From Hyphomicrobiales bacterium (GTDB taxonomy: Bacteria; Pseudomonadota; Alphaproteobacteria; Rhizobiales; Xanthobacteraceae), in assembly GCA_009377755.1 (NCBI GenBank), contig WHTM01000005.1, positions 62,001 through 126,000 of the forward strand: a stretch of DNA of 64,000 nucleotides, in the 5' to 3' direction. Position numbers and translations under genes: made by a program. This document shows, piece after piece, positions 1 through 64,000 of this stretch (its first letter is position 1; each line of letters begins with the position of its first letter). Under the pieces are notes generated by a model. The model worked only from the letters and a program-made list of their open reading frames with translations. It did no database searches and had not been told where the DNA came from.

Positions 1-57
1 CGACTGCGCTGTCGAAGATCTTATGCATTTCCAAAGTTCCCGGCTTTGGAGAAGTTC

Positions 58-82
58 GGAGGCGGCGCGGCCCGCCGCCTCC
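58..82. other. Stem-loop downstream of urtA
   Basis: A 9-bp inverted repeat, GGAGGCGGC and GCCGCCTCC, with a 7-base loop lies just past the urtA stop codon. No T-run follows on the minus strand, so it is a processing or stability hairpin, or a weak terminator, rather than a canonical intrinsic terminator. Confidence 0.4.
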
Positions 83-97
83 GCAGCCAGCGAGGTA

Positions 98-1411
98 TTA
101 CGTGCCCTGTCCGCCGCACTTCTTGGTGACGGTGTTGTAGTTGCCGCACCTCAGCGTCACCCAGTCGCCGATCAGATCCTTCGAGCCCGGCAGTTCCTTC
201 GACCACGCATCGCCAGGAACGAGGCCTTCCGTCTTCCACACCACGTCGAACTGGCCGTCGGCCTTGATCTCGCCGATGAACACCGGCTTGGTGATGTGGT
301 GGTTCGGGAGCATCTTCGACATGCCGCCGGTGAGGTTCGGGGCCTCGATGCCGGGCAACGCGTCGATCACCTTGTCGGGATCGGTTGACTTCACCGTCTC
401 GACCGCCTTCACCCACATGGCGAAGCCGACGACGTGCGCTTCCATCGGATCGTTGGAGACGCGCTTCGAGTTCTTCGTGAAGCCTTTCCACTTCTTGATG
501 AACTCAGCGTTCGCCGGGGTCTTGATCGACTCGAAGTAGTTCCAGGCGGCGAGATGGCCAAGCAGCGGCTTGGTGTCGATGCCGGCGAGCTCTTCCTCAC
601 CGACGGAGAACGCCACCACCGGGATGTCGGTCGCCTTGATGCCCTGGTTGCCCAACTCCTTGTAGAACGGCACGTTGGCGTCGCCGTTGATCGTGGAGAC
701 GACAGCCGTCTTCTTCCCCGCCGAGCCGAACTTCTTGATGTCGGCGACGATGGTCTGCCAATCGGAATGTCCGAACGGCGTGTAGTTGATCATGATGTCG
801 GACGCCGCGACGCCCTTGGACTTGAGATAGGCTTCGAGAATCTTGTTGGTGGTGCGCGGATAGACGTAGTCGGTGCCGGCCAGCACCCAGCGCTGCACCT
901 TCTCTTCCTTGGCGAGATAGTCCACCGCAGGGATCGCCTGCTGGTTCGGCGCGGCACCGGTGTAGAACACGTTGCGCTCGCTCTCCTCGCCCTCGTACTG
1001 CACCGGATAGAACAGGATCGAGTTGAGCTCCTTGAACACCGGGAGTACCGACTTGCGCGACACCGATGTCCAGCAGCCGAATACGACCGAGACCTTGTCC
1101 TTGGTGATCAGCTCGCGTGCCTTCTCGGCAAACAGCGGCCAGTTCGAGGCCGGATCGACGACGACCGCTTCGAGCTTCTTGCCGAGCACGCCGCCCTTCT
1201 TGTTCTGCTCGTCGATCAGCATCAGCATCACGTCCTTCAGCGTCGTCTCGCTGATGGCCATGGTGCCGGAGAGCGAATGCAGAATGCCAATCTTGATCGT
1301 CTCCTGCGCCTTGGCGGGGGATGCCAGGGCCAGTCCGAGAGCCAGGCCCGCTGTCGCTGCAAGCCACTGGCGTCGATTCGGTCGCGCAGCGACCGCACTT
1401 GGTTTGAACAT
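98..1411 (-). CDS. urtA: Urea ABC transporter substrate-binding protein UrtA
   Basis: This is a periplasmic binding protein of the branched-chain-amino-acid-type family that delivers urea to the UrtBCDE importer. The 437-aa product opens with a twin-arginine-like signal (NRRQWLA, residues 12-18) and a likely cut after AKA at residue 35. The mature part starts TIKIGILHSLSGTMAISE, typical of UrtA. The ATG at 1411 is preceded by AGAGGA; longer readings upstream lack a ribosome site and would bury the signal peptide. urtB and the remaining genes would lie beyond the left edge. A perfect sigma-54 promoter sits about 63 bases upstream, so expression under nitrogen control is likely. Urea is inferred from family resemblance; an amide substrate is the main alternative. 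Confidence 0.9.
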   Translation of the reverse strand: MFKPSAVAARPNRRQWLAATAGLALGLALASPAKAQETIKIGILHSLSGTMAISETTLKDVMLMLIDEQNKKGGVLGKKLEAVVVDPASNWPLFAEKARELITKDKVSVVFGCWTSVSRKSVLPVFKELNSILFYPVQYEGEESERNVFYTGAAPNQQAIPAVDYLAKEEKVQRWVLAGTDYVYPRTTNKILEAYLKSKGVAASDIMINYTPFGHSDWQTIVADIKKFGSAGKKTAVVSTINGDANVPFYKELGNQGIKATDIPVVAFSVGEEELAGIDTKPLLGHLAAWNYFESIKTPANAEFIKKWKGFTKNSKRVSNDPMEAHVVGFAMWVKAVETVKSTDPDKVIDALPGIEAPNLTGGMSKMLPNHHITKPVFIGEIKADGQFDVVWKTEGLVPGDAWSKELPGSKDLIGDWVTLRCGNYNTVTKKCGGQGT

Positions 1412-1473
1412 CGGGGGAATCCTCTCGTTGACGCGCGCAACCGGCCCGGTGCCGGATCGCTGGCAACGATTTC

Positions 1474-1488
1474 GCAAGGACTGTGCCA
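1474..1488 (-). promoter_or_regulatory. Sigma-54 (-24/-12) promoter of urtA
   Basis: On the minus strand the sequence is TGGCACAGTCCTTGC, an exact match to the RpoN consensus TGGCAC-N5-TTGC. It points at urtA, and a start about 12 bases downstream would leave a leader of roughly 50 nt before the ATG. RpoN control of urea uptake fits nitrogen regulation. Confidence 0.8.
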
Positions 1489-1646
1489 GAGACGGCGGGG
1501 CCGGCTGACGCCCTCTCCGGGATAACCAAGCCGTTGCTGCAGCGCGAAAATCCTTAATGGAGACAAGGGGCGATAGCCGGGAACAAACCCCGGCTGCGCA
1601 ACACTGAAGGCTGCCCCATTCAAAAATTAGGCACATTCCGAGAGAA

Positions 1647-1663
1647 TGCACCATAAATAGGCA
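1647..1663. promoter_or_regulatory. NtrC-like enhancer site
   Basis: TGCACCATAAATAGGCA has the 17-bp layout of NtrC sites (TGCACC-N5-GGTGCA), with one perfect half and a 3-of-6 match in the other. It lies about 160 bp upstream of the -24 element, a usual enhancer distance. The assignment rests on position and the half-site. Confidence 0.45.
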
Positions 1664-1858
1664 GATACTGATCGCCGTCCGTTTCTGGCCCGAAATGCGC
1701 CCAAATACGCCACATGGCAGCTACGCCGCCGCAACCGTTGCGTTCGGAGTGTGCGCGGGCGATGGTGCCGGCTCAGTGCTTGACCACCCCGCGACCGCGG
1801 CGCGGACGACATCGTGGCCAGCCGGCGGACCAGCCGGGCAGGCTCCGCACCACGCGAC

Positions 1859-3433
1859 ATGCAGGACCGGACCCCGATCGATCCCGACAGGCCTCCCGGC
1901 GCAGCGAGCGCCGCCCTGCTCGCGCCGCTTCCGCATGCGGAGGTCCGCAAGATTTTCTTCGGCTTGATGCTCGGCATGTTCCTGGCGGCGATTAATCAGA
2001 CCATCGTCGCCACCGCCCTGCCGACCATCGGCCGCGACTTCGCCGACTTCGAGAATCTGCCCTGGATCGTCACCTCGTTCCTGCTGACCTCGACGGCGGC
2101 GGCACCGCTCTACGGCAAGCTCAGCGACATCCACGGCCGGCGCAAGATGATGCTCACGGCGATCGGCATCTTCACGCTCGGGTCGATCGCCTGCGCGCTG
2201 GCGCCGAACATGCTCAGCCTGATCCTTGGCCGCGCGCTGCAAGGCGCCGGCGGCGGCGCGATCTTTCCGGTGGCCCAGAGCGTGATCGCCGACATCGTCG
2301 CGCCGCGCGAGCGCGGGCGCTATCAGACCTACACCGGGATCGTATGGGTCAGTGCCGGCGTCGGCGGGCCGGTGCTGGGCGGCATCTTCACCGAGTATTT
2401 CCACTGGTCGTTGATCTTCTGGTTCAACGTCCCGCTCGGCCTGATCGCCGCGTGGCTTGCCTATGTGCAGCTCAAGCGGCTGCCGCGCCACGACCGCAAG
2501 CACAAGCTCGACGTGCTCGGCGCCGCGCTGATGATGGCGGCGGCGATCCCGATGCTGCTCGCGCTGACCTGGGGCGGCGCGCGCTATCCGTGGCTGTCGT
2601 GGAGCATCGGATCGCTGTTCACCGGTGCCGTGGTGCTCTGGGTTCTGTTCGCATGGCGGGTGAGCACCGCCCCGGAGCCGTTTCTGCCGATCCCGGTTCT
2701 GGCCAATCCGGTGGTACGCTGGGGAATTCTGGCCACCACCTGCGCGATGGGGACATCGATCGCGCTGACGATCTATGTTCCGCTCTACTACGAGGTGGTG
2801 CATCGGCTCTCGGCCAGCGACTCCGGCTTAGCGCTGATCACCATCGTGGTGATGACCACGCCCGGCTCAATCTTCGCCGGCCGCATCATGATGTACCGCA
2901 CGCACTACAAGTGGGTCCCAATGCTGTTCCTGAGCTTCGGCATCGCCGCCCTGCTGGGAATCGCCTGGAATCCAAAGATGCCGGTGCTCGGTGTGGTGGC
3001 CCTGCTGGCGGTGGTCGGCATCGCGATCGGTAGCTGTTATCCGGTCGGCACGGTTTCGGTGCAGAATGCTGTTGCAAGGCATCAGGTCGGCATCGCCATG
3101 GGCGCCATGAACTTCTTCCGCTCGCTTGGCGCGGCGCTGCTGGTGGCCATCATGGGCGCGATCGTGCTCGCCGGCTTCGGCGCGGCGCCGCAACGCGGAT
3201 CGGTATCGGGTGATTTCGCCGCGACGCTCAGCCGTCTCGGCATCGATCTGTCGTCCGTCTTCAGCTGGGTGTTCGTGGTGGCGGCAGCGAGCCTTGCACT
3301 CGGGATTTTTTCTTTCGTCATGATGGAGGAGAAGCCGCTGCGCGGCCCAACCAGCCCCACCACGTCGACCGGCGCGGTCACCGCCAATCCCGGCGCCGCC
3401 ACGCCGGCGCCCTCGCCTACCCCAGCCGAATGA
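1859..3433 (+). CDS. MFS multidrug-type exporter, DHA2 (14-TM) family
   Basis: This inner-membrane proton-coupled exporter of 524 aa belongs to the EmrB/QacA group. A short cytoplasmic N-terminus leads to TM1 with the family segment MFLAAINQTIVATALPTIG; the loop between TM2 and TM3 carries motif A (GKLSDIHGRRKMM), and about 14 hydrophobic segments follow. The C-terminal tail, after VMMEEKPL, is proline- and threonine-rich and probably disordered. ATG at 1859 was chosen because the upstream alternative at 1814 only adds an Arg-rich stretch. No partner membrane-fusion gene is adjacent, so it probably works alone. The substrate cannot be read from sequence. Confidence 0.85.
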   Translation: MQDRTPIDPDRPPGAASAALLAPLPHAEVRKIFFGLMLGMFLAAINQTIVATALPTIGRDFADFENLPWIVTSFLLTSTAAAPLYGKLSDIHGRRKMMLTAIGIFTLGSIACALAPNMLSLILGRALQGAGGGAIFPVAQSVIADIVAPRERGRYQTYTGIVWVSAGVGGPVLGGIFTEYFHWSLIFWFNVPLGLIAAWLAYVQLKRLPRHDRKHKLDVLGAALMMAAAIPMLLALTWGGARYPWLSWSIGSLFTGAVVLWVLFAWRVSTAPEPFLPIPVLANPVVRWGILATTCAMGTSIALTIYVPLYYEVVHRLSASDSGLALITIVVMTTPGSIFAGRIMMYRTHYKWVPMLFLSFGIAALLGIAWNPKMPVLGVVALLAVVGIAIGSCYPVGTVSVQNAVARHQVGIAMGAMNFFRSLGAALLVAIMGAIVLAGFGAAPQRGSVSGDFAATLSRLGIDLSSVFSWVFVVAAASLALGIFSFVMMEEKPLRGPTSPTTSTGAVTANPGAATPAPSPTPAE

Positions 3434-3518
3434 GTATCTTCATGATCCGCAAAAGTGGGAGCCGGTTCTGCGGTAGAATCATGCGCTAACAAAAGCAAGT
3501 GCATCGTGGAGTTGTGCG

Positions 3519-4529
3519 TTGAAAGCCATCGTCATCCATGAATTCGGCCCGCCGTCGGTGATGCGACTCGAGGATGTGCCGACGCCCGAGCCCGGTCCCG
3601 GTGAGGTGTTGATCGCGGTGCATGCGGTCTCGGTCAACCGCACGCTCGATCTGGTGGTGCGCGCCGGCAAGTACGCGCGGCGCGTCAGCCTGCCGCACGT
3701 ACTCGGCGTCGATCCGTCCGGCGTCATCGCCAAGGTCGGCCCAGGCGTGACCGACCGAAAGGTGGGCGACCGCGTGACCGCCATGATCCGAGTCAGCGAA
3801 GCGACACCGACCAACGCGCCGAAGCTGCTCGGCGTCAACGTGTGGGGCGGCTATGCCGAGTACGTCAAGGTGCCGGCGCAGAACGCGCGGCCGGTGCCCA
3901 ACGCCGTCGACTTCGCCACCGCCACCGTCGTCGCCCGGCACGCGCCGACGGCGTTCCACCTGCTGCGCGACCACGCGCGGCTCAAGGACGGCGAATGGAT
4001 GTTGGTGATGGGCGCGGCGGGTGGCCTCGGCAGCGCCGGCGTGCAGGCGGCGAAATACCTCGGAGCCAAGGTGATCGCGGCCGCCGGCGCCGATGCGCGC
4101 GTGCAGGCGGCGATCGATCTCGGCGCCGATGCGGGCGTGAACTATCGTGCGCAGGATCTCACCACCGAGGTGCTGCGCATCACCGGCGGGAGCGGGGTCA
4201 ATGTGGTGTTCGAGAACGTCGGCGACCCGGATTTGTTCGGTAAAGCCTTCGCTGCGCTGGCGCGCTATGGGCGGCTGGTGACGGCAGGCGGGCATGCGGG
4301 TGGTGTGGTACCGCTCGACGTTAACCGGCTCTATCTCAACCAGATTACCGTCATGGGGGTAACCGGCGAGACGCCGGAGGACGTCGACATGAGCCTCAAG
4401 GCCGCCGCCGAGGGCCGCCTCAAGGCGCTGATCGAATGCGTGCTGCCGCTGGCGGAGGCGCAGCGGGCGCATGCGCTGGTGGCAGACCGGACCATCATCG
4501 GAAAGGTCGTGCTCGATCCCAGGCAGTGA
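3519..4529 (+). CDS. Quinone-oxidoreductase-like (MDR superfamily) alcohol dehydrogenase
   Basis: The product is a 336-aa soluble NAD(P)H-dependent medium-chain dehydrogenase of the zeta-crystallin/QOR type. The N-terminal GroES-like domain (MKAIVIHEFGPPSVMRLEDV, then VLGVDPSGVIAKVG) is followed by a Rossmann domain with GAAGGLGSAGVQAAKYLGA near residues 167-185. The catalytic-zinc Cys/His ligands of true alcohol dehydrogenases are not evident, which favours a quinone or enone reductase. The start codon is TTG at 3519, preceded by GTGGAG. It could be co-transcribed with the VOC gene about 170 bp downstream, but a palindromic repeat lies between them. The substrate is unknown. Confidence 0.8.
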   Translation: MKAIVIHEFGPPSVMRLEDVPTPEPGPGEVLIAVHAVSVNRTLDLVVRAGKYARRVSLPHVLGVDPSGVIAKVGPGVTDRKVGDRVTAMIRVSEATPTNAPKLLGVNVWGGYAEYVKVPAQNARPVPNAVDFATATVVARHAPTAFHLLRDHARLKDGEWMLVMGAAGGLGSAGVQAAKYLGAKVIAAAGADARVQAAIDLGADAGVNYRAQDLTTEVLRITGGSGVNVVFENVGDPDLFGKAFAALARYGRLVTAGGHAGGVVPLDVNRLYLNQITVMGVTGETPEDVDMSLKAAAEGRLKALIECVLPLAEAQRAHALVADRTIIGKVVLDPRQ

Positions 4530-4555
4530 TAGAATGGGCGCGACGTTCTCGCGGC

Positions 4556-4673
4556 TGTCATACCGGCCGAGCGAAGCGAGAGCCGGGACTCATGTCGCCC
4601 GGTATTGCGATCTATCGGCGGCGGCTCAGGGATATGGGTCCCGGATCGGCCCTTCGGGCCGTCCGGAATGACA
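4556..4673. repeat. Dispersed palindromic repeat, family A copy 1
   Basis: Outer arms TGTCATACCGG and CCGGAATGACA enclose inner pieces GAGCCGGGACTCAT and ATGGGTCCCGG, making a long imperfect cruciform. A second copy with the same inner arms lies at 43467-43600. It occupies most of the gap before the VOC gene and ends about 18 bases before that gene's ribosome site. Confidence 0.8.
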
Positions 4674-4699
4674 ACGGAGAGGTTGTAGGGAGGAGAAGA

Positions 4700-5593
4700 A
4701 TGATCCAAGTTCGCCGCATCGGCCACGCCACTCTTGAGACCCCGGACATCGACCGGCAGATCGAATACTTCACCGGCATCGTCGGGCTGGTGCTGGCGGA
4801 GCGCGAGAAGGATCGCGCCTTCCTGGCCAGCAAGCTTGGGCCGCTGACCGTGCAGGTGGAGCGCGGCGACGTGCCGCGCTGCGCCCGCCTCGCCTTCGAG
4901 GTGGCGCCGGACACCGACTTCGCCGCGGCCGAGCGCTTCCTCGCAGGCGAAGGCATCAAGAGCGAGCGACGCAACGACGCCAACCCCGGCGTGCGCACGA
5001 TGCTCAGCCTCAACGATCCGAACGGCGTCGCGATTGACCTGTTTCCCGAATGGACGCCGCTGGCGCTTGGCAAGGAGGCACGCGGCATCGGTGTGTTGAA
5101 GCTCGGCCACCTCGCGCACGTGGTCGAAGACCCGCGCAAGCTCGCCGACTTCTACTGCCGGATTCTCGGCTTCCGCGTCTCCGACTGGATCGAAGACTGG
5201 TTCGTGTTCCTGCGCTGCGGCGCGGATCATCACACCGTCAACTTCGTCGTTGGCAAGCAAGTCAAGATGCACCACATGGCCTTCGAGTTGAAGGACTGGG
5301 CGCATCTGCAGACCGCGTGCGAGGTATTCGGCCAGCGGCGTATCCCAATCATCTGGGGGCCAGGCCGCCACACCGCGGGCCACAATCTCTTCACCTACCA
5401 TCGCAATCCAGATGACCAGATCGTGGAGTTGTTCGCGGAGCTCGACCTGATGAAGGACGAGAGCCTCGGCTATTTCGAGCCGAAGCCATGGCATCGCGAC
5501 CATCCGCAGCGCCCGAAGGTCTGGCAGGGGAGCGAGGGCGGCGTGATCTGGGGCCCGCCGCCGACGCCGGACTACGTTCGGCAAAGGCAGTGA
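4700..5593 (+). CDS. Two-domain VOC protein (extradiol-dioxygenase-like)
   Basis: This 297-aa soluble protein has two vicinal-oxygen-chelate modules. The first begins IGHATLETPDIDRQIEYFTG, the second near residue 134 with LGHLAHVVEDPRKLADFYC. The second module holds candidate metal ligands: His in LGHLAHV, His in MHHMAFEL, and Glu in QIVELFAEL. This is the layout of catechol 2,3-dioxygenases, so Fe(II)-dependent ring cleavage is likely, though the substrate is unknown. AGGAG lies directly before the ATG at 4700. Its upstream neighbour is a QOR-like reductase, which would suit a small aromatic-degradation pair. Glyoxalase or fosfomycin-resistance-type activity is less likely, since those proteins have one or more compact modules. 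Confidence 0.8.
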   Translation: MIQVRRIGHATLETPDIDRQIEYFTGIVGLVLAEREKDRAFLASKLGPLTVQVERGDVPRCARLAFEVAPDTDFAAAERFLAGEGIKSERRNDANPGVRTMLSLNDPNGVAIDLFPEWTPLALGKEARGIGVLKLGHLAHVVEDPRKLADFYCRILGFRVSDWIEDWFVFLRCGADHHTVNFVVGKQVKMHHMAFELKDWAHLQTACEVFGQRRIPIIWGPGRHTAGHNLFTYHRNPDDQIVELFAELDLMKDESLGYFEPKPWHRDHPQRPKVWQGSEGGVIWGPPPTPDYVRQRQ

Positions 5594-5617
5594 TCTGATA
5601 TGCGCGGCCTCTCCCGG

Positions 5618-5720
5618 CCTCATCCTGAGGAGCGCTCGAAGAGTGCGTCTCGAAGGACGAGGCCGCCACGGTGGCCGCCCGATCCTTCGAGACGGCGCTT
5701 CGCGCCCCCTCAGGATGAGG
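5618..5720. repeat. Dispersed palindromic repeat, family C
   Basis: Perfect 13-bp terminal arms CCTCATCCTGAGG and CCTCAGGATGAGG enclose a second nested pair (CGAAGGACGAGG region and ATCCTTCGAGACGGCGC). The element lies between the convergent VOC gene and the 51-aa frame, so it may also serve as a bidirectional transcript end. Confidence 0.8.
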
Positions 5721-5726
5721 GCGGAA

Positions 5727-5882
5727 TTACTTCTTTGCTGATGGGCACGGCGCGCCGCAGGGCGCACAGGCGCCGGGGAAGTCTTCCGGCGATTTCGCCC
5801 GGCCGCTCGAAGGACTCGTCAGGTGATCGGTGACGAGTGCCGCGAAGGCGAGCACGAGCACGATCGCGTAGACCGCGCGCAT
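5727..5882 (-). CDS. Small membrane or exported protein with C-terminal cysteines
   Basis: This is a 51-aa product I do not recognise. Residues 1-19 (MRAVYAIVLVLAFAALVTD) form one hydrophobic helix or signal anchor, and the tail contains CAPCGAPCPSAKK, with three closely spaced Cys. The ATG lies 4 bases after the YeeE/YedE stop codon on the same strand, so it is probably the last gene of the sulfur-transport unit, and the cysteines would suit handling of sulfur or metal. It ends only 6 bases from a palindromic repeat. Against it: small size, and I cannot check for conservation. Confidence 0.45.
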   Translation of the reverse strand: MRAVYAIVLVLAFAALVTDHLTSPSSGRAKSPEDFPGACAPCGAPCPSAKK

Positions 5883-5886
5883 AGTG

Positions 5887-7038
5887 TTAATCCCGCGACA
5901 GGCCGAACCACGGCCGCAGGGTGATGCCGGCATAACTGCCGACGAAGGCCGCCCCCAGCCAAATCCAGCCGTGCAGCGAGCCCGACGCGACGCCGCCGAC
6001 GAAGGCACCGATGTTGCAGCCGAAGCCGATGCGCGCGCCCCAGCCCATCAAGAGGCCGCCGATCGTGGCGGCGAGCAGCGACTTTGCCGGCGGCCAGGCG
6101 GTGCGGGCGAATGGGCGCGTCGCGGCGGCCGCCGCCATCGCGCCGAAGATCATGCCGAGGTCGGTGAGGCTCGACGTGTCGGAGAGGATCGAGTCGCCGA
6201 GCGCGCGTTTCGGCCCGGCCCATTGCCAGAATTCGGCCTGCGAGAAATCGAAGCCGAGCGCGCCTGCGATCTTGGCGCCCCAAACCGTGAAACCGAACGT
6301 CACGCTCCATGGATGCCCGCCGGCAAGGAACACGGCGATCGACAACAGTCCGACCAGAATGCCGCCGATCACCAGCGCGCGGCGAGGCTGGAAGGCCGAG
6401 CCTTTGCGGCGCGCCACGCCGACCACGATTGCGGCTGCGACCGCAAGGCTCGCCAGCGTCGCGGCGAGCCCACCCCACGACCCGAGATAGTCCGCCGCCA
6501 GGATCGGATCGATGCCGCCGAGCGCCAGGAAGGCCGGCAGATGCAGGCTGCCGACGACGCTGCCGACGATGAAGCAGGCGAGCGTGATCAGCATGCGCCC
6601 GGAGCCGCCGCCGGCGGTGTAGAGCGTACCGGAGCCGCAGCCGTTGGCGAGCTGCATGCCGACGCCGAACACGCAGGCGCCGATGATCAGCGACGGTCCG
6701 AGCGGCGCGATGGCACCGCCGTATCCCGGCAGCAGCGCCGCGGTCGGCACAATCACGACCGCCGCGATCGCGATCACCAGCAGCCCGGCGAGCAGGCCGC
6801 CGGCCTCGCCGTGCACCAGGAACCGCCGCCACGCGGCGGTGAAGCTGAACTCCGCCTTGAGAAACACCGCGCCGAGCCCGAAACCAAACACGAGCAGCGC
6901 AGCGGACGCCGGCTGGCCGTCCAGCAGCACCAGCGCGATCAGCAGCACCGTCGCCGCGACGGCGGCGGCGAGGAACGGCCAATCGAAGCGCGGCGCGGCT
7001 CCGGCCGCGCCGGTGGTGCCGAGCGTGATATCGGTCAT
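5887..7038 (-). CDS. YeeE/YedE-family (TsuA-like) sulfur compound transporter
   Basis: This 383-aa polytopic inner-membrane protein belongs to the YeeE/YedE family, whose TsuA members import thiosulfate. It has about nine or ten hydrophobic segments and the conserved cysteine loops LANGCGSGTLYTAGGG and GARIGFGCNIGAF that relay the substrate in TsuA. The ATG at 7038 follows GGAA; longer frames run into a palindromic repeat. It lies downstream of a periplasmic rhodanese on the same strand, with an Lrp-type regulator divergent, so the group looks like a thiosulfate or sulfane-sulfur uptake unit. A selenium-linked YedE is the alternative, but the selenium genes of this window are 40 kb away. Confidence 0.82.
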   Translation of the reverse strand: MTDITLGTTGAAGAAPRFDWPFLAAAVAATVLLIALVLLDGQPASAALLVFGFGLGAVFLKAEFSFTAAWRRFLVHGEAGGLLAGLLVIAIAAVVIVPTAALLPGYGGAIAPLGPSLIIGACVFGVGMQLANGCGSGTLYTAGGGSGRMLITLACFIVGSVVGSLHLPAFLALGGIDPILAADYLGSWGGLAATLASLAVAAAIVVGVARRKGSAFQPRRALVIGGILVGLLSIAVFLAGGHPWSVTFGFTVWGAKIAGALGFDFSQAEFWQWAGPKRALGDSILSDTSSLTDLGMIFGAMAAAAATRPFARTAWPPAKSLLAATIGGLLMGWGARIGFGCNIGAFVGGVASGSLHGWIWLGAAFVGSYAGITLRPWFGLSRD

Positions 7039-7048
7039 GCGGATTCCG

Positions 7049-7180
7049 CGCCGTGCCCCGGACGCGGTGCGGCACGTAGTGCTGCACCGAAGAGCCGGGG
7101 CCGTTCCAAAGTGTAACTGTGTAACGGTCCCGGTTCTGCAGCGCACCGTTGCACGCTGCGCTGCGCCCGGGACACGCGTC
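7049..7180. repeat. Dispersed palindromic repeat, family D copy 1
   Basis: The left arm CGTGCCCCGGACGCG and right arm CGCCCGGGACACG bound a cruciform with inner arms (GAGCCGGGGCCGTT and AACGGTCCCGG). The element fills almost the whole gap between the rhodanese gene and the YeeE/YedE start, ending 11 bases before the ATG. A second copy lies at 30193-30366, in the same position relative to yejB. Confidence 0.8.
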
Positions 7181-7195
7181 TGAATGCGAGCAAGA

Positions 7196-8194
7196 CTAGG
7201 AGCCCAATCCGAGCACCTTTTTCAAGTCGTCCCACTTGGTGCGCGAGGATTCGACCTTGCGTCTTGCGTCAGCGGTCCATTCGACCATCGACCCGTCATA
7301 GAGCGAGACGCTCTTGCGGCCGAGCAGTTCGTGCAGGACGAACCAGTCGGTTGCCGCCCAGTGGCCGGTATTGCAGTAGCTCACCACAGGGCCGGAGGGG
7401 ATCCCAGCCGCAAGCTTTTCCAGCTCCGCCTTCGGCTTCAGGCGATTGCCGGCTGCGTCATAGAAGCGCGCGCTGTCGACATTGAGCGCGCCGGGGAGGT
7501 GTCCATAGGCCGCCGCAGTCGGCGCCTTCTGCTTGCCGCCAAAGAACGAGGCGGGCCGCGCATCGAGCAGCGTCGCTCCGCCTGATTGCAGGACGCGCTC
7601 CACGTCCGCCACCTCGGCGAGCAGGGCCTTGTTGAACGCGACGGTAACGATCGTCGGCGACGGCGGGTTGGGCTTGGTCTCCACCGGATTGGCCGGATCG
7701 GCCTTCCACGCAGCAAAGCCGCCGTCGAGGATCGAGATGCGCTTGAGGCCGGCGATTTTGAGTGTCCAGTACACGCGCGCCGCGGAGCCGAAATCGGTGT
7801 AATGCACGCCAGCCGGCACGATGACGACGTGCTTGTCCTCGTCGATGCCGAGCTCACCGATCAGCTTCTCGAGCTGCGCCAGCGTCGGCAGCACAAGCGG
7901 AACATTGTCGCGGGTCACCCGCCAGCCGGCCTTGTCGTAGTCGCTGTGCACGGCGCCGGGGATATGGCCCTGCGCGTAGGCCGTAGCGCCACCGCCGTCG
8001 ATCGCCGAGCGGATGTCGAGAACGAACATGCTAGGGTCGCCGCGGTGCTGCTTGAGCCATTCGATGGACACCAATGGCTGGGCTTGTTCCGCCGAAGCCG
8101 GGGCCATGGGGGCCCCCACCAGGATGGCTGCGGCCAAAACCGCTGGCGTGAGCCGGGCCAGGGTGGCGATGACGAGACGAAGCGCGGTCTGCAT
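7196..8194 (-). CDS. Periplasmic two-domain sulfurtransferase (rhodanese family)
   Basis: This 332-aa exported thiosulfate or 3-mercaptopyruvate sulfurtransferase has a hydrophobic signal peptide ending near PMAPASA (residues about 31-37). The N-terminal rhodanese domain (VSIEWLKQHRGDPSMFVLDI) is inactive-type, and the C-terminal domain carries the active-site loop VSYCNTGHWA, with Cys as sulfur acceptor. The longer reading to 8314 would put a polar stretch before the signal, so ATG 8194 is preferred. It precedes the TsuA-like transporter on the same strand and is divergent from an Lrp regulator. In this setting it probably moves sulfane sulfur in the periplasm before uptake. Confidence 0.88.
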   Translation of the reverse strand: MQTALRLVIATLARLTPAVLAAAILVGAPMAPASAEQAQPLVSIEWLKQHRGDPSMFVLDIRSAIDGGGATAYAQGHIPGAVHSDYDKAGWRVTRDNVPLVLPTLAQLEKLIGELGIDEDKHVVIVPAGVHYTDFGSAARVYWTLKIAGLKRISILDGGFAAWKADPANPVETKPNPPSPTIVTVAFNKALLAEVADVERVLQSGGATLLDARPASFFGGKQKAPTAAAYGHLPGALNVDSARFYDAAGNRLKPKAELEKLAAGIPSGPVVSYCNTGHWAATDWFVLHELLGRKSVSLYDGSMVEWTADARRKVESSRTKWDDLKKVLGLGS

Positions 8195-8234
8195 GGAACA
8201 GAACTTTCTTGAGGGCTTCAGATTGCCCTTGAAA

Positions 8235-8249
8235 TAGAATATTTTTTCT
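8235..8249. promoter_or_regulatory. Candidate Lrp/AsnC-type operator
   Basis: TAGAATATTTTTTCT closely follows the Lrp consensus YAGHAWATTWTDCTR, being shifted by one base at its end, and is the only AT-rich patch in the area. It lies 41 bases from the sulfurtransferase start and about 95 from the regulator start, so it could control both divergent genes. Confidence 0.4.
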
Positions 8250-8343
8250 CTGATATGACAGGTTGTTCCGCCAAAAAGAAAAATAATTCCAAAAGGCTGG
8301 CGTGGATTAGGCAACCTCTTTCGCCGACTGGAAGGTCCGTAGC

Positions 8344-8796
8344 ATGGATGCCATCGACCGTAGGATTCTCAACGTCCTGCAGCAGGACGCCTCGCTGTCC
8401 GTCGCCGAAATCGGACAGCGGGTGGGGCTGTCGTCGACGCCGTGCTGGAAGCGCATCCAGCGGCTGGAAGCCGACGGCGTCATCCTCAAGCGGGTCGCCC
8501 TGGTCGATCAGAACAAGGTCGGGGTCGGCATCAACGTCGTCGTGTCGATCGAGACCGGCGACCATTCGCAGGAGTGGCTGGAACGGTTCGCGCAGACCGT
8601 CAGCGCCATGCCGGAGGTGCTGGACTTCTTCCGGATGGCCGGGGACGTCGACTACCTCTTGCGCGTCGTCGTCGCCGACATGCAGGCCTACGACGCCTTC
8701 TACAAGCGTCTGATCGCGGCGATCCCGCTCAAGAACGTGACCTCGCGCTTCGCGATGGAAAAGATCAAGTCGACGACGGCGTTGCCGATCTCGTAG
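8344..8796 (+). CDS. Lrp/AsnC family transcriptional regulator
   Basis: This 150-aa DNA-binding protein has an N-terminal winged helix-turn-helix (MDAIDRRILNVLQQDASLS, then VAEIGQRVGLSSTPCWKRI, residues 1-40) and a C-terminal RAM ligand-binding domain from about residue 65 (VVSIETGDHSQEWLERF). These proteins form octamers and sense amino acids or related small molecules. It is transcribed away from the sulfurtransferase/YeeE unit and is the obvious candidate to control it, possibly sensing cysteine or another sulfur compound; that ligand is inference. It converges on the TadE-like gene, with only 18 bases between them. Confidence 0.88.
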   Translation: MDAIDRRILNVLQQDASLSVAEIGQRVGLSSTPCWKRIQRLEADGVILKRVALVDQNKVGVGINVVVSIETGDHSQEWLERFAQTVSAMPEVLDFFRMAGDVDYLLRVVVADMQAYDAFYKRLIAAIPLKNVTSRFAMEKIKSTTALPIS

Positions 8797-8814
8797 TCGC
8801 CAGGACGACACGAA

Positions 8815-9390
8815 CTAAGACGCCGGGTACTGCACCCCCGAATCCGACTTCCGCGGCCGCATGTAGATCTGATCGCTTAGCGTCATCGTCCCGGTTATGA
8901 CGTAGCCGATCACCGGCTTGTAGTCGTACGAGACTTCGCCCCAGATCAATGCGCCCTTGACCTTCAGCGCTGACGGCAGCGTGACGGTCGAACCCTTCGC
9001 CCGCACCGTGCCGTTCTTGCTGACGCTCCAGTCGATGGTCGCATTGCCGTTGTCATCGATCAAGACCTGCGAGATCGTCACCTTCGCGTTCGCCGTCGAA
9101 TATGGCAGCAGGACCGCCTTCGAGGCGTTGAGAATGTTGGTCATCTCGCCCTCGGGAATCTTGTCCGTCCGCGCCGCGAGATCGGTGATGGTGCGGGCCG
9201 CCAACGTGACCTTGCGGTCGATGGTGAGCCCCTGGGAGACCTCGACGCCGCCGAGGTAGAGCGTCACCATCAGCGGCAGCACCAGGGCGAATTCCACGGC
9301 CGATACGCCGCGGTCGTCTCGCGCGCAGTCGGAAAGGCGCTGCCGCAGGGACGCGACGGTGGCGGCGAGAGACGGGATGATCGGCGTCAT
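8815..9390 (-). CDS. TadE/TadG-like pseudopilin
   Basis: This 191-aa product is a minor pilin-like subunit of the Flp/Tad pilus. Residues 26-51 contain the prepilin signature DDRGVSAVEFALVLPLMV, where the prepilin peptidase would cut after Gly and leave a hydrophobic helix starting VSAVEF. The C-terminal part is a periplasmic domain. Its ATG overlaps the stop of the preceding TadE-like gene (TAATG), so the two are translationally coupled. Both are transcribed away from the main tad operon. TadE rather than full TadG is suggested by the length, because TadG proteins usually carry a large von Willebrand-type domain. Confidence 0.8.
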   Translation of the reverse strand: MTPIIPSLAATVASLRQRLSDCARDDRGVSAVEFALVLPLMVTLYLGGVEVSQGLTIDRKVTLAARTITDLAARTDKIPEGEMTNILNASKAVLLPYSTANAKVTISQVLIDDNGNATIDWSVSKNGTVRAKGSTVTLPSALKVKGALIWGEVSYDYKPVIGYVITGTMTLSDQIYMRPRKSDSGVQYPAS

Positions 9391-9947
9391 TAGAAGGGCT
9401 CGTTGCGAAATGCGGCCGTCGCCATCATCAAGCGGTTGTTGCCGGCCATGTTGGAAAGACCGAGCATCGCGACGGCGATGGGCCACTGGTAGATCAAGCG
9501 CACGACGACGATCTCTTCGGCCTTGCTCTGTGCGTACTTGAAACCGCTGGTATCAAGCTTGCCGTCCTCGTCGACCGGATTTTTCAGGTCGACGTTAGCG
9601 AACGACGAAAACGTCTGCACATCGACGTGGACTCCCGACTGGCAGTCGAACAGCCCGTAGATCTTCTCACACACCTTTTCCTTGAACGTATCCTTGTTCA
9701 GCCCCTGCGCCTGTCCGGTCATGATCAGACGCGCGGAGTCGGCGGCGGCGGTCTCGAGCACCTGGCCGGCGAAGAACACCAGCGCGGTTTCGATGATGGC
9801 GAACATCAGCGCCAGGAACGGCATGGCGACGAGGCCGAACTCGACGGCGGCCGAACCATCTTCCTGGCGTGCCAAGCGTCGCACGGCGCCCATTCCGAAC
9901 CGCCGCTTGGTGCGGCCGATCAATTGATCGCGACAATGCTTCGACAT
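9390..9947 (-). CDS. TadE-like pseudopilin
   Basis: This 185-aa pilin-like protein has a basic leader (RRFGMGAVRRLARQEDG) followed by SAAVEFGLVAMPFLALMF, a TadE-type prepilin cleavage site and transmembrane helix. A short polar domain follows. The start at 9947 was chosen over 10175, because the upstream extension crosses a region without coding character; a start at the internal Met near residue 18 is also possible. It is upstream of, and coupled to, a second TadE/G-like gene, and acts with the Flp pilus proteins encoded nearby, probably as minor subunits needed for assembly. Confidence 0.8.
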   Translation of the reverse strand: MSKHCRDQLIGRTKRRFGMGAVRRLARQEDGSAAVEFGLVAMPFLALMFAIIETALVFFAGQVLETAAADSARLIMTGQAQGLNKDTFKEKVCEKIYGLFDCQSGVHVDVQTFSSFANVDLKNPVDEDGKLDTSGFKYAQSKAEEIVVVRLIYQWPIAVAMLGLSNMAGNNRLMMATAAFRNEPF

Positions 9948-10181
9948 GCGAGCATCCAATCCCGGGCGGCAGTGTGATACCCCACCCGACCTCCTAACAA
10001 AGACGCGTTGTTGAAGCGTTGCGCTGATTAGCGACAAGCCCAGACATGCGGTTGAGGGTTTGCTAACCGTGGTATTGGCCGGCAGGACCGCCGAACTTGC
10101 GGTGACGGTGGAGGCCGGTGCGGAGGCAAAGACGTGCTGCACCGCGTGCGGGGAACGAGCCTCGGTCCGCGGCAACGAGCC
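9948..10181. other. Intergenic region upstream of the tadE-like pair
   Basis: I see no convincing gene in this stretch. It should hold the promoter of the minus-strand TadE-like pair, but no clear -35/-10 pair stands out. The rest of the gap up to 10344 is filled by two tandem hairpin elements listed separately. Confidence 0.5.
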
Positions 10182-10257
10182 CTAGTGCCGCCGATTTGAA
10201 GTTCCTGCACCACGTGCGGCAATCTCATTCAGGAACTTCAAATCGAAAAGCGGCACT
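10182..10257. repeat. CTAGTGCC-type hairpin element 1 (family E)
   Basis: The arm at 10182-10207 (CTAGTGCCGCCGATTTGAAG and six more bases) is matched by its complement at 10230-10257, which reads CAGGAACTTCAAATC and then GCGGCACT. The loop is about 22 bases. It is followed 16 bases later by a second element of the same design with a different inner arm. Confidence 0.8.
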
Positions 10258-10272
10258 CGAATCATAGACTTG

Positions 10273-10348
10273 CTAGTGCCCCTTTGCTTCCGAAGTTCGT
10301 CTCGGAGGGTGCTGCAATGTATCACGAACTTCGGAAGCGGGGCACTAG
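10273..10348. repeat. CTAGTGCC-type hairpin element 2 (family E)
   Basis: Left arm 10273-10300 begins CTAGTGCCCC and contains GCTTCCGAAGTTCGT. Right arm 10324-10348 begins ACGAACTTCGGAAGC and ends GGGGCACTAG. The right end supplies the TAG stop codon of the pilus-assembly N-domain gene, so the element has become part of that gene's 3' end and probably ends its transcript. Confidence 0.85.
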
Positions 10349-10830
10349 CGCGCGGCGCCTTGCGCCTGTCCGTTGCGCGCAGCCGTTTGTCCCAGGATCG
10401 CAGCGAATGCCGCATCGGAGTCGCCCAGCATGATCTGCCGCTCGCACTTCGGCGTGCAACTGTAAGTCTGGCGCTCGGTTCCGCGGAACACGAAGACCGA
10501 CTCCTTCGGAGCCGCGACCCGCACGGTCTTCTCCATCAACACCCTGCCGCCGCGGTCGAGCGCGATCAGATTGGTGGTGCCGTAACCTTTGCCGGTCAGC
10601 ACTATGGTTCCGCCAGCCTGCAGCGCCGCGTCGGCGATCAGCGGATTGCCGATCACCAGCGTCGCGATCCGGTCCGGGACCTTCACCAGCTTCGCCTGAT
10701 CGAGCACCACGGTCAGTGCCTCGGCATCGGAGCGCCCCGGTGCCGCCGCAACAAGCATCATCACGAACGCGGCGGCAAGCGCGATGCGTCCTCCGGACCA
10801 GGTTCGATCACGTCTGCGAAACGTCGTCAT
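10345..10830 (-). CDS. Pilus assembly protein N-terminal-domain protein
   Basis: This 161-aa exported protein has a signal peptide in about residues 1-36 (IALAAAFVMMLVAAAPGRSDA). The following 75 residues (LTVVLDQAKLVKVPDRIATL, then VIGNPLIADAALQAGG) match the small N-terminal domain found at the front of CpaC-type secretins. Here the domain stands alone, without the secretin body, so it may be an accessory that caps or pilots the CpaC pore. CpaC encoded at 13259 carries its own copy. A Cys pair lies in YSCTPKCERQ. Its stop codon is supplied by a palindromic element. Confidence 0.78.
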   Translation of the reverse strand: MTTFRRRDRTWSGGRIALAAAFVMMLVAAAPGRSDAEALTVVLDQAKLVKVPDRIATLVIGNPLIADAALQAGGTIVLTGKGYGTTNLIALDRGGRVLMEKTVRVAAPKESVFVFRGTERQTYSCTPKCERQIMLGDSDAAFAAILGQTAARNGQAQGAAR

Positions 10831-11239
10831 GCCACTCTCCACGCACCCTGACAGCGGCGCCCGGAACACGCGCTGCTGTCCGAAGTTCCGGACACGCTGT
10901 CAGTTGACGCGAACAAGGTGAATGAACTGCAAAGATCAGCGGAGTGTCAGGCACCGGTGCAATGGCGTGGAAACTATGGTGCAGGAAGTCTTACCGACGC
11001 GGTTCGCGGCCGAAAGCATACAAGCGGCATCGCTGACAGCTTTCCAATCATTCTCATTCGTCGAACAGCTCAGCGCATTCTTAACCACGCCGCAAACGTC
11101 TGCGACTACGCGTAAATTCTGCACGTCAATTAACTCAATTGCAATTGCTGACGCTTAGGGTTGCGGCGGGTTCGGAACGATCACCCATAAGGGTCGCCGG
11201 ATCAGCGCAGACAGCCACGTGGACCACAAAGGAGCGAAC
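10831..11239. other. Intergenic region upstream of the Flp pilin
   Basis: This 409-base stretch separates divergent pilus genes. Short open frames near 10918-11158 lack coding character. It contains TTAACCA (11091-11097), a CtrA-type half-site, and a perfect 12-bp palindrome CAATTGCAATTG at 11136-11147. It presumably carries the promoter for the abundant pilin transcript. Confidence 0.5.
11091..11097 (+). promoter_or_regulatory. CtrA-type half-site upstream of flp pilin
   Basis: TTAACCA matches the CtrA half-site TTAACCAT at seven of eight positions. It lies 143 bases upstream of the pilin start. A half-site alone is weak; weight comes from similar sites before the second pilin, cpaB and tadD. 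Confidence 0.3.
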
Positions 11240-11425
11240 ATGCAGTCCCTAGTTTCGCGTTTTCTCAAGGATCAGTCCGGAGCGACCGCTATCGAATACG
11301 GCCTGATCGCGGCCGGCATCTCGGTTGCCATCATCACGATCGTCACCACTCTTGGCACAAACTTGGGCAAAACGTTCACCAGCGTGAGTGACGCGCTCGA
11401 ACCGAAGGCGGCGCCGGCGCCGTAA
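11240..11425 (+). CDS. flp: Flp family type IVb pilin
   Basis: This 61-aa prepilin is the main subunit of the Flp/Tad pilus. A short leader ends in LKDQSG, the prepilin peptidase would cut before ATAIEYGLIAAGISVAI, and the conserved Glu five residues into the mature chain is present. The tail is short and ends PKAAPAP. AAAGGAG precedes the ATG at 11240; an in-frame ATG at 11219 lacks such a site. A strong intrinsic terminator follows 27 bases after the stop, which would keep pilin mRNA levels high relative to the downstream assembly genes. Confidence 0.92.
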   Translation: MQSLVSRFLKDQSGATAIEYGLIAAGISVAIITIVTTLGTNLGKTFTSVSDALEPKAAPAP

Positions 11426-11451
11426 GCTTTCTCGCCGACAAATTCGGAATA

Positions 11452-11475
11452 GCCCCGGCATCGCCGGGGTTTTTT
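11452..11475 (+). terminator. Intrinsic terminator after flp
   Basis: CCCCGGC, a three-base loop (ATC), GCCGGGG and then six T residues form a compact rho-independent terminator. It separates the first pilin from the second pilin and the assembly operon. Confidence 0.9.
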
Positions 11476-11552
11476 CGTTCTGATCTCAGCGGGCGTATTC
11501 TCGTTTGCGAAGAAATACGGCGCATCAGCCTTAGCTCTTCTTTACCACTCGC

Positions 11553-11558
11553 GGTTAA
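11553..11558 (-). promoter_or_regulatory. CtrA-type half-site before second pilin
   Basis: GGTTAA, or TTAACC on the minus strand, lies about 50 bases upstream of the second pilin ATG. Alone it is weak; it is listed because the same motif recurs before the other tad transcription units. Confidence 0.2.
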
Positions 11559-11608
11559 GATTGCCGCCGACAGCAAAGGCCGCCATGTGTGAACACCAGG
11601 GATTCACA

Positions 11609-11737
11609 ATGAAGTGCCGCGTTCTGCGCTTTGTCAATGATCAGTCCGGATCGACGGCGGTCGAGTACGGCCTGATCGCCGCGGGGATTTCGGCGGCCAT
11701 CATCACCATCCTCCTCCAGCTCGTGACCCGTTCATAG
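11609..11737 (+). CDS. Second, very short Flp-type pilin
   Basis: This 42-aa prepilin-like product is too short to be noticed by length-based gene finding. Its leader MKCRVLRFVNDQSG and helix STAVEYGLIAAGISAAI closely copy the first pilin, including the Gly cleavage residue and Glu5, but the tail stops at LLQLVTRS, about 19 residues short of its neighbour. It has its own possible promoter region after the flp terminator and sits 18 bases before cpaA. It may be a minor pilin, an initiation subunit, or a decaying duplicate; the intact leader and helix favour a working protein. Confidence 0.8.
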   Translation: MKCRVLRFVNDQSGSTAVEYGLIAAGISAAIITILLQLVTRS

Positions 11738-11761
11738 GGTTGCGTCATCGAGGAGATGGCA

Positions 11762-12268
11762 ATGATGGTCGATGCAATCCGGCTTCTATTGTTCCCGGCG
11801 CTGATGGCCTTTGCCGCCTCGAGCGACCTGTTCACGATGACCATCTCGAACCGGGTATCATTGGCGCTCACCGCCGGCTTCTTCGCGCTGGCGCTGGTCA
11901 TGGGCATGGGCGCCGGCGACATGCTTTCGCATACCGGTGCCGGGCTGGCGGTGCTGGCGATCACCTTCTGCTTCTTCGCCTTCGGCTGGATCGGCGGCGG
12001 CGATGCCAAGCTCGCGGCGGCGACCGCGCTGTGGCTCGGCTTCGATCATCTGTTCGAGTTTGCCGTCTATGCATCGCTCCTCGGCGGAGCACTGACGCTG
12101 CTGATCATCAAGTTCCGGGTGCTGCCGCTGCCGGCACTGCTGGCACGGCAGGAATGGGTGCAGCGCCTGCACCAGAGCGACGGCGGCGTTCCCTACGGAA
12201 TCGCGCTCGCCGCTGCCGCGCTCGTGGTCTACCCGCATACGCCCTGGATGAAGGCGCTGGCGCTGTGA
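11762..12268 (+). CDS. cpaA: Prepilin peptidase CpaA/TadV (A24 family)
   Basis: This 168-aa inner-membrane aspartic protease removes leader peptides from the Flp pilin and TadE/G-like subunits. The first catalytic Asp is in AASSDLFTMTISN (about residue 21) and the second in the GGGD motif of GWIGGGDAKLAAA (about residue 82), both in the usual A24 places. It lacks the N-methylation domain of PilD, as expected for TadV. AGGAG at 11751-11755 fits an ATG at 11762 better than the in-frame ATG at 11756, which touches it. It follows the short pilin and opens the assembly operon. Confidence 0.9.
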   Translation: MMVDAIRLLLFPALMAFAASSDLFTMTISNRVSLALTAGFFALALVMGMGAGDMLSHTGAGLAVLAITFCFFAFGWIGGGDAKLAAATALWLGFDHLFEFAVYASLLGGALTLLIIKFRVLPLPALLARQEWVQRLHQSDGGVPYGIALAAAALVVYPHTPWMKALAL

Positions 12269-12378
12269 GGGACGCTTCTTCTCCCTCTTCCCGGACCGGA
12301 GAGGGAGCCCCGCCGAGCCAGATTTGCGGGCCGGCCACAGGCATCAACCGATCATTAACGAGAATTCGATACTCCTTC

Positions 12379-12386
12379 TTAACCAT
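12379..12386 (+). promoter_or_regulatory. CtrA-type half-site upstream of cpaB
   Basis: TTAACCAT is an exact CtrA half-site, 67 bases before the cpaB start, and TTAACGAG precedes it by about 25 bases. The 184-base gap between cpaA and cpaB would allow an internal promoter here. Confidence 0.35.
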
Positions 12387-12452
12387 GCTTGACGTTTCGC
12401 TGCTCAAATCCAGCAACCGTTCCGTCAGCCGCCGTGGTGGAAAGTCAAGCGT

Positions 12453-13238
12453 ATGAAACCCGCGCGTATCATCATCCTGGTCATCGCCCTCGCCGCGGGC
12501 GGCGTTGCCGCCATGCTGGCGGGCCGTTCCGATCCGAAGCCGCCTGAGCCGGTGAAGGTCGTCCAGGCCGAGATGGTCGACGTCCTCGTCGCCAAGGCCG
12601 ACATCGCGGTCGGCCAGTCCGTCACGCCGGGCGAATTGCGATGGCAGTCCTGGCCGGTGACCGCGGCGGCACCGACATTTATCCGCAAATCGGCGATGCC
12701 CGATGCCGTCGAGCGATTCACCGGCGCGATTGCACGGCTGCCTTTCGTGGCCGGAGAACCGATCAACGAAGCCAAGCTCGTCAAGGCGCAGGGCTCGGGC
12801 TTCATGGCGGCTATCCTGCCCAGCGGCAAGCGCGCCATTTCGACGGAAATATCGGCGGAAACCGGAGCCGGCGGCTTCATCCTGCCGAATGACCGTGTCG
12901 ACGTGATCCTCACGCGACGCGAGAAGGATGACAAAGGCGATCACTTTGTCTCTGAGACGATGCTGAACAACGTCCGGGTCCTCGCGATCGATCAGATGAT
13001 CGCCGAGAAGGACGGACAGAAGGTCGTCGTCGGCAAGACAGCGACGCTTGAATTGACGCCCGGCCAGGCCGAGACGCTGGCGCTCTCGCGCCAGCAGGGC
13101 ACGATGTCGCTGGCACTGCGCAGCCTCGCCGATACCCAACGCAACGACTCCGAAAACGCGGACGAAGACCGCTCACGCAATCGCCGCGGCATCAACACCG
13201 TCCGCTACGGCGTGAGCACCACGACGTCGACCAAATGA
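12453..13238 (+). CDS. cpaB: Flp pilus assembly protein CpaB (RcpC)
   Basis: This 261-aa periplasmic protein is anchored by an N-terminal helix (residues 4-23, ARIIILVIALAAGGVAAML). It carries the SAF/beta-clip domain (VLVAKADIAVGQSVTPGEL) typical of CpaB/RcpC, which helps stabilise or gate the secretin. The second half (AISTEISAETGAGGFILPND) is the conserved RcpC region, with RVDVIL following. Its end abuts cpaC, with the TGA overlapping an ATGA. It belongs to the main plus-strand tad operon. Confidence 0.92.
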   Translation: MKPARIIILVIALAAGGVAAMLAGRSDPKPPEPVKVVQAEMVDVLVAKADIAVGQSVTPGELRWQSWPVTAAAPTFIRKSAMPDAVERFTGAIARLPFVAGEPINEAKLVKAQGSGFMAAILPSGKRAISTEISAETGAGGFILPNDRVDVILTRREKDDKGDHFVSETMLNNVRVLAIDQMIAEKDGQKVVVGKTATLELTPGQAETLALSRQQGTMSLALRSLADTQRNDSENADEDRSRNRRGINTVRYGVSTTTSTK

Positions 13239-13258
13239 ACGCGAAGAAGGACCGCACG

Positions 13259-14740
13259 ATGGCGAGTTCGAAGCTGACCCGCACCGCGCTGATGGCGGCC
13301 TTGACGGTCACAGCGATGGGCGCAGTCGTCAGCGCCGCGCCGCGCGACGTTCGGCCGAGCGCCCCGGCGCGGTCACCAATCGTCGACCTGGTCAGCAGCG
13401 AGTCGAACTCGGTTCCGATCCCGCTCGGCATCGGAAAATCGATGGTCGTCGATCTGTCGCGCGAGGTCAAGGACGTGCTGGTGGCCGATCCAAAGATCGC
13501 CAACGCGGTGGTCCGCTCCGCCCGCCGCGCCTATCTGATCGGCGTAGCTGTCGGCCAAACCTCCATTTTCTTCTTCGATGCCCAGGGTCAGCAGATCGCC
13601 GGCTTCGACATCGCCGTGAAACGCGACCTCAACGGCATTCGAGCGGCATTGGCGCAGGCGATTCGGCAGGCGAGGATTCGCGTCGAGCCGCTCGGCGCCG
13701 ACGGCATCATTCTGACCGGCACCGCAAACAGTGCGGCCGAAGCGCAGCAGGCGTACGACATCACCGCCCGTCTGCTCGGCGTTGGCACGAGTCCGATCAC
13801 CGGCTCAGGCGAGAAGATCGTAAACGCGATCACGGTGCGCGGCCGGGATCAGGTGATGCTCAAGGTCACGGTTGCTGAGATGCAGCGAGACGTTGCCAAG
13901 CAGCTTGGCGTCGACCTCAACGGCAGCTTTAGTTATGGGACCGCGGTCGTCAACTTCAACACGGACAATCCGTTCTCGGCGAGCGGGCAGCCGATCAGCG
14001 ACACAGCCATCTCCGCGCAAGGGGCTATCAACAATGTGACTGGTTTGCCGCGCATCGGCGCGACGGTCCGCGCGATGGAACGCGCCGGCGTCATTCGCAC
14101 CTTGGCGGAGCCGAACCTCAGCGCAATTTCCGGCGAGAACGCGACGTTCCTTGCGGGTGGCGAGTTCCCGATCGTGTCAAGCGTCAGCTGTTTGCCGGGG
14201 ACGACCCAGTGCACACCATCGATCGAATTCAAGAAGTTCGGTGTCAGTCTGAACTTCACGCCGGTGGTGCTCTCCGAAGGACGGATCAGCCTCAAGGTCG
14301 TCACGGAAGTGTCGGAACTCTCTTCGGAAGGCTCGATCTCGCAAGCAGGCTTCACCATTCCCGCGCTCAAGACTCGTCGTGCCGATACAACGGTCGAACT
14401 TCCCTCCGGCGGCACGCTGGCGATGGCCGGCATGATCCAGGAGCAGACCAAGCAAGCAATCAACGGGGTACCCGGGCTGATGCAGGTGCCGATCCTCGGG
14501 ACTCTTTTTAGGAGCCGAGACTACATCAACCGCCAAACCGAACTGGTGGTCTTGGTCACGCCGTATGTCGTTCGCGCCGTGGCGCAGAAGGAATTGTCGC
14601 GTCCTGACGACGGATTTGCAGATGCGCCCGATCCGTCGAGTGCGCTGCTCGGCCGTCTCAACCGCATCTACGGCGTTGCCGGCAGCCGCCCGGAGCTGCG
14701 TGGCGGCTACCGCGGCAACTACGGCTTCATTCTCGATTGA
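13259..14740 (+). CDS. cpaC: Flp pilus outer-membrane secretin CpaC (RcpA)
   Basis: This 493-aa protein forms the outer-membrane pore for the Flp pilus. It has a signal peptide ending near AVVSAAP (about residue 27), then the pilus-assembly N-domain (LGIGKSMVVDLSREVKDVLV), a BON-like ring domain, and the C-terminal secretin domain containing VPGLMQVPILGTLFRSRDY and the final LVVLVTPYVVRAV. ATG at 13259 follows AAGGA at a good distance; an ATG at 13235 overlaps the cpaB stop and would add eight residues. Two Cys (SCLPGTTQC) may form a disulfide in the periplasm. Confidence 0.93.
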   Translation: MASSKLTRTALMAALTVTAMGAVVSAAPRDVRPSAPARSPIVDLVSSESNSVPIPLGIGKSMVVDLSREVKDVLVADPKIANAVVRSARRAYLIGVAVGQTSIFFFDAQGQQIAGFDIAVKRDLNGIRAALAQAIRQARIRVEPLGADGIILTGTANSAAEAQQAYDITARLLGVGTSPITGSGEKIVNAITVRGRDQVMLKVTVAEMQRDVAKQLGVDLNGSFSYGTAVVNFNTDNPFSASGQPISDTAISAQGAINNVTGLPRIGATVRAMERAGVIRTLAEPNLSAISGENATFLAGGEFPIVSSVSCLPGTTQCTPSIEFKKFGVSLNFTPVVLSEGRISLKVVTEVSELSSEGSISQAGFTIPALKTRRADTTVELPSGGTLAMAGMIQEQTKQAINGVPGLMQVPILGTLFRSRDYINRQTELVVLVTPYVVRAVAQKELSRPDDGFADAPDPSSALLGRLNRIYGVAGSRPELRGGYRGNYGFILD

Positions 14741-14763
14741 CCGCGTGAGGGGGGAGACGATCG

Positions 14764-15516
14764 ATGACCCGCGACTACGACGCGACCGCTGGACGGCCAG
14801 GATCGCGCTCCATCCTCGTCCGCGCCGCGCTGCTCGCCGGCTGCGCCGCGCTGCTCGCCGGCTGCAACACGCATTCCGGCAAGGACATCACGGCAGCGGT
14901 ACCGGCCGACTACCGGCAGCGCCATCCGATCGTCATCAAAGAGAAGGACCGAACCGTCGAGCTGTTCATCGGTAACAGCCGCGGCGGCCTGACGCCGGAC
15001 CAGCGCGCGGACGTTCCTGCCTTCGCCCAGGCCTGGAAGCGGGAAGCGACCGGCGGCATCGTCATCAACGTCCCGGTTGGCGCGCACAACGCTGCCGCCG
15101 CGGGCGGCGCGGTCCGCAAGGTCCGGTCGATCCTGACCGCCTCCGGAATTCCGGCCAAAGGCATCGTCGTGCGCGGTTACCGGATCGCAGGTCCCGCCCA
15201 GCTCGCCACCGTCCGGCTCAACTATCCGCGCATGGCCGCCGAAGCCGGCCCGTGCGGCCTGTGGCCTGCCGACGTCGGGCCCACCGCCCGAGCCTACCTA
15301 CAGAACAAGCCCTATTGGAATCACGGGTGCGCGTCGCAGCGGAATTTGGCTGCGATGGTCGCCAATCCCGCCGACCTGGTGCAGCCGCGCGGCGATGGGG
15401 CCGCTTATCAGATGCGGCGCACCTATGTCCTGGAGCAGTACCGCACGGGCGCGGCAACATGGTCGGCGCCGTCACCTGGAGCCGAAGCCGCAAAGATTGG
15501 CGAAGTTGGCAAATGA
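14764..15516 (+). CDS. cpaD: Flp pilus assembly lipoprotein CpaD
   Basis: This 250-aa protein is likely outer-membrane associated. The leader (RAALLAGCAALLAGCNTHSG) has a lipobox LLAGC, with Cys39 as the probable lipidated residue. The body matches CpaD-type biogenesis proteins, with the conserved C-terminal stretch NHGCASQRNLAAMVANPADL. It is located between the secretin and CpaE, and its stop codon overlaps the cpaE start (ATGA). In Caulobacter CpaD is needed for pilus assembly, probably as a pilotin or secretin partner. Confidence 0.9.
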   Translation: MTRDYDATAGRPGSRSILVRAALLAGCAALLAGCNTHSGKDITAAVPADYRQRHPIVIKEKDRTVELFIGNSRGGLTPDQRADVPAFAQAWKREATGGIVINVPVGAHNAAAAGGAVRKVRSILTASGIPAKGIVVRGYRIAGPAQLATVRLNYPRMAAEAGPCGLWPADVGPTARAYLQNKPYWNHGCASQRNLAAMVANPADLVQPRGDGAAYQMRRTYVLEQYRTGAATWSAPSPGAEAAKIGEVGK

Positions 15517-16790
15517 TCAGATACGGGCAGCAGCACACCGAACAGGAAGCGGTCCCGGGACTAAACGCGGCGCATGACGCGCACATCGCACCGGCGCCGC
15601 GCATCTCGATCCAGGCCTTCTGCGAGACGGTCGAGACCGGATCGGCGATCCAAGCCGCCGGTGAAGATCGGCGGCTGGTCAAGGCGCACCTGAAAATGCA
15701 GATGGGTGGCGTCGCGGCGGCGCTCGAAGCCTATCAGCATTCGCCGACCCCGAACGTGATCATCATCGAGGCGGAGGGGCGCGGTGATGGCATTCTCGCC
15801 GGCCTCGACGCGCTCGCCGAAATCTGTGATTCCGGCAGCCGTGTCGTCGTCATCGGCCGCGTCAACGATGTCGTGCTGTACCGGGAGATGATCCGGCGCG
15901 GCGTCAGCGACTATCTGATCGCCCCGATCGGCACTATCGACATCGTCCGCTCGGTTTGCAACCTGTTCTCGTCGCCGCAGGCAAAGCCGGTCGGCCGCAT
16001 CATCGCGGTGACCGGCGCCAAGGGCGGCGTCGGCGCGTCAACCGTTGCGCACAATATCGGCTGGGCGATCGCGCGCGACCTTTCGCTCGATGCCGTGGTC
16101 ACCGATCTCGATCTTGCCTACGGCACCGCCGGGCTCGACTACAACCAGGATCCGCCGCAGGGTATCGCAGACGCGGTATTCTCGCCCGACCGGATCGACA
16201 CGGCATTCGTCGACCGGCTGCTCGCCAAATGCACCGATCATCTCAGTCTGCTCGCGGCGCCGGCTACGCTCGACCGCGTCTACGATTTCGGCGCCGAGGC
16301 GTTCGACGCGATCTTCGATTCGCTGCGCTCCACGGTGCCGTGCATCGTGCTCGATGTGCCGCATCAATGGACCGGCTGGACCAAGCGCGCGCTGGTCGGC
16401 GCCGACGACATCCTGATTGTCGCCGCACCTGACCTCGCCAATCTGCGCAATGCCAAGAACCTGGTCGATCTACTGCGCACGCTGAGACCGAACGACCACC
16501 GCCCGTACTACTGCCTCAATCAGCTCGGCGTGCCGAAGCGGCCGGAAATCAAGCCCGCGGATTTCGCCAAGGCGCTCGACGACGACCCGCTGGCGACGAT
16601 CGCGTTCGATTCGCAGCTGTTCGGCACCGCCGCCAACAACGGCCAGATGATCGCGGAGATTTCCGCGGGCCATCGGATCGCCGAGACCTTCCGTCACCTG
16701 GCGCAAGTCCTGACCGGCCGCGCCGAGGTCAAGAAAGCCCGCTCCGGTCTGCTGATGCCGCTGCTTGACAAGATTCGCAAGCGGGCCTGA
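15513..16790 (+). CDS. cpaE: Pilus assembly localisation ATPase CpaE (TadZ)
   Basis: This 425-aa cytoplasmic protein has an N-terminal receiver-like domain (about residues 45-150) and a C-terminal ParA/MinD-type ATPase. The deviant Walker A motif is VTGAKGGVGASTVAHNIGW (about residues 165-183) and CIVLDVPHQWTGWT follows the Walker B position. CpaE/TadZ proteins place the pilus apparatus at the cell pole. The start overlaps the cpaD stop. The receiver domain's phosphoacceptor Asp is not obvious, as is usual for TadZ. Confidence 0.92.
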   Translation: MIRYGQQHTEQEAVPGLNAAHDAHIAPAPRISIQAFCETVETGSAIQAAGEDRRLVKAHLKMQMGGVAAALEAYQHSPTPNVIIIEAEGRGDGILAGLDALAEICDSGSRVVVIGRVNDVVLYREMIRRGVSDYLIAPIGTIDIVRSVCNLFSSPQAKPVGRIIAVTGAKGGVGASTVAHNIGWAIARDLSLDAVVTDLDLAYGTAGLDYNQDPPQGIADAVFSPDRIDTAFVDRLLAKCTDHLSLLAAPATLDRVYDFGAEAFDAIFDSLRSTVPCIVLDVPHQWTGWTKRALVGADDILIVAAPDLANLRNAKNLVDLLRTLRPNDHRPYYCLNQLGVPKRPEIKPADFAKALDDDPLATIAFDSQLFGTAANNGQMIAEISAGHRIAETFRHLAQVLTGRAEVKKARSGLLMPLLDKIRKRA

Positions 16791-16808
16791 TCCGTAGGAG
16801 ACGTCGCG

Positions 16809-18314
16809 TTGTTTGGTAAGCGCAATGCTTCCGTAACCGAAGCCCGACCGCAGCCGGCTCCGCAGACCCAGCCGCCGGCCGCTCCGGCCTCGCCAACGCC
16901 GGACGCGGGCCGCACGCCGTTTCCATCGGACGGGCTCGGAGCGGCGATCCTCAGCCCACCCGGGGTGGGCGGACGCGGCCAACCCAAGCCGGTCATGCCG
17001 AGCGCGGTCGATACGCGCCGGTCGGAATCCTACTACGAGGTCAAGGGGACGATCTTCGGCGCCTTGATCGAGGCAATTGACCTCGCCCAGCTCGCGCGGC
17101 TCGACGCGGATTCCGCGCGTGAGGAAATCCGCGACATCGTCAACGAGATTATCGCGATCAAGAACATCGTGATGTCGATCGCCGAGCAAGAGGAACTGCT
17201 CGACGACATCTGCAACGACGTTCTCGGCTATGGCCCGCTTGAGCCGCTGCTGGCGCGCGACGACATCGCCGACATCATGGTCAACGGCTCCGGCACCGTC
17301 TATATCGAAGTCGCCGGCAAGATCCAAAAGACCGGAATCCGCTTCCGTGACAACGGACAGCTGCTCAACATCTGCCAGCGCATCGTCAGCCAGGTCGGTC
17401 GCCGCGTCGATGAATCCTCACCGATCTGCGACGCCCGTCTGCCGGACGGCTCGCGTGTCAACGCCATCGTACCGCCGCTTGCGATCGACGGCCCGGCGCT
17501 CACCATCCGCAAGTTCAAGAAGGACAAGCTCACTCTCGATCAGCTCGTGCGCTTCGGCACGATCACGCCCGAAGGCCGCGATATCCTCAAGGTGATCGGC
17601 CGTTGCCGTGTCAATACGCTGGTATCCGGAGGCACCGGTTCTGGCAAGACGACGCTCTTGAACTGCCTCACCCAGTTCATCGACGACGACGAGCGCATCA
17701 TCACCTGCGAGGACGCCGCCGAGCTGCAACTGCAGCAGCCGCATGTGGTCCGCCTGGAAACCAGGCCGCCGAACCTCGAAGGCGAGGGTCAGGTGACGAT
17801 GCGCGATCTGGTGCGCAACTGTCTGCGTATGCGGCCGGAACGGATCATCGTCGGCGAAGTGCGTGGACCCGAGGCATTCGATCTGCTGCAGGCGATGAAC
17901 ACCGGCCACGATGGCTCGATGGGCACGCTGCACGCCAACAATCCGCGCGAAGCCCTCTCCCGTCTCGAGTCGATGATTACCATGGGCGGCTTCTCGCTGC
18001 CGTCCCGCACGATCCGCGAAATGATCTGCGCCTCGGTCGACGTGGTGATCCAGGCCGCGCGCCTGCGTGACGGCTCACGCCGGATCACCCACATTTCCGA
18101 GGTGGTCGGCATGGAAGGCGATGTCATCATCACCCAGGACATCTTCGTCTACGACATGCTCGGCGAGGATGCCAAGGGCAACATCATCGGCCGACACTCC
18201 TCGACCGGCATCGGGCGCCCGCGCTTCTGGGACCGCGCCCAATACTACGGCGAAGAAAAGCGCTTGGCGGCAGCCCTCGACTCCGCCGAGGTCGCCCGGG
18301 AGAAAACCGCGTGA
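16809..18314 (+). CDS. cpaF: Pilus assembly ATPase CpaF (TadA)
   Basis: This 501-aa secretion ATPase powers Flp pilus assembly. After a proline-rich linker (residues about 10-60) comes the N-terminal domain ([19 protein letters not shown]) and the RecA-like core with Walker [13 protein letters not shown] (about residues 274-285), Asp box ([15 protein letters not shown]), Walker B ([16 protein letters not shown]) and His box ([15 protein letters not shown]). The start codon is TTG at 16809, preceded by TAGGAG. The stop overlaps a GTG start of tadB, so the genes are coupled. Confidence 0.95.
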
Positions 18315-19300
18315 TCCTCGGCTTGCCGATACAGACCGTTGCCGTCTTCTTCCTGGTGGCGGTCGCCATTGGCGGTGTCGTCTGGGTCTTCGTCTACCCG
18401 ATCCTTTCCGGCGAACGGAGCGTGGAGAAGCGCATGGCGGGCGTCGCGCGGACCGGACCGGTCGTGCGCAGCGCCGCGCGCGGCAAGGAAAAGTCGCGCC
18501 GCGAGCAAGTGGAAGAGACGCTCAAGGATATCGAAGCGCGGCGCAAGATGAACAAGCGCCCGTCGCTACAAACCCGCATCGCACAGGCCGGGCTGAGACT
18601 GTCCAAGAATCAGTTCCTGCTGGCGAGCAGCGGCTTCGGAGCCGCGATCTTCCTGGTCTGCCTGGTCGGCGGAGCGGGGCTCCTGCCGGCCTTGGGACTC
18701 GGCTTCGCGGCCGGCTGCGGCGTGCCGCTCTGGATGGTTTCATTCCTCAAGAAGCGGCGTGAGGCGCGCTTCCTCGAAGTCTTCCCCGACGCGGTGGACG
18801 TGATCATTCGCGGCATCAAGTCCGGCCTGCCGCTGCTCGACTGCTTGAAGATCATCGCACAGGATTCCGAGGAGCCGGTCAGGAGCGAGTTCCGTTCGCT
18901 GATCGATTCACAGGCCATTGGTTTGCCGCTCGGGGATGCCTGCGCGAGGATCTACGAACGCATTCCGCTGCCGGAAGCGGACTTCTTCGCGATCGTCATC
19001 TCGATTCAGCAGAAGGCAGGCGGAAATCTGTCCGAAGCGCTGGGCAACCTCTCGCGCGTGCTGCGTGACCGTAAGAAGATGAAGGCGAAGATCAAGGCGA
19101 TGTCGATGGAGGCAAAGGCTTCGGCCGTGATCATCGCCTCGTTGCCGATCGCGGTGATGCTGCTCGTTTACTTCAGCAGCCCGAGCTACATCGAGCTGCT
19201 GTGGACGCATCCGACGGGACGACTCATGCTTGCGGCCAGCGCGATGTGGATGGGATGCGGTGTCCTTGTCATGAAGAAGATGATCAACTTCGATTTCTGA
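18311..19300 (+). CDS. tadB: Pilus assembly membrane platform protein TadB
   Basis: This 329-aa inner-membrane protein carries a GspF-type domain. N-terminal helix (TVAVFFLVAVAIGGVVWVFV), further helices near residues 98-140, then the cytoplasmic GspF region (VFPDAVDVIIRGIKSGLPL) and two C-terminal helices. With TadC it forms the platform on which the CpaF ATPase works. Translation starts at GTG 18311, overlapping the cpaF stop (GTGA), and the stop lies 8 bases before tadC. Confidence 0.92.
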   Translation: MILGLPIQTVAVFFLVAVAIGGVVWVFVYPILSGERSVEKRMAGVARTGPVVRSAARGKEKSRREQVEETLKDIEARRKMNKRPSLQTRIAQAGLRLSKNQFLLASSGFGAAIFLVCLVGGAGLLPALGLGFAAGCGVPLWMVSFLKKRREARFLEVFPDAVDVIIRGIKSGLPLLDCLKIIAQDSEEPVRSEFRSLIDSQAIGLPLGDACARIYERIPLPEADFFAIVISIQQKAGGNLSEALGNLSRVLRDRKKMKAKIKAMSMEAKASAVIIASLPIAVMLLVYFSSPSYIELLWTHPTGRLMLAASAMWMGCGVLVMKKMINFDF

Positions 19301-19308
19301 GTACCGGT

Positions 19309-20283
19309 ATGATCGAGTTCCTGATCGAGAAGCTGCACGACACCAGGCTGATGACGATGCTGTTCGCGGCGATCGCGGCGACGGCCACGGTAATGACGCT
19401 CGCCATGCCGCTGCTGGCGACCGACTCGCTGGCCAAGCGGATGAAGTCGGTCGCCATCGAGCGCGAGCGCATTCGTCAGCGCGAGCGCGAGCGGCTGGCC
19501 AGCGGCGAGAAGATCAGCCTGCGGCAATCGCCGAAGCAGTACATGCAGCACGTTGTCGACAGGTTCAATCTGTCGAAGTGGCTGGGCCAGGAGGAAGCGC
19601 GGCTGAAGCTGGTGCAGGCGGGCTACCGCGGCCAGGCACCCTACATCACCTACCTGTTCTTTCGCCTAGTCGCACCCGCGGTGATGCTCGTTGCGACGCT
19701 GATGTATCTGTTCATCATCCTGAATGTCGAACAGCCAGCGCTGGTCAAGATCGCCGTCGCGATCTTCGCCGCCTATTTCGGCATGCACATTCCGTATCTG
19801 TTCCTCAAGAACCGGATCCAAAAGCGCCAGATGCAGATCCGGCGCGCTTTTCCGGACGCGCTCGACCTGCTGCTGATCTGCGTCGAGTCCGGCATGTCGA
19901 TCGAAGCCTCGTTCCGCAAGGTGAGCGCCGAGATCGGCTCGCAGTCGGTTGCGCTCGCCGAGGAATTGACACTGACGACCGCGGAACTCTCGTACTTGCC
20001 GGATCGACGCATGGCCTACGAGAATCTCGCCAAGCGCACCGATATCGACGGAGTCAAGGCGGTCTGCGTCGCGCTGCAGCAGGCGGAGCGCTACGGCACG
20101 CCGATGGCGCAGACGCTGCGCGTCATGGCGCAGGAGAACCGCGACATGCGCATGTCCGAGGCCGAGAAGAAGGCCGCCGCGCTGCCGCCGAAGCTCACCG
20201 TGCCGATGATCCTGTTCTTCCTGCCGGTGCTGTTCATCGTCATTCTCGGCCCGGCCGCCATCCGCGTGATGGAACTCAAGTAG
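19309..20283 (+). CDS. tadC: Pilus assembly membrane platform protein TadC
   Basis: This 324-aa inner-membrane protein is a paralogue of TadB, with the GspF-type segment FPDALDLLLICVESGMSIEA in the middle and a C-terminal helix PMILFFLPVLFIVILGPAAI. It completes the platform together with TadB. The ATG at 19309 is 8 bases after tadB. Its 3' end overlaps the end of tadD on the other strand by 8 bases, so the two operons converge. Confidence 0.92.
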   Translation: MIEFLIEKLHDTRLMTMLFAAIAATATVMTLAMPLLATDSLAKRMKSVAIERERIRQRERERLASGEKISLRQSPKQYMQHVVDRFNLSKWLGQEEARLKLVQAGYRGQAPYITYLFFRLVAPAVMLVATLMYLFIILNVEQPALVKIAVAIFAAYFGMHIPYLFLKNRIQKRQMQIRRAFPDALDLLLICVESGMSIEASFRKVSAEIGSQSVALAEELTLTTAELSYLPDRRMAYENLAKRTDIDGVKAVCVALQQAERYGTPMAQTLRVMAQENRDMRMSEAEKKAAALPPKLTVPMILFFLPVLFIVILGPAAIRVMELK

Positions 20284-21151
20284 GCCCGCGGATGACGGCC
20301 TGCGGGAGCAAGCTACGCCCGCCTGCCCGTGATCGGCTATGATCCGCGATGCTGCCCAGAGGCGGGCGCCTGTCCCGGCGCGGTGTCGCGCGGGCCGCTT
20401 CCTTCTGCTCCGCCAGCATCTGCCGCAGGTAGGCGACATTGGCGGCCGCTTGGGCTGCCGGCAGATCGGCGCGCGCGATGTCTTCGGCCTCGGCGAAGCG
20501 GCCTTTCAGGCCGACCACGAGGGCCAGGTTCTGCCGCACGCGCGGGTCGATCGACTTTTGGACTGCCGCCTGCCGCAGCGTCTGCTCGGCTCGGTTCAGG
20601 TCCTTCGACAGCGCGTAGGAGAGGCCGAAATTGGACAGCACCGACGGCTCGTTCGGCTGGATGCGCAAGGCTGTCGCATAGTAGCGCTGTGCATCCTGAT
20701 GCCGCCCGATCTGGTCGAGTACCGCCCCCTGCGCTGACAGGATGCGCCAGTCCGGCTGCTCAGGCGTATGCGCCCGATTGAGCACCTCCAGCGCCTGCTG
20801 GAAGCGTGCTGTGTCGGCCAACGCGCGTCCATAGGCGCCGAGCAGCGTCCGGTTGCGCGGATGCCGGATCGAGGCCTGCTCGAGCACGGCGGCGGCCTGT
20901 GCGCGCCGTCCGGTCATCCTCAGAGCCTGGGCATATGCGATGGAGACCTGCGGATCGTCGGAGTTTGTTCGATAGCGTTCGCCCCGGACGGCGACCTCGT
21001 GGCGCCACTCCAGGTCATTGCGCGGCGCGGCGAGCGATCCGGTGGTGTCGGTGTTTTGCGTGGTCTTGCAGCCGGCCAGCACGGCCGCCAGCATGGCCAG
21101 GCCCGCCCCCGAGGCGAGAAGGCGTGCGGTCCGGTTGTGGGTTGCGCGCAT
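20276..21151 (-). CDS. tadD: TPR lipoprotein TadD
   Basis: This 291-aa lipoprotein has a leader ending LAAVLAGC with lipidated Cys28 and a chain of tetratricopeptide repeats (for example VSIAYAQALRMTGRRAQAAA and QRYYATALRIQPNEPSVLSN). TadD proteins act like PilF/PilW pilotins for the Flp secretin. Here it is encoded opposite to the rest of the operon, with a perfect TTAA-N7-TTAA site upstream. The last 30 residues are Arg- and Ser-rich and overlap the tadC end, so that tail may be poorly conserved. Confidence 0.88.
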   Translation of the reverse strand: MRATHNRTARLLASGAGLAMLAAVLAGCKTTQNTDTTGSLAAPRNDLEWRHEVAVRGERYRTNSDDPQVSIAYAQALRMTGRRAQAAAVLEQASIRHPRNRTLLGAYGRALADTARFQQALEVLNRAHTPEQPDWRILSAQGAVLDQIGRHQDAQRYYATALRIQPNEPSVLSNFGLSYALSKDLNRAEQTLRQAAVQKSIDPRVRQNLALVVGLKGRFAEAEDIARADLPAAQAAANVAYLRQMLAEQKEAARATPRRDRRPPLGSIADHSRSRAGGRSLLPQAVIRGPT

Positions 21152-21218
21152 CTGATCGATCTTGCGCCGTTCGGCTAAGGCTGCCGCCCCTGATCGGTGC
21201 AGCAATAGAGCGTTAACC

Positions 21219-21233
21219 TTAATGCGGGGTTAA
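21219..21233. promoter_or_regulatory. CtrA box (TTAA-N7-TTAA)
   Basis: TTAATGCGGGGTTAA is an exact match to the full CtrA consensus, preceded by TTAACC at 21213-21218. It lies 68 bases from the tadD start and 79 from the aminopeptidase start. With half-sites before flp, the second pilin and cpaB, it suggests cell-cycle control of pilus genes, as for Caulobacter pilA. Confidence 0.6.
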
Positions 21234-21311
21234 AGAACTGCGGCCGCGGCTTCCCGCCGAGCACACAGCGTGTTAGCAGGGCAACTCCCGACCTCGAATC
21301 CAACTTTGTCC

Positions 21312-22694
21312 ATGCATCCGAGCTTTGTGACAGGCGCCGACGCCTCCCATGCGATCCCGATCTGGTTCGTCACCGCCACCAACTGGGCCGAGGTCGGGGC
21401 GCAGCTTGGCGCGTCAGCGCGCGATTTTGCCGATGCCGCGGGGTTCGAGCCGAAACCTGGCCGGCACCTTCTGCTGCCAGGCGCCGACGGCGTGCTGGGC
21501 GCGCTGTTCGGGATCGACGCTGCCGATGCACCGGCGGGCGATGTCTTCCTGCCCGGCCGCCTGCCCGACCTGCTGCCGAAGGGGATCTACCGCTTCGCCA
21601 ACGCACCGCACGATGCGCGTCTCGCGGCGCTGGCCTTTGCGCTCGGCACGTACCGCTTCGACCGCTACCGCAAGGTCGAGCACCGTGAGGTGCGGCTGGC
21701 GCTGGTGAACAGCATGGACGGTGAGGATATCTCGCGCATCGCCGAGGGCGTGACGCTGACGCGCGACCTGATCAACACGCCGGCGAACGACATGGGTCCA
21801 GCCGAGCTCGAGCAGGCGGCGCGCGGCATGGCGGCGCGGCATGGCGCCAAGGTCCAGGCGATCGTCGGCGACGATCTCCTGGGGGCGGACTTTCCGCTGG
21901 TGCATGCGGTCGGCCGCGCCGCCGCGCAGGCGCCGCGCTTGATCGACATGACCTGGGGTGACCCTGCGCACCCAAAGGTGACGCTCGTCGGCAAGGGGGT
22001 GTGCTTCGATTCCGGCGGCCTCGACATCAAGCCCTCAAGCTCGATGCTCAACATGAAGAAAGATATGGGCGGCGCCGCCACCGTGCTGGCGCTGGCCCAC
22101 ATGGTGATGGACCGCAAGCTCAAGGTGTGGCTGCGAGTGTTGATTCCGGCCGTGGAGAATTCGGTCGCCGGCTCCGCCTTCCGTCCGCGCGACGTCTATC
22201 GCTCGCGCAAGGGCATCACTGTCGAGATCGGCAACACCGACGCCGAGGGCCGCCTCGTTCTCGCCGATGTGTTGGCGCTCGGCGATGCCGAGGCGCCGGA
22301 CCTGCTGGTCGACATGGGTACGCTCACCGGCGCAGCGCGCGTGGCGCTTGGACCTGAGCTGCCGGCGTTCTACACCAACGACGAGACCTGGGCCGCCGAG
22401 GTTGCGCGCTACGCCCGCGCGGAGAACGATCCGGTCTGGCGCATGCCGCTCTGGGCGCCCTACCAGGGCATGCTCGACTCCAAGGTGGCGGACACCAACA
22501 ACGTCTCGATCAATTCGTTCGCCGGATCGATCACCTGTGCCTTGTTCCTGCAGCGTTTCGTCGAATCCGCCAAGGTCTGGCTGCATTTCGACATCTTTGC
22601 CTGGAATGCATCGAGCAAGCCGGGGCGGCCGGAGGGCGGCGAGTGCCAGGTGGCGCGCGGGCTGTATGCGCTGCTCAAGGACAGGTACGGGTGA
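21312..22694 (+). CDS. Leucyl aminopeptidase family protein (M17)
   Basis: This 460-aa cytosolic metalloexopeptidase releases N-terminal residues from peptides. The M17 metal and catalytic segments are intact: GKGVCFDSGGLDIKPSSSML (Lys and Asp ligands) with a second Lys in NMKKDMGGAA, and the signature NTDAEGRLVLAD (about residues 308-319). An N-terminal domain of about 150 residues precedes them. The length is in the range of PepB-like members, shorter than PepA. ATG 21312 was preferred over 21270. An NlpC/P60 peptidase gene lies 1 kb downstream, a pairing often seen in this order, which may reflect peptide turnover. Confidence 0.9.
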   Translation: MHPSFVTGADASHAIPIWFVTATNWAEVGAQLGASARDFADAAGFEPKPGRHLLLPGADGVLGALFGIDAADAPAGDVFLPGRLPDLLPKGIYRFANAPHDARLAALAFALGTYRFDRYRKVEHREVRLALVNSMDGEDISRIAEGVTLTRDLINTPANDMGPAELEQAARGMAARHGAKVQAIVGDDLLGADFPLVHAVGRAAAQAPRLIDMTWGDPAHPKVTLVGKGVCFDSGGLDIKPSSSMLNMKKDMGGAATVLALAHMVMDRKLKVWLRVLIPAVENSVAGSAFRPRDVYRSRKGITVEIGNTDAEGRLVLADVLALGDAEAPDLLVDMGTLTGAARVALGPELPAFYTNDETWAAEVARYARAENDPVWRMPLWAPYQGMLDSKVADTNNVSINSFAGSITCALFLQRFVESAKVWLHFDIFAWNASSKPGRPEGGECQVARGLYALLKDRYG

Positions 22695-22811
22695 GGGCTT
22701 TTTATACCAGGCTGCACAAAGTTTGATATGACTCATCGTGGCACACACCACTCCCTTGCGTCCGTTATCGTTTCGCCCATATGATCGGAAGCCTCGGCAG
22801 GCGACGATCCG

Positions 22812-23222
22812 ATGAGCCCCGACATTCCGAAGCGGTCTTGCGCGGCATCGCCGTGGGCGGCGTCGTGGATTGTTGCCGCAATTCTTCTTGTCCTGAACTG
22901 GACGACACCGGGCGCCTTTCAACCCCCTGCCAATATTAACCAAAGCGATCTGGCTCCCGGTGTTTCGGCAGCAGAGCGAGCGGCAACGCCCGGCACGCTG
23001 CCACGCCTGCTGTCGCGAAGCATCGGTTGGGAAACCAGCCTTCCGAAACCGCCCCAAAGCAGATGGTCCGCAGACGGCAAGCCGTACGCGTTGCTGTCCC
23101 AAATTCGCGTCGTTGTGCCATCCAACGTACCGTCTGTGGCGCCGAGCGTCAGCGGCACGGCTCCGTCAAGACGTGCAACGCGTATCTTCGATCCTCGCGC
23201 GCCTCCCGCATTGACGGCCTGA
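22812..23222 (+). CDS. Hypothetical single-pass membrane or exported protein
   Basis: This 136-aa product is not recognised. It has one hydrophobic stretch (residues 15-33, WAASWIVAAILLVLNWTTPG) and then a polar, Pro- and Ser-rich domain. It lies 117 bases after the aminopeptidase and in front of another small membrane protein. Codon use is compatible with a gene but the ribosome site is weak, so it could be spurious. A 6-bp stem-loop follows its stop codon. Confidence 0.4.
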   Translation: MSPDIPKRSCAASPWAASWIVAAILLVLNWTTPGAFQPPANINQSDLAPGVSAAERAATPGTLPRLLSRSIGWETSLPKPPQSRWSADGKPYALLSQIRVVVPSNVPSVAPSVSGTAPSRRATRIFDPRAPPALTA

Positions 23223-23228
23223 GATAGC

Positions 23229-23244
23229 CGGCCCGACCGGGCCG
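23229..23244. other. GC-rich stem-loop
   Basis: CGGCCC, loop GACC, GGGCCG form a short hairpin 6 bases after the preceding stop codon. There is no T-tract, so it is at best a weak terminator. Confidence 0.3.
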
Positions 23245-23326
23245 CGCTCACCCATCGAACCCATTCACAGAGCGTGCCGTAACCGCGCCCGCTGCGCGCG
23301 CGTGTCGTGCCGCCGGAAGGACGACC

Positions 23327-23515
23327 ATGACCACTCTCATCACAGGCATCATCCTTTTGCTTGCAACCGCCGGCCTCTTCATCTGGGGGCTTCCAACGGA
23401 GGGACAACCAAGCCGCATCCCGGACAAATGGGGCATACCGACCCTGCTTCCGATCGTCATCTCTTGCCTCGGAATAGCGGGGCTTCTGTTGATCGCCAAG
23501 AGCATCCTCCCGTGA
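23327..23515 (+). CDS. Small two-helix membrane protein
   Basis: This 62-aa product consists of two hydrophobic segments (residues 3-20, TLITGIILLLATAGLFIW, and about 42-60, LLPIVISCLGIAGLLLIA) joined by a polar loop (PTEGQPSRIPDKWG). GGAAGGACGACC precedes the ATG, an unusually good ribosome site for this window. Function is unknown; the design resembles small membrane proteins that regulate larger partners. A role linked to the neighbouring cell-wall peptidase is only a guess. Confidence 0.7.
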   Translation: MTTLITGIILLLATAGLFIWGLPTEGQPSRIPDKWGIPTLLPIVISCLGIAGLLLIAKSILP

Positions 23516-23689
23516 ACCGAAGGAGCGCGCAGGTCGGCGGGCGCCTATAGCTCGCTGCTTGCACTCCCGATCGCCCCCCAAACCGACGCGGCTGCATCTC
23601 CGACAACGCCGCGTCGGCGCCGGTCGTCTCTTGTGCGCAGAACCTGGACGGCCTCTTGCGCCTCCTCGCCGCGACACAAATAATCCGGC

Positions 23690-24553
23690 ATGATTGGCTT
23701 CGACCCGCGGCTGACCCCGGCGCGGCCCGATCTCGCGGCGCGCCACCTGCAGGGCCGCGTCAGCGCGGCGCGTTTCGTCGACGGCGTGACGCGGGAGGTG
23801 GTCGAGCCGCAGGCGCCGCTGCGCCGGCGACCGACGCCCGATGCGCCGCTCGACACCGAGGCGCTGCACGGCGAGCGCGTCACCGTTTATGAGACCACCG
23901 AGGAAGGCTGGTGCTGGGGACAGCTCGAGGCCGACGGCTATGTCGGCTGGATGCCGGCCAACGCGCTTGCGGCGCCCGGCCCGGCGCCTACCCATAAGGT
24001 CGCGGCGCTGCGCACGCTCGTGTTCCCCGGTCCGTCGATCAAGCTGCCGCCGGTGGCGGCGCTGCCGCTCGGGGCCCGCATCGCCGTGACGCGAATGGAA
24101 GACACCTTCGCCGTCACTGCAACCGGCAGCTTCCTGCCGGCCCGGCACGTCACCCCCCTTGATATCGTGGAGCCCGATTTCGTCGCGATAGCCGAACGCT
24201 TTCTCGGCACGCCCTATCTCTGGGGTGGCAAGACGTCCTATGGAATCGACTGCTCGGGTCTGGTGCAGGTGGCGCTCACCGCCTCCGGCGTCCCTTGCCC
24301 GCGCGACAGCGACATGCAGGAGGCGGCGCCCGGAACGAGTATCGACTGGCATGGCGACATCGCCGCCCTCGGTCGCGGCGATCTTGTGTTCTGGAAGGGC
24401 CACGTCGCGATCGTGCGCGATGCTGCAACCCTCGTGCATGCCAACGCCCAGCACATGGCGGTGGCGGTCGAGCCGATCGCCGAATCGATCGCGCGGATCA
24501 GTGCGGCGGGAAGCGACGTGACGAACGTCAAACGGCTTATTCGCGGCGCATGA
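23690..24553 (+). CDS. NlpC/P60 family (C40) cell-wall peptidase
   Basis: This 287-aa protein has SH3-type domains in the first 155 residues (LHGERVTVYETTEEGWCWGQ, then ADGYVGWM) and a C-terminal NlpC/P60 domain. The catalytic triad is visible: Cys188 in GIDCSG, His238 in GHVAIV and His250. It lacks a signal peptide, so it fits the dipeptidyl-peptidase VI group that acts on cytoplasmic murein peptides (L-Ala-gamma-D-Glu linkage, inferred from the family). It is downstream of the M17 aminopeptidase and converges on ghrA. Confidence 0.88.
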   Translation: MIGFDPRLTPARPDLAARHLQGRVSAARFVDGVTREVVEPQAPLRRRPTPDAPLDTEALHGERVTVYETTEEGWCWGQLEADGYVGWMPANALAAPGPAPTHKVAALRTLVFPGPSIKLPPVAALPLGARIAVTRMEDTFAVTATGSFLPARHVTPLDIVEPDFVAIAERFLGTPYLWGGKTSYGIDCSGLVQVALTASGVPCPRDSDMQEAAPGTSIDWHGDIAALGRGDLVFWKGHVAIVRDAATLVHANAQHMAVAVEPIAESIARISAAGSDVTNVKRLIRGA

Positions 24554-24582
24554 AACAGAAGCCCACTCTTGCGGTTCACGCG

Positions 24583-25530
24583 CTAGTATCCCGCCACCCG
24601 GTCGATCACGTTGTCCATCGGCTCGCCACGCTCGAAATGCCCGATCTGCCGCAGCACGTTGGCAACCAGCGCACTCGGCACCGAAGCCGCCGCAGCGTGT
24701 GGCGTCACCGTCACCTTGGGGTGCGTCCAGAACGGACTCGTCTCCGGCAATGGCTCCGTCGCGAACACATCGAGCGTGGCACCGGCTAGCTTCTCGTCGT
24801 CGAGCGCCGCTAGGATATCCGCCTCGACTTGCAGCCTGCCGCGGCCGGCATTGATGAGGTAGGCGCCGCCGAGCGCTCCATCGCGCCTGAGCTTGCGCAA
24901 TAACGCGTGGTCGAGAAGCCCGTCGGTCGCAGGCGTTGACGGCAGCAGGCAGACGAGGATTTCGCTCCGCGCGAGGAAGGCGTCGAGACCGTCCGATCCG
25001 TGAAACGTCGCGACTCCATCGATGCGCTTCGCCGTCCGGCTCCACCTGGCGACCTGGAATCCCAGACGGGACAGCGCCGCCACGGCCGCCGCACCGAGCA
25101 CGCCGAGACCCATCACCCCGACCGCGACCTCGCACGCCGCCGGCTGCGGCAGCTCGCGCCACACCCGCTGCCGCTGCTGCGCGTTGTAGCGCCGCTGCTG
25201 CCGGTGGATCGTCAGCACCTGGAGCACGACATACTCGGTCATCCGCATCGTCAGATCGGCATCGACGATGCGCACCAGCGGCACCGCCGGCAGCGTCGCG
25301 TCGCCGGTCAGAGCGTCGACGCCGGCGCCGAGCGAGAAGATCACCTGCAGATTCGAGAACTGCGCCAGCAGCCCGTGCGGCGGCTTCCACACGCAGGCAT
25401 AGGCGATGTCGGCCGCATGGCCGATCCGATCCGGCCACAGCCGGATATCGCGGCCGGAAGGCAGCGCCCGGAAGCGCGCGTCCCACTCCAGGGGATCCCA
25501 ACCCGTGATGGCGAGCAGGATGGCGTTCAT
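24583..25530 (-). CDS. ghrA: Glyoxylate/hydroxypyruvate reductase A-like
   Basis: This 315-aa D-2-hydroxyacid dehydrogenase reduces glyoxylate or hydroxypyruvate with NAD(P)H. The nucleotide-binding loop is GVMGLGVLGAAAVAALSRLG (about residues 140-159), and the catalytic region includes INAGRGRLQVEADIL and the C-terminal VTVTPHAAAA with the active-site His. The start ATG 25530 overlaps the stop of the NUDIX gene (ATGA), so it is coupled to it and is the last gene of the yej transcription unit. Related reductases for other 2-oxoacids cannot be excluded. Confidence 0.87.
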   Translation of the reverse strand: MNAILLAITGWDPLEWDARFRALPSGRDIRLWPDRIGHAADIAYACVWKPPHGLLAQFSNLQVIFSLGAGVDALTGDATLPAVPLVRIVDADLTMRMTEYVVLQVLTIHRQQRRYNAQQRQRVWRELPQPAACEVAVGVMGLGVLGAAAVAALSRLGFQVARWSRTAKRIDGVATFHGSDGLDAFLARSEILVCLLPSTPATDGLLDHALLRKLRRDGALGGAYLINAGRGRLQVEADILAALDDEKLAGATLDVFATEPLPETSPFWTHPKVTVTPHAAAASVPSALVANVLRQIGHFERGEPMDNVIDRVAGY

Positions 25531-26180
25531 GGTGACTGGGCAGCACCAACAATCTCTCTTAGCTGGGCGCGATTGCGCGCCAGCCACTGCAACGCGATCA
25601 CGGTATAGCCATTGACGAACGTGCCGGCAGCGAGCGCGGCGAGTGCGTCGTCGATCGACACGCGCAACGGCACCGTTTCCTCGTTTTCGCTCCCCGCGCC
25701 GGCCCGCGCCGGGGCTTGCGCGGCGTCGACGACGGCGAGAAACATCGTGGCCAGTTCGTGGTCGACGCCCGGCGCCGGCATGAAATCGAACAGCGGCACC
25801 AGGCGCTCGGGATCGATGGCGATTTCCTCGATGCATTCGCGCCGCGCCGCCTGCACCAGGTCTTCACCCTCCTCGACGCCGCCGGCGACGATCTCCACCA
25901 TCTCGCCACGGCCGGTGGCGAGATGCGCCGCCAAGCGGAACTGGCGTATCAACACGATTTCGTCACGCGCCAGATCGACGGTAATCACGGCAACGACCCG
26001 GCCGACCTGCAAAATCGTGCGCGACTGCTCGGACGTCTCGCCGGCCGGACCGCGGTGCGTGAAGCGGTACTGGTCATAGTCGTAATACGCGGTCGCCAGG
26101 CGCTCCACTGCGGTGATCGTCACCTTAACGGCGCCGTCGCGCAGAAGATCCGCCGTCTCATCCGAGCGATGCTCACTCAC
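25527..26180 (-). CDS. NUDIX hydrolase, ADP-ribose pyrophosphatase-like
   Basis: This 217-aa protein hydrolyses nucleoside-diphosphate-linked compounds; ADP-ribose or a nucleotide sugar is the likely substrate. The Nudix box is GGVEEGEDLVQAARRECIEE (about residues 99-118), with all Glu ligands, but the usual Gly after the EE pair is Ala (EEIAI). The gene starts 2 bases after the yejF stop and overlaps ghrA, so it is part of the yej unit. It may deal with a nucleotide-containing peptide cargo, which is speculative. Confidence 0.82.
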   Translation of the reverse strand: MSEHRSDETADLLRDGAVKVTITAVERLATAYYDYDQYRFTHRGPAGETSEQSRTILQVGRVVAVITVDLARDEIVLIRQFRLAAHLATGRGEMVEIVAGGVEEGEDLVQAARRECIEEIAIDPERLVPLFDFMPAPGVDHELATMFLAVVDAAQAPARAGAGSENEETVPLRVSIDDALAALAAGTFVNGYTVIALQWLARNRAQLREIVGAAQSP

Positions 26181-26182
26181 GG

Positions 26183-27826
26183 CTACTGCGCCACCGCGCC
26201 GTCGCCGGCGGTCTCGATTTCGAAGGCGGCCGCGAACAGGGCCCGCGTATAGGCGGTCTTGGGATTCTTGAACAGATCATCGGCCGGACCCTCTTCGACG
26301 ATCTTGCCACCGCGCATCACCACCACGCGGCTCGCCAGCGCCGCCACCACCCGCAGGTCGTGCGAGATGAACAGATAGGTCAGATCACGCCGCTTCTGCA
26401 GGTCGCGCAGCAGATCGACGATCTGCGACTGGATCAGCATGTCGAGCGCGCTGGTCGGCTCGTCGAGCATGACGAAGGTCGGCTCCAGCACGATGGCGCG
26501 GGCGACCGCGATGCGCTGACGCTGGCCGCCGGAGAACTCGTGCGGGTAGCGGAAGCGCGTTTCTGGATCGAGGCCGACGTCGGTGAGCGCCTGCACCACG
26601 CGCCGCTCACGCTCTTCCGGTGACAAATTCGGGTGGTGAACCCACAGGCCTTCCTCGACAATGTCGGAGACCGACATGCGGGGACTGAGCGACCCGTAGG
26701 GATCCTGAAACACGATCTGCATGTCGTGCCGGAACGGCCGCATCTGCTTGAACGACAAGCCTTGCAGCGTCTTGCCCATGAACACCACGGGTCCATCCGA
26801 GGAGATCAGCCGCAGAATCGCTAAGCCCAGCGTGGTCTTGCCCGAACCGGATTCACCGACGATCCCGAGGGTCTCGCCCTTGCGCACCGCGATGCTGACG
26901 CCGTCGACCGCCTTGATATGGCCGACGGTCTTGCGCAACACACCGCGCTTGACCGGAAACCAGACCTTGAGGTCCTTAGTCTCGACCACCAGCGGGGCCT
27001 GCGGCTTCAGCGGTGCCGGATCGGGCTTCGGCTGCGCCTCCAGCAAGGCCTTGGTGTAGGGATGCTCGGGCGCGCTGTAGACACGCTCGACCGGGCCCTG
27101 CTCGACGATCTGCCCCTCCTTCATGACGCAGACCCGGTCGGCGATCTTGTGCACGATGCCGAGATCGTGGGTGATGAACAGCATCGCCATGCCGGCGCGC
27201 CGCTGAATCTCCTTCAACAGCTTGAGGATCTGGGCCTGCACGGTGACGTCGAGCGCGGTGGTCGGCTCGTCGGCGATCAGCAGGTCGGGCTCGTTGGCGA
27301 GCGCCATGGCGATCATCACCCGCTGACGCTGGCCGCCGGAAAGCTGGTGCGGATAGCTGCCGAGCCGTCCCGCCGGATCGGCGATGCCGACCTGACCGAG
27401 CAACTCGACGATGCGTGCCCGTGCCGCCTCGCCGGTGATGCCCTGGTGCAGCAGCAGAACTTCGGTGAGCTGCTTCTCAAGGGTATGAAGCGGGTTGAGC
27501 GACGTGAGCGGTTCTTGGAAAATGATCGTGATGTCGTTGCCTCGCACCTTGCGGATCTCGTGCTCCGGCAGAGCAAGCAGCTGATGTCCCTTGAAGTGTA
27601 TCGTCCCGGACGGATGATGCGCCGGCGGGTAGGGCAGAAGCTTCATGACCGACAGCGCCGTCACCGACTTGCCGGAGCCGGACTCGCCGACCAGAGCAAC
27701 GGTCTCGCCCTTGTTGATTTCGAACGACACGCGGTCGACCGCCAGCACCTGCCGTTCGCCAAGGCCGAAGGCGACAGAGAGGTCACGGACTTGCAGCAGG
27801 GCATCCATCGACGCGTCCATCGCCAT
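26183..27826 (-). CDS. yejF: Peptide ABC transporter ATPase YejF (fused double cassette)
   Basis: This 547-aa protein contains two ABC cassettes in one chain, the hallmark of YejF. Cassette 1 has Walker [10 protein letters not shown] (about residues 47-55), signature [14 protein letters not shown] and Walker [13 protein letters not shown]. Cassette 2 has [27 protein letters not shown] and [12 protein letters not shown]. It powers the YejABEF importer, known in enterobacteria for microcin C and other oligopeptides. The ATG at 27826 overlaps the yejE stop by one base. Both cassettes look active. Confidence 0.93.
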
Positions 27827-29067
27827 CACCGGAACGTCTTGCGCGGATCGAAAGCATCCCGCACCGCCTCGCCGATGAAGATCAGCAGCGACAGCATGAT
27901 CGCCACGGTGAAGAAGCCGCAGAGTCCGAGCCACGGTGCCTGCACGTTGGACTTGCCTTGCGACAGCATCTCGCCGAGCGAGGGCGAACCCGGGGGCAGC
28001 CCGAAGCCGAGGAAGTCGAGCGCGGTCAGCGTCATCACCGACGACGACAGGATGAACGGCAGGAACGTCATCGTCGCCACCATGGCGTTCGGCAGCAGGT
28101 GCCGAAACATAATCACGAGGTTGGAGACGCCGAGCGCGCGCGCCGCCTGGATGTATTCGAAATTGCGCCCACGCAGGAATTCGGCGCGCACCAGCCCGAC
28201 CAGGGCGACCCATGAGAACAACAGCAGGATGCCGAGCAGGACGAAGAAGCCGGGCACCAAAACGGAGGAAATGATCAACAAGAGGTACAGCGCCGGGATC
28301 GCGGTCCAGATCTCGATAAAGCGTTGGAACAGCAGATCGGTCCAACCCCCGAAATAACCTTGCACTGCGCCGGCGGTGACGCCGATCACGGAAGAGATGA
28401 TCGTCAGAATCAGCCCGAACAACACCGAGATCCGGAAGCCGTAGATCAGCCGAGCAACCACATCACGGCCTTGATCGTCCGTGCCGAGCCAGTTGTATTC
28501 GAGGTCTTCACAGGACTTCAAACCCTTCTTCTCCACCACCGCCTTGCAGTCCTTTTCGCTCAGGAGCCAGGTCGGCTTCGATGGCGCCGGCGTCGGCAGG
28601 TCGAGATTATGCGTGTGGTAGGAGTAGCGGATCAGCGGCCACACCATGAACCCGCCTTTTTCGGCAACGAGCTTCTGCAGGAACGGGTCCCGGTAATCCG
28701 CGGCGGTTTCGAAGTCGCCGCCGAACGCGGTCTCGGGATAGGTCACGAACACCGGAAAGTACGACTTCCCACCGGCATAGACATAGAACGGCTTGTCGTT
28801 GGCGATGAACTCGGCACCCAGCGAGATCACGAACAGCACCGTGAACAGGATCAGCGACGAGAAGCCGCGCCGGTTGGCCTTGAAGTTGTCCCAGCGCCGT
28901 CGGTTGAGCGGGGACAACCAGCCGCGGCGCCGCCCCGGCGGCACGACCTCGCCCATCGGCCCGACGGCGCCCTCCCTTCCCTCCCCCGCTTGTACCCCCT
29001 CCCTTCCCTCCCCCGCTCGCGGGGGAGGGTTAGGGAGGGGGTGCTTGGCGCCGACGCGCGCGTCCAC
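27826..29067 (-). CDS. yejE: Peptide ABC transporter permease YejE with repeat-derived N-terminus
   Basis: This 413-aa inner-membrane permease has a core of about six helices and the binding-protein-dependent transport loop (QAARALGVSNLVIMFRHLLP). Between helix 1 (SSLILFTVLFVISLG) and helix 2 there is a large periplasmic loop typical of YejE. Residues about 8-33 (PLPNPPPRAGEGREG, then VQAGEGREG) are encoded by a palindromic CCCTCCCCC repeat read in frame, giving an added cytoplasmic tail. The start ATG is one base after the yejB stop; a later start is possible and would exclude the repeat. Confidence 0.9.
   Translation of the reverse strand: MDARVGAKHPLPNPPPRAGEGREGVQAGEGREGAVGPMGEVVPPGRRRGWLSPLNRRRWDNFKANRRGFSSLILFTVLFVISLGAEFIANDKPFYVYAGGKSYFPVFVTYPETAFGGDFETAADYRDPFLQKLVAEKGGFMVWPLIRYSYHTHNLDLPTPAPSKPTWLLSEKDCKAVVEKKGLKSCEDLEYNWLGTDDQGRDVVARLIYGFRISVLFGLILTIISSVIGVTAGAVQGYFGGWTDLLFQRFIEIWTAIPALYLLLIISSVLVPGFFVLLGILLLFSWVALVGLVRAEFLRGRNFEYIQAARALGVSNLVIMFRHLLPNAMVATMTFLPFILSSSVMTLTALDFLGFGLPPGSPSLGEMLSQGKSNVQAPWLGLCGFFTVAIMLSLLIFIGEAVRDAFDPRKTFR
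28970..29045. repeat. CCCTCCCCC-type palindromic repeat (family F) inside yejE
   Basis: Arms ACCCCCTCCCTTCCCTCCC and GGGAGGGTTAGGGAGGGGGT surround CCGCTCGCGG, and half an element is repeated next to it. It is read without a stop as part of yejE. Related elements lie in hrpB, polA and at the yejA1 start. Confidence 0.85.
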
Positions 29068-29068
29068 G

Positions 29069-30181
29069 TCACACCTCTCGCGTCTCGAAATCGATGCGCG
29101 GATCGATCCAGGTGTAGGTGAGGTCGGAGAGCAGGTTCACCACCAGCCCAACCAGCGAGAAGATGTACAGGGTGGCGAACACCACCGCATAGTCGCGGTT
29201 GAGCACGCTTTCGAAGCCAAGCAGCCCGAGCCCGTCGAGCGAGAAGATCGTTTCGATCAGCAGCGCCCCGGAGAAGAAGGCGCCGACGAAGGCCCCGGGG
29301 AAGCCGGCGACCACGATCAGCATGGCGTTGCGGAACACGTGACCGTACAGCACCTGCCGCTGCGTGCAGCCCTTGGCGCGGGCGGTGAGCACGTACTGCT
29401 TGCGGATCTCGTCGAGGAACGAATTCTTGGTCAGCAGCGTCATGGTCGCGAAGGCGGCGAGCGCCATCGAGATGATCGGCAGCGTCAGGTGCCAGAAATA
29501 GTCGAGAATCTTTCCGTACCACGGCAGCGCGTGCCAGTTGTCCGAGGTGAGCCCGCGCAGCGGAAACCAGTCGAAGAATGAGCCGCCCGCGAACAGGATG
29601 ATCAGCAGGATGGCGAACAGGAATCCCGGAATCGCGTAGCCGACGATAATGACCGCCGAGGTCCAGGTGTCGAAACGGGTGCCGTCGCTAATCGCCTTGC
29701 GGATGCCGAGCGGGATGGAAATCAGGTAGCTCAGCAGCGTCATCCAGATGCCGAGCGACATCGATACCGGCAGCTTCTCCTTGATCAGTTGCAGTACGTT
29801 CACGTCACGGAAGTAGCTCTTGCCGAAGTCGAACCGTGCGTAATTCCAGAGCATGAGGAAGAAGCGCTCGTGCGCCGGCTTGTCGAAGCCGAACTGCTTC
29901 TCCAGACTCTTGATGAATTCCGGATCGAGCCCCTGCGCGCCCCGATACTTCGAAGTGGTGGCGTCGAGCTGCCCAGCGCCGGGCTGGGCTCGCGCGCCGA
30001 AGTCGCCTCCGGGCGAGCCGGAGATGCGGGAGGTGGCGCCGGTGTCGGTGCCGCTCAACTGCGCGATCACGCGCTCCACCGGTCCGCCCGGCGCGAACTG
30101 CACCACGACGAACGACACCAGCATGATCCCGAACAGGGTCGGGACGAAAAACAGCAAGCGGCGGACAATATAGGCGGTCAT
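29069..30181 (-). CDS. yejB: Peptide ABC transporter permease YejB
   Basis: This 370-aa inner-membrane permease starts MTAYIVRRLLFFVPTLFGIM, the family N-terminus. It has six predicted helices, a loop after helix 1 that is longer than usual (residues about 45-85, Gly- and Ser-rich, PGGDFGARAQPGAGQL), and the transport motif VLTARAKGCTQRQVLYGHVF near the C-terminus. It pairs with YejE. A palindromic repeat ends 12 bases upstream of its ATG and separates it from yejA1, which may lower its transcript level relative to the binding proteins. Confidence 0.92.
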   Translation of the reverse strand: MTAYIVRRLLFFVPTLFGIMLVSFVVVQFAPGGPVERVIAQLSGTDTGATSRISGSPGGDFGARAQPGAGQLDATTSKYRGAQGLDPEFIKSLEKQFGFDKPAHERFFLMLWNYARFDFGKSYFRDVNVLQLIKEKLPVSMSLGIWMTLLSYLISIPLGIRKAISDGTRFDTWTSAVIIVGYAIPGFLFAILLIILFAGGSFFDWFPLRGLTSDNWHALPWYGKILDYFWHLTLPIISMALAAFATMTLLTKNSFLDEIRKQYVLTARAKGCTQRQVLYGHVFRNAMLIVVAGFPGAFVGAFFSGALLIETIFSLDGLGLLGFESVLNRDYAVVFATLYIFSLVGLVVNLLSDLTYTWIDPRIDFETREV

Positions 30182-30192
30182 GTCGTGTCAGC

Positions 30193-30366
30193 CTCGTGTC
30201 CCGGACGCGGTGCAGCACCATAGCCGACGCGAATGCGTCGGCGTCAAGACGGCCGCCAGAGGCGGCCTGATGGTGATGCACCGCTGATCCGGGACCGTTA
30301 CGGTCTGTGACGATCCCGGGTCGGCAGCGCGTCATTACATGCCGCGCTGCGCCCGGGAAACGCGGC
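30193..30366. repeat. Dispersed palindromic repeat, family D copy 2
   Basis: The element starts with CGTGTCCCGGACGCGGTGCAGC and ends with GCGCTGCGCCCGGGAAACGCGG, and inner arms include GGGACCGTTACGGTC and GACGATCCCGGG. It occupies nearly the entire yejA1-yejB gap. The same family lies at 7049-7180, also directly before a start codon. Confidence 0.8.
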
Positions 30367-30382
30367 AAGACCTAGCATTGCA

Positions 30383-32299
30383 TCACCCCGCCCTCTCCAG
30401 TTTCGCCGCCTTGGCCGGGTCATACCACCAGGTGGCCGGGATGCCGCGGGCAAAGCGCGGTTTTGCCGCAGGACGACCGAACACGTCCCAATACGCGATC
30501 CAGTGCGACGCCTTGTACCAGTGCGGTATCCAGTACCGGCCCGCGCGAATGACGCGGTCGAGCGCCCGGCAGGCCACGGTCAATTCCGCCCGCGTGCCGG
30601 CGGAGATGATCTTGTCGATCAACGCGTCGATCGCCGGGTCGGCGATGCCGGCGATATTCTGCGATCCCTTGATGGCGGCGGCCTGCGAGGAGAAATAAGC
30701 GCGCAGCGAATCCCCCGGCGTCGACGAGAAGCCGAAGCGCTGCACCGTGATGTCGAAATCGAAATCGTCGACGCGCTTGCGGAACTGTACCGGATCGACC
30801 ATGCGGACCGTCGCATCGATGCCCACCGTCTGGAGACTCTTGATGAACACCATGTGATGCGGCTGAAACGAGGGCTCTTCGAGCAGAAACTCGATGGTGA
30901 TCGGCTGGCCGTTCGGCAGCACCCGCTTGCGGTCCTTGATGGCCAAGCCCGCCTCCTGCAAGAGCTGGCTCGCCCTGCGCAGCAGCCGGCGATCTTGACC
31001 AGAGCCGTCGCTCACCGGCGGCACATACGGCTCCCCGAACACCTCGTCGTCGACCTTGCCGCGGAACGGCTCGAGCAGCTTGAGCTCCTCGGCGCTCGGC
31101 TTGCCCTTGGCCATCATCTCGGAATTCTGGAACACCGAGTGCGTGCGCTGGTAGGACCCGTACATCAGGTTCTTGTTGACCCACTCGAAATCAAACGCAT
31201 CGCACAGAGCCTCGCGCAGCCGCTTGTCCTGGAACTTCTTGCGGCGGGTGTTGATAAACCAGCCCTGGGCGCCCGAGGGCGTGTCGTCGGGCAGCACGTC
31301 TTGCTTCACTCGGCCATCCTTGATCGCGGGGAACTCGTAGCGCGTCGCCCAGACGCGCGAGGTGAACTCCTCGCGGAACAGATAGTTCTTGCCGGTGAAG
31401 CCCTCGAAGCCAACCTCGCGGTCGCGATAGTACTCATAGCGTATGGTGTCAAAATTGTTCTGCCCGCGCGATACCGGCAGGTCGGCGCCCCACCAGTCCT
31501 TCACGCGCTCGTACGCGATGTTCCGGCCCGGCTCGAAGCGGCCGACCTTGTAGCCGCCCGAGCCGAGCGGTGGCTCCAGCGTGGTCTCGTCGAACGGCCG
31601 GTTGGCATAGTAGGCGCGCGAGAAGATCGGCAATCCGGCGACGAACAGCGGCACGTCGCGCCCGCGGCCTTCCTTGAACCGGGTAACGACGGTCCCATCG
31701 TCGATCGCTTCGGCGCCGAGAAAATCGCGCGTCAATTGGGTGATGATCGGATGCCCCTTCTGCTTCAGGATATTGAGCGAGAAGGCGACGTCGTGCGCGG
31801 TGAGCCGGCTGCCATCGTGGAAGCTCAAATTGGGACGCAGGCGGAACCGGTAGGTCAGCTCGTCCGGGGAAATCTGCACCGAGCGCGCGGCCAACCCGTA
31901 CATGGCGTCCGGCTCGTTGCCCGAGCGCACCATCAGCGTGGCGAAGGTGAGATCCATGCCCAGCGCACCCTCACCCCTGAGGATGTAGCTGTTGAGCGAA
32001 TTGAAGGTGAGGAACGATCCGTTGAAGCCGCGCCGAGTCACGACTTCCGTGAACACCCCGCCCTTTGGGGCGTTCAGGTCGACGTAGTCGAAATGCGGGA
32101 AGTCCGCTGGATAGGCGAGATCGCCGAAGGAGGACATGCCGTGGCGCTCGGGTCCATCGGCGGATTGTGCAAGCCCATGCGTGGGCCGCACGATCAAGGT
32201 CGCCGCACCTGCGGCACCTGCCACAATGATCTGACGCCGCGACAAGTGGTTCCCGCCCCCCTTGCGGCCGAGGGATAGGGAGGGGGGTGAGCCGGGCAT
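30383..32299 (-). CDS. yejA: Peptide-binding protein YejA, paralogue 1
   Basis: This 638-aa periplasmic solute-binding protein of family 5 has a Tat-like signal (SRRQIIVAGAAGAATLIV, residues about 20-37) and the family segment FGDLAYPADFPHFDYVDLNA, then PKGG. It delivers oligopeptides to YejBEF. ATG 32299 lies 5 bases after the stop of the other yejA gene, but residues 3-16 (GSPPSLSLGRKGGG) come from a palindromic repeat; a TTG at 32245 directly before SRRQ would give a normal signal peptide and may be the original start. The paralogue upstream differs widely in sequence, so the two may bind different peptides. Confidence 0.9.
   Translation of the reverse strand: MPGSPPSLSLGRKGGGNHLSRRQIIVAGAAGAATLIVRPTHGLAQSADGPERHGMSSFGDLAYPADFPHFDYVDLNAPKGGVFTEVVTRRGFNGSFLTFNSLNSYILRGEGALGMDLTFATLMVRSGNEPDAMYGLAARSVQISPDELTYRFRLRPNLSFHDGSRLTAHDVAFSLNILKQKGHPIITQLTRDFLGAEAIDDGTVVTRFKEGRGRDVPLFVAGLPIFSRAYYANRPFDETTLEPPLGSGGYKVGRFEPGRNIAYERVKDWWGADLPVSRGQNNFDTIRYEYYRDREVGFEGFTGKNYLFREEFTSRVWATRYEFPAIKDGRVKQDVLPDDTPSGAQGWFINTRRKKFQDKRLREALCDAFDFEWVNKNLMYGSYQRTHSVFQNSEMMAKGKPSAEELKLLEPFRGKVDDEVFGEPYVPPVSDGSGQDRRLLRRASQLLQEAGLAIKDRKRVLPNGQPITIEFLLEEPSFQPHHMVFIKSLQTVGIDATVRMVDPVQFRKRVDDFDFDITVQRFGFSSTPGDSLRAYFSSQAAAIKGSQNIAGIADPAIDALIDKIISAGTRAELTVACRALDRVIRAGRYWIPHWYKASHWIAYWDVFGRPAAKPRFARGIPATWWYDPAKAAKLERAG
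32246..32288. repeat. Palindromic repeat (family F) at the yejA2-yejA1 junction
   Basis: TTCCCGCCCCCCTTGCGGCC followed by GAGGGATAGGGAGGGGGGTGA is an imperfect copy of the CCCTCCCCC family. It fills the junction and encodes, in frame, the first residues of yejA1 if the ATG at 32299 is used. Confidence 0.7.
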
Positions 32300-32304
32300 C
32301 CGGC

Positions 32305-34206
<1,902 letters not shown>

Positions 34207-34295
34207 GCGACCGCTCCGATTGAGAAAAATGATGACGACGTTTCGCGGCGATTATGACGCTTTTGCGATTCGGGACCAGACACCCGCGATCACAA

Positions 34296-34329
34296 CTGAA
34301 AACGGCCGGGATTTCCCGGCCGTTTTCAG
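34296..34329. terminator. Bidirectional intrinsic terminator
   Basis: A perfect 15-bp inverted repeat, CTGAAAACGGCCGGG and its complement, with a 4-base loop. The A-run and T-run at the arms make it functional for the cytochrome gene on the minus strand. It separates cycM from the yej unit, so yejA2 must have its own promoter in 34207-34295. Confidence 0.9.
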
Positions 34330-34351
34330 TGCATTCGTTCATCATTAAATC

Positions 34352-34969
34352 TTATTTAGGCGGCGCCTCGGCCGGCGCTTGTTGTCCCGCCGGCGCCGGC
34401 TGCCCCTGCGGCGCTGCGGGCTGGCCCTCCGCCACCTTCGGCAGCGGCAGCGGATTGTCCGCCAGCGTACGCAGATAGCTGATCAGGTCGCCGCGCTCGC
34501 TGTCGCGTGGGATGCCGGCAAAGGCCATTTTGGTGCCCCGGACATCCGCCTTGGGATTGCGCAGGTAGGTGTTGAGCGCCTCGAAGCTCCACTCGCCGCC
34601 CTTGGACTTCATGGCAGACGAATAGTCGAACCCCGCATGCGTCGCCACCTTGCCGCCGACGATACCCCACAGGTTCGGGCCGACCTTGTTCGGGCCGCCC
34701 TTCTCGAAGGTATGGCAGGCCGCGCACTTCCTGGCCGAAGCTTGGCCCTTCTCCACCGAGGCGTCCGCCAGCAGCGCCGCGATCGGCTTCTCCGGCTCGG
34801 CCGGCTTGGCGGGGCCTGCGTCCTTCTTCTCCGGCACCGCGATGGCATAGCCGGGCTTCTCCGGCTTCTCCGGGGCGAAGATCGCACGCGCCGTGATGTT
34901 GAGCGACAGGATGCACAGGCCGGTGAACAGCACCGCACCGAGGATCTTGTTGAGTTCGAACGAATTCAT
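34352..34969 (-). CDS. cycM: Membrane-anchored cytochrome c (CycM type)
   Basis: This 205-aa electron carrier has an uncleaved N-terminal anchor (residues 9-30, [20 protein letters not shown]) and a periplasmic cytochrome c domain. The heme-binding CAACH is at residues 82-86 and the Met ligand is probably in KMAFAGIP. A Pro/Ala/Gln-rich tail ([20 protein letters not shown]) follows. CycM carries electrons from the bc1 complex to the aa3 oxidase in Bradyrhizobium-like bacteria. It is divergent from kdsB and ends at a strong terminator. Confidence 0.9.
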
Positions 34970-35127
34970 CGAGGGTCGGCTCCGCGGCGCGACAGCGGAT
35001 AAAGCAGACAAAAGCCGCGGCCGGACGGCGCGGCGGGCAGAGAGATAGAGATTTGCCACGCCTCTGGCAACCGTATAAGCAGCCGATATTGTCACTATTG
35101 AGCGCGAACAGGCCGCGCGGCGCATCG

Positions 35128-35859
35128 ATGTCCGACGTCCTTGTCCTCATCCCTGCCCGCAAGGCCGCGACGCGGCTTCCCGGCAAACCGCTGGCCGACA
35201 TTGCTGGCGTGCCGATGATCGTGCAGGTGATGCGGCGCGCTGCCGCAGCGGACATCGGCCCGGTCGTGGTGGCGACCGACTCGGACGAGATCGCTCAGGC
35301 GGTCGAACGGCACGGCGGGCGGGCGGTGATGACCCGGCCCGACCATGCCTCCGGCTCCGACCGGATTTTCGAGGCGCTGGACGCCGTCGACCCGGACGGT
35401 TGGACGCAAACCGTCGTCAACATCCAGGGTGACCTGCCGACGATCGATCCGGCGGCAATCCGTGCCGCCATCACCCCGCTCGACGATCCGGCGGTCGACA
35501 TCGCCACGCTGGCGACCGTCATCGGCGGGCCCGAGGAGGCTGCAAACCCCAACGTCGTGAAGGTGGTCGGAACGCCGGTCGCGCCCGGCCGCCTGCGTGC
35601 GCTTTATTTCACCCGCGCCACCGCGCCCTGGGGCGAGGGGCGGCTGTACCATCACATCGGCCTCTACGCGTACCGGCGCGCCGCGCTGGAGCGGTTCGTC
35701 GCGCTGCCGCCCTCAGCCCTGGAACGGCGCGAAAAGCTGGAACAGCTCCGGGCGCTTGAGGCCGGCATGCGCATCGATGTCGCGATCGTGGACACCATAC
35801 CGCTCGGCGTCGACACGCCCGAAGACCTGGAGGCCGCGCGGGCATTGTTCACCAGTTGA
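35128..35859 (+). CDS. kdsB: 3-deoxy-manno-octulosonate cytidylyltransferase
   Basis: This 243-aa cytosolic enzyme activates Kdo with CTP to CMP-Kdo for lipopolysaccharide inner core synthesis. The N-terminal nucleotide motif is [20 protein letters not shown], and [11 protein letters not shown] gives the Mg-binding Asp. The usual length is near 245-250 aa. ATG 35128 was chosen, as an earlier one at 35053 adds a non-family leader. It is 31 bases upstream of pheA and likely co-transcribed, a common pairing in Hyphomicrobiales. Confidence 0.93.
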
Positions 35860-35890
35860 CCCGCCTTGATACCACGCGCTACGGACATCC

Positions 35891-36748
35891 ATGCCACACC
35901 GCAACAAGATCGTGTTCCAGGGCGAGCCCGGGGCGAATTCCCACATCGCCAGCAACCAGGCCTATCCGCGCTTCGAGCCGGTGCCGTGCCCGACCTTCGA
36001 GGACGCGCTCAACGCGGTCGCCTCCGGCAAGGCCGAGCTTGGGATGATCCCGATCGAAAACTCGGTCGCCGGACGCGTCGCCGACATCCATCATCTGATG
36101 CCGATCTCGGGCCTGCACATCGTCGCCGAATGGTTCCTGCCGATTCGCAACCAACTCATTGCGCCGAAGGGAGCCACGCTCAAGGACCTCAAGACCGTCG
36201 AGAGCCACGTGATGGCGCTTGGCCAGTGCCGCAAGTTCCTGCGCAAGCTCGGCGTGAAGCAGATTGTCGTCGCCGACACCGCCGGCGCGGCGCGCGCGGT
36301 GGGGGAGCGCGGCGACAAGACCTGCGGCGCGATTGCCTCACGGCTGGCTGCGGAAATCTACGGGCTTAACATCCTCGCCGAGGACGTCGAGGACGAAAAG
36401 CACTCGACCACGCGCTTCATCGTGCTGTCGCGCGACAAGACATGGGCAGCGCGCGGGAAGAAGCCGGTGATCACCACCTTCGTGTTCCAGGTGCGCAACA
36501 TTCCGGCGGCGCTTTACAAGGCCATGGGCGGCTTTGCAACCAACGGCGTCAACATGACCAAGCTGGAAAGCTACATGATCGAGGGCAACTTCTTCGCGAC
36601 GCAATTCTACGCCGACGTGGAAGGGCACCCCGACGATCCGCATCTCAAGCTGGCGCTGGAGGAGCTCGCGTTCTTCTCGAGCCACCTGACGATTCTCGGC
36701 GTCTATCCGGCGCACGAATTCCGCGCCACGTTCGGGGAGAAGAAGTGA
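35891..36748 (+). CDS. pheA: Prephenate dehydratase
   Basis: This 285-aa monofunctional enzyme converts prephenate to phenylpyruvate in phenylalanine synthesis. The N-terminal catalytic domain starts IVFQGEPGANSHIAS and holds the conserved Thr-Arg-Phe (STTRFIVL, about residue 177). The C-terminal ACT domain (VFQVRNIPAALYKAMGGFAT, then TKLESYMI) is the phenylalanine feedback site. No chorismate mutase domain is fused. Its stop overlaps the GTG start of the acetyltransferase. Confidence 0.94.
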   Translation: MPHRNKIVFQGEPGANSHIASNQAYPRFEPVPCPTFEDALNAVASGKAELGMIPIENSVAGRVADIHHLMPISGLHIVAEWFLPIRNQLIAPKGATLKDLKTVESHVMALGQCRKFLRKLGVKQIVVADTAGAARAVGERGDKTCGAIASRLAAEIYGLNILAEDVEDEKHSTTRFIVLSRDKTWAARGKKPVITTFVFQVRNIPAALYKAMGGFATNGVNMTKLESYMIEGNFFATQFYADVEGHPDDPHLKLALEELAFFSSHLTILGVYPAHEFRATFGEKK

Positions 36749-37221
36749 GCGACGTCGTCATCCGCCCTGCCACGACGGCTAATGTCGAGCGCATTGCTAT
36801 CATTCATGTCCAAGCTTGGCGCGAGACTTACCGCGGCTTGCTGCCCGATGCGATGCTAGCGCGTCTGTCGATCGAGCAACGCATGCGCGCATGGTCTGAC
36901 ATAGAGCGCGCGCCCGCGATCATCGTGGCGGAAGAAGGCGGAGTGGTCGTCGGGTTCGGGTCGGCCAGCATGGCCCGCGACCCGCTGCTCGGGACCGACG
37001 GCGAAGTGACGTCGATCTATCTGCTCGACCAGCACAAACGGCACGGTATCGGCCGACGTTTTTTCGCTCATCTGCTCACTCAGCTTGCCGAGCGCGGCTG
37101 CACGTCGGCCGGCCTGTGGGTGCTCGATACCAACATGGGCGCGCGCCGGTTCTACGAGGCCATAGGTGGCCGGACCGGGCCGATCAGGCTCGATGAGCGC
37201 CAGGACGTTGCACTGAATTAA
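36745..37221 (+). CDS. GNAT family N-acetyltransferase
   Basis: This 158-aa cytosolic enzyme transfers an acetyl group from acetyl-CoA to an amine. The CoA-binding loop is HKRHGIGRRFFAHL (about residues 96-109), after the conserved strand TSIYLLDQ, and the C-terminal half has NMGARRFYEAIGG. Translation starts at GTG 36745 within GTGA, coupled to pheA; the longer frame upstream is noise in the pheA antiphase. The acceptor substrate is unknown. Confidence 0.85.
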   Translation: MSDVVIRPATTANVERIAIIHVQAWRETYRGLLPDAMLARLSIEQRMRAWSDIERAPAIIVAEEGGVVVGFGSASMARDPLLGTDGEVTSIYLLDQHKRHGIGRRFFAHLLTQLAERGCTSAGLWVLDTNMGARRFYEAIGGRTGPIRLDERQDVALN

Positions 37222-37276
37222 GTCGCGTATGTGTGGGATGAGATCGGAAGGGCGGTCGGCCAGAACTTATCCCGAG

Positions 37277-37398
37277 CTGTCATGCCCCCGCGCAGGCGGG
37301 GCATCCAGTAACCACTTGCAATGCAATCGGGCACGGCCTTACGTCACGTTCGACGTCGGTGGTTACTGGGTCGCCCGCTTTCGCGGGCGATGACGACA
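37277..37398. repeat. Dispersed palindromic repeat, family B copy 1
   Basis: Contains CCCGCGCAGGCGGGGCATCC, AGTAACC and the complementary GGTTACTGGGTCGCCCGC, then TTTCGCGGGCGATGAC, with TGTCAT and ATGACGACA at the outer ends. It lies 29 bases downstream of the phosphohexomutase stop, and copy 2 lies just upstream of the same gene. Confidence 0.82.
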
Positions 37399-37426
37399 GA
37401 GGGTGGACTGGAACTCAGAAATCCAA

Positions 37427-38926
37427 TCAAATCGTCTGATTGTATTCGCCGACTTCCGGGTGCGTGCGCAGCACGGCGTCGACCGCCTTGAACATCTCGC
37501 GCATGCGCGCCTCCGACGCCGGGCTTTCCACCACCACTACCAGCTCCGGCTTATTCGACGAGGCGCGCACCAGGCCCCAAGTGCCGTCCTCGACCGTGAC
37601 GCGCACACCGTTGACGGTGACGAGATCGCGGATCGGCTGCCCGGCGACCTTGTCGCCCTTGGCCTTCGCCGCCTCGAAGTGCTTCACCACCGCGTCGACC
37701 ACGGCGTATTTCCTCTCGTCGTCGCAATGCGGTGCCATGGTCGGCGAGCCCCAGGTCTTCGGCAGCGCGTTCTTCAGGTCCGCCATGCTCTTGTCCGGGT
37801 TGCGGTCAAGCATGTCGCAGACGGCGATCGCGAAGATCAGTCCGTCGTCATATCCGCGGCCGAGCGGCTTGTTGAAGAAGAAGTGGCCTGACTTCTCGAA
37901 GCCGGCGACGGCACCGATCTCGTTGACGCGGCGCTTCATATAGGAATGGCCGGTCTTCCAATAGTCGGTCTTGGCGCCGTTCTTCCGCAGCACCGGGTCG
38001 GTCATGAACAGGCCGGTCGACTTGACGTCGACGACGAAGGTCGCGCCGGAAATGTTGGCGGAGATGTCGCGTGCCAGCATGGCGCCGACCTTGTCGGCGA
38101 AGATTTCCTCACCCTCGTTGTCGACCACGCCGCAGCGGTCGCCGTCGCCGTCGAAGCCGAGCGCGACGTCGGCCTTGGTGCGGAGCACCTCGTCGCGCAT
38201 GGCGTGCAGCATCGTCATGTCTTCCGGGTTGGGATTGTAGCGCGGGAAGGTGTGGTCGAGTTCGCAGTCGAGCGCCACCACCTCGCAGCCGATCGCCTCC
38301 AGCACCCGCGGTGCGAACGCGCCCGCCGTGCCGTTGCCGCAGGCGCAGACGACCTTGAGCTTGCGCTTGAGCTTCGGCCGGTTGGTGAGATCGGCGATGT
38401 AGCGCTCGGGGAAATTCTCGACGAACACATAGGAGCCGCCGCCGCGCAGGTCGAACCTCGCATCGAGGACGATCTCCTTGAGCTGGGTCATCTCGTCCGG
38501 CCCGAAGGTGAGCGGCCGGTCGGCGCCCATCTTCACGCCGGTCCAGCCGTTGTCGTTGTGCGAGGCGGTGACCATGGCAACGCTCGGCACGTCGAGATCG
38601 AACTGCGCGAAATAGGCCATCGGCGACAGCGCCAGCCCGATGTCGTGCACCCGGCAGCCGGCCGCCATCAGGCCGGAGACCAGCGCCATCTTCACGGACG
38701 CCGAGTAGGCGCGGAAATCGTGCCCGACGACGATCTCCGGCCGCACCCCGCGCGCATGGATCAGGGTGCCGAGCCCCATCCCCAGCGCCTGCAAACCCAT
38801 CAGGTTGATCTCTTTCTCCAGCAGCCAGCGCGCGTCGTATTCACGGAAGCCGGTTGGCTTCACCATCGGCTCGGACTCGTAGGCATAGGTGTTGGGGACG
38901 AGCGCGGGTTTGGGCTTGGGGAACAT
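37427..38926 (-). CDS. Phosphomannomutase/phosphoglucomutase
   Basis: This 499-aa phosphohexomutase interconverts hexose 1- and 6-phosphates for polysaccharide and lipopolysaccharide synthesis. The phosphoserine loop is TASHN (Ser122), the Mg loop DGDGD (residues 259-263), the sugar loop EKSGH, and the phosphate loop RASSNKPEL near the C-terminus; all are intact, and the four domains are in the usual order. The start at 38926 is preceded by a palindromic repeat only 14 bases away, and a related repeat follows its stop. Whether mannose or glucose is preferred cannot be told. Confidence 0.92.
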   Translation of the reverse strand: MFPKPKPALVPNTYAYESEPMVKPTGFREYDARWLLEKEINLMGLQALGMGLGTLIHARGVRPEIVVGHDFRAYSASVKMALVSGLMAAGCRVHDIGLALSPMAYFAQFDLDVPSVAMVTASHNDNGWTGVKMGADRPLTFGPDEMTQLKEIVLDARFDLRGGGSYVFVENFPERYIADLTNRPKLKRKLKVVCACGNGTAGAFAPRVLEAIGCEVVALDCELDHTFPRYNPNPEDMTMLHAMRDEVLRTKADVALGFDGDGDRCGVVDNEGEEIFADKVGAMLARDISANISGATFVVDVKSTGLFMTDPVLRKNGAKTDYWKTGHSYMKRRVNEIGAVAGFEKSGHFFFNKPLGRGYDDGLIFAIAVCDMLDRNPDKSMADLKNALPKTWGSPTMAPHCDDERKYAVVDAVVKHFEAAKAKGDKVAGQPIRDLVTVNGVRVTVEDGTWGLVRASSNKPELVVVVESPASEARMREMFKAVDAVLRTHPEVGEYNQTI

Positions 38927-38939
38927 TCGGACTCCGAGG

Positions 38940-39049
38940 CTGTCATCGTAGCGGACGATCCAGTAACCACCGGCCTGCGCGCGAGACTCTGCCGTACGCC
39001 ACGCGACCGCCATTGGTTACTGGATTGCCCGCTTTCGCGGGCAATGACA
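38940..39049. repeat. Dispersed palindromic repeat, family B copy 2
   Basis: The pattern is CTGTCATCGTAGCGGACG, ATCCAGTAACCACC and then GGTTACTGGATTGCCCGC, TTTCGCGGGCAATGACAA, clearly related to the copy at 37277. Because it begins 14 bases upstream of the mutase ATG, any mutase promoter lies inside or beyond it. Confidence 0.82.
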
Positions 39050-39075
39050 ACCACGAAGAATGTGCTTCGTTGCGC

Positions 39076-39618
39076 CTACTGCTCCAGCACCAGCTTGCCG
39101 CGGGCGTATTCGAAGCGGCGCAGGCGGGAGAGGAAGGACAGGCCGAGGAGGTTCTCGCTCAGCGCCTCGTCGGGCAGCACGAGCGCCGGCACATCCCGCA
39201 CCGTGATACCGTCGACCTCGACCGCGCTGAGCTGCGCCGGGGCCGCCTTGATCGAACCGTTCGCGGTTTTGACCGTAGCGGTGTGTTCGCTGCGTGCCGG
39301 ACGGATGCCGAGACGCGCCGCATCCTTGGCGGTGAGCGCGATCACCGACGCGCCGGTGTCGACCATGAAGTCGAGGCGGCGGCCGTCGACCCTGGCCTCG
39401 ACTCGGAAATGGCCCTGCCGGTCAGGCACGATCACGACGCTGCGCGAGGAATATGTCGCGGGCGCCGCGTGGACCGGCGGCGCATCCGCTTTCATCGCGA
39501 CCGCCGCGGACTCGGGCTTCATCGCGCGGACATGCTCGATGAGTTTTGGGGTGGCGACGGCGGCGACAAGCGCCAAGGCGGCAAAGGTGAGGATCGAGCG
39601 CATGCGCCATCGAAGCAT
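39076..39618 (-). CDS. Retropepsin-like aspartic protease (clan AA)
   Basis: This 180-aa protein has an N-terminal membrane anchor (residues 8-23, SILTFAALALVAAVAT) and a single retropepsin fold with catalytic DTGAS (Asp87). It matches the bacterial TIGR02281-type family found in alphaproteobacteria, which is thought to dimerise like viral proteases, with the active site in the periplasm. The Gly-Leu near the C-terminus (ENLLGLSFLSRL) is the second family motif. The target protein is unknown. A start at 39603 is possible. It is followed by hrpB in the same direction. Confidence 0.86.
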   Translation of the reverse strand: MLRWRMRSILTFAALALVAAVATPKLIEHVRAMKPESAAVAMKADAPPVHAAPATYSSRSVVIVPDRQGHFRVEARVDGRRLDFMVDTGASVIALTAKDAARLGIRPARSEHTATVKTANGSIKAAPAQLSAVEVDGITVRDVPALVLPDEALSENLLGLSFLSRLRRFEYARGKLVLEQ

Positions 39619-39698
39619 GTCCGGGCAAACGGTCGGCTAACGGAGGTCGCGGAATGCCGGATAGGGTGAACGCGGACTGAGGAGAATCGCTAAAATTG

Positions 39699-42275
39699 TC
39701 AGCGACGCCGCGGCGCCACCGGCGCGGCGTTGAGCGGATCGTCCGGCCAGGGATGCTTCGGATAGCGCCCACGCATCTCGGTGCGCACGGCCGCGTAGGA
39801 ACCGCGCCAAAAGCCGGGCAGGTCGCGCGTGACCTGCACCGGCCGCTGCGCCGGGGAGAGTAGCGCGATCACCAGTGGAACCCGCCCGCCCGCAATGGCC
39901 GGATGCTGCGCGAGGCCGAACAATTCCTGCACGCGGGCCGAAATCGTCGGTCCGGCCTCCGCGTCGTAATCGATCGGCACCGCCCTGCCGGAGGGGATCG
40001 TGACATGGGTCGGTGCCTCGGCATCGAGCCGCCGACGCAGCGGCCACGGCAGCAGGCCGTGCAGCGCGGTGCCCAGCTCGTCGGCGGTCAGTTGCGCGAG
40101 CGCGGTCTTGCCGTCGACCGCCGGCACCAGCCAATCGGCGGCGGCTTCCGCCAATGCGGCATCGGACATGTCCGGCCATTCGCTGCCTTCAGCATTGCGC
40201 AGGAACATCACCCGGCCGCGCCATTGCCACAACGCCTTCGACCACGGGAGGCGGTCGAGGCCGAGACGGAGGATGCCTCCTGCCAGAATCCGGGCCGCCT
40301 CGGGCCCCGCCTCCACCGGCACCGCCTGCTCGGCGAGCGCGATGGCGCCGAGCCGGCGGCTGCGCCGACCGCGCAGGCTGGCGCTAGCGGGATCGAAGGC
40401 GACCTCGTCGCGCCCCTCGATGCGGCCGGCGAACCGCGCCTCGATTTCCGCTTGCGCGATCGGCGAAGCCAGTACGATGCGGCTGTCGGCGGCACGGCCG
40501 GTCAGCTCCGCGACCACCAAATACGGCTCGCGCGCCAGCGGCGCGGCCGGATCGACGCTGCCGCCACGGCCGTTCGCCAGCAGGAAGGCCCCGGTGCCGC
40601 CGTCGCGGCTGCGGGCGATGCGGTCGGGGTAGGCGAGCGCGAGGATGGCCCCTGCACCCTCTCCATACGGGCGGTGCGCTCCCTCCCCCCTTGCGGGGGA
40701 GGGTTGGGGTGGGGGGTGCGGCTTGCGCGCAAGGCTACCCCCCTCCGGACCATCGCGGATTTCATCCGCGACGGTCGACCTCCCCCTCAAGGGGGGAGGT
40801 GAAGACAGAGAGGTCCACCTACCCGCCATGCGCTTCACCTCCATGGCGCGCGGCGAACGGTCTCGGTGCAAGGCGTCGAGCCGGTGCCGCAGATCGACGT
40901 CGTCGCCGCCGAGTCCGCGCTCTGTAAGCAGCACCGCGATCTCGGCCGCAAGCCGCCCATGACCCTCCCGCCCCGCATCGACGATCATGCGCCCGAGCCG
41001 GGGCGGCAACGGCAGCCGGCGCAGCGTCCGCCCCTCGTCAGTGATCCGCCCGTCGGCGTCGACGGCGCCAAGCTCCGCGAGCAGGCCCCGCGCCTCGGCC
41101 AATGCGGCGGCCGGCGGCGGATCGAGAAAGGCAAGCATCGCCGGATCGGTGACGCCCCATTCGGCAAGATCGAGCACAAAGCCGGACAGGTCGGCGGCGA
41201 GGATTTCCGGCTGCGTGTAGGCGGCAAGGGACGCCGTCTGCGGCTCGTCCCACAGCCGGTAGCAGACGCCCGGTTCGAGCCGGCCCGCGCGACCACGCCT
41301 TTGGTCCGCCGCCGCGCGCGAGACCCGCACGGTCTCCAGGCGCGTCAGCGCGACATCCGGCTCGTAACGCGGGACCCGCGCGAGGCCGGAGTCGACGACG
41401 ATGCGCACGCCCTCGATGGTCAGCGACGTCTCCGCGATCGACGTCGCCAGCACCGCCTTGCGCCGTCCGGAGGGTGCCGGCGCGATGGCGCGGTCCTGCG
41501 CATCGGCGTCGAGCGCACCGAACAGCGGCACGATATCGACGGCCGGATCGTCGACGCGCTCGCGCAGCAGGGATTCCGTCCGCCGGATTTCCGCGGCGCC
41601 GGGCAAAAATACCAGTGCCGAACCGGCCTCGGAGCGTAAGGCCCGCGCCGCTGCCTCCGCCACCTGCCGCTCGATCGGCACGCGGCCATCGCGCCCGAGA
41701 TACCGCGTCTCCACCGGAAAGCTACGGCCCTCGCTGGCGATCACCGGTGCGTCGCCGAGCAGCGCGGCGATGCGCGCGGCATCGAGCGTCGCCGACATGA
41801 CGAGGAGACGCAGATCGGGACGAAGCCCCTGCTGCGCGTCGCGCGCCAGGGCGAGGCCGAGATCGGCATCGAGCGAGCGCTCATGGAATTCGTCGAACAG
41901 AACCGCCGCGACGCCGTCGAGGCCCGGGTCGTCGAGGATCAGCCGGGTGAACACGCCTTCGGTCACCACCTCGATGCGCGTCCTGGCTGAGCGCTTCGAG
42001 CCGAAGCGCACGCGCAGGCCGACCGTGTCGCCGACCGCCTCGCCGAGCGTCGCCGCCATGCGCGCAGCCGCGGCGCGCGCCGCGATCCGGCGCGGCTCCA
42101 GCACCAGGATGCGGCGGCCCGTCGTCCACGGCGCGTCCGCCAGCATCAGCGGCACCCGCGTGGTCTTGCCGGCACCGGGCGGCGCCACCAGGACCGCGGT
42201 GCTGTGCGCCGCGAGCGAAGCCGTCAGTTCCGGCAGCGCGGTGTCGATGGGGAGGGGGGTGTCGAAGACGGGCAT
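39699..42275 (-). CDS. hrpB: ATP-dependent helicase HrpB with repeat-derived insert
   Basis: This 858-aa DExH-box helicase has Walker A PPGAGKTTRVPL, the DEFH box (VLFDEFHERSLDADLG), motif III (MSATLDAARI) and motif VI (QRRGRAGRLEPG). The C-terminal HrpB domain, from about residue 540, is also present. It is probably cytosolic and acts on RNA or nucleoprotein; its role is poorly known. Residues about 489-540 (SLSSPPPLRGRSTVADEI to PSPARGEGAHRPYGEG) derive from a palindromic DNA repeat and lie between the helicase core and the C-terminal domain; the typical family length is about 810-820 aa. Confidence 0.9.
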   Translation of the reverse strand: MPVFDTPLPIDTALPELTASLAAHSTAVLVAPPGAGKTTRVPLMLADAPWTTGRRILVLEPRRIAARAAAARMAATLGEAVGDTVGLRVRFGSKRSARTRIEVVTEGVFTRLILDDPGLDGVAAVLFDEFHERSLDADLGLALARDAQQGLRPDLRLLVMSATLDAARIAALLGDAPVIASEGRSFPVETRYLGRDGRVPIERQVAEAAARALRSEAGSALVFLPGAAEIRRTESLLRERVDDPAVDIVPLFGALDADAQDRAIAPAPSGRRKAVLATSIAETSLTIEGVRIVVDSGLARVPRYEPDVALTRLETVRVSRAAADQRRGRAGRLEPGVCYRLWDEPQTASLAAYTQPEILAADLSGFVLDLAEWGVTDPAMLAFLDPPPAAALAEARGLLAELGAVDADGRITDEGRTLRRLPLPPRLGRMIVDAGREGHGRLAAEIAVLLTERGLGGDDVDLRHRLDALHRDRSPRAMEVKRMAGRWTSLSSPPPLRGRSTVADEIRDGPEGGSLARKPHPPPQPSPARGEGAHRPYGEGAGAILALAYPDRIARSRDGGTGAFLLANGRGGSVDPAAPLAREPYLVVAELTGRAADSRIVLASPIAQAEIEARFAGRIEGRDEVAFDPASASLRGRRSRRLGAIALAEQAVPVEAGPEAARILAGGILRLGLDRLPWSKALWQWRGRVMFLRNAEGSEWPDMSDAALAEAAADWLVPAVDGKTALAQLTADELGTALHGLLPWPLRRRLDAEAPTHVTIPSGRAVPIDYDAEAGPTISARVQELFGLAQHPAIAGGRVPLVIALLSPAQRPVQVTRDLPGFWRGSYAAVRTEMRGRYPKHPWPDDPLNAAPVAPRRR
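40651..40805. repeat. CCCTCCCCC-type palindromic repeat (family F) inside hrpB
   Basis: It contains CTCCCTCCCCCCTTGCGGGG, GAGGGTTGGGGTGGGGGGTGC and, after about 60 bases, GACCTCCCCCTCAAGGGGGG with AGGTG. It is open in the hrpB frame through its full length and encodes Pro-, Gly-, Arg-rich sequence. Confidence 0.85.
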
Positions 42276-42358
42276 CGGGCGGGGACGTCGTTAACCGTCA
42301 CTTAAAGTGGCATGGCCGCGCATCTGGAGTCTGCAATCGAAGTAAGCATGTTTGCACC

Positions 42359-43453
42359 TTGTCCCCGTATGCTTCCGCCGCATTCGGGACGGAACGAGAG
42401 TTGCCAGCATTGTCCACGACCTTCACCCCACCTCCCGCCCGCGTCGACTGGGTCGACACCGCGAAGGGCTTCTGTATCGTGATGGTGGTGATGATGCATT
42501 CGACGCTTGGCGTCGAGGCCGCGGCCGAGCGCGTCGGCTGGATGCACGTGCTGGTCGAATTCGCCAAGCCGTTCCGCATGCCGGACTTCTTTCTGATCTC
42601 GGGCCTGTTCCTGGCCCGCGTGATCGACCGCGACTGGCGCACCTATGCGGACCGCAAGGTCGTGCACTTCGCCTATTTCTATGCTCTGTGGGTGACCATC
42701 CAGTTCGCGTTCAAGGCGCCGGGGATCGCGGCGGACGCCGGCATCGCAGAGGTCGTGCGGCAGTTCGCGCTCGCCGCGATCGAACCGTTCGGCACGCTGT
42801 GGTTCATCTACCTGCTGCCGATCTTCTTCGTCGTCGCCAAGGTCGCGCGAACGTGGCGCATCCATCCGGCGATCGTCTGGCTGATCGCGGCTGGGCTCGA
42901 AATCGCGCCGATCCATACCGGCTGGACGATGCCTGACGAGTTCGCGGCGCGCTTCGTCTATTTCTATACCGGCTACGTAATGGCGCCGCTAATCTTCCGG
43001 CTGGCGGCGAAGGCGCAGGAGAAACCGGGGAGAACCTGGGTATGGCTTGTGCTGTGGGCGATGGCCAACGGCATCCTCGTCTTGCGGGGCGTTGCCGGGC
43101 TACCGTTCGTTTCGCTGGCGCTCGGCCTGATCGGGGCCGTGGCGGTGGTGCGCGTCTCCGCGCTCCTCGCGCAGCGCTCGTTCTGGGCGCCGCTGCGGTA
43201 CTGCGGCGAGCACTCGATCGTCATCTATCTCGCCTTCTTCCTGTTCATGGCGGCGAGCCGCACCGTGCTCATCAAGTCCGGGCTGATTGCCGACGTCGGA
43301 ACGATGTCGCTGATCGTCACCGCGGCCGGCGTGATCGGACCGCTCATGCTGTTCTGGCTGGTGCGCGGCACCTGGTTCCGCTTCCTGTTCGAGCGGCCTG
43401 CGATGTTCTGGCTGACGCCGAAGAAACGGGACGCGCTACAGCCGGCGGAGTGA
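42359..43453 (+). CDS. Membrane acyltransferase family 3 protein
   Basis: This protein of up to 364 aa has about ten transmembrane helices. It starts with VDWVDTAKGFCIVMVVMMHS, the acyltransferase-3 N-terminus with the catalytic-type His, and continues with RMPDFFLISGLFLAR, a conserved signature. Members transfer acyl groups onto polysaccharide or lipid at the inner membrane; the substrate here is unknown. No ATG is available: TTG codons at 42359, 42401 and 42410 are candidates, and 42401 or 42410 fit the upstream purine-rich stretch better. The gene is divergent from hrpB. Confidence 0.82.
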   Translation: MSPYASAAFGTERELPALSTTFTPPPARVDWVDTAKGFCIVMVVMMHSTLGVEAAAERVGWMHVLVEFAKPFRMPDFFLISGLFLARVIDRDWRTYADRKVVHFAYFYALWVTIQFAFKAPGIAADAGIAEVVRQFALAAIEPFGTLWFIYLLPIFFVVAKVARTWRIHPAIVWLIAAGLEIAPIHTGWTMPDEFAARFVYFYTGYVMAPLIFRLAAKAQEKPGRTWVWLVLWAMANGILVLRGVAGLPFVSLALGLIGAVAVVRVSALLAQRSFWAPLRYCGEHSIVIYLAFFLFMAASRTVLIKSGLIADVGTMSLIVTAAGVIGPLMLFWLVRGTWFRFLFERPAMFWLTPKKRDALQPAE

Positions 43454-43466
43454 CGCACCCTCTTCG

Positions 43467-43600
43467 CTGTCGTCCCGGCCGACCCCGGCCATGAGCCGGG
43501 GGAGAGCCGGGACCCATATACCCCAGCGCTCATTGTTGATCGCAGATGCAGGGATACATGGGTCCCGGCTCTCGTGCTTCGCACTCGGCCGGGATGACAG
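43467..43600. repeat. Dispersed palindromic repeat, family A copy 2
   Basis: Outer arms CTGTCGTCCCGGCC and GGCCGGGATGACAG differ at one base; inner arms are GAGCCGGGACCCATATA and TACATGGGTCCCGGCTC. It lies between the acyltransferase and polA, and family A copy 1 lies at 4556-4673. An open frame from 43546 reads through it into polA but is not the true start. Confidence 0.85.
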
Positions 43601-43653
43601 TGGATAGGTTCATTGCTAAGGGAGAGACTCGATCGCCCACATTCGGGTCTTCC

Positions 43654-46600
43654 ATGCCGAACGCCGCACAATCACGCCCGCTGAAGAAAGGCGACCATGT
43701 CTTCCTGGTCGACGGGTCGTCGTACATTTTCCGTGCCTATTTCGCGATGTTCAAGGCCGCCCAGGCGCGCGGCAAGAGCTTTACCCGCTCGGACGGCCTG
43801 CCGGTCGGCGGTGTGATGGCGTTCACCAACATGCTGTTCAAGCTGTTGCGCGAAGGCATCGACGGCGTGAAGCCGACCCATATGGGCGTCGTCTTCGACC
43901 ATTCGGAAAAAACCTTCCGCAACGATATCTATGCCAACTACAAGGGACACCGCCCGGACGCGCCGGACGAACTCAAGCCGCAGTTTCCGCTGATGCGCGA
44001 GGCGGTGCGCGCCTTCGGCCTGCTTCCCGTGGAGCAAAAGGGATTCGAGGCGGACGACCTGATCGCCACCTACGCGCGGGAGGCGCTGGAGGCCGGCGCC
44101 GACGTCACCGTCGTCGCCGGCGACAAGGATCTGATGCAGCTCGTCCGGCCGGGCATTGCCATGTACGACCCGATGCCCGGCAACGAGCGGCGCATCGGGC
44201 GCGAGGAGGTGATCGCCAAGTTCGGCGTGCCGCCGGAAAAGGTCGTCGAGGTGCAGGCGCTGATCGGCGATACCACCGACAACGTGCCGGGCGTGCCGGG
44301 CATTGGCGTGAAGACCGCGGCCCAGCTCATCGGCGATTTCGGCGACTTGGAAACGCTGCTGGCGCGCGCCGGCGAGATCAAGCAGGAGAAGCGCCGGCAG
44401 TCGCTGATCGAGTTCGCCGAGCAGGCGCGTATGTCGAAGCGGCTGGTGCTCCTCGACGATCACGTCGCGCTGGCATGCCCGCTGAACGAACTCAGCCTCG
44501 ACGGCGCGTCGTGCCTGCAAGGCGGCGACGGCAAGCAGCTCGTCGCCTTCCTCAAGGCAATGGAATTCACGACGCTGACCAAGCGCGCCGCCGAGGCGAC
44601 CGGCATCGAGGCCGACGAGATCGAGCCCGATCCGCGGCTACGTGCGGATGGCTCGCTGTTCCCTGGCCCCGGCCTCTCCACAGACACGGCGTCACCCTCT
44701 CCCCTTGAGGGAGAGGGTGGTTCCGCGCGGAGCGTGGAACCGGGTGAGGGGGCAGCAACGACGACACCCCCCACCCGGAGCGCTACGCGCTCCGACCTCC
44801 CCCTCAAAGGGGGAGGTGGAGCCCGAGGCAAAGACGTCGTTTCACTTGCACCTTCGGAACTCGTGGAAAGCCGCAAAGCCGAGATTGCCAGGCAAAAAGT
44901 CGATCCCTCGCGCTACGTCACGATCGGCGATCTCGCCACGCTCAACGCCTGGATCGAGCGTGCCATCGACCTCGGCACCGTCGGTATCGACCTCGTCACC
45001 ACCTCGCCCGATCCGATGATCGCCGAGATCGTCGGCATCTCACTCGCGCTTGGCCCGAATGACGCCGGCTACATCCCGCTCAGCCACCGCGCCTCCGACG
45101 ACCTCCTGGCCGGCGGCGGGTTGATGCCGGGACAGATTCCCGAGCGCGATGCCCTCAAGGCCCTGCGGCGCCTGTTCGAGGATCCCGGCGTGCTCAAGGT
45201 CGGCCACGACATCAAGGCCGACGTGCTGCTGCTCGGCAGGCACGACATCCCCTTGGCACCGTTCGACGACGTGCTGCTGATGTCCTACGTGCTCGACGCC
45301 GGCCTCGGCGGCCACGACCTCGAAGCGCTGGCGACGCGCCATCTCAATCACAAGGCCCTGCGTCTCGCCGATGTCGTCGGCAAGGGCCGCACGCTCGTGC
45401 CGTTCGAGCAGATTGAGATCACCCGCGCCTGCCCCTACTGCGCCGAGCAGCCGGACCTGACGTTGCGCCTGTGGCGGCTGCTCAAGGCGCGCGTCGTTGC
45501 CGAGCACATGTCCACTGTCTACGAGACGCTTGAGCGGCCGCTGGTGCCGGTGCTGGCGCGCATGGAGCGCGCCGGAATTCGCATCGACCGCACCATCCTG
45601 GCACGGCTCTCCGCCGAATTTGCCCAGACCATGGCGCGGCTCGACGACGAGATCGCCGACCTTGCCGGCGAACGCTTCAACCTGGGCAGCCCGAAGCAGC
45701 TCGGCGATATCCTGTTCGGCAAGATGAGCCTGCCGGGTGCGTCGAAGACGCCGACCGGGGCATGGTCGACGCGCGCCAACGTGCTCGAGGAGCTTGCCGA
45801 GCAGGGCCATGAGCTTCCGGCGAAGATTCTCGAGTGGCGGCAGGTATCAAAGCTGAAGTCGACGTATACCGACGCCCTGCCCTCCTATGTTAATTCCGAA
45901 ACCAATCGCGTGCATACGAGCTACGCGCTCGCCGCCACCACCACCGGCCGCCTCTCCTCCTCCGAGCCGAACCTGCAGAACATCCCGATCCGCCGCGAGG
46001 ACGGGCGCAAGATCCGCAAGGCCTTCATCGCCGAAGAGGGTCACAAACTGGTGTCCGCCGATTACTCGCAGATCGAGTTGCGGTTGCTCGCCGAGATCGC
46101 CGACGTGCCGGCGCTGCGGCAGGCGTTCCGCGAGGGGATCGACATTCATGCGCTCACGGCGTCGGAAATGTTCGGCGTGCCGGTGCACGGCATGCCGGGC
46201 GACGTGCGCCGCCGCGCCAAGGCGATCAACTTCGGTATCATCTACGGCATCTCGGCATTCGGTCTTGCCAACCAGCTCGGCATCGGCCGCGAAGAAGCAG
46301 GCGCCTATATCAGGAAGTATTTCGAACGCTTCCCCGGCATCCGCGACTACATGGAGGCGACCAAGGCCGCGTGCCGCGAACAGGGCTACGTGACGACGCT
46401 GTTCGGCCGCAAGATGCATTATCCGGAGATCAAAGCGAAGAATCCCTCGCTGCGCTCCTTCAACGAGCGCGCCGCCATCAATGCGCGATTGCAGGGCACG
46501 GCCGCCGATATCATTCGGCGCGCGATGATCCGCATCGACCCGGCGCTCAAGAAAGCGAAGTCGTCAGCGCGCATGCTGTTGCAGGTGCATGACGAATTGA

Positions 46601-46746
46601 TCTTTGAAGTGGCGGAGAACGAGGTCGAAGCGACGCTGCCGGTGGTCAAGCGCGTGATGGAAGACGCCCCCCACCCGGCGCTCACGTTGCATGTACCGCT
46701 CTCCGTCGACGCCCGCGCCGCATCCAATTGGGACGAGGCGCACTAG
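43654..46746 (+). CDS. polA: DNA polymerase I with degenerate proofreading motif
   Basis: This 1030-aa repair and Okazaki-fragment polymerase has an N-terminal 5'-nuclease (residues 15-290; VDGSSYIFRAYFA, GDKDLMQ, GIGVKTAAQLIG), a 3'-5' exonuclease-like domain (about 395-590) and a family-A polymerase. Polymerase motifs are intact: A DYSQIELR, B RRRAKAINFGIIYG, C QVHDEL. In the exonuclease-like domain the DxE metal motif reads IDLVTT: Asp446 remains but the Glu position is Val448. Residues about 347-390 (SPSPLEGEGGSARSVEPG and following) are encoded by a palindromic repeat between the nuclease and exonuclease-like domains. ATG 43654 was chosen; an upstream start at 43546 lies inside another repeat. 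Confidence 0.93.
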   Translation: MPNAAQSRPLKKGDHVFLVDGSSYIFRAYFAMFKAAQARGKSFTRSDGLPVGGVMAFTNMLFKLLREGIDGVKPTHMGVVFDHSEKTFRNDIYANYKGHRPDAPDELKPQFPLMREAVRAFGLLPVEQKGFEADDLIATYAREALEAGADVTVVAGDKDLMQLVRPGIAMYDPMPGNERRIGREEVIAKFGVPPEKVVEVQALIGDTTDNVPGVPGIGVKTAAQLIGDFGDLETLLARAGEIKQEKRRQSLIEFAEQARMSKRLVLLDDHVALACPLNELSLDGASCLQGGDGKQLVAFLKAMEFTTLTKRAAEATGIEADEIEPDPRLRADGSLFPGPGLSTDTASPSPLEGEGGSARSVEPGEGAATTTPPTRSATRSDLPLKGGGGARGKDVVSLAPSELVESRKAEIARQKVDPSRYVTIGDLATLNAWIERAIDLGTVGIDLVTTSPDPMIAEIVGISLALGPNDAGYIPLSHRASDDLLAGGGLMPGQIPERDALKALRRLFEDPGVLKVGHDIKADVLLLGRHDIPLAPFDDVLLMSYVLDAGLGGHDLEALATRHLNHKALRLADVVGKGRTLVPFEQIEITRACPYCAEQPDLTLRLWRLLKARVVAEHMSTVYETLERPLVPVLARMERAGIRIDRTILARLSAEFAQTMARLDDEIADLAGERFNLGSPKQLGDILFGKMSLPGASKTPTGAWSTRANVLEELAEQGHELPAKILEWRQVSKLKSTYTDALPSYVNSETNRVHTSYALAATTTGRLSSSEPNLQNIPIRREDGRKIRKAFIAEEGHKLVSADYSQIELRLLAEIADVPALRQAFREGIDIHALTASEMFGVPVHGMPGDVRRRAKAINFGIIYGISAFGLANQLGIGREEAGAYIRKYFERFPGIRDYMEATKAACREQGYVTTLFGRKMHYPEIKAKNPSLRSFNERAAINARLQGTAADIIRRAMIRIDPALKKAKSSARMLLQVHDELIFEVAENEVEATLPVVKRVMEDAPHPALTLHVPLSVDARAASNWDEAH
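44691..44822. repeat. CCCTCCCCC-type palindromic repeat (family F) inside polA
   Basis: Its parts are CACCCTCTCCCCTTGAGGGA, GAGGGTGG, then GAGCGCTACGCGCTC and GACCTCCCCCTCAAAGGGGG, AGGTGG. It stays open in the polA frame and encodes a Pro-, Gly-, Glu-rich segment exactly between two domains. Confidence 0.85.
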
Positions 46747-46891
46747 ACGACCGATTCCATGAAACCGCTCTGTTACAGTTTTGGACTTCGGAGCGTAAAA
46801 TGCGGCTGTTTTCGAAGGCCGCATATGATTCGAACTTTGGAAGCGTCCGACGACGGTCCTGGTGGCCGTTTGATTTTCGTGCTCCCACCAA

Positions 46892-47947
46892 TCAACGTGC
46901 GATGACGATTGTGGTGCAGGCACTTTCGAGCTTCGGCAGTTCACGGCTGCTCGCCATACGAACCTTCAGCGTTCGCTCGTCGCTGCGAACGACCGGACAA
47001 TAGGGATCGGGACTGCCAAGCGCGCCCATTAAGCGCCGCCGGCCGGCGCAGCCACCGCTACACGTCTCCCGATAGCCGCAGCTCGCGCAGGCTTGGGGCG
47101 TCGCACGCGCGGCAGCGAACGGCTCGGTGGCGATAATATCAGCCCCGAGATCAAGAAGCAGGTCGAGCGGCGCGCCGGTGCCTGGCCAATAAACGCAAGG
47201 TTGCACGGTCGCGCGCGGGGTGACCCGGACCGTCGCCACTCCACAGCCACCCTGCCGCGGCGGCATGCCGGCCATTGCCCGCACGAGCGGCTCGCCGATC
47301 GCGATCACGTCGGTGCGCGCGAACAACGACTCAAACCCCTGCCAATACTCCTCATACGAAAGCGCGAATTTGTCGGTTCGCACCGACTGATAGACGTTGA
47401 TCCGCAACGGCGCGTCATACTGTTTCACCACCTCCGCGATGCCGGCAAGGCGGGCGAAATTTGAACGCATCATCACCGCAATGAATGTCACCGGGACACC
47501 GAGCCGGCGGCAGCGCTCCGCCTGCTCGTGCAAGAGTCGCCAATTGCCGGTGCCGCGCTGAGCGTCTTGTTCGGCCTCGGTCGTGTAGTCGAGCGAGAAT
47601 TCCACATCCTTGAATGCGGTGACTTGCTGGTCGTCGAGAATCTCAATCGAATGACCATTCGAGGTGATTGTGAGCTTGATCGGCTCATGCCTCAGAAAGT
47701 GTAGCAGTTGAGGAAATTCGGGATGCATTCCGTTTTCGCCGGTCCCGAGATTGACCGAGCGCACGGGAATGCGCCGCATCACTGAGCGCACTTGGTCGAG
47801 CGCCAGGCGATCGACGCGCGTCGGATCACGGTAGCAAAAATTGCACGCGAGATTACACTCGTTCGTGAGTCCGATCCCAAGTGCGAAGGCACGCTCGGCG
47901 ACCGTCGCCGACTTGCCCTCACTCGATCGTGAAGCCGCTAACGCCAT
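46892..47947 (-). CDS. Radical SAM/SPASM protein A
   Basis: This 351-aa protein binds the radical SAM cluster with CNLACNFC (Cys31, Cys35, Cys38). A C-terminal SPASM-type region has further Cys: CGVATVRVTPRATVQPC, then ACASCGYRETCSGGCAGRR and YC, enough for two auxiliary clusters. SPASM enzymes commonly modify peptides or serve cofactor synthesis. ATG 47947 has AGGA upstream; a TTG at 47954-47956 is possible. It is divergent from a methyltransferase, with about 58 bases between them. No clear precursor peptide gene is adjacent. The substrate is unknown, and its location suggests a tie to the selenium genes. Confidence 0.86.
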   Translation of the reverse strand: MALAASRSSEGKSATVAERAFALGIGLTNECNLACNFCYRDPTRVDRLALDQVRSVMRRIPVRSVNLGTGENGMHPEFPQLLHFLRHEPIKLTITSNGHSIEILDDQQVTAFKDVEFSLDYTTEAEQDAQRGTGNWRLLHEQAERCRRLGVPVTFIAVMMRSNFARLAGIAEVVKQYDAPLRINVYQSVRTDKFALSYEEYWQGFESLFARTDVIAIGEPLVRAMAGMPPRQGGCGVATVRVTPRATVQPCVYWPGTGAPLDLLLDLGADIIATEPFAAARATPQACASCGYRETCSGGCAGRRRLMGALGSPDPYCPVVRSDERTLKVRMASSRELPKLESACTTIVIAR

Positions 47948-48005
47948 GATGGTCAAATCCTCATGGTAGGTTCGCCGATGGATTCTCCGTCACGTTCAAT
48001 CGGCG

Positions 48006-48848
48006 ATGACACTAAAGACTGACCTCCAACCAGACCAGCAAACGGCCCTCTGGGATGATCACGTTGCTGTGTACGAGTCCGTGTTCGAGCCTTTGACGAC
48101 GGCATTCGGGCGCCGGGCGCTTGATCTGCTCGCGCCCCGCACCGGCAGCCGCATCATTGATGTTGGGGCCGGAAGCGGTGGTGTCGCGTTGCTGGCCCAG
48201 AGCCGCGGCATTGATGTTCTTGCCATCGATGCCTCGGAACGAATGGTGGAGCGGATTCGAGAGCGGGCGGACGCGGTGGGTGGCCGACCAGGACGCATTC
48301 GTGCCGAGGTCATGGATGGCGCCGCGCTGACGCTCCCCGACGACAGCTTCGATGCCGGAATTTCAGTGTTCGGCGTGGTCCTGCTTCCGGACGCGAAATC
48401 GGGGGTCCGTGAAATGACGCGCGTGGTGAGGCCCGGAGCGCCGGTCGCAGTCGTTACCTGGACCGAAATGGAGCGCTACGAACTGGCGGCCCGCCTTCTT
48501 GACGCCATCGCGGCCGTGCGCGGCCCACAGCCTCCTCCGATGACCCTGCCGGCCCAGCTCCGATTCCGGGAGCCGGCCGTGTTCCAAAGCTTACTCGCTT
48601 CAGCCGGGCTCAACGTCAAATCGATCACGCGGCTTGAAGAGCAATGGACATTGCCGTCAGCGGCGTGGATTGCCCAAAACGTCGCCTTCGCACCGGGAAT
48701 GTCCGCGATGGTTCGGGGGCTTGGCCATGAGCGCGATGCTGTGATGCAATATTTCGTGTCCGCGCTTGAACGCGACCAGGGGCCCGGTGAAGTGACCCTT
48801 TCCGCCGTCGCCCATACTGGGATTGGGGTGAAACCGGACGCCCAATAA
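48006..48848 (+). CDS. Class I SAM-dependent methyltransferase
   Basis: This 280-aa cytosolic enzyme has motif I DVGAGSGGVALLAQ (about residues 52-65), an acidic end of strand beta-2 (LAIDASERMV), and post-motif I DGAALTLPDDSFDAG. It resembles UbiE/COQ5-like and small-molecule methyltransferases. Its promoter faces radical SAM protein A, and 124 bases downstream begins the ABC importer operon. Methylation of selenium, arsenic or a small organic product is possible; the sequence does not decide. The C-terminal 100 residues (QWTLPSAAWIAQNVAFAPGM) may form the acceptor lid. Confidence 0.85.
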   Translation: MTLKTDLQPDQQTALWDDHVAVYESVFEPLTTAFGRRALDLLAPRTGSRIIDVGAGSGGVALLAQSRGIDVLAIDASERMVERIRERADAVGGRPGRIRAEVMDGAALTLPDDSFDAGISVFGVVLLPDAKSGVREMTRVVRPGAPVAVVTWTEMERYELAARLLDAIAAVRGPQPPPMTLPAQLRFREPAVFQSLLASAGLNVKSITRLEEQWTLPSAAWIAQNVAFAPGMSAMVRGLGHERDAVMQYFVSALERDQGPGEVTLSAVAHTGIGVKPDAQ

Positions 48849-48934
48849 ATTGCGGTATTGCGTGTAACCAACGATTGTCTCCGGACGAATAAATGAGAAT
48901 GGGACACGCGGAACTGGCCCAAGTCGGCGCCATC

Positions 48935-48955
48935 TGCCCCTTCGCGCCTGGGGCA
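48935..48955. other. Stem-loop in the leader of the ABC operon
   Basis: TGCCCC, nine bases, GGGGCA form a hairpin ending 7 bases before the ribosome site AGGGAG of the binding-protein gene. It could affect translation or be part of an attenuator. Evidence is structural only. Confidence 0.3.
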
Positions 48956-48972
48956 CAGCCAGGGAGTGACCA

Positions 48973-49839
48973 ATGAAGCGAGCCATCTTTGCACTCATGC
49001 TTGCGGTGCCGCTGGCGGCAAGCCCCGTCCTCGCTCAAAGCAGGTCGACATTCGTCTTTACCGCCATTCCCGACCAGGACGAAACGCGCCTGGTCCAGCG
49101 CTTCACGCGCGTCGCGGACCTGTTGCGGAAAAAGCTTGGGGTGGACGTAAAGTATCTGCCGGTGAAGAGCTACCCCGCCACGGTGACCGCCTTCGTCAAT
49201 AGCCAGGTCCAATTGGCATGGTTCGGCGGCTTCACGGGCGTGCAGGCGCGCAGCCGAGTGCAAGACTCCGAGGCCATTGCGCAAGGCGCCGAGGATGTCA
49301 ATTTCAAGAGCTTCCTCATTGCCAATGCGAAGACCGAGCTCAGACCCTCCAAGGAGCTGCCGAAGGGAATCGCCGGCAAGACCTTCACGTTCGGCTCGCG
49401 CTCGTCAACCTCGGGCCGCCTGATGCCGGAATTCTTCATCCGCAAAGAATTCGGAAAGGGCCCCGACGAGATTTTCGCCCGCGTCGGCTTCTCCGGCGAC
49501 CACAGCCGCACCATCCAACTCGTGCAATCGGGCGCGTACGAGGTGGGCGTCCTCGACTACACGGTGTGGGGGCTGGAAGACAAAGCCGGCAAGGTCGACC
49601 ATTCCAAGGTCAAGGTGATCTGGGAATCGCCGACCTATCCGGACTACCAGTGGACCGTCCGCGGCGATGTCGACACGATTTTCGGAACCGGCTTCAAGGA
49701 AAAGCTCCGGGCGGCCCTGCTGTCCATCGACGATCCGGAGATCATGAGCCAGTTCGGGCGGTCAAAATTCATCCCGGCCAAGAATTCGGACTATGCCCCG
49801 ATCGCGGAGGTCGGCAAGGTCACCAAACTCTTGAACTGA
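48973..49839 (+). CDS. PhnD-like periplasmic binding protein (putative selenate/oxyanion)
   Basis: This 288-aa exported protein has a signal peptide (RAIFALMLAVPLAASPVLAQ) and a PhnD-type fold. Segments such as FTAIPDQDETRLVQRF, YPATVTAF and VQLAWFGGFTGVQAR match the family I know as putative selenate ABC transporter binding proteins (TIGR04553), which occurs next to selD. Thus it likely binds selenate or selenite rather than phosphonate. AGGGAGTGACC precedes the ATG. It is first in an operon with an ATPase, a double permease and the selD fusion. The ligand is inferred from context and family, not from binding residues. Confidence 0.87.
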   Translation: MKRAIFALMLAVPLAASPVLAQSRSTFVFTAIPDQDETRLVQRFTRVADLLRKKLGVDVKYLPVKSYPATVTAFVNSQVQLAWFGGFTGVQARSRVQDSEAIAQGAEDVNFKSFLIANAKTELRPSKELPKGIAGKTFTFGSRSSTSGRLMPEFFIRKEFGKGPDEIFARVGFSGDHSRTIQLVQSGAYEVGVLDYTVWGLEDKAGKVDHSKVKVIWESPTYPDYQWTVRGDVDTIFGTGFKEKLRAALLSIDDPEIMSQFGRSKFIPAKNSDYAPIAEVGKVTKLLN

Positions 49840-49850
49840 CGTCACGGCCT

Positions 49851-50510
49851 GTGCCCGCATTGGTGGATTTGCGCAACGCGTCGGCCGGATACGGCGGCCA
49901 CGCGGTGCTGCATGATATCGATCTGACGATCCATACCGGCGAACGTATCGCCGTCATGGGTCGGTCGGGCGCAGGCAAGTCCACGCTACTGAATCTGTTG
50001 CACCAAAATTTGGCCGAGCGCGTTGCACTCATTCCTCAGGCTGCCGCACTGGTCAAGACACTATCGGTCTTCCACAACGTCTACATGGGACGCCTGGACC
50101 GGCACCCGACCTGGTACAATCTGCGGACGCTTGTGTGGCCCAAACGCAGCGACGTCTCCGAAATTGAAGATGTCCTTGATCGGGTGGGACTTACCGATAA
50201 GCTGTTTGCCGCGGCCGGGACGCTTTCGGGCGGTCAGCAACAGCGCACGTCGGTCGCCCGCGCGTTATACAATGGCCGTTCCATCGTCATAGGCGATGAG
50301 CCGGTTTCCGCGCTGGACCGCGTTCAGGCCGCTGACATTCTCGCGACTTTATGTGCGAGGCACGACACGGCAATTCTGGCTCTGCATGACATTCCACTCG
50401 CGCTCGCCAATGTCGACCGAATTGTCGTGATCGACGAGGGCCGGATCGTGCTGGATGCGCCGGCGCGGACGCTCAGTGCCAGCGACCTCGTGCCGTATTA
50501 CGGCGGCTAA
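49851..50510 (+). CDS. PhnC-like ABC transporter ATPase
   Basis: This 219-aa cytosolic ATPase of the PhnC type has Walker A MGRSGAGKSTLLN (about residues 36-48), Q-loop ALIPQ, signature LSGGQQQRTSVARAL and Walker B SIVIGDEPVSALD, with the switch His in LALHD. It is shorter than typical PhnC (about 260 aa). It starts at GTG 49851, 11 bases after the binding-protein stop. It precedes the permease by 7 bases. The intact catalytic residues show an active importer. Confidence 0.86.
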   Translation: MPALVDLRNASAGYGGHAVLHDIDLTIHTGERIAVMGRSGAGKSTLLNLLHQNLAERVALIPQAAALVKTLSVFHNVYMGRLDRHPTWYNLRTLVWPKRSDVSEIEDVLDRVGLTDKLFAAAGTLSGGQQQRTSVARALYNGRSIVIGDEPVSALDRVQAADILATLCARHDTAILALHDIPLALANVDRIVVIDEGRIVLDAPARTLSASDLVPYYGG

Positions 50511-50517
50511 CCCAGCC

Positions 50518-52083
50518 ATGACCGCCCGCGCCGCCGTAATTCCGAAGCTCGGCTACCGCTCAGCAAGTACTCTGTTTCTACTTGTCGCCGCGGCCGCCGT
50601 TGTTGTCGCCGATCTCTCGATCACGGCACTTGATCCATGGCAAGAAATTCGGCGGCTGCTGGCAGGGCTCGTGCAGCCGGACGTTATGTCGATCGAATCC
50701 ATGAGTGTCGTGTGGACGGTCGCATTCGCCGTGCTTGGCGTTTCGCTAGGCGCGACCATGGGGTTCATGTTTGCGCTGATCTTCGCGCGCCTGCGATCGA
50801 TCCGGCTCCTGTGTGCGTTCCTACGGTCCATACACGAGCTGTTCTGGGCGCTACTGCTGATCCAGGTCTCCGGACTGGGCCCAACGACCGGAATTCTTGC
50901 AATCGCGATCCCCTATTCGGGGATCTTCGCCAAAGTCTTCGCCGAGATGATCGAGGAGGCCGATCTTTCGGCCGAGCGTGTGCTGCCGACTGGAACCTCG
51001 ATCGTATCGCGCTTTGCTTTTGCGCGCATTCCCGAGCTCGCGCCGCAATTCTGGACCTATACGCTTTACCGGTTGGAATGCGGAATGCGCTCAACACTTG
51101 TTCTCGGCTTTATCGGTTTGCCGACGATCGGGTTTCATCTCGATTCGTTCTTCAAGCAAGGTAATTACGCGCAAGCCGCGGCGTTGCTATTTTCCTTCTA
51201 CCTGTTGATTGGTTCGCGGCGCCTGTGGGCTCGCCCGGCAACGGTGCCATTGTTGATAATTGCAAGCCTGCTGGTCCTGCCCGACGCCATCGGCGGCGGT
51301 TCAACGCTTGCCAATCTTACGCGCTTCGTGACCCATGAGATTGTTCCCACGCCACTGCGTGGCGCCGACCTGCTGTCGATCGCAACATGGGCGAGTCTTG
51401 CGGCCTGGCTTTCGCCGATCGTCACCGATCAGGTCGTTCCCGGCGCCATCCAGACGCTGGTTCTGTCACAGATCGCGCTCGCCGCCATGGCGATTATCGC
51501 TCTCGTCCTGTTTCCCTTCATCTGCCGCCGCTTTGCCGGCCGAGTTGGGCAGCCGCTCGGGCGCATCGCACTCGTCGTCGTGCGATCGACGCCGGAATAC
51601 ATGCTGGTCTATGTGTTGCTGCAACTGCTTGGGCCGTCGATGCTGCCGGCGATCGTTGCCCTATCGCTGCACAACGGAGCGATAGTCGGCTACCTGATGG
51701 GTCGGCATGCCGACACGCTTAGCTATCGGGCCGATGCGCCCAAAGGCCTTAATCTATACGCCTACGAGACCGTCCCGCGGCTCTACGGGCAATTTCTTGC
51801 CTATGTGCTGTATCGTTGGGAGATTATTTTGCGTGAGAGCGCCATTTTCGGCATCCTTGGTATCTTGACCCTTGGCTACTATGTCGATGCGGCGATAGCG
51901 GAAATCCGGCTCGATGTCGCACTGGTCCTAATCATCGCAACCGCCTTGTTGTCGATGACCGTGGACGCATTGTCACGCTGGTTGCGGCGACGATTGCGGA
52001 TCGACACCATGCCAACACGGCTGTCTGAAGCTCCGAGCGAGACGCGGCTTGGTCAGCCGGCTGGTGCGGAGCAAATCGCATGA
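50518..52083 (+). CDS. PhnE-like permease with two fused modules
   Basis: This 521-aa inner-membrane protein has two PhnE-like halves. Half 1 (residues about 1-260) contains the EAA-like loop segment FAFARIPELAPQFWTYTLYR, followed by LECGMRSTLVLGFIG. Half 2 repeats it as AYETVPRLYGQFLAYVLYR, followed by WEIILRESAIFGILG. Fusion would make one chain form the whole transmembrane pore with the PhnC-like ATPase. Each half has about six helices. The stop overlaps the selD start (ATGA), so uptake and SelD are co-translated. Confidence 0.87.
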   Translation: MTARAAVIPKLGYRSASTLFLLVAAAAVVVADLSITALDPWQEIRRLLAGLVQPDVMSIESMSVVWTVAFAVLGVSLGATMGFMFALIFARLRSIRLLCAFLRSIHELFWALLLIQVSGLGPTTGILAIAIPYSGIFAKVFAEMIEEADLSAERVLPTGTSIVSRFAFARIPELAPQFWTYTLYRLECGMRSTLVLGFIGLPTIGFHLDSFFKQGNYAQAAALLFSFYLLIGSRRLWARPATVPLLIIASLLVLPDAIGGGSTLANLTRFVTHEIVPTPLRGADLLSIATWASLAAWLSPIVTDQVVPGAIQTLVLSQIALAAMAIIALVLFPFICRRFAGRVGQPLGRIALVVVRSTPEYMLVYVLLQLLGPSMLPAIVALSLHNGAIVGYLMGRHADTLSYRADAPKGLNLYAYETVPRLYGQFLAYVLYRWEIILRESAIFGILGILTLGYYVDAAIAEIRLDVALVLIIATALLSMTVDALSRWLRRRLRIDTMPTRLSEAPSETRLGQPAGAEQIA

Positions 52084-54437
52084 ACAATACGCAGCCCATC
52101 ATCAAGGACGTCGTCCTCGTCGGTGCCGGCCATGCCCATGTGACCGTGCTGCGCATGTTCGGCATGAAGCCGATCCCCGGTGTGCGCTTTACGTTAATCA
52201 GCCGTGAGGTGCACACGCCTTATTCCGGAATGCTACCTGGCCTGGTGGCGGGACTCTATGACTTTGACGATGCCCATATCGATACCGGCCCTCTTGCACG
52301 CTTCGCGGGCGCGCGACTTTACCAGGACGAGGTGACGGGGCTCGATCTGAGTGCTCGGCACGTGATCTGCCGCCACCGCCCGCCGGTGCCGTTCGACTTG
52401 CTGTCACTTAATGTCGGGTCAACACCGAACACCGCGGACACGCCCGGCGCCAAGGACCATGCCATTCCGGTCAAGCCGATCGACGGTTTCCTAAAGCACT
52501 TCAACGCGCTGAAGCAGCGCGTGCTTGAGCGCCGCGGCAGGGCGCGGATCGTGCTGGTCGGCGCGGGCGCAGGGGGCGTCGAATTGCTGCTGTCGGTCGA
52601 GCGAAGGCTGCGGCGCGAGCTTGTCGATGCCAACCTGCCGACATCTAGCCTGTCGTTCTGTCTGGTCTCCGACACGGCGGACATCCTGCCGACCTTTCAG
52701 CCTGCGTTCCGTGAGCGATTCCGAACGATCCTCACGGAGCGCAGCATTGACATCGTGACCGGCGCGCCGGTGACCCGGGTCGAGGCGGGCCGACTGATTC
52801 TCGATGGGCGTGACGCCCTCGCCGCCGACGAGATTCTTTGGACGACGCAGGCCGGACCAGCGCACTGGCTTGAGACGACCGGGCTGCCGTTGGACGGGAG
52901 CGGCTTTCTCAAGGTGGATGAAACCCTTCGCGTTGCGGGGCAAGACAGCCTGTTCGCTGCCGGCGACACGATTGCGTTTCCCCATCGGGCTTTGCCCAAG
53001 TCCGGGGTTTACGCGGTGCGCGCCGGTCCTGTCCTCGCCGACAACATTCGACGCACGCTCTTGGACCGCCCGCTTCGCCCATTCAAGCCGCAGCGTGAAG
53101 CGCTTTACTTGGTATCGACTGGAACGCCCCGCGCATTCGGCACCCGAAACGGCCTCGTCGTCGGGGGCGATTGGGTGTGGCGCTGGAAGGATTGGATCGA
53201 TCGCCGCTTCATGGCGAAGTTCAATGATCTCCCCGAGATGCCACAGCCTGCGATCGAGGCATCGCCCGTCGCCGATCAGCAGGCGCTGAAGGACATCTCT
53301 GCGATTGCCATGCGCTGCGGTGGCTGTGGGGCAAAGGTTGGAGCGACTGTCTTGACCCGCGCGCTCGGCGGCATCGAGCCCGAGCCGCGCTCGGACGTGA
53401 TCTTGGGTCTCAATGCTCCGGACGACGCCGCCGTGGTCGATACCGGCGGCGAACGGCTATCGGTGCAGACGGTCGACTATTTCCGCGCCATTGTCGACGA
53501 TCCCTACACGTTTGGTAAAATCGCCGCTAATCATTCGCTCGGCGACATCTATGCCATGGGCGGCGAACCGCAATCGGCGCTCGCCATTGCCACGTTGCCC
53601 TATGGTCTGGAGGAAAAAGTCGGGGCCGATCTTTCCGCAATGATGTCGGGGGCCAACGAGGTGCTGCGCGAGGCCGGTTGCGCCCTGGTTGGCGGCCACA
53701 CCAGCGAAGGAGCGGAACTCGCCCTCGGCTTCGCCGTCAATGGCCTGGTCTCGCGTGACGCAGCTACCCGCAAGGGCGGGATGAAAGCCGGCGATGCACT
53801 GATTCTGACCAAGCCCATTGGAACCGGAACATTGCTTGCCGCCGACATGCGCGGCAAGGCCAAAGCGCGGTGGGTCATGGGTGCCATCGCCCATATGCTG
53901 CATTCGAATAGAGCAGCCGCCGACATTCTCCGCCGACACAATGTTCGCGCCGCAACCGACATCACCGGGTTTGGGCTGATCGGCCATCTGGTTGAGATGG
54001 TGCGCGCCTCGGATGTCGATGTGACGATCGTGCCCGACCGGGTGCCGTTTTTGGACGGCGCCTGCAAAACCGCTGCGCGCGGCATCTTCTCCTCACTGCA
54101 GCCGCAGAACGTGCGTCTGCGGCGCGCCATCAGGAACCTCGACGCGGCGGCCACTCATCCGCTGTATCCGCTGCTGTTCGACCCCCAAACGGCGGGCGGC
54201 CTGCTTGCTTCGGTTCCATTCATGAAGGCCGAAGAGTGCGTCACCGCGCTTCGCACAGCCGGCTACGCTGGTGCAAGCGTGATCGGCACCGTATCGCCGC
54301 GGGGTTCGGCGCTCGAACCACTCTCCATTGACTGGGACGGAACGGCGCTTGCGGTCGAGCCAGCGCAACCAACGTCGAAACAGAAGACCACGCACCCAAT
54401 GCCGGAGCGGTCCCATGCCAAAGAACCCATTGACTGA
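52080..54437 (+). CDS. selD: FAD-dependent oxidoreductase/selenophosphate synthetase fusion
   Basis: This 785-aa protein joins a pyridine nucleotide-disulfide oxidoreductase-like domain (residues about 5-380; VLVGAGHAHVTVLRMF for FAD, VLVGAGAGGVELLLSV for NAD(P), CLFAAGD-like LFAAGDTIAF) to SelD (about 408-760). The SelD active site has RCGGCGAK (Cys416, Lys419) and the metal and ATP loop ADE-like sequence ALVGGHTSEG. SelD makes selenophosphate from selenide and ATP; the front domain could reduce the selenium source to selenide. This is the fusion type whose front half is TIGR03169. The last 23 bases overlap the DoxX-like gene. Confidence 0.92.
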   Translation: MNNTQPIIKDVVLVGAGHAHVTVLRMFGMKPIPGVRFTLISREVHTPYSGMLPGLVAGLYDFDDAHIDTGPLARFAGARLYQDEVTGLDLSARHVICRHRPPVPFDLLSLNVGSTPNTADTPGAKDHAIPVKPIDGFLKHFNALKQRVLERRGRARIVLVGAGAGGVELLLSVERRLRRELVDANLPTSSLSFCLVSDTADILPTFQPAFRERFRTILTERSIDIVTGAPVTRVEAGRLILDGRDALAADEILWTTQAGPAHWLETTGLPLDGSGFLKVDETLRVAGQDSLFAAGDTIAFPHRALPKSGVYAVRAGPVLADNIRRTLLDRPLRPFKPQREALYLVSTGTPRAFGTRNGLVVGGDWVWRWKDWIDRRFMAKFNDLPEMPQPAIEASPVADQQALKDISAIAMRCGGCGAKVGATVLTRALGGIEPEPRSDVILGLNAPDDAAVVDTGGERLSVQTVDYFRAIVDDPYTFGKIAANHSLGDIYAMGGEPQSALAIATLPYGLEEKVGADLSAMMSGANEVLREAGCALVGGHTSEGAELALGFAVNGLVSRDAATRKGGMKAGDALILTKPIGTGTLLAADMRGKAKARWVMGAIAHMLHSNRAAADILRRHNVRAATDITGFGLIGHLVEMVRASDVDVTIVPDRVPFLDGACKTAARGIFSSLQPQNVRLRRAIRNLDAAATHPLYPLLFDPQTAGGLLASVPFMKAEECVTALRTAGYAGASVIGTVSPRGSALEPLSIDWDGTALAVEPAQPTSKQKTTHPMPERSHAKEPID

Positions 54438-55077
54438 TGCCTGGCGGTTCCTGACCGCGGCCACCGATGACTATATGGCGCTGGGCGGCTGGCGCTTCGT
54501 GATCCTCGCGCTGTTCTGGGCGCTGTTGGCCGCAAGCGTCGTCATTGCAGTGAAAAATTGGAATGAAGACCCGGAGCAGCGATCAGGGCGCCACATCGGG
54601 ATCTGGATCGTGCGTGTCCTGATCGGATGCATGTGGTTCGAGGGGATGCTTTGGAAGCTTCCGCTGCCGGCCTCAAGCGGATTGGAGTATTGGACCGCAC
54701 AAATGGGCACCCGAGCGGCATTCGAGTTCCATCGCAATCTGGTGACGGGGTTCCTGATTCCAAATCTCTACCTGTTCGGCCCCCTCGTGTTTCTTGCGGA
54801 GCTCACCTTCGCCACCTCGATGATCCTCGGACTTGCCGTCCGTGTCATCGGCGTCCTCGCCATCGTCTTCGTCCTGCATTTGTGGCTCGGAATCTATTTG
54901 CCGGGCGATCCTGCCGAATGGCCATGGTCGTACATCTTCCTCGCGATGCTGATGTTTCTGTTCTCGCTGCACGCCGCCGGCCGCAGCCTCGGGTTGGATG
55001 CCTGGCTGCGACGACATGGGCCGGATATTCGCGACGGCAAGGGATGGCTCGGGAAGCTTCTCAACGTTGCGACCTGA
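54415..55077 (+). CDS. DoxX/DoxD-like membrane protein
   Basis: This 220-aa inner-membrane protein has four or five helices (for example WRFVILALFWALLAASVVIA, LVTGFLIPNLYLFGPLVFL and IGVLAIVFVLHLWLGIYL). It resembles DoxD, the large subunit of thiosulfate:quinone oxidoreductase, and DoxX proteins. The ATG lies within the end of the selD fusion, in another frame, overlapping by 23 bases. It could link electron transfer from the quinone pool to sulfur or selenium chemistry. The gene is last in its operon, converging on the GT2 gene. Confidence 0.78.
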   Translation: MPKNPLTDAWRFLTAATDDYMALGGWRFVILALFWALLAASVVIAVKNWNEDPEQRSGRHIGIWIVRVLIGCMWFEGMLWKLPLPASSGLEYWTAQMGTRAAFEFHRNLVTGFLIPNLYLFGPLVFLAELTFATSMILGLAVRVIGVLAIVFVLHLWLGIYLPGDPAEWPWSYIFLAMLMFLFSLHAAGRSLGLDAWLRRHGPDIRDGKGWLGKLLNVAT

Positions 55078-55087
55078 CGGGGTAATG

Positions 55088-55852
55088 CTATGCGCGCTTT
55101 TCGCGCCGAAGCGAGAGCGCAAGACGCACAAAGGTCGCGGAGATGCTCCACGCGGCTTTGACGCCCGCAGCGGCGTTGCCGGACACTTTTGATACGCCTC
55201 CGATCCGGCGCCGTTGGCCGACGGGGATCTCCACGTACGGAAGGCCAGCCGCGACAATGCGCATCAGCATTTCCAGATTCCAGCCGTACGTCGGCTCGCG
55301 CATTCCAAGGCGCTGGAGCGCATCGTACCGGATCGCGCGGAATGGCGACATGTCGGTGAAGGACGCCCCATAGATCAGGCGCAACAACAGACCCGCGACA
55401 TGTCCCGCGGCGACCTGCTGCAGCGCCAGGCTGCCGGGCTCGCGGTCGCCGCGGGTGCGGGAGCCGTGCACGAAGACCGCCCGGCCATCGGCTATCGGCG
55501 CAATCAAGGCGGGAATGAATTCGGGACGATCGCTGCCGTCACCGTCGATGAATACCACAATATCGGTGTCGCCACGCAGTGCCGCGATGCCGGCTTGAAC
55601 TGCCCTCCCATAGCCACGTCGTCGCTCTTGCACGACGCGCGCTCCCGCCGCCGCCGCCCGCTCGACAGTCCGGTCACGTGAGCCGCCGTCCACAACGATA
55701 ATGTCGGCTGCGCCCTGAGCGCGCACCGCGGTCACCACCGCTGGTATCGCCTCTTCCTCGTCAAGGCAGGGGATGATAACCGATACGACGACAACTGCCG
55801 CCAACCGGGCCGGATCGCCGCGCGTCGGCGTGCTGGTCGGCTGGTCGCTCAC
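55088..55852 (-). CDS. GT2 family glycosyltransferase
   Basis: This 254-aa GT-A enzyme has the nucleotide-sugar site SVIIPCLDEEEAIP, DGGSRDRT, the DXD-type motif FIDGDGSDRPEF (about residues 108-119), and the C-terminal RRRIGGVSKVSG typical of dolichyl-phosphate-sugar synthase relatives. It probably transfers a hexose to a lipid or small acceptor. Translation begins at GTG 55852 inside the stop of radical SAM protein B (GTGA). It is the last gene of a four-gene operon. Confidence 0.85.
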   Translation of the reverse strand: MSDQPTSTPTRGDPARLAAVVVVSVIIPCLDEEEAIPAVVTAVRAQGAADIIVVDGGSRDRTVERAAAAGARVVQERRRGYGRAVQAGIAALRGDTDIVVFIDGDGSDRPEFIPALIAPIADGRAVFVHGSRTRGDREPGSLALQQVAAGHVAGLLLRLIYGASFTDMSPFRAIRYDALQRLGMREPTYGWNLEMLMRIVAAGLPYVEIPVGQRRRIGGVSKVSGNAAAGVKAAWSISATFVRLALSLRREKRA

Positions 55853-56925
55853 AGACTCCAGCGCAGCCCGCAATTGGCGCAAGCCTTTGAAGGCTCGCTC
55901 GACAGCAGCGCCGCCCGGAATGATTGATAGGCGGAGCCGTTCCACATTTCCCGCAACGTCTGCTGAGTGGCATCGCCGAGCGTGTAGTGTTCGTAGCCTC
56001 GCTGCGAGAATGGCGCGATGCAGCAAGGCAAAGCGCGCCCGTTGGCGGTGATGTACATCAACGTCCACGGCCGTCGGCACAGCGACCAGTGGGCGTTGTC
56101 ACCGGACTGCTTCAGGCTCATGCCTGGCTCGGACGCCGCTCCCGAGGCACTGAACGAGATTCCCAGATCACGTGCCAGCGCCTCGGCCTCCCTCAGATAG
56201 ACCGACTCTTCGCGCGTCATCTGTTCGTAGAGCGCCTGATCCGGCCGGGCCTTGCCTATGGCGTGCTCGTCGAAGAAGACAAGACGCTGGAGATAGACTT
56301 CCCTAACGCCAATATCAGCAGCGACGCGTACAAAGGCCGGCAATTCCTCGACTGTCTCCTTCAGGCCGGTCAGCCACGCCGACACCAGCGGCCTCTCGTG
56401 ACCTTCGCGGATCTGCAACTCGCGAAAGGCGCGCACGTTGCGCAGAATGCGGTCGAAATAGTTCTTGCCGCGGATCTCACGGAAGCTCTTGGCATTGGAG
56501 GCATCGAGCGAAACCCGTAGCTCGTCGAGCTCTGCGTCGATCAATGCCCTGCCATTGCGCTCATTCAACACTGTGCCATTGGTATTGAACAGCACATAGA
56601 CATCGCGGTCCTTCAGATATCGGACCATGCGCGGCAGGTTCCTGACCAGCATCGGTTCGCCGACACCGTGAAGTACGGCTCGGGCAAGGCTCGGCACCTG
56701 ATCGACAACCGACGTGAACAGTTCCCAGCTCATGTCCGCGGGAGGCTCGAGCTCCTCGTAGGTACGCGGACAGGTCGTGCAGAGAAGGTTACAGCGGTTG
56801 GTCGTTTCCAGATAGAGACAGACCGGCGGGCGAACGGCAATGCTGTCGCGCTCCTGCACCGCTTCATGATAGCGGCGCGGATCGACCGCGGTACCGGCGG
56901 GATCGGCAACTGTCGTTTCGTTCAT
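55849..56925 (-). CDS. Radical SAM/SPASM protein B
   Basis: This 358-aa enzyme has the radical SAM triad CNLLCTTC (Cys45, Cys49, Cys52) and a SPASM region with CRRPWTLMYITANGRALPCC and KACANCG. It is different from radical SAM protein A: similarity is confined to the motifs. The order GT-rSAM-GT2 and overlapping frames suggest it modifies a sugar-linked or peptide intermediate. The N-terminal 35 residues are additional. Start ATG 56925 overlaps the upstream membrane GT (ATGA). The substrate is not known. Confidence 0.87.
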   Translation of the reverse strand: MNETTVADPAGTAVDPRRYHEAVQERDSIAVRPPVCLYLETTNRCNLLCTTCPRTYEELEPPADMSWELFTSVVDQVPSLARAVLHGVGEPMLVRNLPRMVRYLKDRDVYVLFNTNGTVLNERNGRALIDAELDELRVSLDASNAKSFREIRGKNYFDRILRNVRAFRELQIREGHERPLVSAWLTGLKETVEELPAFVRVAADIGVREVYLQRLVFFDEHAIGKARPDQALYEQMTREESVYLREAEALARDLGISFSASGAASEPGMSLKQSGDNAHWSLCRRPWTLMYITANGRALPCCIAPFSQRGYEHYTLGDATQQTLREMWNGSAYQSFRAALLSSEPSKACANCGLRWSL

Positions 56926-58292
56926 GCAGCGGGCCTTCCACCCTCGTTACGCGCTTTCCAGGTCCGCCAGATCGTGACGGTACATGCCAAAGCAAATGCA
57001 CCGTACAAGATCGACTTGCGGATCAGGATCGGGACGTGCTCGCCCCAACCGGCCTCCTCCTGCAGCAACAGGGCCCCGATGCTCGCCGTCCAGACCGGCG
57101 CGCCGCCGCACAACGCAAGGAACGGCGTGACCACGAGAAAATACCAGGGATAGTTCGGCGATATCAGGACTAGGGCTGCCAGTAACAGCTTGTTGATGTC
57201 GGCAAGGGCCAATTCCATCGATCGCGGCTCCTGACGAGCCGCCATCAGCGACATCCCACCGATAACCAGCAATGCGACGGACCAGTAGGCTGCGACATCG
57301 CCGGGCACGGTGCCGAATACGGTGCGCCAGGCCGCAAGCGGCCAGATTGTCTCACCGGAGACGATATTTTCCTCGCTGAGGTAGCCGGTTGACAGGAACC
57401 CAAGGACGCCGGCTCCGACCGACAAGTATGGTACGTAACACAAGGTCAATACGGTGACCACGATCAGGGGCATCTTCCAGTCCCACAGCCGCCACAGCGG
57501 CGGCAACGCCGCCAGCGCAAGAGGCTTGGCGAGGGCGCCGAGCGCAATGATCGCCGCGCCGCGGAGCGGCCGCGAGCAGACAGCGAACCATATGCCAAGC
57601 ATCATCAGCGCGACCATGAGCGCATCGATGTGGCCGCTGTTGGCGATCTCCCACATCGGCAACGGATGCCACAGATAGGCGACGATGCGCGTCACCGGCT
57701 TGCGGAGATGCTGCAGCAAGAGGAAGATCAGCGTCGTCGTCACCGCTTCGCAACCAAGCAACGCGAGTTTCATCGCGGTGACACTCTCACCCAGGCGCGT
57801 CACGAGGAAGAAGAAAAACTGCGCGACCGGGGGATAGATTGTGACGGCGTAGTCGGCGCGATTGATTTGCGGATAGATGACTTTGTCGCGCAACGCCGAC
57901 AGCGTCTCGTGTGCGGGGACAAAGCGATACGGATTGATACCGGCTGCCTGGACCTTGCCGTCCCAGATGTATCGGTAGATGTCCGATGACAGCAGGGGGT
58001 CGATGATCAGCAGAACAGTGCGCAGCGCGATTGCGACGCCGAAGATGAGCCAAAGAGCGTAGGATGTTGGTGTGTGCTCCGCTGCCCGGACCGCTAAGAT
58101 GGCCACGAGCCCGACCGGTATCGTCGCCGCCATATAGCCATTGTCGCCCCATGTTCGAAAAATCGGTGGAGTAGCAAGAGTCAGAACGATCGCCAGTGCA
58201 CCAAGTGCCGCCAAGCAACAGACGCCAACGAGACTGCGGGACCACTCCCCATCCGGCCGGTTGGCCAGACCGCCGCCGTTCGAGGCATTCAT
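56922..58292 (-). CDS. Polytopic membrane glycosyltransferase (GT-C type)
   Basis: This 456-aa integral membrane protein has about 11-12 helices. The loop after helix 3 contains LLSSDIYRYIWDGKVQAAGI and NPYRFVP, the SD-type acidic loop of GT-C mannosyltransferase-like (GT87/DUF2029) enzymes that use polyprenyl-phosphate sugars. The GT2 enzyme two genes downstream could supply such a lipid-linked sugar. It overlaps its neighbours on both sides by ATGA, so all four genes are translationally coupled. The acceptor is unknown. Confidence 0.82.
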   Translation of the reverse strand: MNASNGGGLANRPDGEWSRSLVGVCCLAALGALAIVLTLATPPIFRTWGDNGYMAATIPVGLVAILAVRAAEHTPTSYALWLIFGVAIALRTVLLIIDPLLSSDIYRYIWDGKVQAAGINPYRFVPAHETLSALRDKVIYPQINRADYAVTIYPPVAQFFFFLVTRLGESVTAMKLALLGCEAVTTTLIFLLLQHLRKPVTRIVAYLWHPLPMWEIANSGHIDALMVALMMLGIWFAVCSRPLRGAAIIALGALAKPLALAALPPLWRLWDWKMPLIVVTVLTLCYVPYLSVGAGVLGFLSTGYLSEENIVSGETIWPLAAWRTVFGTVPGDVAAYWSVALLVIGGMSLMAARQEPRSMELALADINKLLLAALVLISPNYPWYFLVVTPFLALCGGAPVWTASIGALLLQEEAGWGEHVPILIRKSILYGAFALACTVTIWRTWKARNEGGRPAA

Positions 58293-58996
58293 GAGGCGGC
58301 CTTGGTCATTTCGGCGATGCAGGCCCGTGTTGCAGCTGCCGCACCGCCATTGCGGAACCGATCGGAGCGTCCGGCCAACTCGTCATGGAGCCAGCGCAAT
58401 GTTTCCGCGTCATCGACGTCGTACCATTCCGGTAAAACGACACTCTCAAGTCCGATCTGCTTTGCTCGCTTCAGGGTTTGTTCCGCGACGACTTCTGTCC
58501 CCCAAAGAATGTCCTCGAACAGACGACGATGCGCATGCTTCAGGCCAATCAGATAATAGCCGCCATCGCTCGCCGGCCCGAGAACCATGCGATCGCCGGC
58601 CCGACGCAAGGTGTCAACAGTCTCCACCAGCAATGATGGCGGTAAAGTTGGACTGTCGCCGTTCACCAACACAACGCAGTCATGGCCCATTGTCAGCAGA
58701 TTATGAACGGCGCCATGCAGCACGTTGCCGAATTGTGCGTCAGCTTGGAGCAGGAGATCGAACGAAGGCGGGAACAAATCCCTTAGTTCCGATTCGCTGC
58801 CCGCAGGGGCGTAAACGCCATACCCCTTTCGTCCGAATTGTTGAGGAATGCTCTCAATCGAAGCGGCAACATCACGCAGAAAGCATGCGGACAACTGCGC
58901 CGCAGATGCCACGCCAATCTCAGCCCCAAGGCGGGTTTTGGTGCGTCCCGGCCGCGGCGCCTTGCACATGATGCCAATCGCAGCCAATTTCGCCAT
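58289..58996 (-). CDS. DUF2064 (rSAM/selenodomain-associated) transferase
   Basis: This 235-aa GT-A-like protein starts with LAAIGIMCKAPRPGRTKTRLG, then GDSPTLP, GPASDGGYYLIG and the WYDVDD motif. These match the family called TIGR04282, transferase 1, rSAM/selenodomain-associated, related to CofC nucleotidyltransferases. It heads the operon containing radical SAM protein B. Its presence here is the strongest family-level link between the glycosyltransferase operon and the selenium operon. Whether it transfers sugar or nucleotide is unsettled. Confidence 0.86.
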   Translation of the reverse strand: MAKLAAIGIMCKAPRPGRTKTRLGAEIGVASAAQLSACFLRDVAASIESIPQQFGRKGYGVYAPAGSESELRDLFPPSFDLLLQADAQFGNVLHGAVHNLLTMGHDCVVLVNGDSPTLPPSLLVETVDTLRRAGDRMVLGPASDGGYYLIGLKHAHRRLFEDILWGTEVVAEQTLKRAKQIGLESVVLPEWYDVDDAETLRWLHDELAGRSDRFRNGGAAAATRACIAEMTKAAS

Positions 58997-59247
58997 GCCT
59001 GGTCCAAGGGTTTCGCTTTAGCGATGATTTCGCTCACATTCACACAGAGGTTACGCGGACAGACAACATTTTTCATATAACGTCGACACATCATCTTTTG
59101 TCGGGCCTGAGAGCGAAATCCCGCAGGCAGATCGCCGCGATCCGGATGGATGCTCAGCGCGTCTCTGGTCCCTCCCATAGGTCAAAAAACTAACGGCCGC
59201 AGAGATGCGCAATTGTCCAAGCGTCCCGCGATGCGCTCGTTAAACGG

Positions 59248-60639
59248 TTAGCTTTCCGACCGTGCGCAGATGCAAGTCTCTACGAGACGCGCGACCGAAG
59301 CGAGTCCGGCGATGTCATCGATCATGCTGCGTAACTCCTGCCGCTGCTCTATCGAGAGCAAGTGGTCCGCATTGGCATCGAATTTCGATTCCACCTCCAT
59401 GCGAGAAATCGGATTCTCGGCGCTGCCGCGGTGATGCTCCTGCACCGACTCCAGACGTCTGCCGTCGTGTGTCTCGATGACGAGACTGGCGCGCAACTGT
59501 CCTGGGGCCGCGGGGCTGTGATCCGCGGGAACAATAATGCGTTCAGCCAGGCGCAGAATCGCGGGGTCGCCGATGATGTCATCCATGAATGCCGCCGGGC
59601 CGCAATGCCCGAGATGAAGGGCCGCCGCAACACAGTATTGCAGGCTGACTCGTGCGTGCGTCGGCGTGACCGGCCGCAGCTTGGCAGAACGTGGTTCGGC
59701 GACGACGCCGATGTATTGTTTCGCGATCGGCGACGTGACCTTGGCGACATCGGCGCTGCGAAGGCCTTCTCGGTGTGCCGCGAGCGCCAGATCGACGAAC
59801 GGTTGGATCACTTGCGCGCACGGATAGGGCTTCACCGAGGAACGCCGGAATTCCCATTCACGGCCCAGATCCGACGTTAGCCGGTCGTAGCGAATCCCGC
59901 CGTCAGGCTCGCTCGCCAGTGCGGCGAACAGGCCGCGGCCGCCCTCCAGCACTGCGGCCGGCCCGGTAAAGCCGTGCCCGGCGAGGTGCACGGCCGCGAT
60001 ACCGCTGAAAGCGGCCCAGCCGGGGTGCAGTGTCTTCACCCAAGTTCCGTCGGAGAATGCTTCGAGCAGACCTGCCGCCTGGCTGCCATGAATGCCCATG
60101 GCGGCCTGCAGTCGCGGGGCGTCGAGGCCCATCATCCGTCCGGCGATCATGGACGCGCCGAAACCGGTCAGCAGCCCGGTCGGATGCAGTCCGCGCTTGT
60201 GGAAGGCCATCGGCGCGACGCTGCCGAGCCGGCAGCTCACCTCATTGCCTACCGCCACGCCCAGCAGAAGCTCCTTGCCCGAGACCTCCATCATTTCGCC
60301 GACCGCGAGCGCAGCCGGAACGATGGCGGCGCTGCAATGCACCAGGCTTGGATCGTGCGTGTCATCGAAATCCATGGCATGCGCGAGCGTGCCGTCGACG
60401 AGCGCCGCCACCATCGCCGAGCAACGATCGCCGAACCCGACGATCCGGCTCGACGCCCCGCTGCCCATCGCCAGCGCGCCGGCGCGCGCCGCCTGGCCGA
60501 TCGGCAACGCCGTCGCTGCAAGCATGATGCCGATTGTGTCGAGCAGGCGGAGCTGCGTGGTTTCGACGATATCGGACGGCAGGTCGTCGTGCCGCAGACC
60601 GAGGAACCATTCCGCCAGCAAACGGCTATAGCTTGCCAT
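59248..60639 (-). CDS. MmgE/PrpD family protein
   Basis: This 463-aa protein belongs to the 2-methylcitrate dehydratase/iminodisuccinate epimerase-like family. Characteristic segments are HAMDFDDTHDPSLVHCSAAI (with His and Asp of the active site), GNEVSCRLG, GFGASMIAG and SVKPYPCAQVIQPFVDLALA. Members dehydrate or isomerise carboxylic acids. It is 9 bases downstream of an SDR gene and divergent from a TRAP transporter, suggesting a catabolic set for an organic acid. The substrate cannot be read. Confidence 0.86.
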   Translation of the reverse strand: MASYSRLLAEWFLGLRHDDLPSDIVETTQLRLLDTIGIMLAATALPIGQAARAGALAMGSGASSRIVGFGDRCSAMVAALVDGTLAHAMDFDDTHDPSLVHCSAAIVPAALAVGEMMEVSGKELLLGVAVGNEVSCRLGSVAPMAFHKRGLHPTGLLTGFGASMIAGRMMGLDAPRLQAAMGIHGSQAAGLLEAFSDGTWVKTLHPGWAAFSGIAAVHLAGHGFTGPAAVLEGGRGLFAALASEPDGGIRYDRLTSDLGREWEFRRSSVKPYPCAQVIQPFVDLALAAHREGLRSADVAKVTSPIAKQYIGVVAEPRSAKLRPVTPTHARVSLQYCVAAALHLGHCGPAAFMDDIIGDPAILRLAERIIVPADHSPAAPGQLRASLVIETHDGRRLESVQEHHRGSAENPISRMEVESKFDANADHLLSIEQRQELRSMIDDIAGLASVARLVETCICARSES

Positions 60640-60648
60640 GCCAAGAAC

Positions 60649-61422
60649 TCATGCGCGGGCGTGCATGCCGCCGTCGACGGTCACGACGCTGCCACTGACC
60701 CAGCCGGCGCGCGGACTGGCGAGAAACACCACGACGCTGGCGCATTCGTCGACCGTGCCGGGCCGGCCTTGGGGCAGGTCTTTGAGCATGTCGCGCCATT
60801 TGTCGGGGTCGCCGAGCACCTGCTGCGCCTTGATGCGCTGCTGCCGTTGCAGCCGCTCGGTCGCGATCTGGCCGGGGCTCACGCCCACCACCCGCACGCC
60901 GCTGTCGAGGCTCATGGCGCCAAGCGCCTTGGTGAGCGCGATCAGGCCGGCATTGGCGACACTGCCGCTGATGTAGTTGGCGACTGGCCGTTCGCCGGCG
61001 TTGCCGATGACATTGACGATCACCCCGCTGCCGCGCCGGCACATCGCGGGATAAATCTCCCGTGTCAGATTGATGAAGCCGAACAGCTTCAGGTTCCAGC
61101 CCTCGAGCCAGGACTGCTCGTCGACCATCTCGATGCTGCCAGCACGGATGGCACCGGCACAGTTCACCAGGATGTCGATGCCATCCGCTGCCTTCGCCAG
61201 TGCCCGGCAGTTTTCCGATTTGCTCAGGTCGGTCGGATGGATCGCGACCTCGACAGAGTAGGCCTGCTCCAATTCACGCTTGGCGGTCTCAAGATCGGCT
61301 TGCGTCCGCGCAGCAAGATGAAGATGGCATCCCTCCTGGGCGAGCAGCTCGGCAACCCCGCGGCCGATGCCTTTCGAGCCTCCCGTGATCAGGGCCCGGT
61401 TGCCGGTCAATTGCATATCCAT
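60649..61422 (-). CDS. SDR family protein with altered catalytic triad
   Basis: This 257-aa Rossmann protein has the cofactor loop TGGSKGIGRG (residues 13-22), NAG-type CAG (88-90) and the active region. The usual Ser is Gly140 (NVIGNAG), Tyr150 is kept, but the Lys four residues later is Ser154 (YISGS). So the standard Ser-Tyr-Lys triad is not complete. It may be a divergent subfamily with other acid-base groups or a non-redox member. It is followed by the MmgE/PrpD gene. The start at 61422 has GGGGGA upstream. Confidence 0.84.
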   Translation of the reverse strand: MDMQLTGNRALITGGSKGIGRGVAELLAQEGCHLHLAARTQADLETAKRELEQAYSVEVAIHPTDLSKSENCRALAKAADGIDILVNCAGAIRAGSIEMVDEQSWLEGWNLKLFGFINLTREIYPAMCRRGSGVIVNVIGNAGERPVANYISGSVANAGLIALTKALGAMSLDSGVRVVGVSPGQIATERLQRQQRIKAQQVLGDPDKWRDMLKDLPQGRPGTVDECASVVVFLASPRAGWVSGSVVTVDGGMHARA

Positions 61423-61732
61423 GAATATCCCCCGTACCGCCGCGCGGGCGTGTCGGCACTTCGCTAGCCCAATTCGCGGCGCCGATAAAGCTGTGCATCG
61501 CGAGGTTGCGTGCAGCCGGCCGCTTTCGGGCACCGCGATGAAGCGACGCGTGCCGGTCTATTTACATTGAATTCGCAATGGCGGTACGCTGATCGACCGC
61601 GACTGAGTGGCGCCTATCCGGTCGGCTGTCACCTGCAGGGGAATCGACAATCGTCCTTTCTCGAATGACTTTGCCCGACGGGGATCGAGCAACAGAGCTC
61701 CACAGCATGGCCGCGGTAAAGGGAGGAAGAGC
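61423..61732. other. Divergent promoter region between SDR and TAXI genes
   Basis: This 310-base gap separates two divergent operons. I see no gene. TTTACA at about 61560 with TACGCT 18 bases on is a possible weak promoter for the TRAP genes. GGGAGGAAG is the ribosome site of the TAXI gene at the right edge. Confidence 0.4.
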
Positions 61733-62779
61733 ATGATCACCAAGGCGATTGGGCAATCCTGCCGGCGCGAAGGCACGCTGGACCTGGGCCGCTTCAAAGG
61801 CATCGCTGCGTCGCTGGCGATCTTGATCGCCGCGGGTGCCTACGGCGCCGCGCCGGCAGCGGCCGCCGAGCTTCAGGTCGCGTTCGTCGGCGGCGGAGCC
61901 ACCGGAGCGTGGACGCGGAACTTGACCGCCATGAGCGAATGCCTGCGCCAGAACAGCGATGTCCGCGCCACCGTCACCCCGACGCAAGGCGGCATGGATC
62001 AATTCGTCAAGCTGAACGCAGGACGCGGCGACTTCGGCTTCTCCTATCAAAACGTGCTGGTGGATGCCTGGAGGGGCCAAGGCGATTTTAAGGGCAAGCC
62101 GATGCGCGACTTGCGTGTGGTGGGCGTGGCCGAGCGCCTTGCCGTCCTGCATTGGGTGGTGTCGAAATCCTCCGGGATCAAGACGATCGCCGACCTGAAG
62201 GGCAAGCGCTTCGCTCCCGGCCCGATCGGGACGGTGTCACGTGCGATCGTCACGAACTTCCTGGAAGCCGCCGGCGTGATGAAGGACATCCAGGTTGCCA
62301 ACGTCTCCTCATCGGAAATGAATTCCTACCTGCGCGACGGCAAGCTCGATGGCTGGGCCTGGATGGGCAGCGTTCCAATATCGCCCGCGACCGAGATTGC
62401 CGTATCGAACGTAGGAAATCTCCTCGACGTCGAGAAGGAAATGGAAGCGAGCGGCTTTCTCGCCAAGAACCCGTTCTTCGTGAAGGTGCCGATCCCCACT
62501 GATGCCTATGCCAACATGGAGAAGCCAGTCACCTCCTTCGGCCTGAACGGAGTGTTCATCGTGAACAAGTCGGTCTCAGACGAGACCGTGTACCGCGTGG
62601 CGAAGGCGCTGTGGAGCAATACCTGCGTCGACTATCTGTCCAAGGCTCAACGATCGCTGGTGACCATGCGTGACAGTCCGCTGGGCGGCTTGGCCTTCCC
62701 GCTGCATCCGGGCGCCGCGAAGCTGTGGCAAGAGAAGGGCCTGAACGTCTCCGCCGTCCCGACCGTAGAGAAGTTCTAG
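61733..62779 (+). CDS. TAXI family TRAP transporter solute-binding protein
   Basis: This 348-aa periplasmic protein binds a carboxylate-type substrate for the TRAP permease. The signal peptide covers about residues 1-45 (ASLAILIAAGAYGAAPAAAA). The mature part has the TAXI features VAFVGGGATGAWTRNL, TPTQGGMDQFVKLNAG, LKGKRFAPGPIGT and DGKLDGWAWMG. GGGAGGAAGAGC precedes the ATG at 61733. It is followed by the fused permease after 5 bases. Substrate is unknown; the nearby MmgE/PrpD and SDR genes suggest an organic acid. Confidence 0.88.
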   Translation: MITKAIGQSCRREGTLDLGRFKGIAASLAILIAAGAYGAAPAAAAELQVAFVGGGATGAWTRNLTAMSECLRQNSDVRATVTPTQGGMDQFVKLNAGRGDFGFSYQNVLVDAWRGQGDFKGKPMRDLRVVGVAERLAVLHWVVSKSSGIKTIADLKGKRFAPGPIGTVSRAIVTNFLEAAGVMKDIQVANVSSSEMNSYLRDGKLDGWAWMGSVPISPATEIAVSNVGNLLDVEKEMEASGFLAKNPFFVKVPIPTDAYANMEKPVTSFGLNGVFIVNKSVSDETVYRVAKALWSNTCVDYLSKAQRSLVTMRDSPLGGLAFPLHPGAAKLWQEKGLNVSAVPTVEKF

Positions 62780-62784
62780 CTGCG

Positions 62785-64000
62785 ATGGCGGAATTCGCGC
62801 GGAGCAGCGCCGGCCGCGCCTGGTTGTTCGAAAAGCTGGCTCGGTCCGGGGCGATTCAGGCGCCCCGGACATTCGACAGTCCCTGGCTGCGCGGCATCGC
62901 GACGGCGATCTCGCTCACGTTCGTGACGCTCTACTGGTACTTCGCGGGGTGGGGCTATTTCACGCCCGAGAGCTTCATCGCGCTGTTTCTCGGCTTCACC
63001 TTCGTTCTGATCTTCCTTTGCTACGGTGCGTCGAGCCGGTCACCCTCCGGGCGGCTTACATTCATCGACGCCTTGCTCATCCTGGGGGCGATAGGCGCGA
63101 CTTACCACTACACCTTCTATTTTCCGGTCCGCTTCGTGGACCGGTTCGGCGAGCCGGAGTGGCATGACATCATCGCCGGTGGTGTCCTCGTCGTGGTGGC
63201 CCTGGAAGCCGGCCGCAGGGTGATCGGCGGTTTCCTGCCCGGGCTGTGCGTGGTGCTGATCTCCTACGCGCTGTTCGGGCCCTACTTTCCGGGCATGTTC
63301 CGGCATCCAGGCATCAGCCTCTGGGATGTCATCGGATGGCTGTACAGCAGCGAAGCGATGTACGGCTCCATTACCCGCGTTTTTGCCAGCTTCGTCTTCC
63401 TCTTCGTCGTGCTGGGAACGACCCTCGAGCAATCGGGTGGGCGCAACCTATTCATTGACGTGCCGCTGAGCTTGCTCGGGTGGCTCAAGGGCGGCCCGGC
63501 AAAGGTCGCGGTGGTGGCGAGCGCCCTGTTCGGGATGATCTCCGGTGCCGCCGCGGCAAACGTCGTGAGCACCGGCACCCTCACCATCCCGCTGATGAAG
63601 CGCGCCGGTTTTCCGCCGCACGTCGCCGCCGCCTTCGAGGCGACCGCCTCGACCATCGGCATCACCATGCCCCCGCTGATGGGTGCGGCGATCTTCATCA
63701 TGGCGGATTTTACCGGCATCCCCTACCTGGAGATCGTCAAAGTCTCGGTGATCCCGGCGCTGCTGTTTGTCGTGTCGCTGCTGATGATCGCCGACGCCTA
63801 TGCCCGCCGGCATGACATCAAAGGGCTGCCGCGGTCGGAGTTCGGGGACCCCTGGGCGCTCATGAAGATCTACTGGCCGTTCCTCATTCCGATCGGATTG
63901 GTGGTCGGATTGCTGGTCGCCGGCCGGAGTCCTGATGCAGCGGTGTTCTACGCCCTGCCGAGCGTGGTCATCGTCAGCATGCTCTACAAGCAGACCAGGA
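62785..64000 (+). CDS. TRAP transporter fused permease (partial)
   Basis: The frame starts at ATG 62785, 5 bases after the TAXI stop codon, and remains open to the window end, so it is cut at residue 405. Many hydrophobic helices are visible, with the conserved DctM-type loop GMISGAAAANVVSTGTLTIP and the segment FEATASTIGITMPPLMGAAI. The leading part (LRGIATAISLTFVTLYWY and following) corresponds to the DctQ-like half. It is thus a fused TRAP permease, the usual partner of TAXI proteins. Confidence 0.88.
   Translation, partial: MAEFARSSAGRAWLFEKLARSGAIQAPRTFDSPWLRGIATAISLTFVTLYWYFAGWGYFTPESFIALFLGFTFVLIFLCYGASSRSPSGRLTFIDALLILGAIGATYHYTFYFPVRFVDRFGEPEWHDIIAGGVLVVVALEAGRRVIGGFLPGLCVVLISYALFGPYFPGMFRHPGISLWDVIGWLYSSEAMYGSITRVFASFVFLFVVLGTTLEQSGGRNLFIDVPLSLLGWLKGGPAKVAVVASALFGMISGAAAANVVSTGTLTIPLMKRAGFPPHVAAAFEATASTIGITMPPLMGAAIFIMADFTGIPYLEIVKVSVIPALLFVVSLLMIADAYARRHDIKGLPRSEFGDPWALMKIYWPFLIPIGLVVGLLVAGRSPDAAVFYALPSVVIVSMLYKQTR

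Follow-up and report, generated by a model that had tools for sequence, protein, structure and literature searches.

In the selenoneine pathway (SenA, SenB and SelD/SenC), the selenophosphate synthetase SelD feeds a small-molecule route with a sugar step, as we propose for the island described here, which adds to such a scheme an importer, two radical SAM enzymes, and the GT2, GT87 and DUF2064 proteins. Other bacteria, such as Methylobacterium nodulans, are 'orphan SelD' organisms, which carry SelD without known selenium traits according to PMC5322559 and PMC5029168. Section 12 of PMC5029168 describes bacteria whose SelD has no known use and calls it likely that a SelD-based trait is yet to be found; the paper gives isochorismatase-like, ABC ATPase and cysteine desulfurase-like genes as neighbours of orphan SelD. 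The SelD partners in our island are instead radical SAM and glycosyltransferase genes. A search of the open-licence PMC literature, judged by title and abstract, found no paper describing the cluster. Its recurrence in many bacteria suggests a selenium pathway that is apparently undescribed.

Organization of the island

The island consists of 11 neighbouring genes at positions 46892-58996 of the window, by which we mean the whole 64,000-nucleotide stretch of DNA analysed. It is flanked by polA on one side and an MmgE/PrpD gene on the other, and its G+C content is 61.9% compared to 64.5% for the window. The open reading frames lie where the first-pass annotation had placed them:

46892..47956, minus strand: rSAM1, radical SAM protein; C-terminal cysteines SPASM-like, CX3CX2C motif (CNLACNFC); probe of the census below
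48006..48848, plus strand: MT, SAM-dependent methyltransferase (Methyltransf_25/UbiE-like), by family match
48973..49839, plus strand: SBP, TIGR04553 'putative selenate' / PhnD-like binding protein, by family match
49836..50510, plus strand: PhnC-like ABC transporter ATPase; start approximate, the mechanical ORF beginning at 49218, inside the SBP gene
50455..52083, plus strand: permease, a single chain of 542 aa that contains two PhnE-like segments (TIGR01097, below cut-off)
52080..54437, plus strand: FAD/pyridine-nucleotide oxidoreductase (TIGR03169) fused to SelD, assigned by family scores and the active-site loop RCGGCGAKVG
54415..55077, plus strand: DoxX/DoxD-like membrane protein, weak family match; 23-base overlap with the end of SelD
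55088..55822, minus strand: GT2, AglJ/polyprenyl-phosphate-glycosyltransferase-like; start approximate
55849..56925, minus strand: rSAM2, radical SAM/SPASM protein with a CX3CX2C motif (CNLLCTTC); nearest among solved chains are BtrN, PqqE and cytosylglucuronate decarboxylase
56922..58292, minus strand: GT87, GT-C-type membrane glycosyltransferase, by family match
58289..58996, minus strand: DUF2064 / TIGR04282, CofC-like nucleotidyl- or glycosyltransferase, by family match

We moved the start of the DoxX-like gene from 54328 to the in-frame ATG at 54415 and placed that of GT2 near 55822. The genes rSAM1 and MT are divergent and the other neighbours mostly overlap or abut, with overlaps between SBP and ATPase (near 49836-49839), ATPase and permease (50455-50510), permease and FAD-SelD (52080-52083), rSAM2 and GT87 (56922-56925), and GT87 and DUF2064 (58289-58292). 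Both the tight overlap of the genes and the gene set initially claimed (two radical SAM enzymes, a methyltransferase, an importer, an FAD-SelD fusion, a DoxX-like protein, a GT2, a GT-C and a DUF2064 protein) were thus confirmed by ORF coordinates and family scores.

Family models differed in how firmly they recognized these products. SBP (TIGR04553, 352.9 vs cut-off 250), the FAD domain (TIGR03169, 442.9 vs 310), the SelD domain (TIGR00476, 304.8 vs 125), DUF2064/TIGR04282 (153 vs 134) and the Pfam SPASM domain of rSAM2 (57.5 vs 21.5) all exceeded their cut-offs. The SPASM score of rSAM1 was 26.8 for a cut-off of 27, which its Bosea orthologue passes with 27.1. Scores were below cut-off for the PhnC-like ATPase (147.5 vs 266.1), the permease (189.1 bits vs 216.7) and the DoxD/DoxX-like protein (18.8 vs 22.7). 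The GT2 and GT-C classes of the predicted glycosyltransferases are family-level assignments. The SelD loop GGCGAK is conserved and, in the solved SelD chain that matches best, aligns to AGCGCK; RCGGCGAKVG retains a single Cys together with the Lys found in the active-site loop of E. coli-type SelD. The fusion most probably includes a genuine SelD, with selenophosphate synthesis predicted from its family. Identity with the 'not SelD' fusion family TIGR04369 was rejected, since the score was 462.9 for a cut-off of 700 and the family score is that of a real SelD.

Conservation of the rSAM1 locus

We compared gene neighbourhoods across genomes, as the first-pass annotation had proposed, by scanning with the rSAM1 protein. 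The best 80 of 129 relatives gave 80 named loci, 28 alphaproteobacterial and 52 from other bacteria, in which partners were sought within about 10 kb; two of them, L185 and L230, appear by their length to be the same contigs as loci from G177 and G291, and L230 also shares an identical SelD row. Glycosyltransferases were the most constant partners of rSAM1 in this census, with GT2 and GT87 at 58 loci each; DUF2064 was present at 49. Among the 28 alphaproteobacterial loci, SelD and SBP were found at 24 each, DoxX at 23, the permease at 21, rSAM2 and GT2 at 20 each, GT87 at 18, MT at 17, a nucleoside phosphorylase at 16 and DUF2064 at 12. Each of the four alphaproteobacterial loci without SelD (L168, L170, L176 and L179) is cut by a contig end in the importer or MT gene. 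No GT2, GT87 or DUF2064 was found at 7 of the 28 alphaproteobacterial and 10 of the 52 other loci.

As a control, we inspected 29 loci of other radical SAM matches, none of which had GT2, GT87, DUF2064, SelD, SBP, DoxX or MT within 1.5 kb. Within the same distance, the 80 rSAM1 loci had SBP 23 times, GT2 and MT 17 times each, SelD 10, DoxX 7, GT87 4 and DUF2064 3 times. Co-location of the genes thus exceeds chance. The glycosyltransferase block lies beyond DoxX in the window, L169, L171, L177, L235 and Methylobacterium, beyond rSAM1 in L172, L174, L176 and L208, and next to SelD-FAD in L184 and L237, so that linkage of the blocks survives rearrangement of gene order. In G169, the closest relative with both blocks, these lie on different contigs, as judged from the 7.5 kb searched beyond DoxX. 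Overall, the unit formed by these genes is found again in several families of Alphaproteobacteria, where rSAM1 is associated with SelD, and in part in other phyla.

Two further partners distinguish the relatives' loci. The nucleoside phosphorylase is missing from the window. A secreted protein, found at 38 of the 80 loci, all non-alphaproteobacterial, and absent from the window and all 28 alphaproteobacterial loci, has a fold like the lipid carriers LolA, LolB and LprG, as judged from 20 of the 37 members of its family. This is in keeping with a lipid product of the envelope.

Lineages and users of SelD

Phylogenetic analysis placed FAD-SelD from the window, 15 rSAM1-locus rows and 5 close relatives in a clade of 21 rows (support 98/93), and free SelD from Methylobacterium in another of 8 rows (support 100/99). 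In this tree, which omits 2 of 77 rows (<250 aa) and carries a long-branch warning, the SelDs of rSAM1 loci form two separate lineages. Outside the Alphaproteobacteria, none of the 52 loci had SelD near rSAM1. A SelD match occurred elsewhere in 46 of the 49 rSAM1-bearing genomes searched for these 52 loci (45 over cut-off). An in-frame TGA interrupts a SelD match in 37 of the 46, and the presence of SelD there may be due to a selenocysteine system. A selenocysteine codon inside the cluster itself was rejected, as the stops in matches from the 80 loci fell in start or end regions or in sequence that is degraded or frame-shifted.

In the genome of the window, the best SelB match reached 183.3 bits (cut-off 242.25, passed by 6 of 14 genomes searched), MnmH (TIGR03167) gave no match (0 of 14 genomes over cut-off), SenB (TIGR04348) reached 42.8 bits for a cut-off of 300, and SenA (NF041186) reached 324.6 bits for a cut-off of 420 with an EgtB-like gene. 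With neither MnmH nor SelB, SenA or SenB over cut-off, SelD in this assembly would be without three known users. The claim that the pathway is distinct from selenocysteine and selenouridine therefore holds here as far as SelB and MnmH go, in an assembly that is 95% complete and in a genome search that covered SelB, MnmH, SenA and SenB.

The glycosyl genes and rSAM2 also occur without SelD. No SelD match was found at 1e-40, with three candidates scored per genome, in 28 of 47 genomes carrying an rSAM2 orthologue, some of them incomplete. Rechecking 12 of these, picked for showing no SelD match in the first search, with the SelD model gave 0 of 12, including four single-contig genomes that are 99-100% complete. 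The glycosyl block with rSAM2 is thus not always part of a selenium pathway, which weakens the unified pathway initially proposed: its genes do recur together, but one half also stands in SelD-free genomes. Occurring in other genomes of the window's family, this SelD-free version offers a natural control against which the contribution of selenium could be judged.

Proposed pathway and alternative explanations

We propose that the island is one biosynthetic cluster for an envelope glycoconjugate, coupled to a dedicated selenium supply where rSAM1 is present, a reading to which we give somewhat less than an even chance. The glycosyl half (DUF2064, GT2, GT87 and rSAM2, with DoxX and, in relatives, often the nucleoside phosphorylase) would build a cell-envelope glycoconjugate. 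In the cytoplasm, DUF2064 and GT2 may produce a sugar that is activated or linked to a lipid; rSAM2 would alter this sugar or its carrier, and GT87 would transfer the sugar at the opposite face of the membrane. For the selenium half we infer the following order: uptake of an oxyanion by the ABC importer, with selenite a likelier substrate than selenate, then reduction by the FAD domain and activation to selenophosphate by SelD. The putative selenium-using branch, rSAM1 and MT, might then place selenium in part of the product or modify that part. We also hold it possible, if rather doubtful, that this constitutes an undescribed selenium trait in which rSAM1 uses SelD-derived selenium to form a selenium-containing envelope glycolipid or glycoconjugate, explaining some orphan SelD genes.

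The alternative that survives best, although we judge it unlikely, holds that the selenium arm makes selenoneine or another small compound, that an envelope compound without selenium comes from the radical SAM and glycosyl genes, and that shared stress protection keeps the two neighbours. Of the six closest genomes with the SelD fusion, five have SenA and SenB (G169, G276, G261, G291 and G177, not G243); these adjoin SelD-FAD in G261 and G291 and the importer in G276. SenB lies within the rSAM1 locus in 9 of 80 cases, and SenA/SenB join that locus in alphaproteobacterial and acidobacterial records. The SelD-free glycosyl blocks in other genomes of the window's family point the same way. In a check for SenAB in an assembly gap, L154, the SenA/SenB region of G169, was searched against the window genome (40 of 275 candidates scored), and its flanks mapped to separate places. 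A genome-wide search covering 50 of the 80 loci, chosen for having no SenB in sight, included 20 alphaproteobacterial rSAM1 genomes without SenB in the locus, and 18 of them gave no SenB. Three of these 18 have records not marked as MAGs, namely Bosea vaviloviae SD260, Roseomonas sp. CECT 9278 and Methylobacterium sp. J-030. Since no SenB turned up in most carriers tested and its score is under cut-off in the window assembly, plain selenoneine supply was rejected as the role of the selenium arm. The linkage of rSAM1 itself to the glycosyltransferase block where SelD lies elsewhere in the genome also argues against separate arms.

The binding protein raises the question of whether selenium is the element at all; the importer could serve phosphite, phosphate or another oxyanion, with a SelD-like enzyme phosphorylating something else. 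SBP shares its fold family and most of its ligand pocket with the phosphite-phosphonate importers PhnD1 and PtxB. The PhnD1 residues D34, Y67, S145-T146-S147, H177 and Y225 are kept in all 26 SBPs compared and D224 in 23; position 174 (PhnD1 numbering) is Asp rather than Asn in 24 of 26, and 21 of 26 have Ala at position 123, where the window has Ser. Among solved structures, the nearest relatives of SBP have phosphate, phosphite and methylphosphonate as ligands. Because nearly all phosphate- and phosphite-coordinating residues of PhnD1 are kept, 'selenate' is here a family name only: the 'selenate-type' label of the first-pass annotation stands as a TIGR04553 assignment, a cut-off that four of five other SBPs from rSAM1 loci also pass, while the pocket is largely PhnD1's. 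Unlike PhnD1 and PtxB, the window SBP exceeds this cut-off and is linked to rSAM1 and SelD. The score and conserved loop of SelD, the linkage of two SelD lineages to rSAM1 and the joining of SenA/SenB to the locus in some records make this alternative improbable.

We find it quite improbable that the cluster matures a protein or cofactor, with the radical SAM enzymes as maturases and selenium as a labile ligand or cofactor. The best radical SAM scores, all weak, are indeed to mycofactocin, tungsten-oxidoreductase and related maturases, and DoxX with the FAD domain suggests electron transfer. Yet these scores are far below their cut-offs (139.2 of 380, for example), and neither rSAM1 nor rSAM2 reached the cut-off of an equivalog radical SAM maturase within the 25 best families listed per protein. 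Pfam finds no peptide-recognition domain in either enzyme, and no precursor peptide was common to at least five loci among ORFs of at least 60 aa, nor did the intergenic gaps in the window's cluster show an evident one; glycosyltransferases, not peptides, are the most constant partners.

Our own first reading, based on the blocks often being apart in genomes of the window's family, was that two unrelated operons lie side by side by chance or inheritance. It was overturned by the named census and is highly improbable, given that several different gene orders again bring the blocks together and that none of the 29 decoys had any partner.

Comparison with known systems

Our preferred reading, an envelope glycoconjugate cluster with its own selenium supply, recalls the arsenosugar clusters (ArsM, ArsS, TIGR04283 and TIGR04282), as the island likewise combines TIGR04282 with a methyltransferase, a radical SAM enzyme and a glycosyltransferase. 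Nucleoside phosphorylase, carried by the relatives' loci, has a place in arsenosugar routes. The island differs in that rSAM1 scores 29.2 of 300 for ArsS (TIGR04167), which is absent among the best 25 of 44 families listed for rSAM2, TIGR04283 reaches 57.8 of 182, and no ArsM is over cut-off among the families listed. Mycofactocin (MftC and MftF) resembles the island through a glycosyltransferase and through the best family score of rSAM1, that for MftC; however, this score is 71.7 of 265 and no precursor peptide was seen at the island. The two radical SAM groups, which match no named subfamily over cut-off, thereby gain a context.

For some orphan SelD genes, the cluster is thus a candidate for the partner they lack. 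Several Methylobacterium genomes carry it, M. nodulans being outside the set examined, and it gives the orphan SelD question concrete partners. Some of these are in named strains for which the SenB search was negative, making that question testable by gene deletion and selenium labelling.

Gene content of the island

All eleven genes of the island (window 46892-58996) were verified at their coordinates, with tightly overlapping neighbours, confirming that the cluster described in the first-pass annotation is genuine. It is flanked by DNA polymerase I on one side and an MmgE/PrpD gene on the other.

46892..47956, minus strand: rSAM1, radical SAM enzyme, divergent from the plus-strand set
plus strand: methyltransferase (MT)
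48973-49839, plus strand: TIGR04553 binding protein (SBP)
plus strand: ATPase
plus strand: double permease
plus strand: TIGR03169 oxidoreductase fused to selenophosphate synthetase (FAD-SelD)
plus strand: DoxX-like protein
minus strand: DUF2064
minus strand: GT87
55849..56925, minus strand: rSAM2, radical SAM enzyme
minus strand: GT2

The SelD domain of the fusion reached 304.8 bits (cut-off 125). A model for "oxidoreductase/SelD-related, not SelD" proteins was rejected for the fusion (462.9, under its cut-off of 700). Among the best 25 families listed for each, neither rSAM1 nor rSAM2 reached the cut-off of a named subfamily. The window's genome carries a second, higher-scoring TIGR04282 gene (G000:C24:56587-57147, 177 bits).

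Island partners recur around rSAM1

The first-pass annotation had proposed comparing neighbourhoods across genomes. An alignment of four rSAM1 sequences was scanned against 84,980 species genomes; the pattern matched 135 stretches, yielding 129 relatives, of which the best 80 were kept. By record title, 28 loci are alphaproteobacterial (one labelled only Proteobacteria) and 52 come from Acidobacteria and others. Partners were counted within about 10 kb of rSAM1, contig ends being scored as absence.

Table. Partners of rSAM1 at the best 80 of 129 loci (L numbers in the text). Columns: partner; all 80, ~10 kb; 28 alphaproteobacterial; 52 others; all 80, cut to 1.5 kb.
GT2; 58; 20; 38; 17
GT87; 58; 18; 40; 4
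DUF2064; 49; 12; 37; 3
DoxX; 27; 23; 36 (either kind); 7
rSAM2; 25; 20; 5; –
SBP; 24; 24; 0; 23
SelD; 24; 24; 0; 10
MT; 18; 17; 35 (another methyltransferase); 17
FAD domain; 17; 16; –; –
SenA; 10; 8; 2 (SenA/SenB); –
SenB; 9; 7; 2 (SenA/SenB); –
Permease; –; 21; –; –
Nucleoside phosphorylase; –; 16; 3; –
LolA-like secreted protein; 38; 0; 38; –

The comparison bore out the expected recurrence, and no island partner lay within 1.5 kb in 29 of 29 decoy loci, taken at other radical SAM matches in the same order and cut to that length. The 24 of 28 alphaproteobacterial loci with SelD stand far above background, since the listing gave a SelD-domain match at 1e-40 for 9 of 150 genomes of the order, the window's included. 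GT2, GT87 and DUF2064 were all absent from 7 of the 28 alphaproteobacterial and 10 of the 52 other loci, among them L173 and L238 despite full 10-kb flanks on both sides.

In the window, Bosea (L169), Beijerinckiaceae (L171), Elioraea (L177), Roseomonas (L235) and Methylobacterium, the glycosyltransferase block is on the far side of DoxX; in L172, L174, L176 and L208 it is on the far side of rSAM1, and in L184 and L237 it adjoins SelD-FAD. Because the genes keep company while their order changes, a joint function is likely.

A tree was built from 75 SelD sequences, and the program warned of some long branches in it. The rSAM1-linked SelDs separate into two groups. One is an FAD-SelD clade with 21 rows (support 98/93), made up of the window, 15 rows from rSAM1 loci and 5 close relatives; the other, nested in another lineage, is a clade of 8 free SelDs from Methylobacterium (support 100/99). 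A further seven FAD-SelDs from the family or order fall outside the window's clade, and in the genomes of six of these SelB exceeds its cut-off.

Candidate users of SelD

A SelD fully explained by SelA/SelB or MnmH would, in the earlier reasoning, have weakened the proposed pathway. In the window's assembly (5.2 Mb, 95 contigs, completeness 95%), SelB peaked at 183.3 bits, below its 242.25 cut-off, and MnmH had zero matches. The selenoneine genes, assigned by family name, also stayed under cut-off (SenB about 43 against 300; SenA 324.6 against 420, on an EgtB-like gene). Judged by SelB, MnmH, SenA and SenB in this incomplete assembly, the window's SelD is thus without three known users.

Among relatives (G numbers), G169, G276, G261 and G291 carry full SelD fusions of >70% identity, and G243 and G177 partial ones. 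SenB exceeded its cut-off in five of these six, and SenA in the same five. The pair adjoins SelD-FAD in G261 and G291 and the importer in G276; in G169 and G177 it lies on other contigs. At L154 (G169) an EgtB-like gene shares the contig with SenA/SenB. SenB was found in 6 of 50 rSAM1 genomes tested (2 of 20 among Alphaproteobacteria). SenA and SenB also lie near rSAM1 and GT2 in L207 and L214 (Acidobacterial/Blastocatellia contigs), and the selenoneine link therefore extends beyond Alphaproteobacteria.

SelD matched in 46 of 49 non-alphaproteobacterial rSAM1 genomes (45 over cut-off), though not near rSAM1 at those loci. An in-frame TGA in 37 of the 46 matches is as expected of putative selenocysteine users. 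As a link to rSAM1 this is suggestive only, the comparison covering genomes that carry rSAM1.

In L238 (Methylobacterium sp. WSM2598) the cluster is present as a degraded copy: SBP is a remnant, there is no permease match, the rSAM1 match is split between two frames, and SelD still matches. Some orphan SelDs, those without a known selenium trait, may be such relics. Two papers name orphan-SelD organisms, including Methylobacterium nodulans, and propose other candidate partners (PMC5322559, PMC5029168); a 2022 review still terms the trait unknown (PMC9312934). No paper describing this cluster was found in the open-licence literature.

The glycosyl block and its product

Orthologues of rSAM2 (at least 64% identity) occur in 47 of 341 family genomes, the window's included; two further matches at 28-30% identity were left out. 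As read from listings, 19 of the 47 had a SelD-domain match at 1e-40 and 28 did not, some of the latter being incomplete assemblies. When 12 of these 28 were rechecked with the SelD model, none matched; four of the 12 are single-contig genomes and 99-100% complete. The rSAM2 core therefore functions without selenophosphate in the rechecked genomes, and the glycosyl half of the island can occur without selenium. At rSAM2 loci fetched from 20 of the 47 genomes, DUF2064, rSAM2 and GT2 were each present in 20, GT87 in 12, DoxX and nucleoside phosphorylase in 8 each and the LolA-like protein in 3. Several family genomes (L093-L107) have a full-length TIGR03169-like FAD domain without the SelD part.

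GT2 resembles AglJ, ArnC, DPMS and GpgS, which load sugars onto polyprenyl phosphate or phosphoglycerate, and GT87 is a membrane GT-C enzyme. The nearest solved chains to rSAM2 include BtrN and cytosylglucuronate decarboxylase, whose substrates are a cyclitol or a sugar. The LolA-like family (secreted, ~245 aa, without a Pfam match; for example L202:11093-11827) has a predicted fold (pLDDT 86) matching DUF1329, LolA, LolB, LppX and LprG structures at TM-scores of about 0.5 or less. Together, these likenesses suggest an envelope glycoconjugate as the island's product, into which, judging from linkage, selenium may be incorporated. A nucleoside phosphorylase (PF01048) accompanies the cluster at L127, L128, L136, L138 and L141-L144, but none was seen in the window. 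The enzyme is reminiscent of hopanoid and arsenosugar routes, both of which have adenosyl intermediates.

The unified pathway of the first-pass annotation, from selenium import to a glycosylated or rSAM-modified product, is plausible and partly supported: the conserved unit stands, but its glycosyl half also occurs without selenium, and oxyanion and product are putative.

The binding protein resembles PhnD1

The closest solved relatives of SBP are marine picocyanobacterial PhnD1 proteins (PDB 7s6g/5lq5). According to PMC10284923, PhnD1 binds phosphate through Y44, S124-T125-S126, H156, D203 and Y204; its cap is held by D11 and N174, and a buried water by T65 and S123. Y44, the STS motif, H156, Y204 and D11 are conserved in 26 of 26 SBPs and D203 in 23, whereas position N174 is Asp in 24 of 26 and position S123 is Ala in 21 of 26 (Ser in the window). 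In phosphite-binding relatives, as PMC5700983 describes, the pocket accommodates three oxygens beneath a tyrosine cap; such a pocket would suit selenite, although sequence cannot decide the oxyanion. No paper joining PhnD1 and selenium was found in the open-licence literature. The abstract of a 2023 paper terms the role of PhnD1 paradoxical, and a selenium oxyanion may be a candidate ligand of PhnD1 proteins too.
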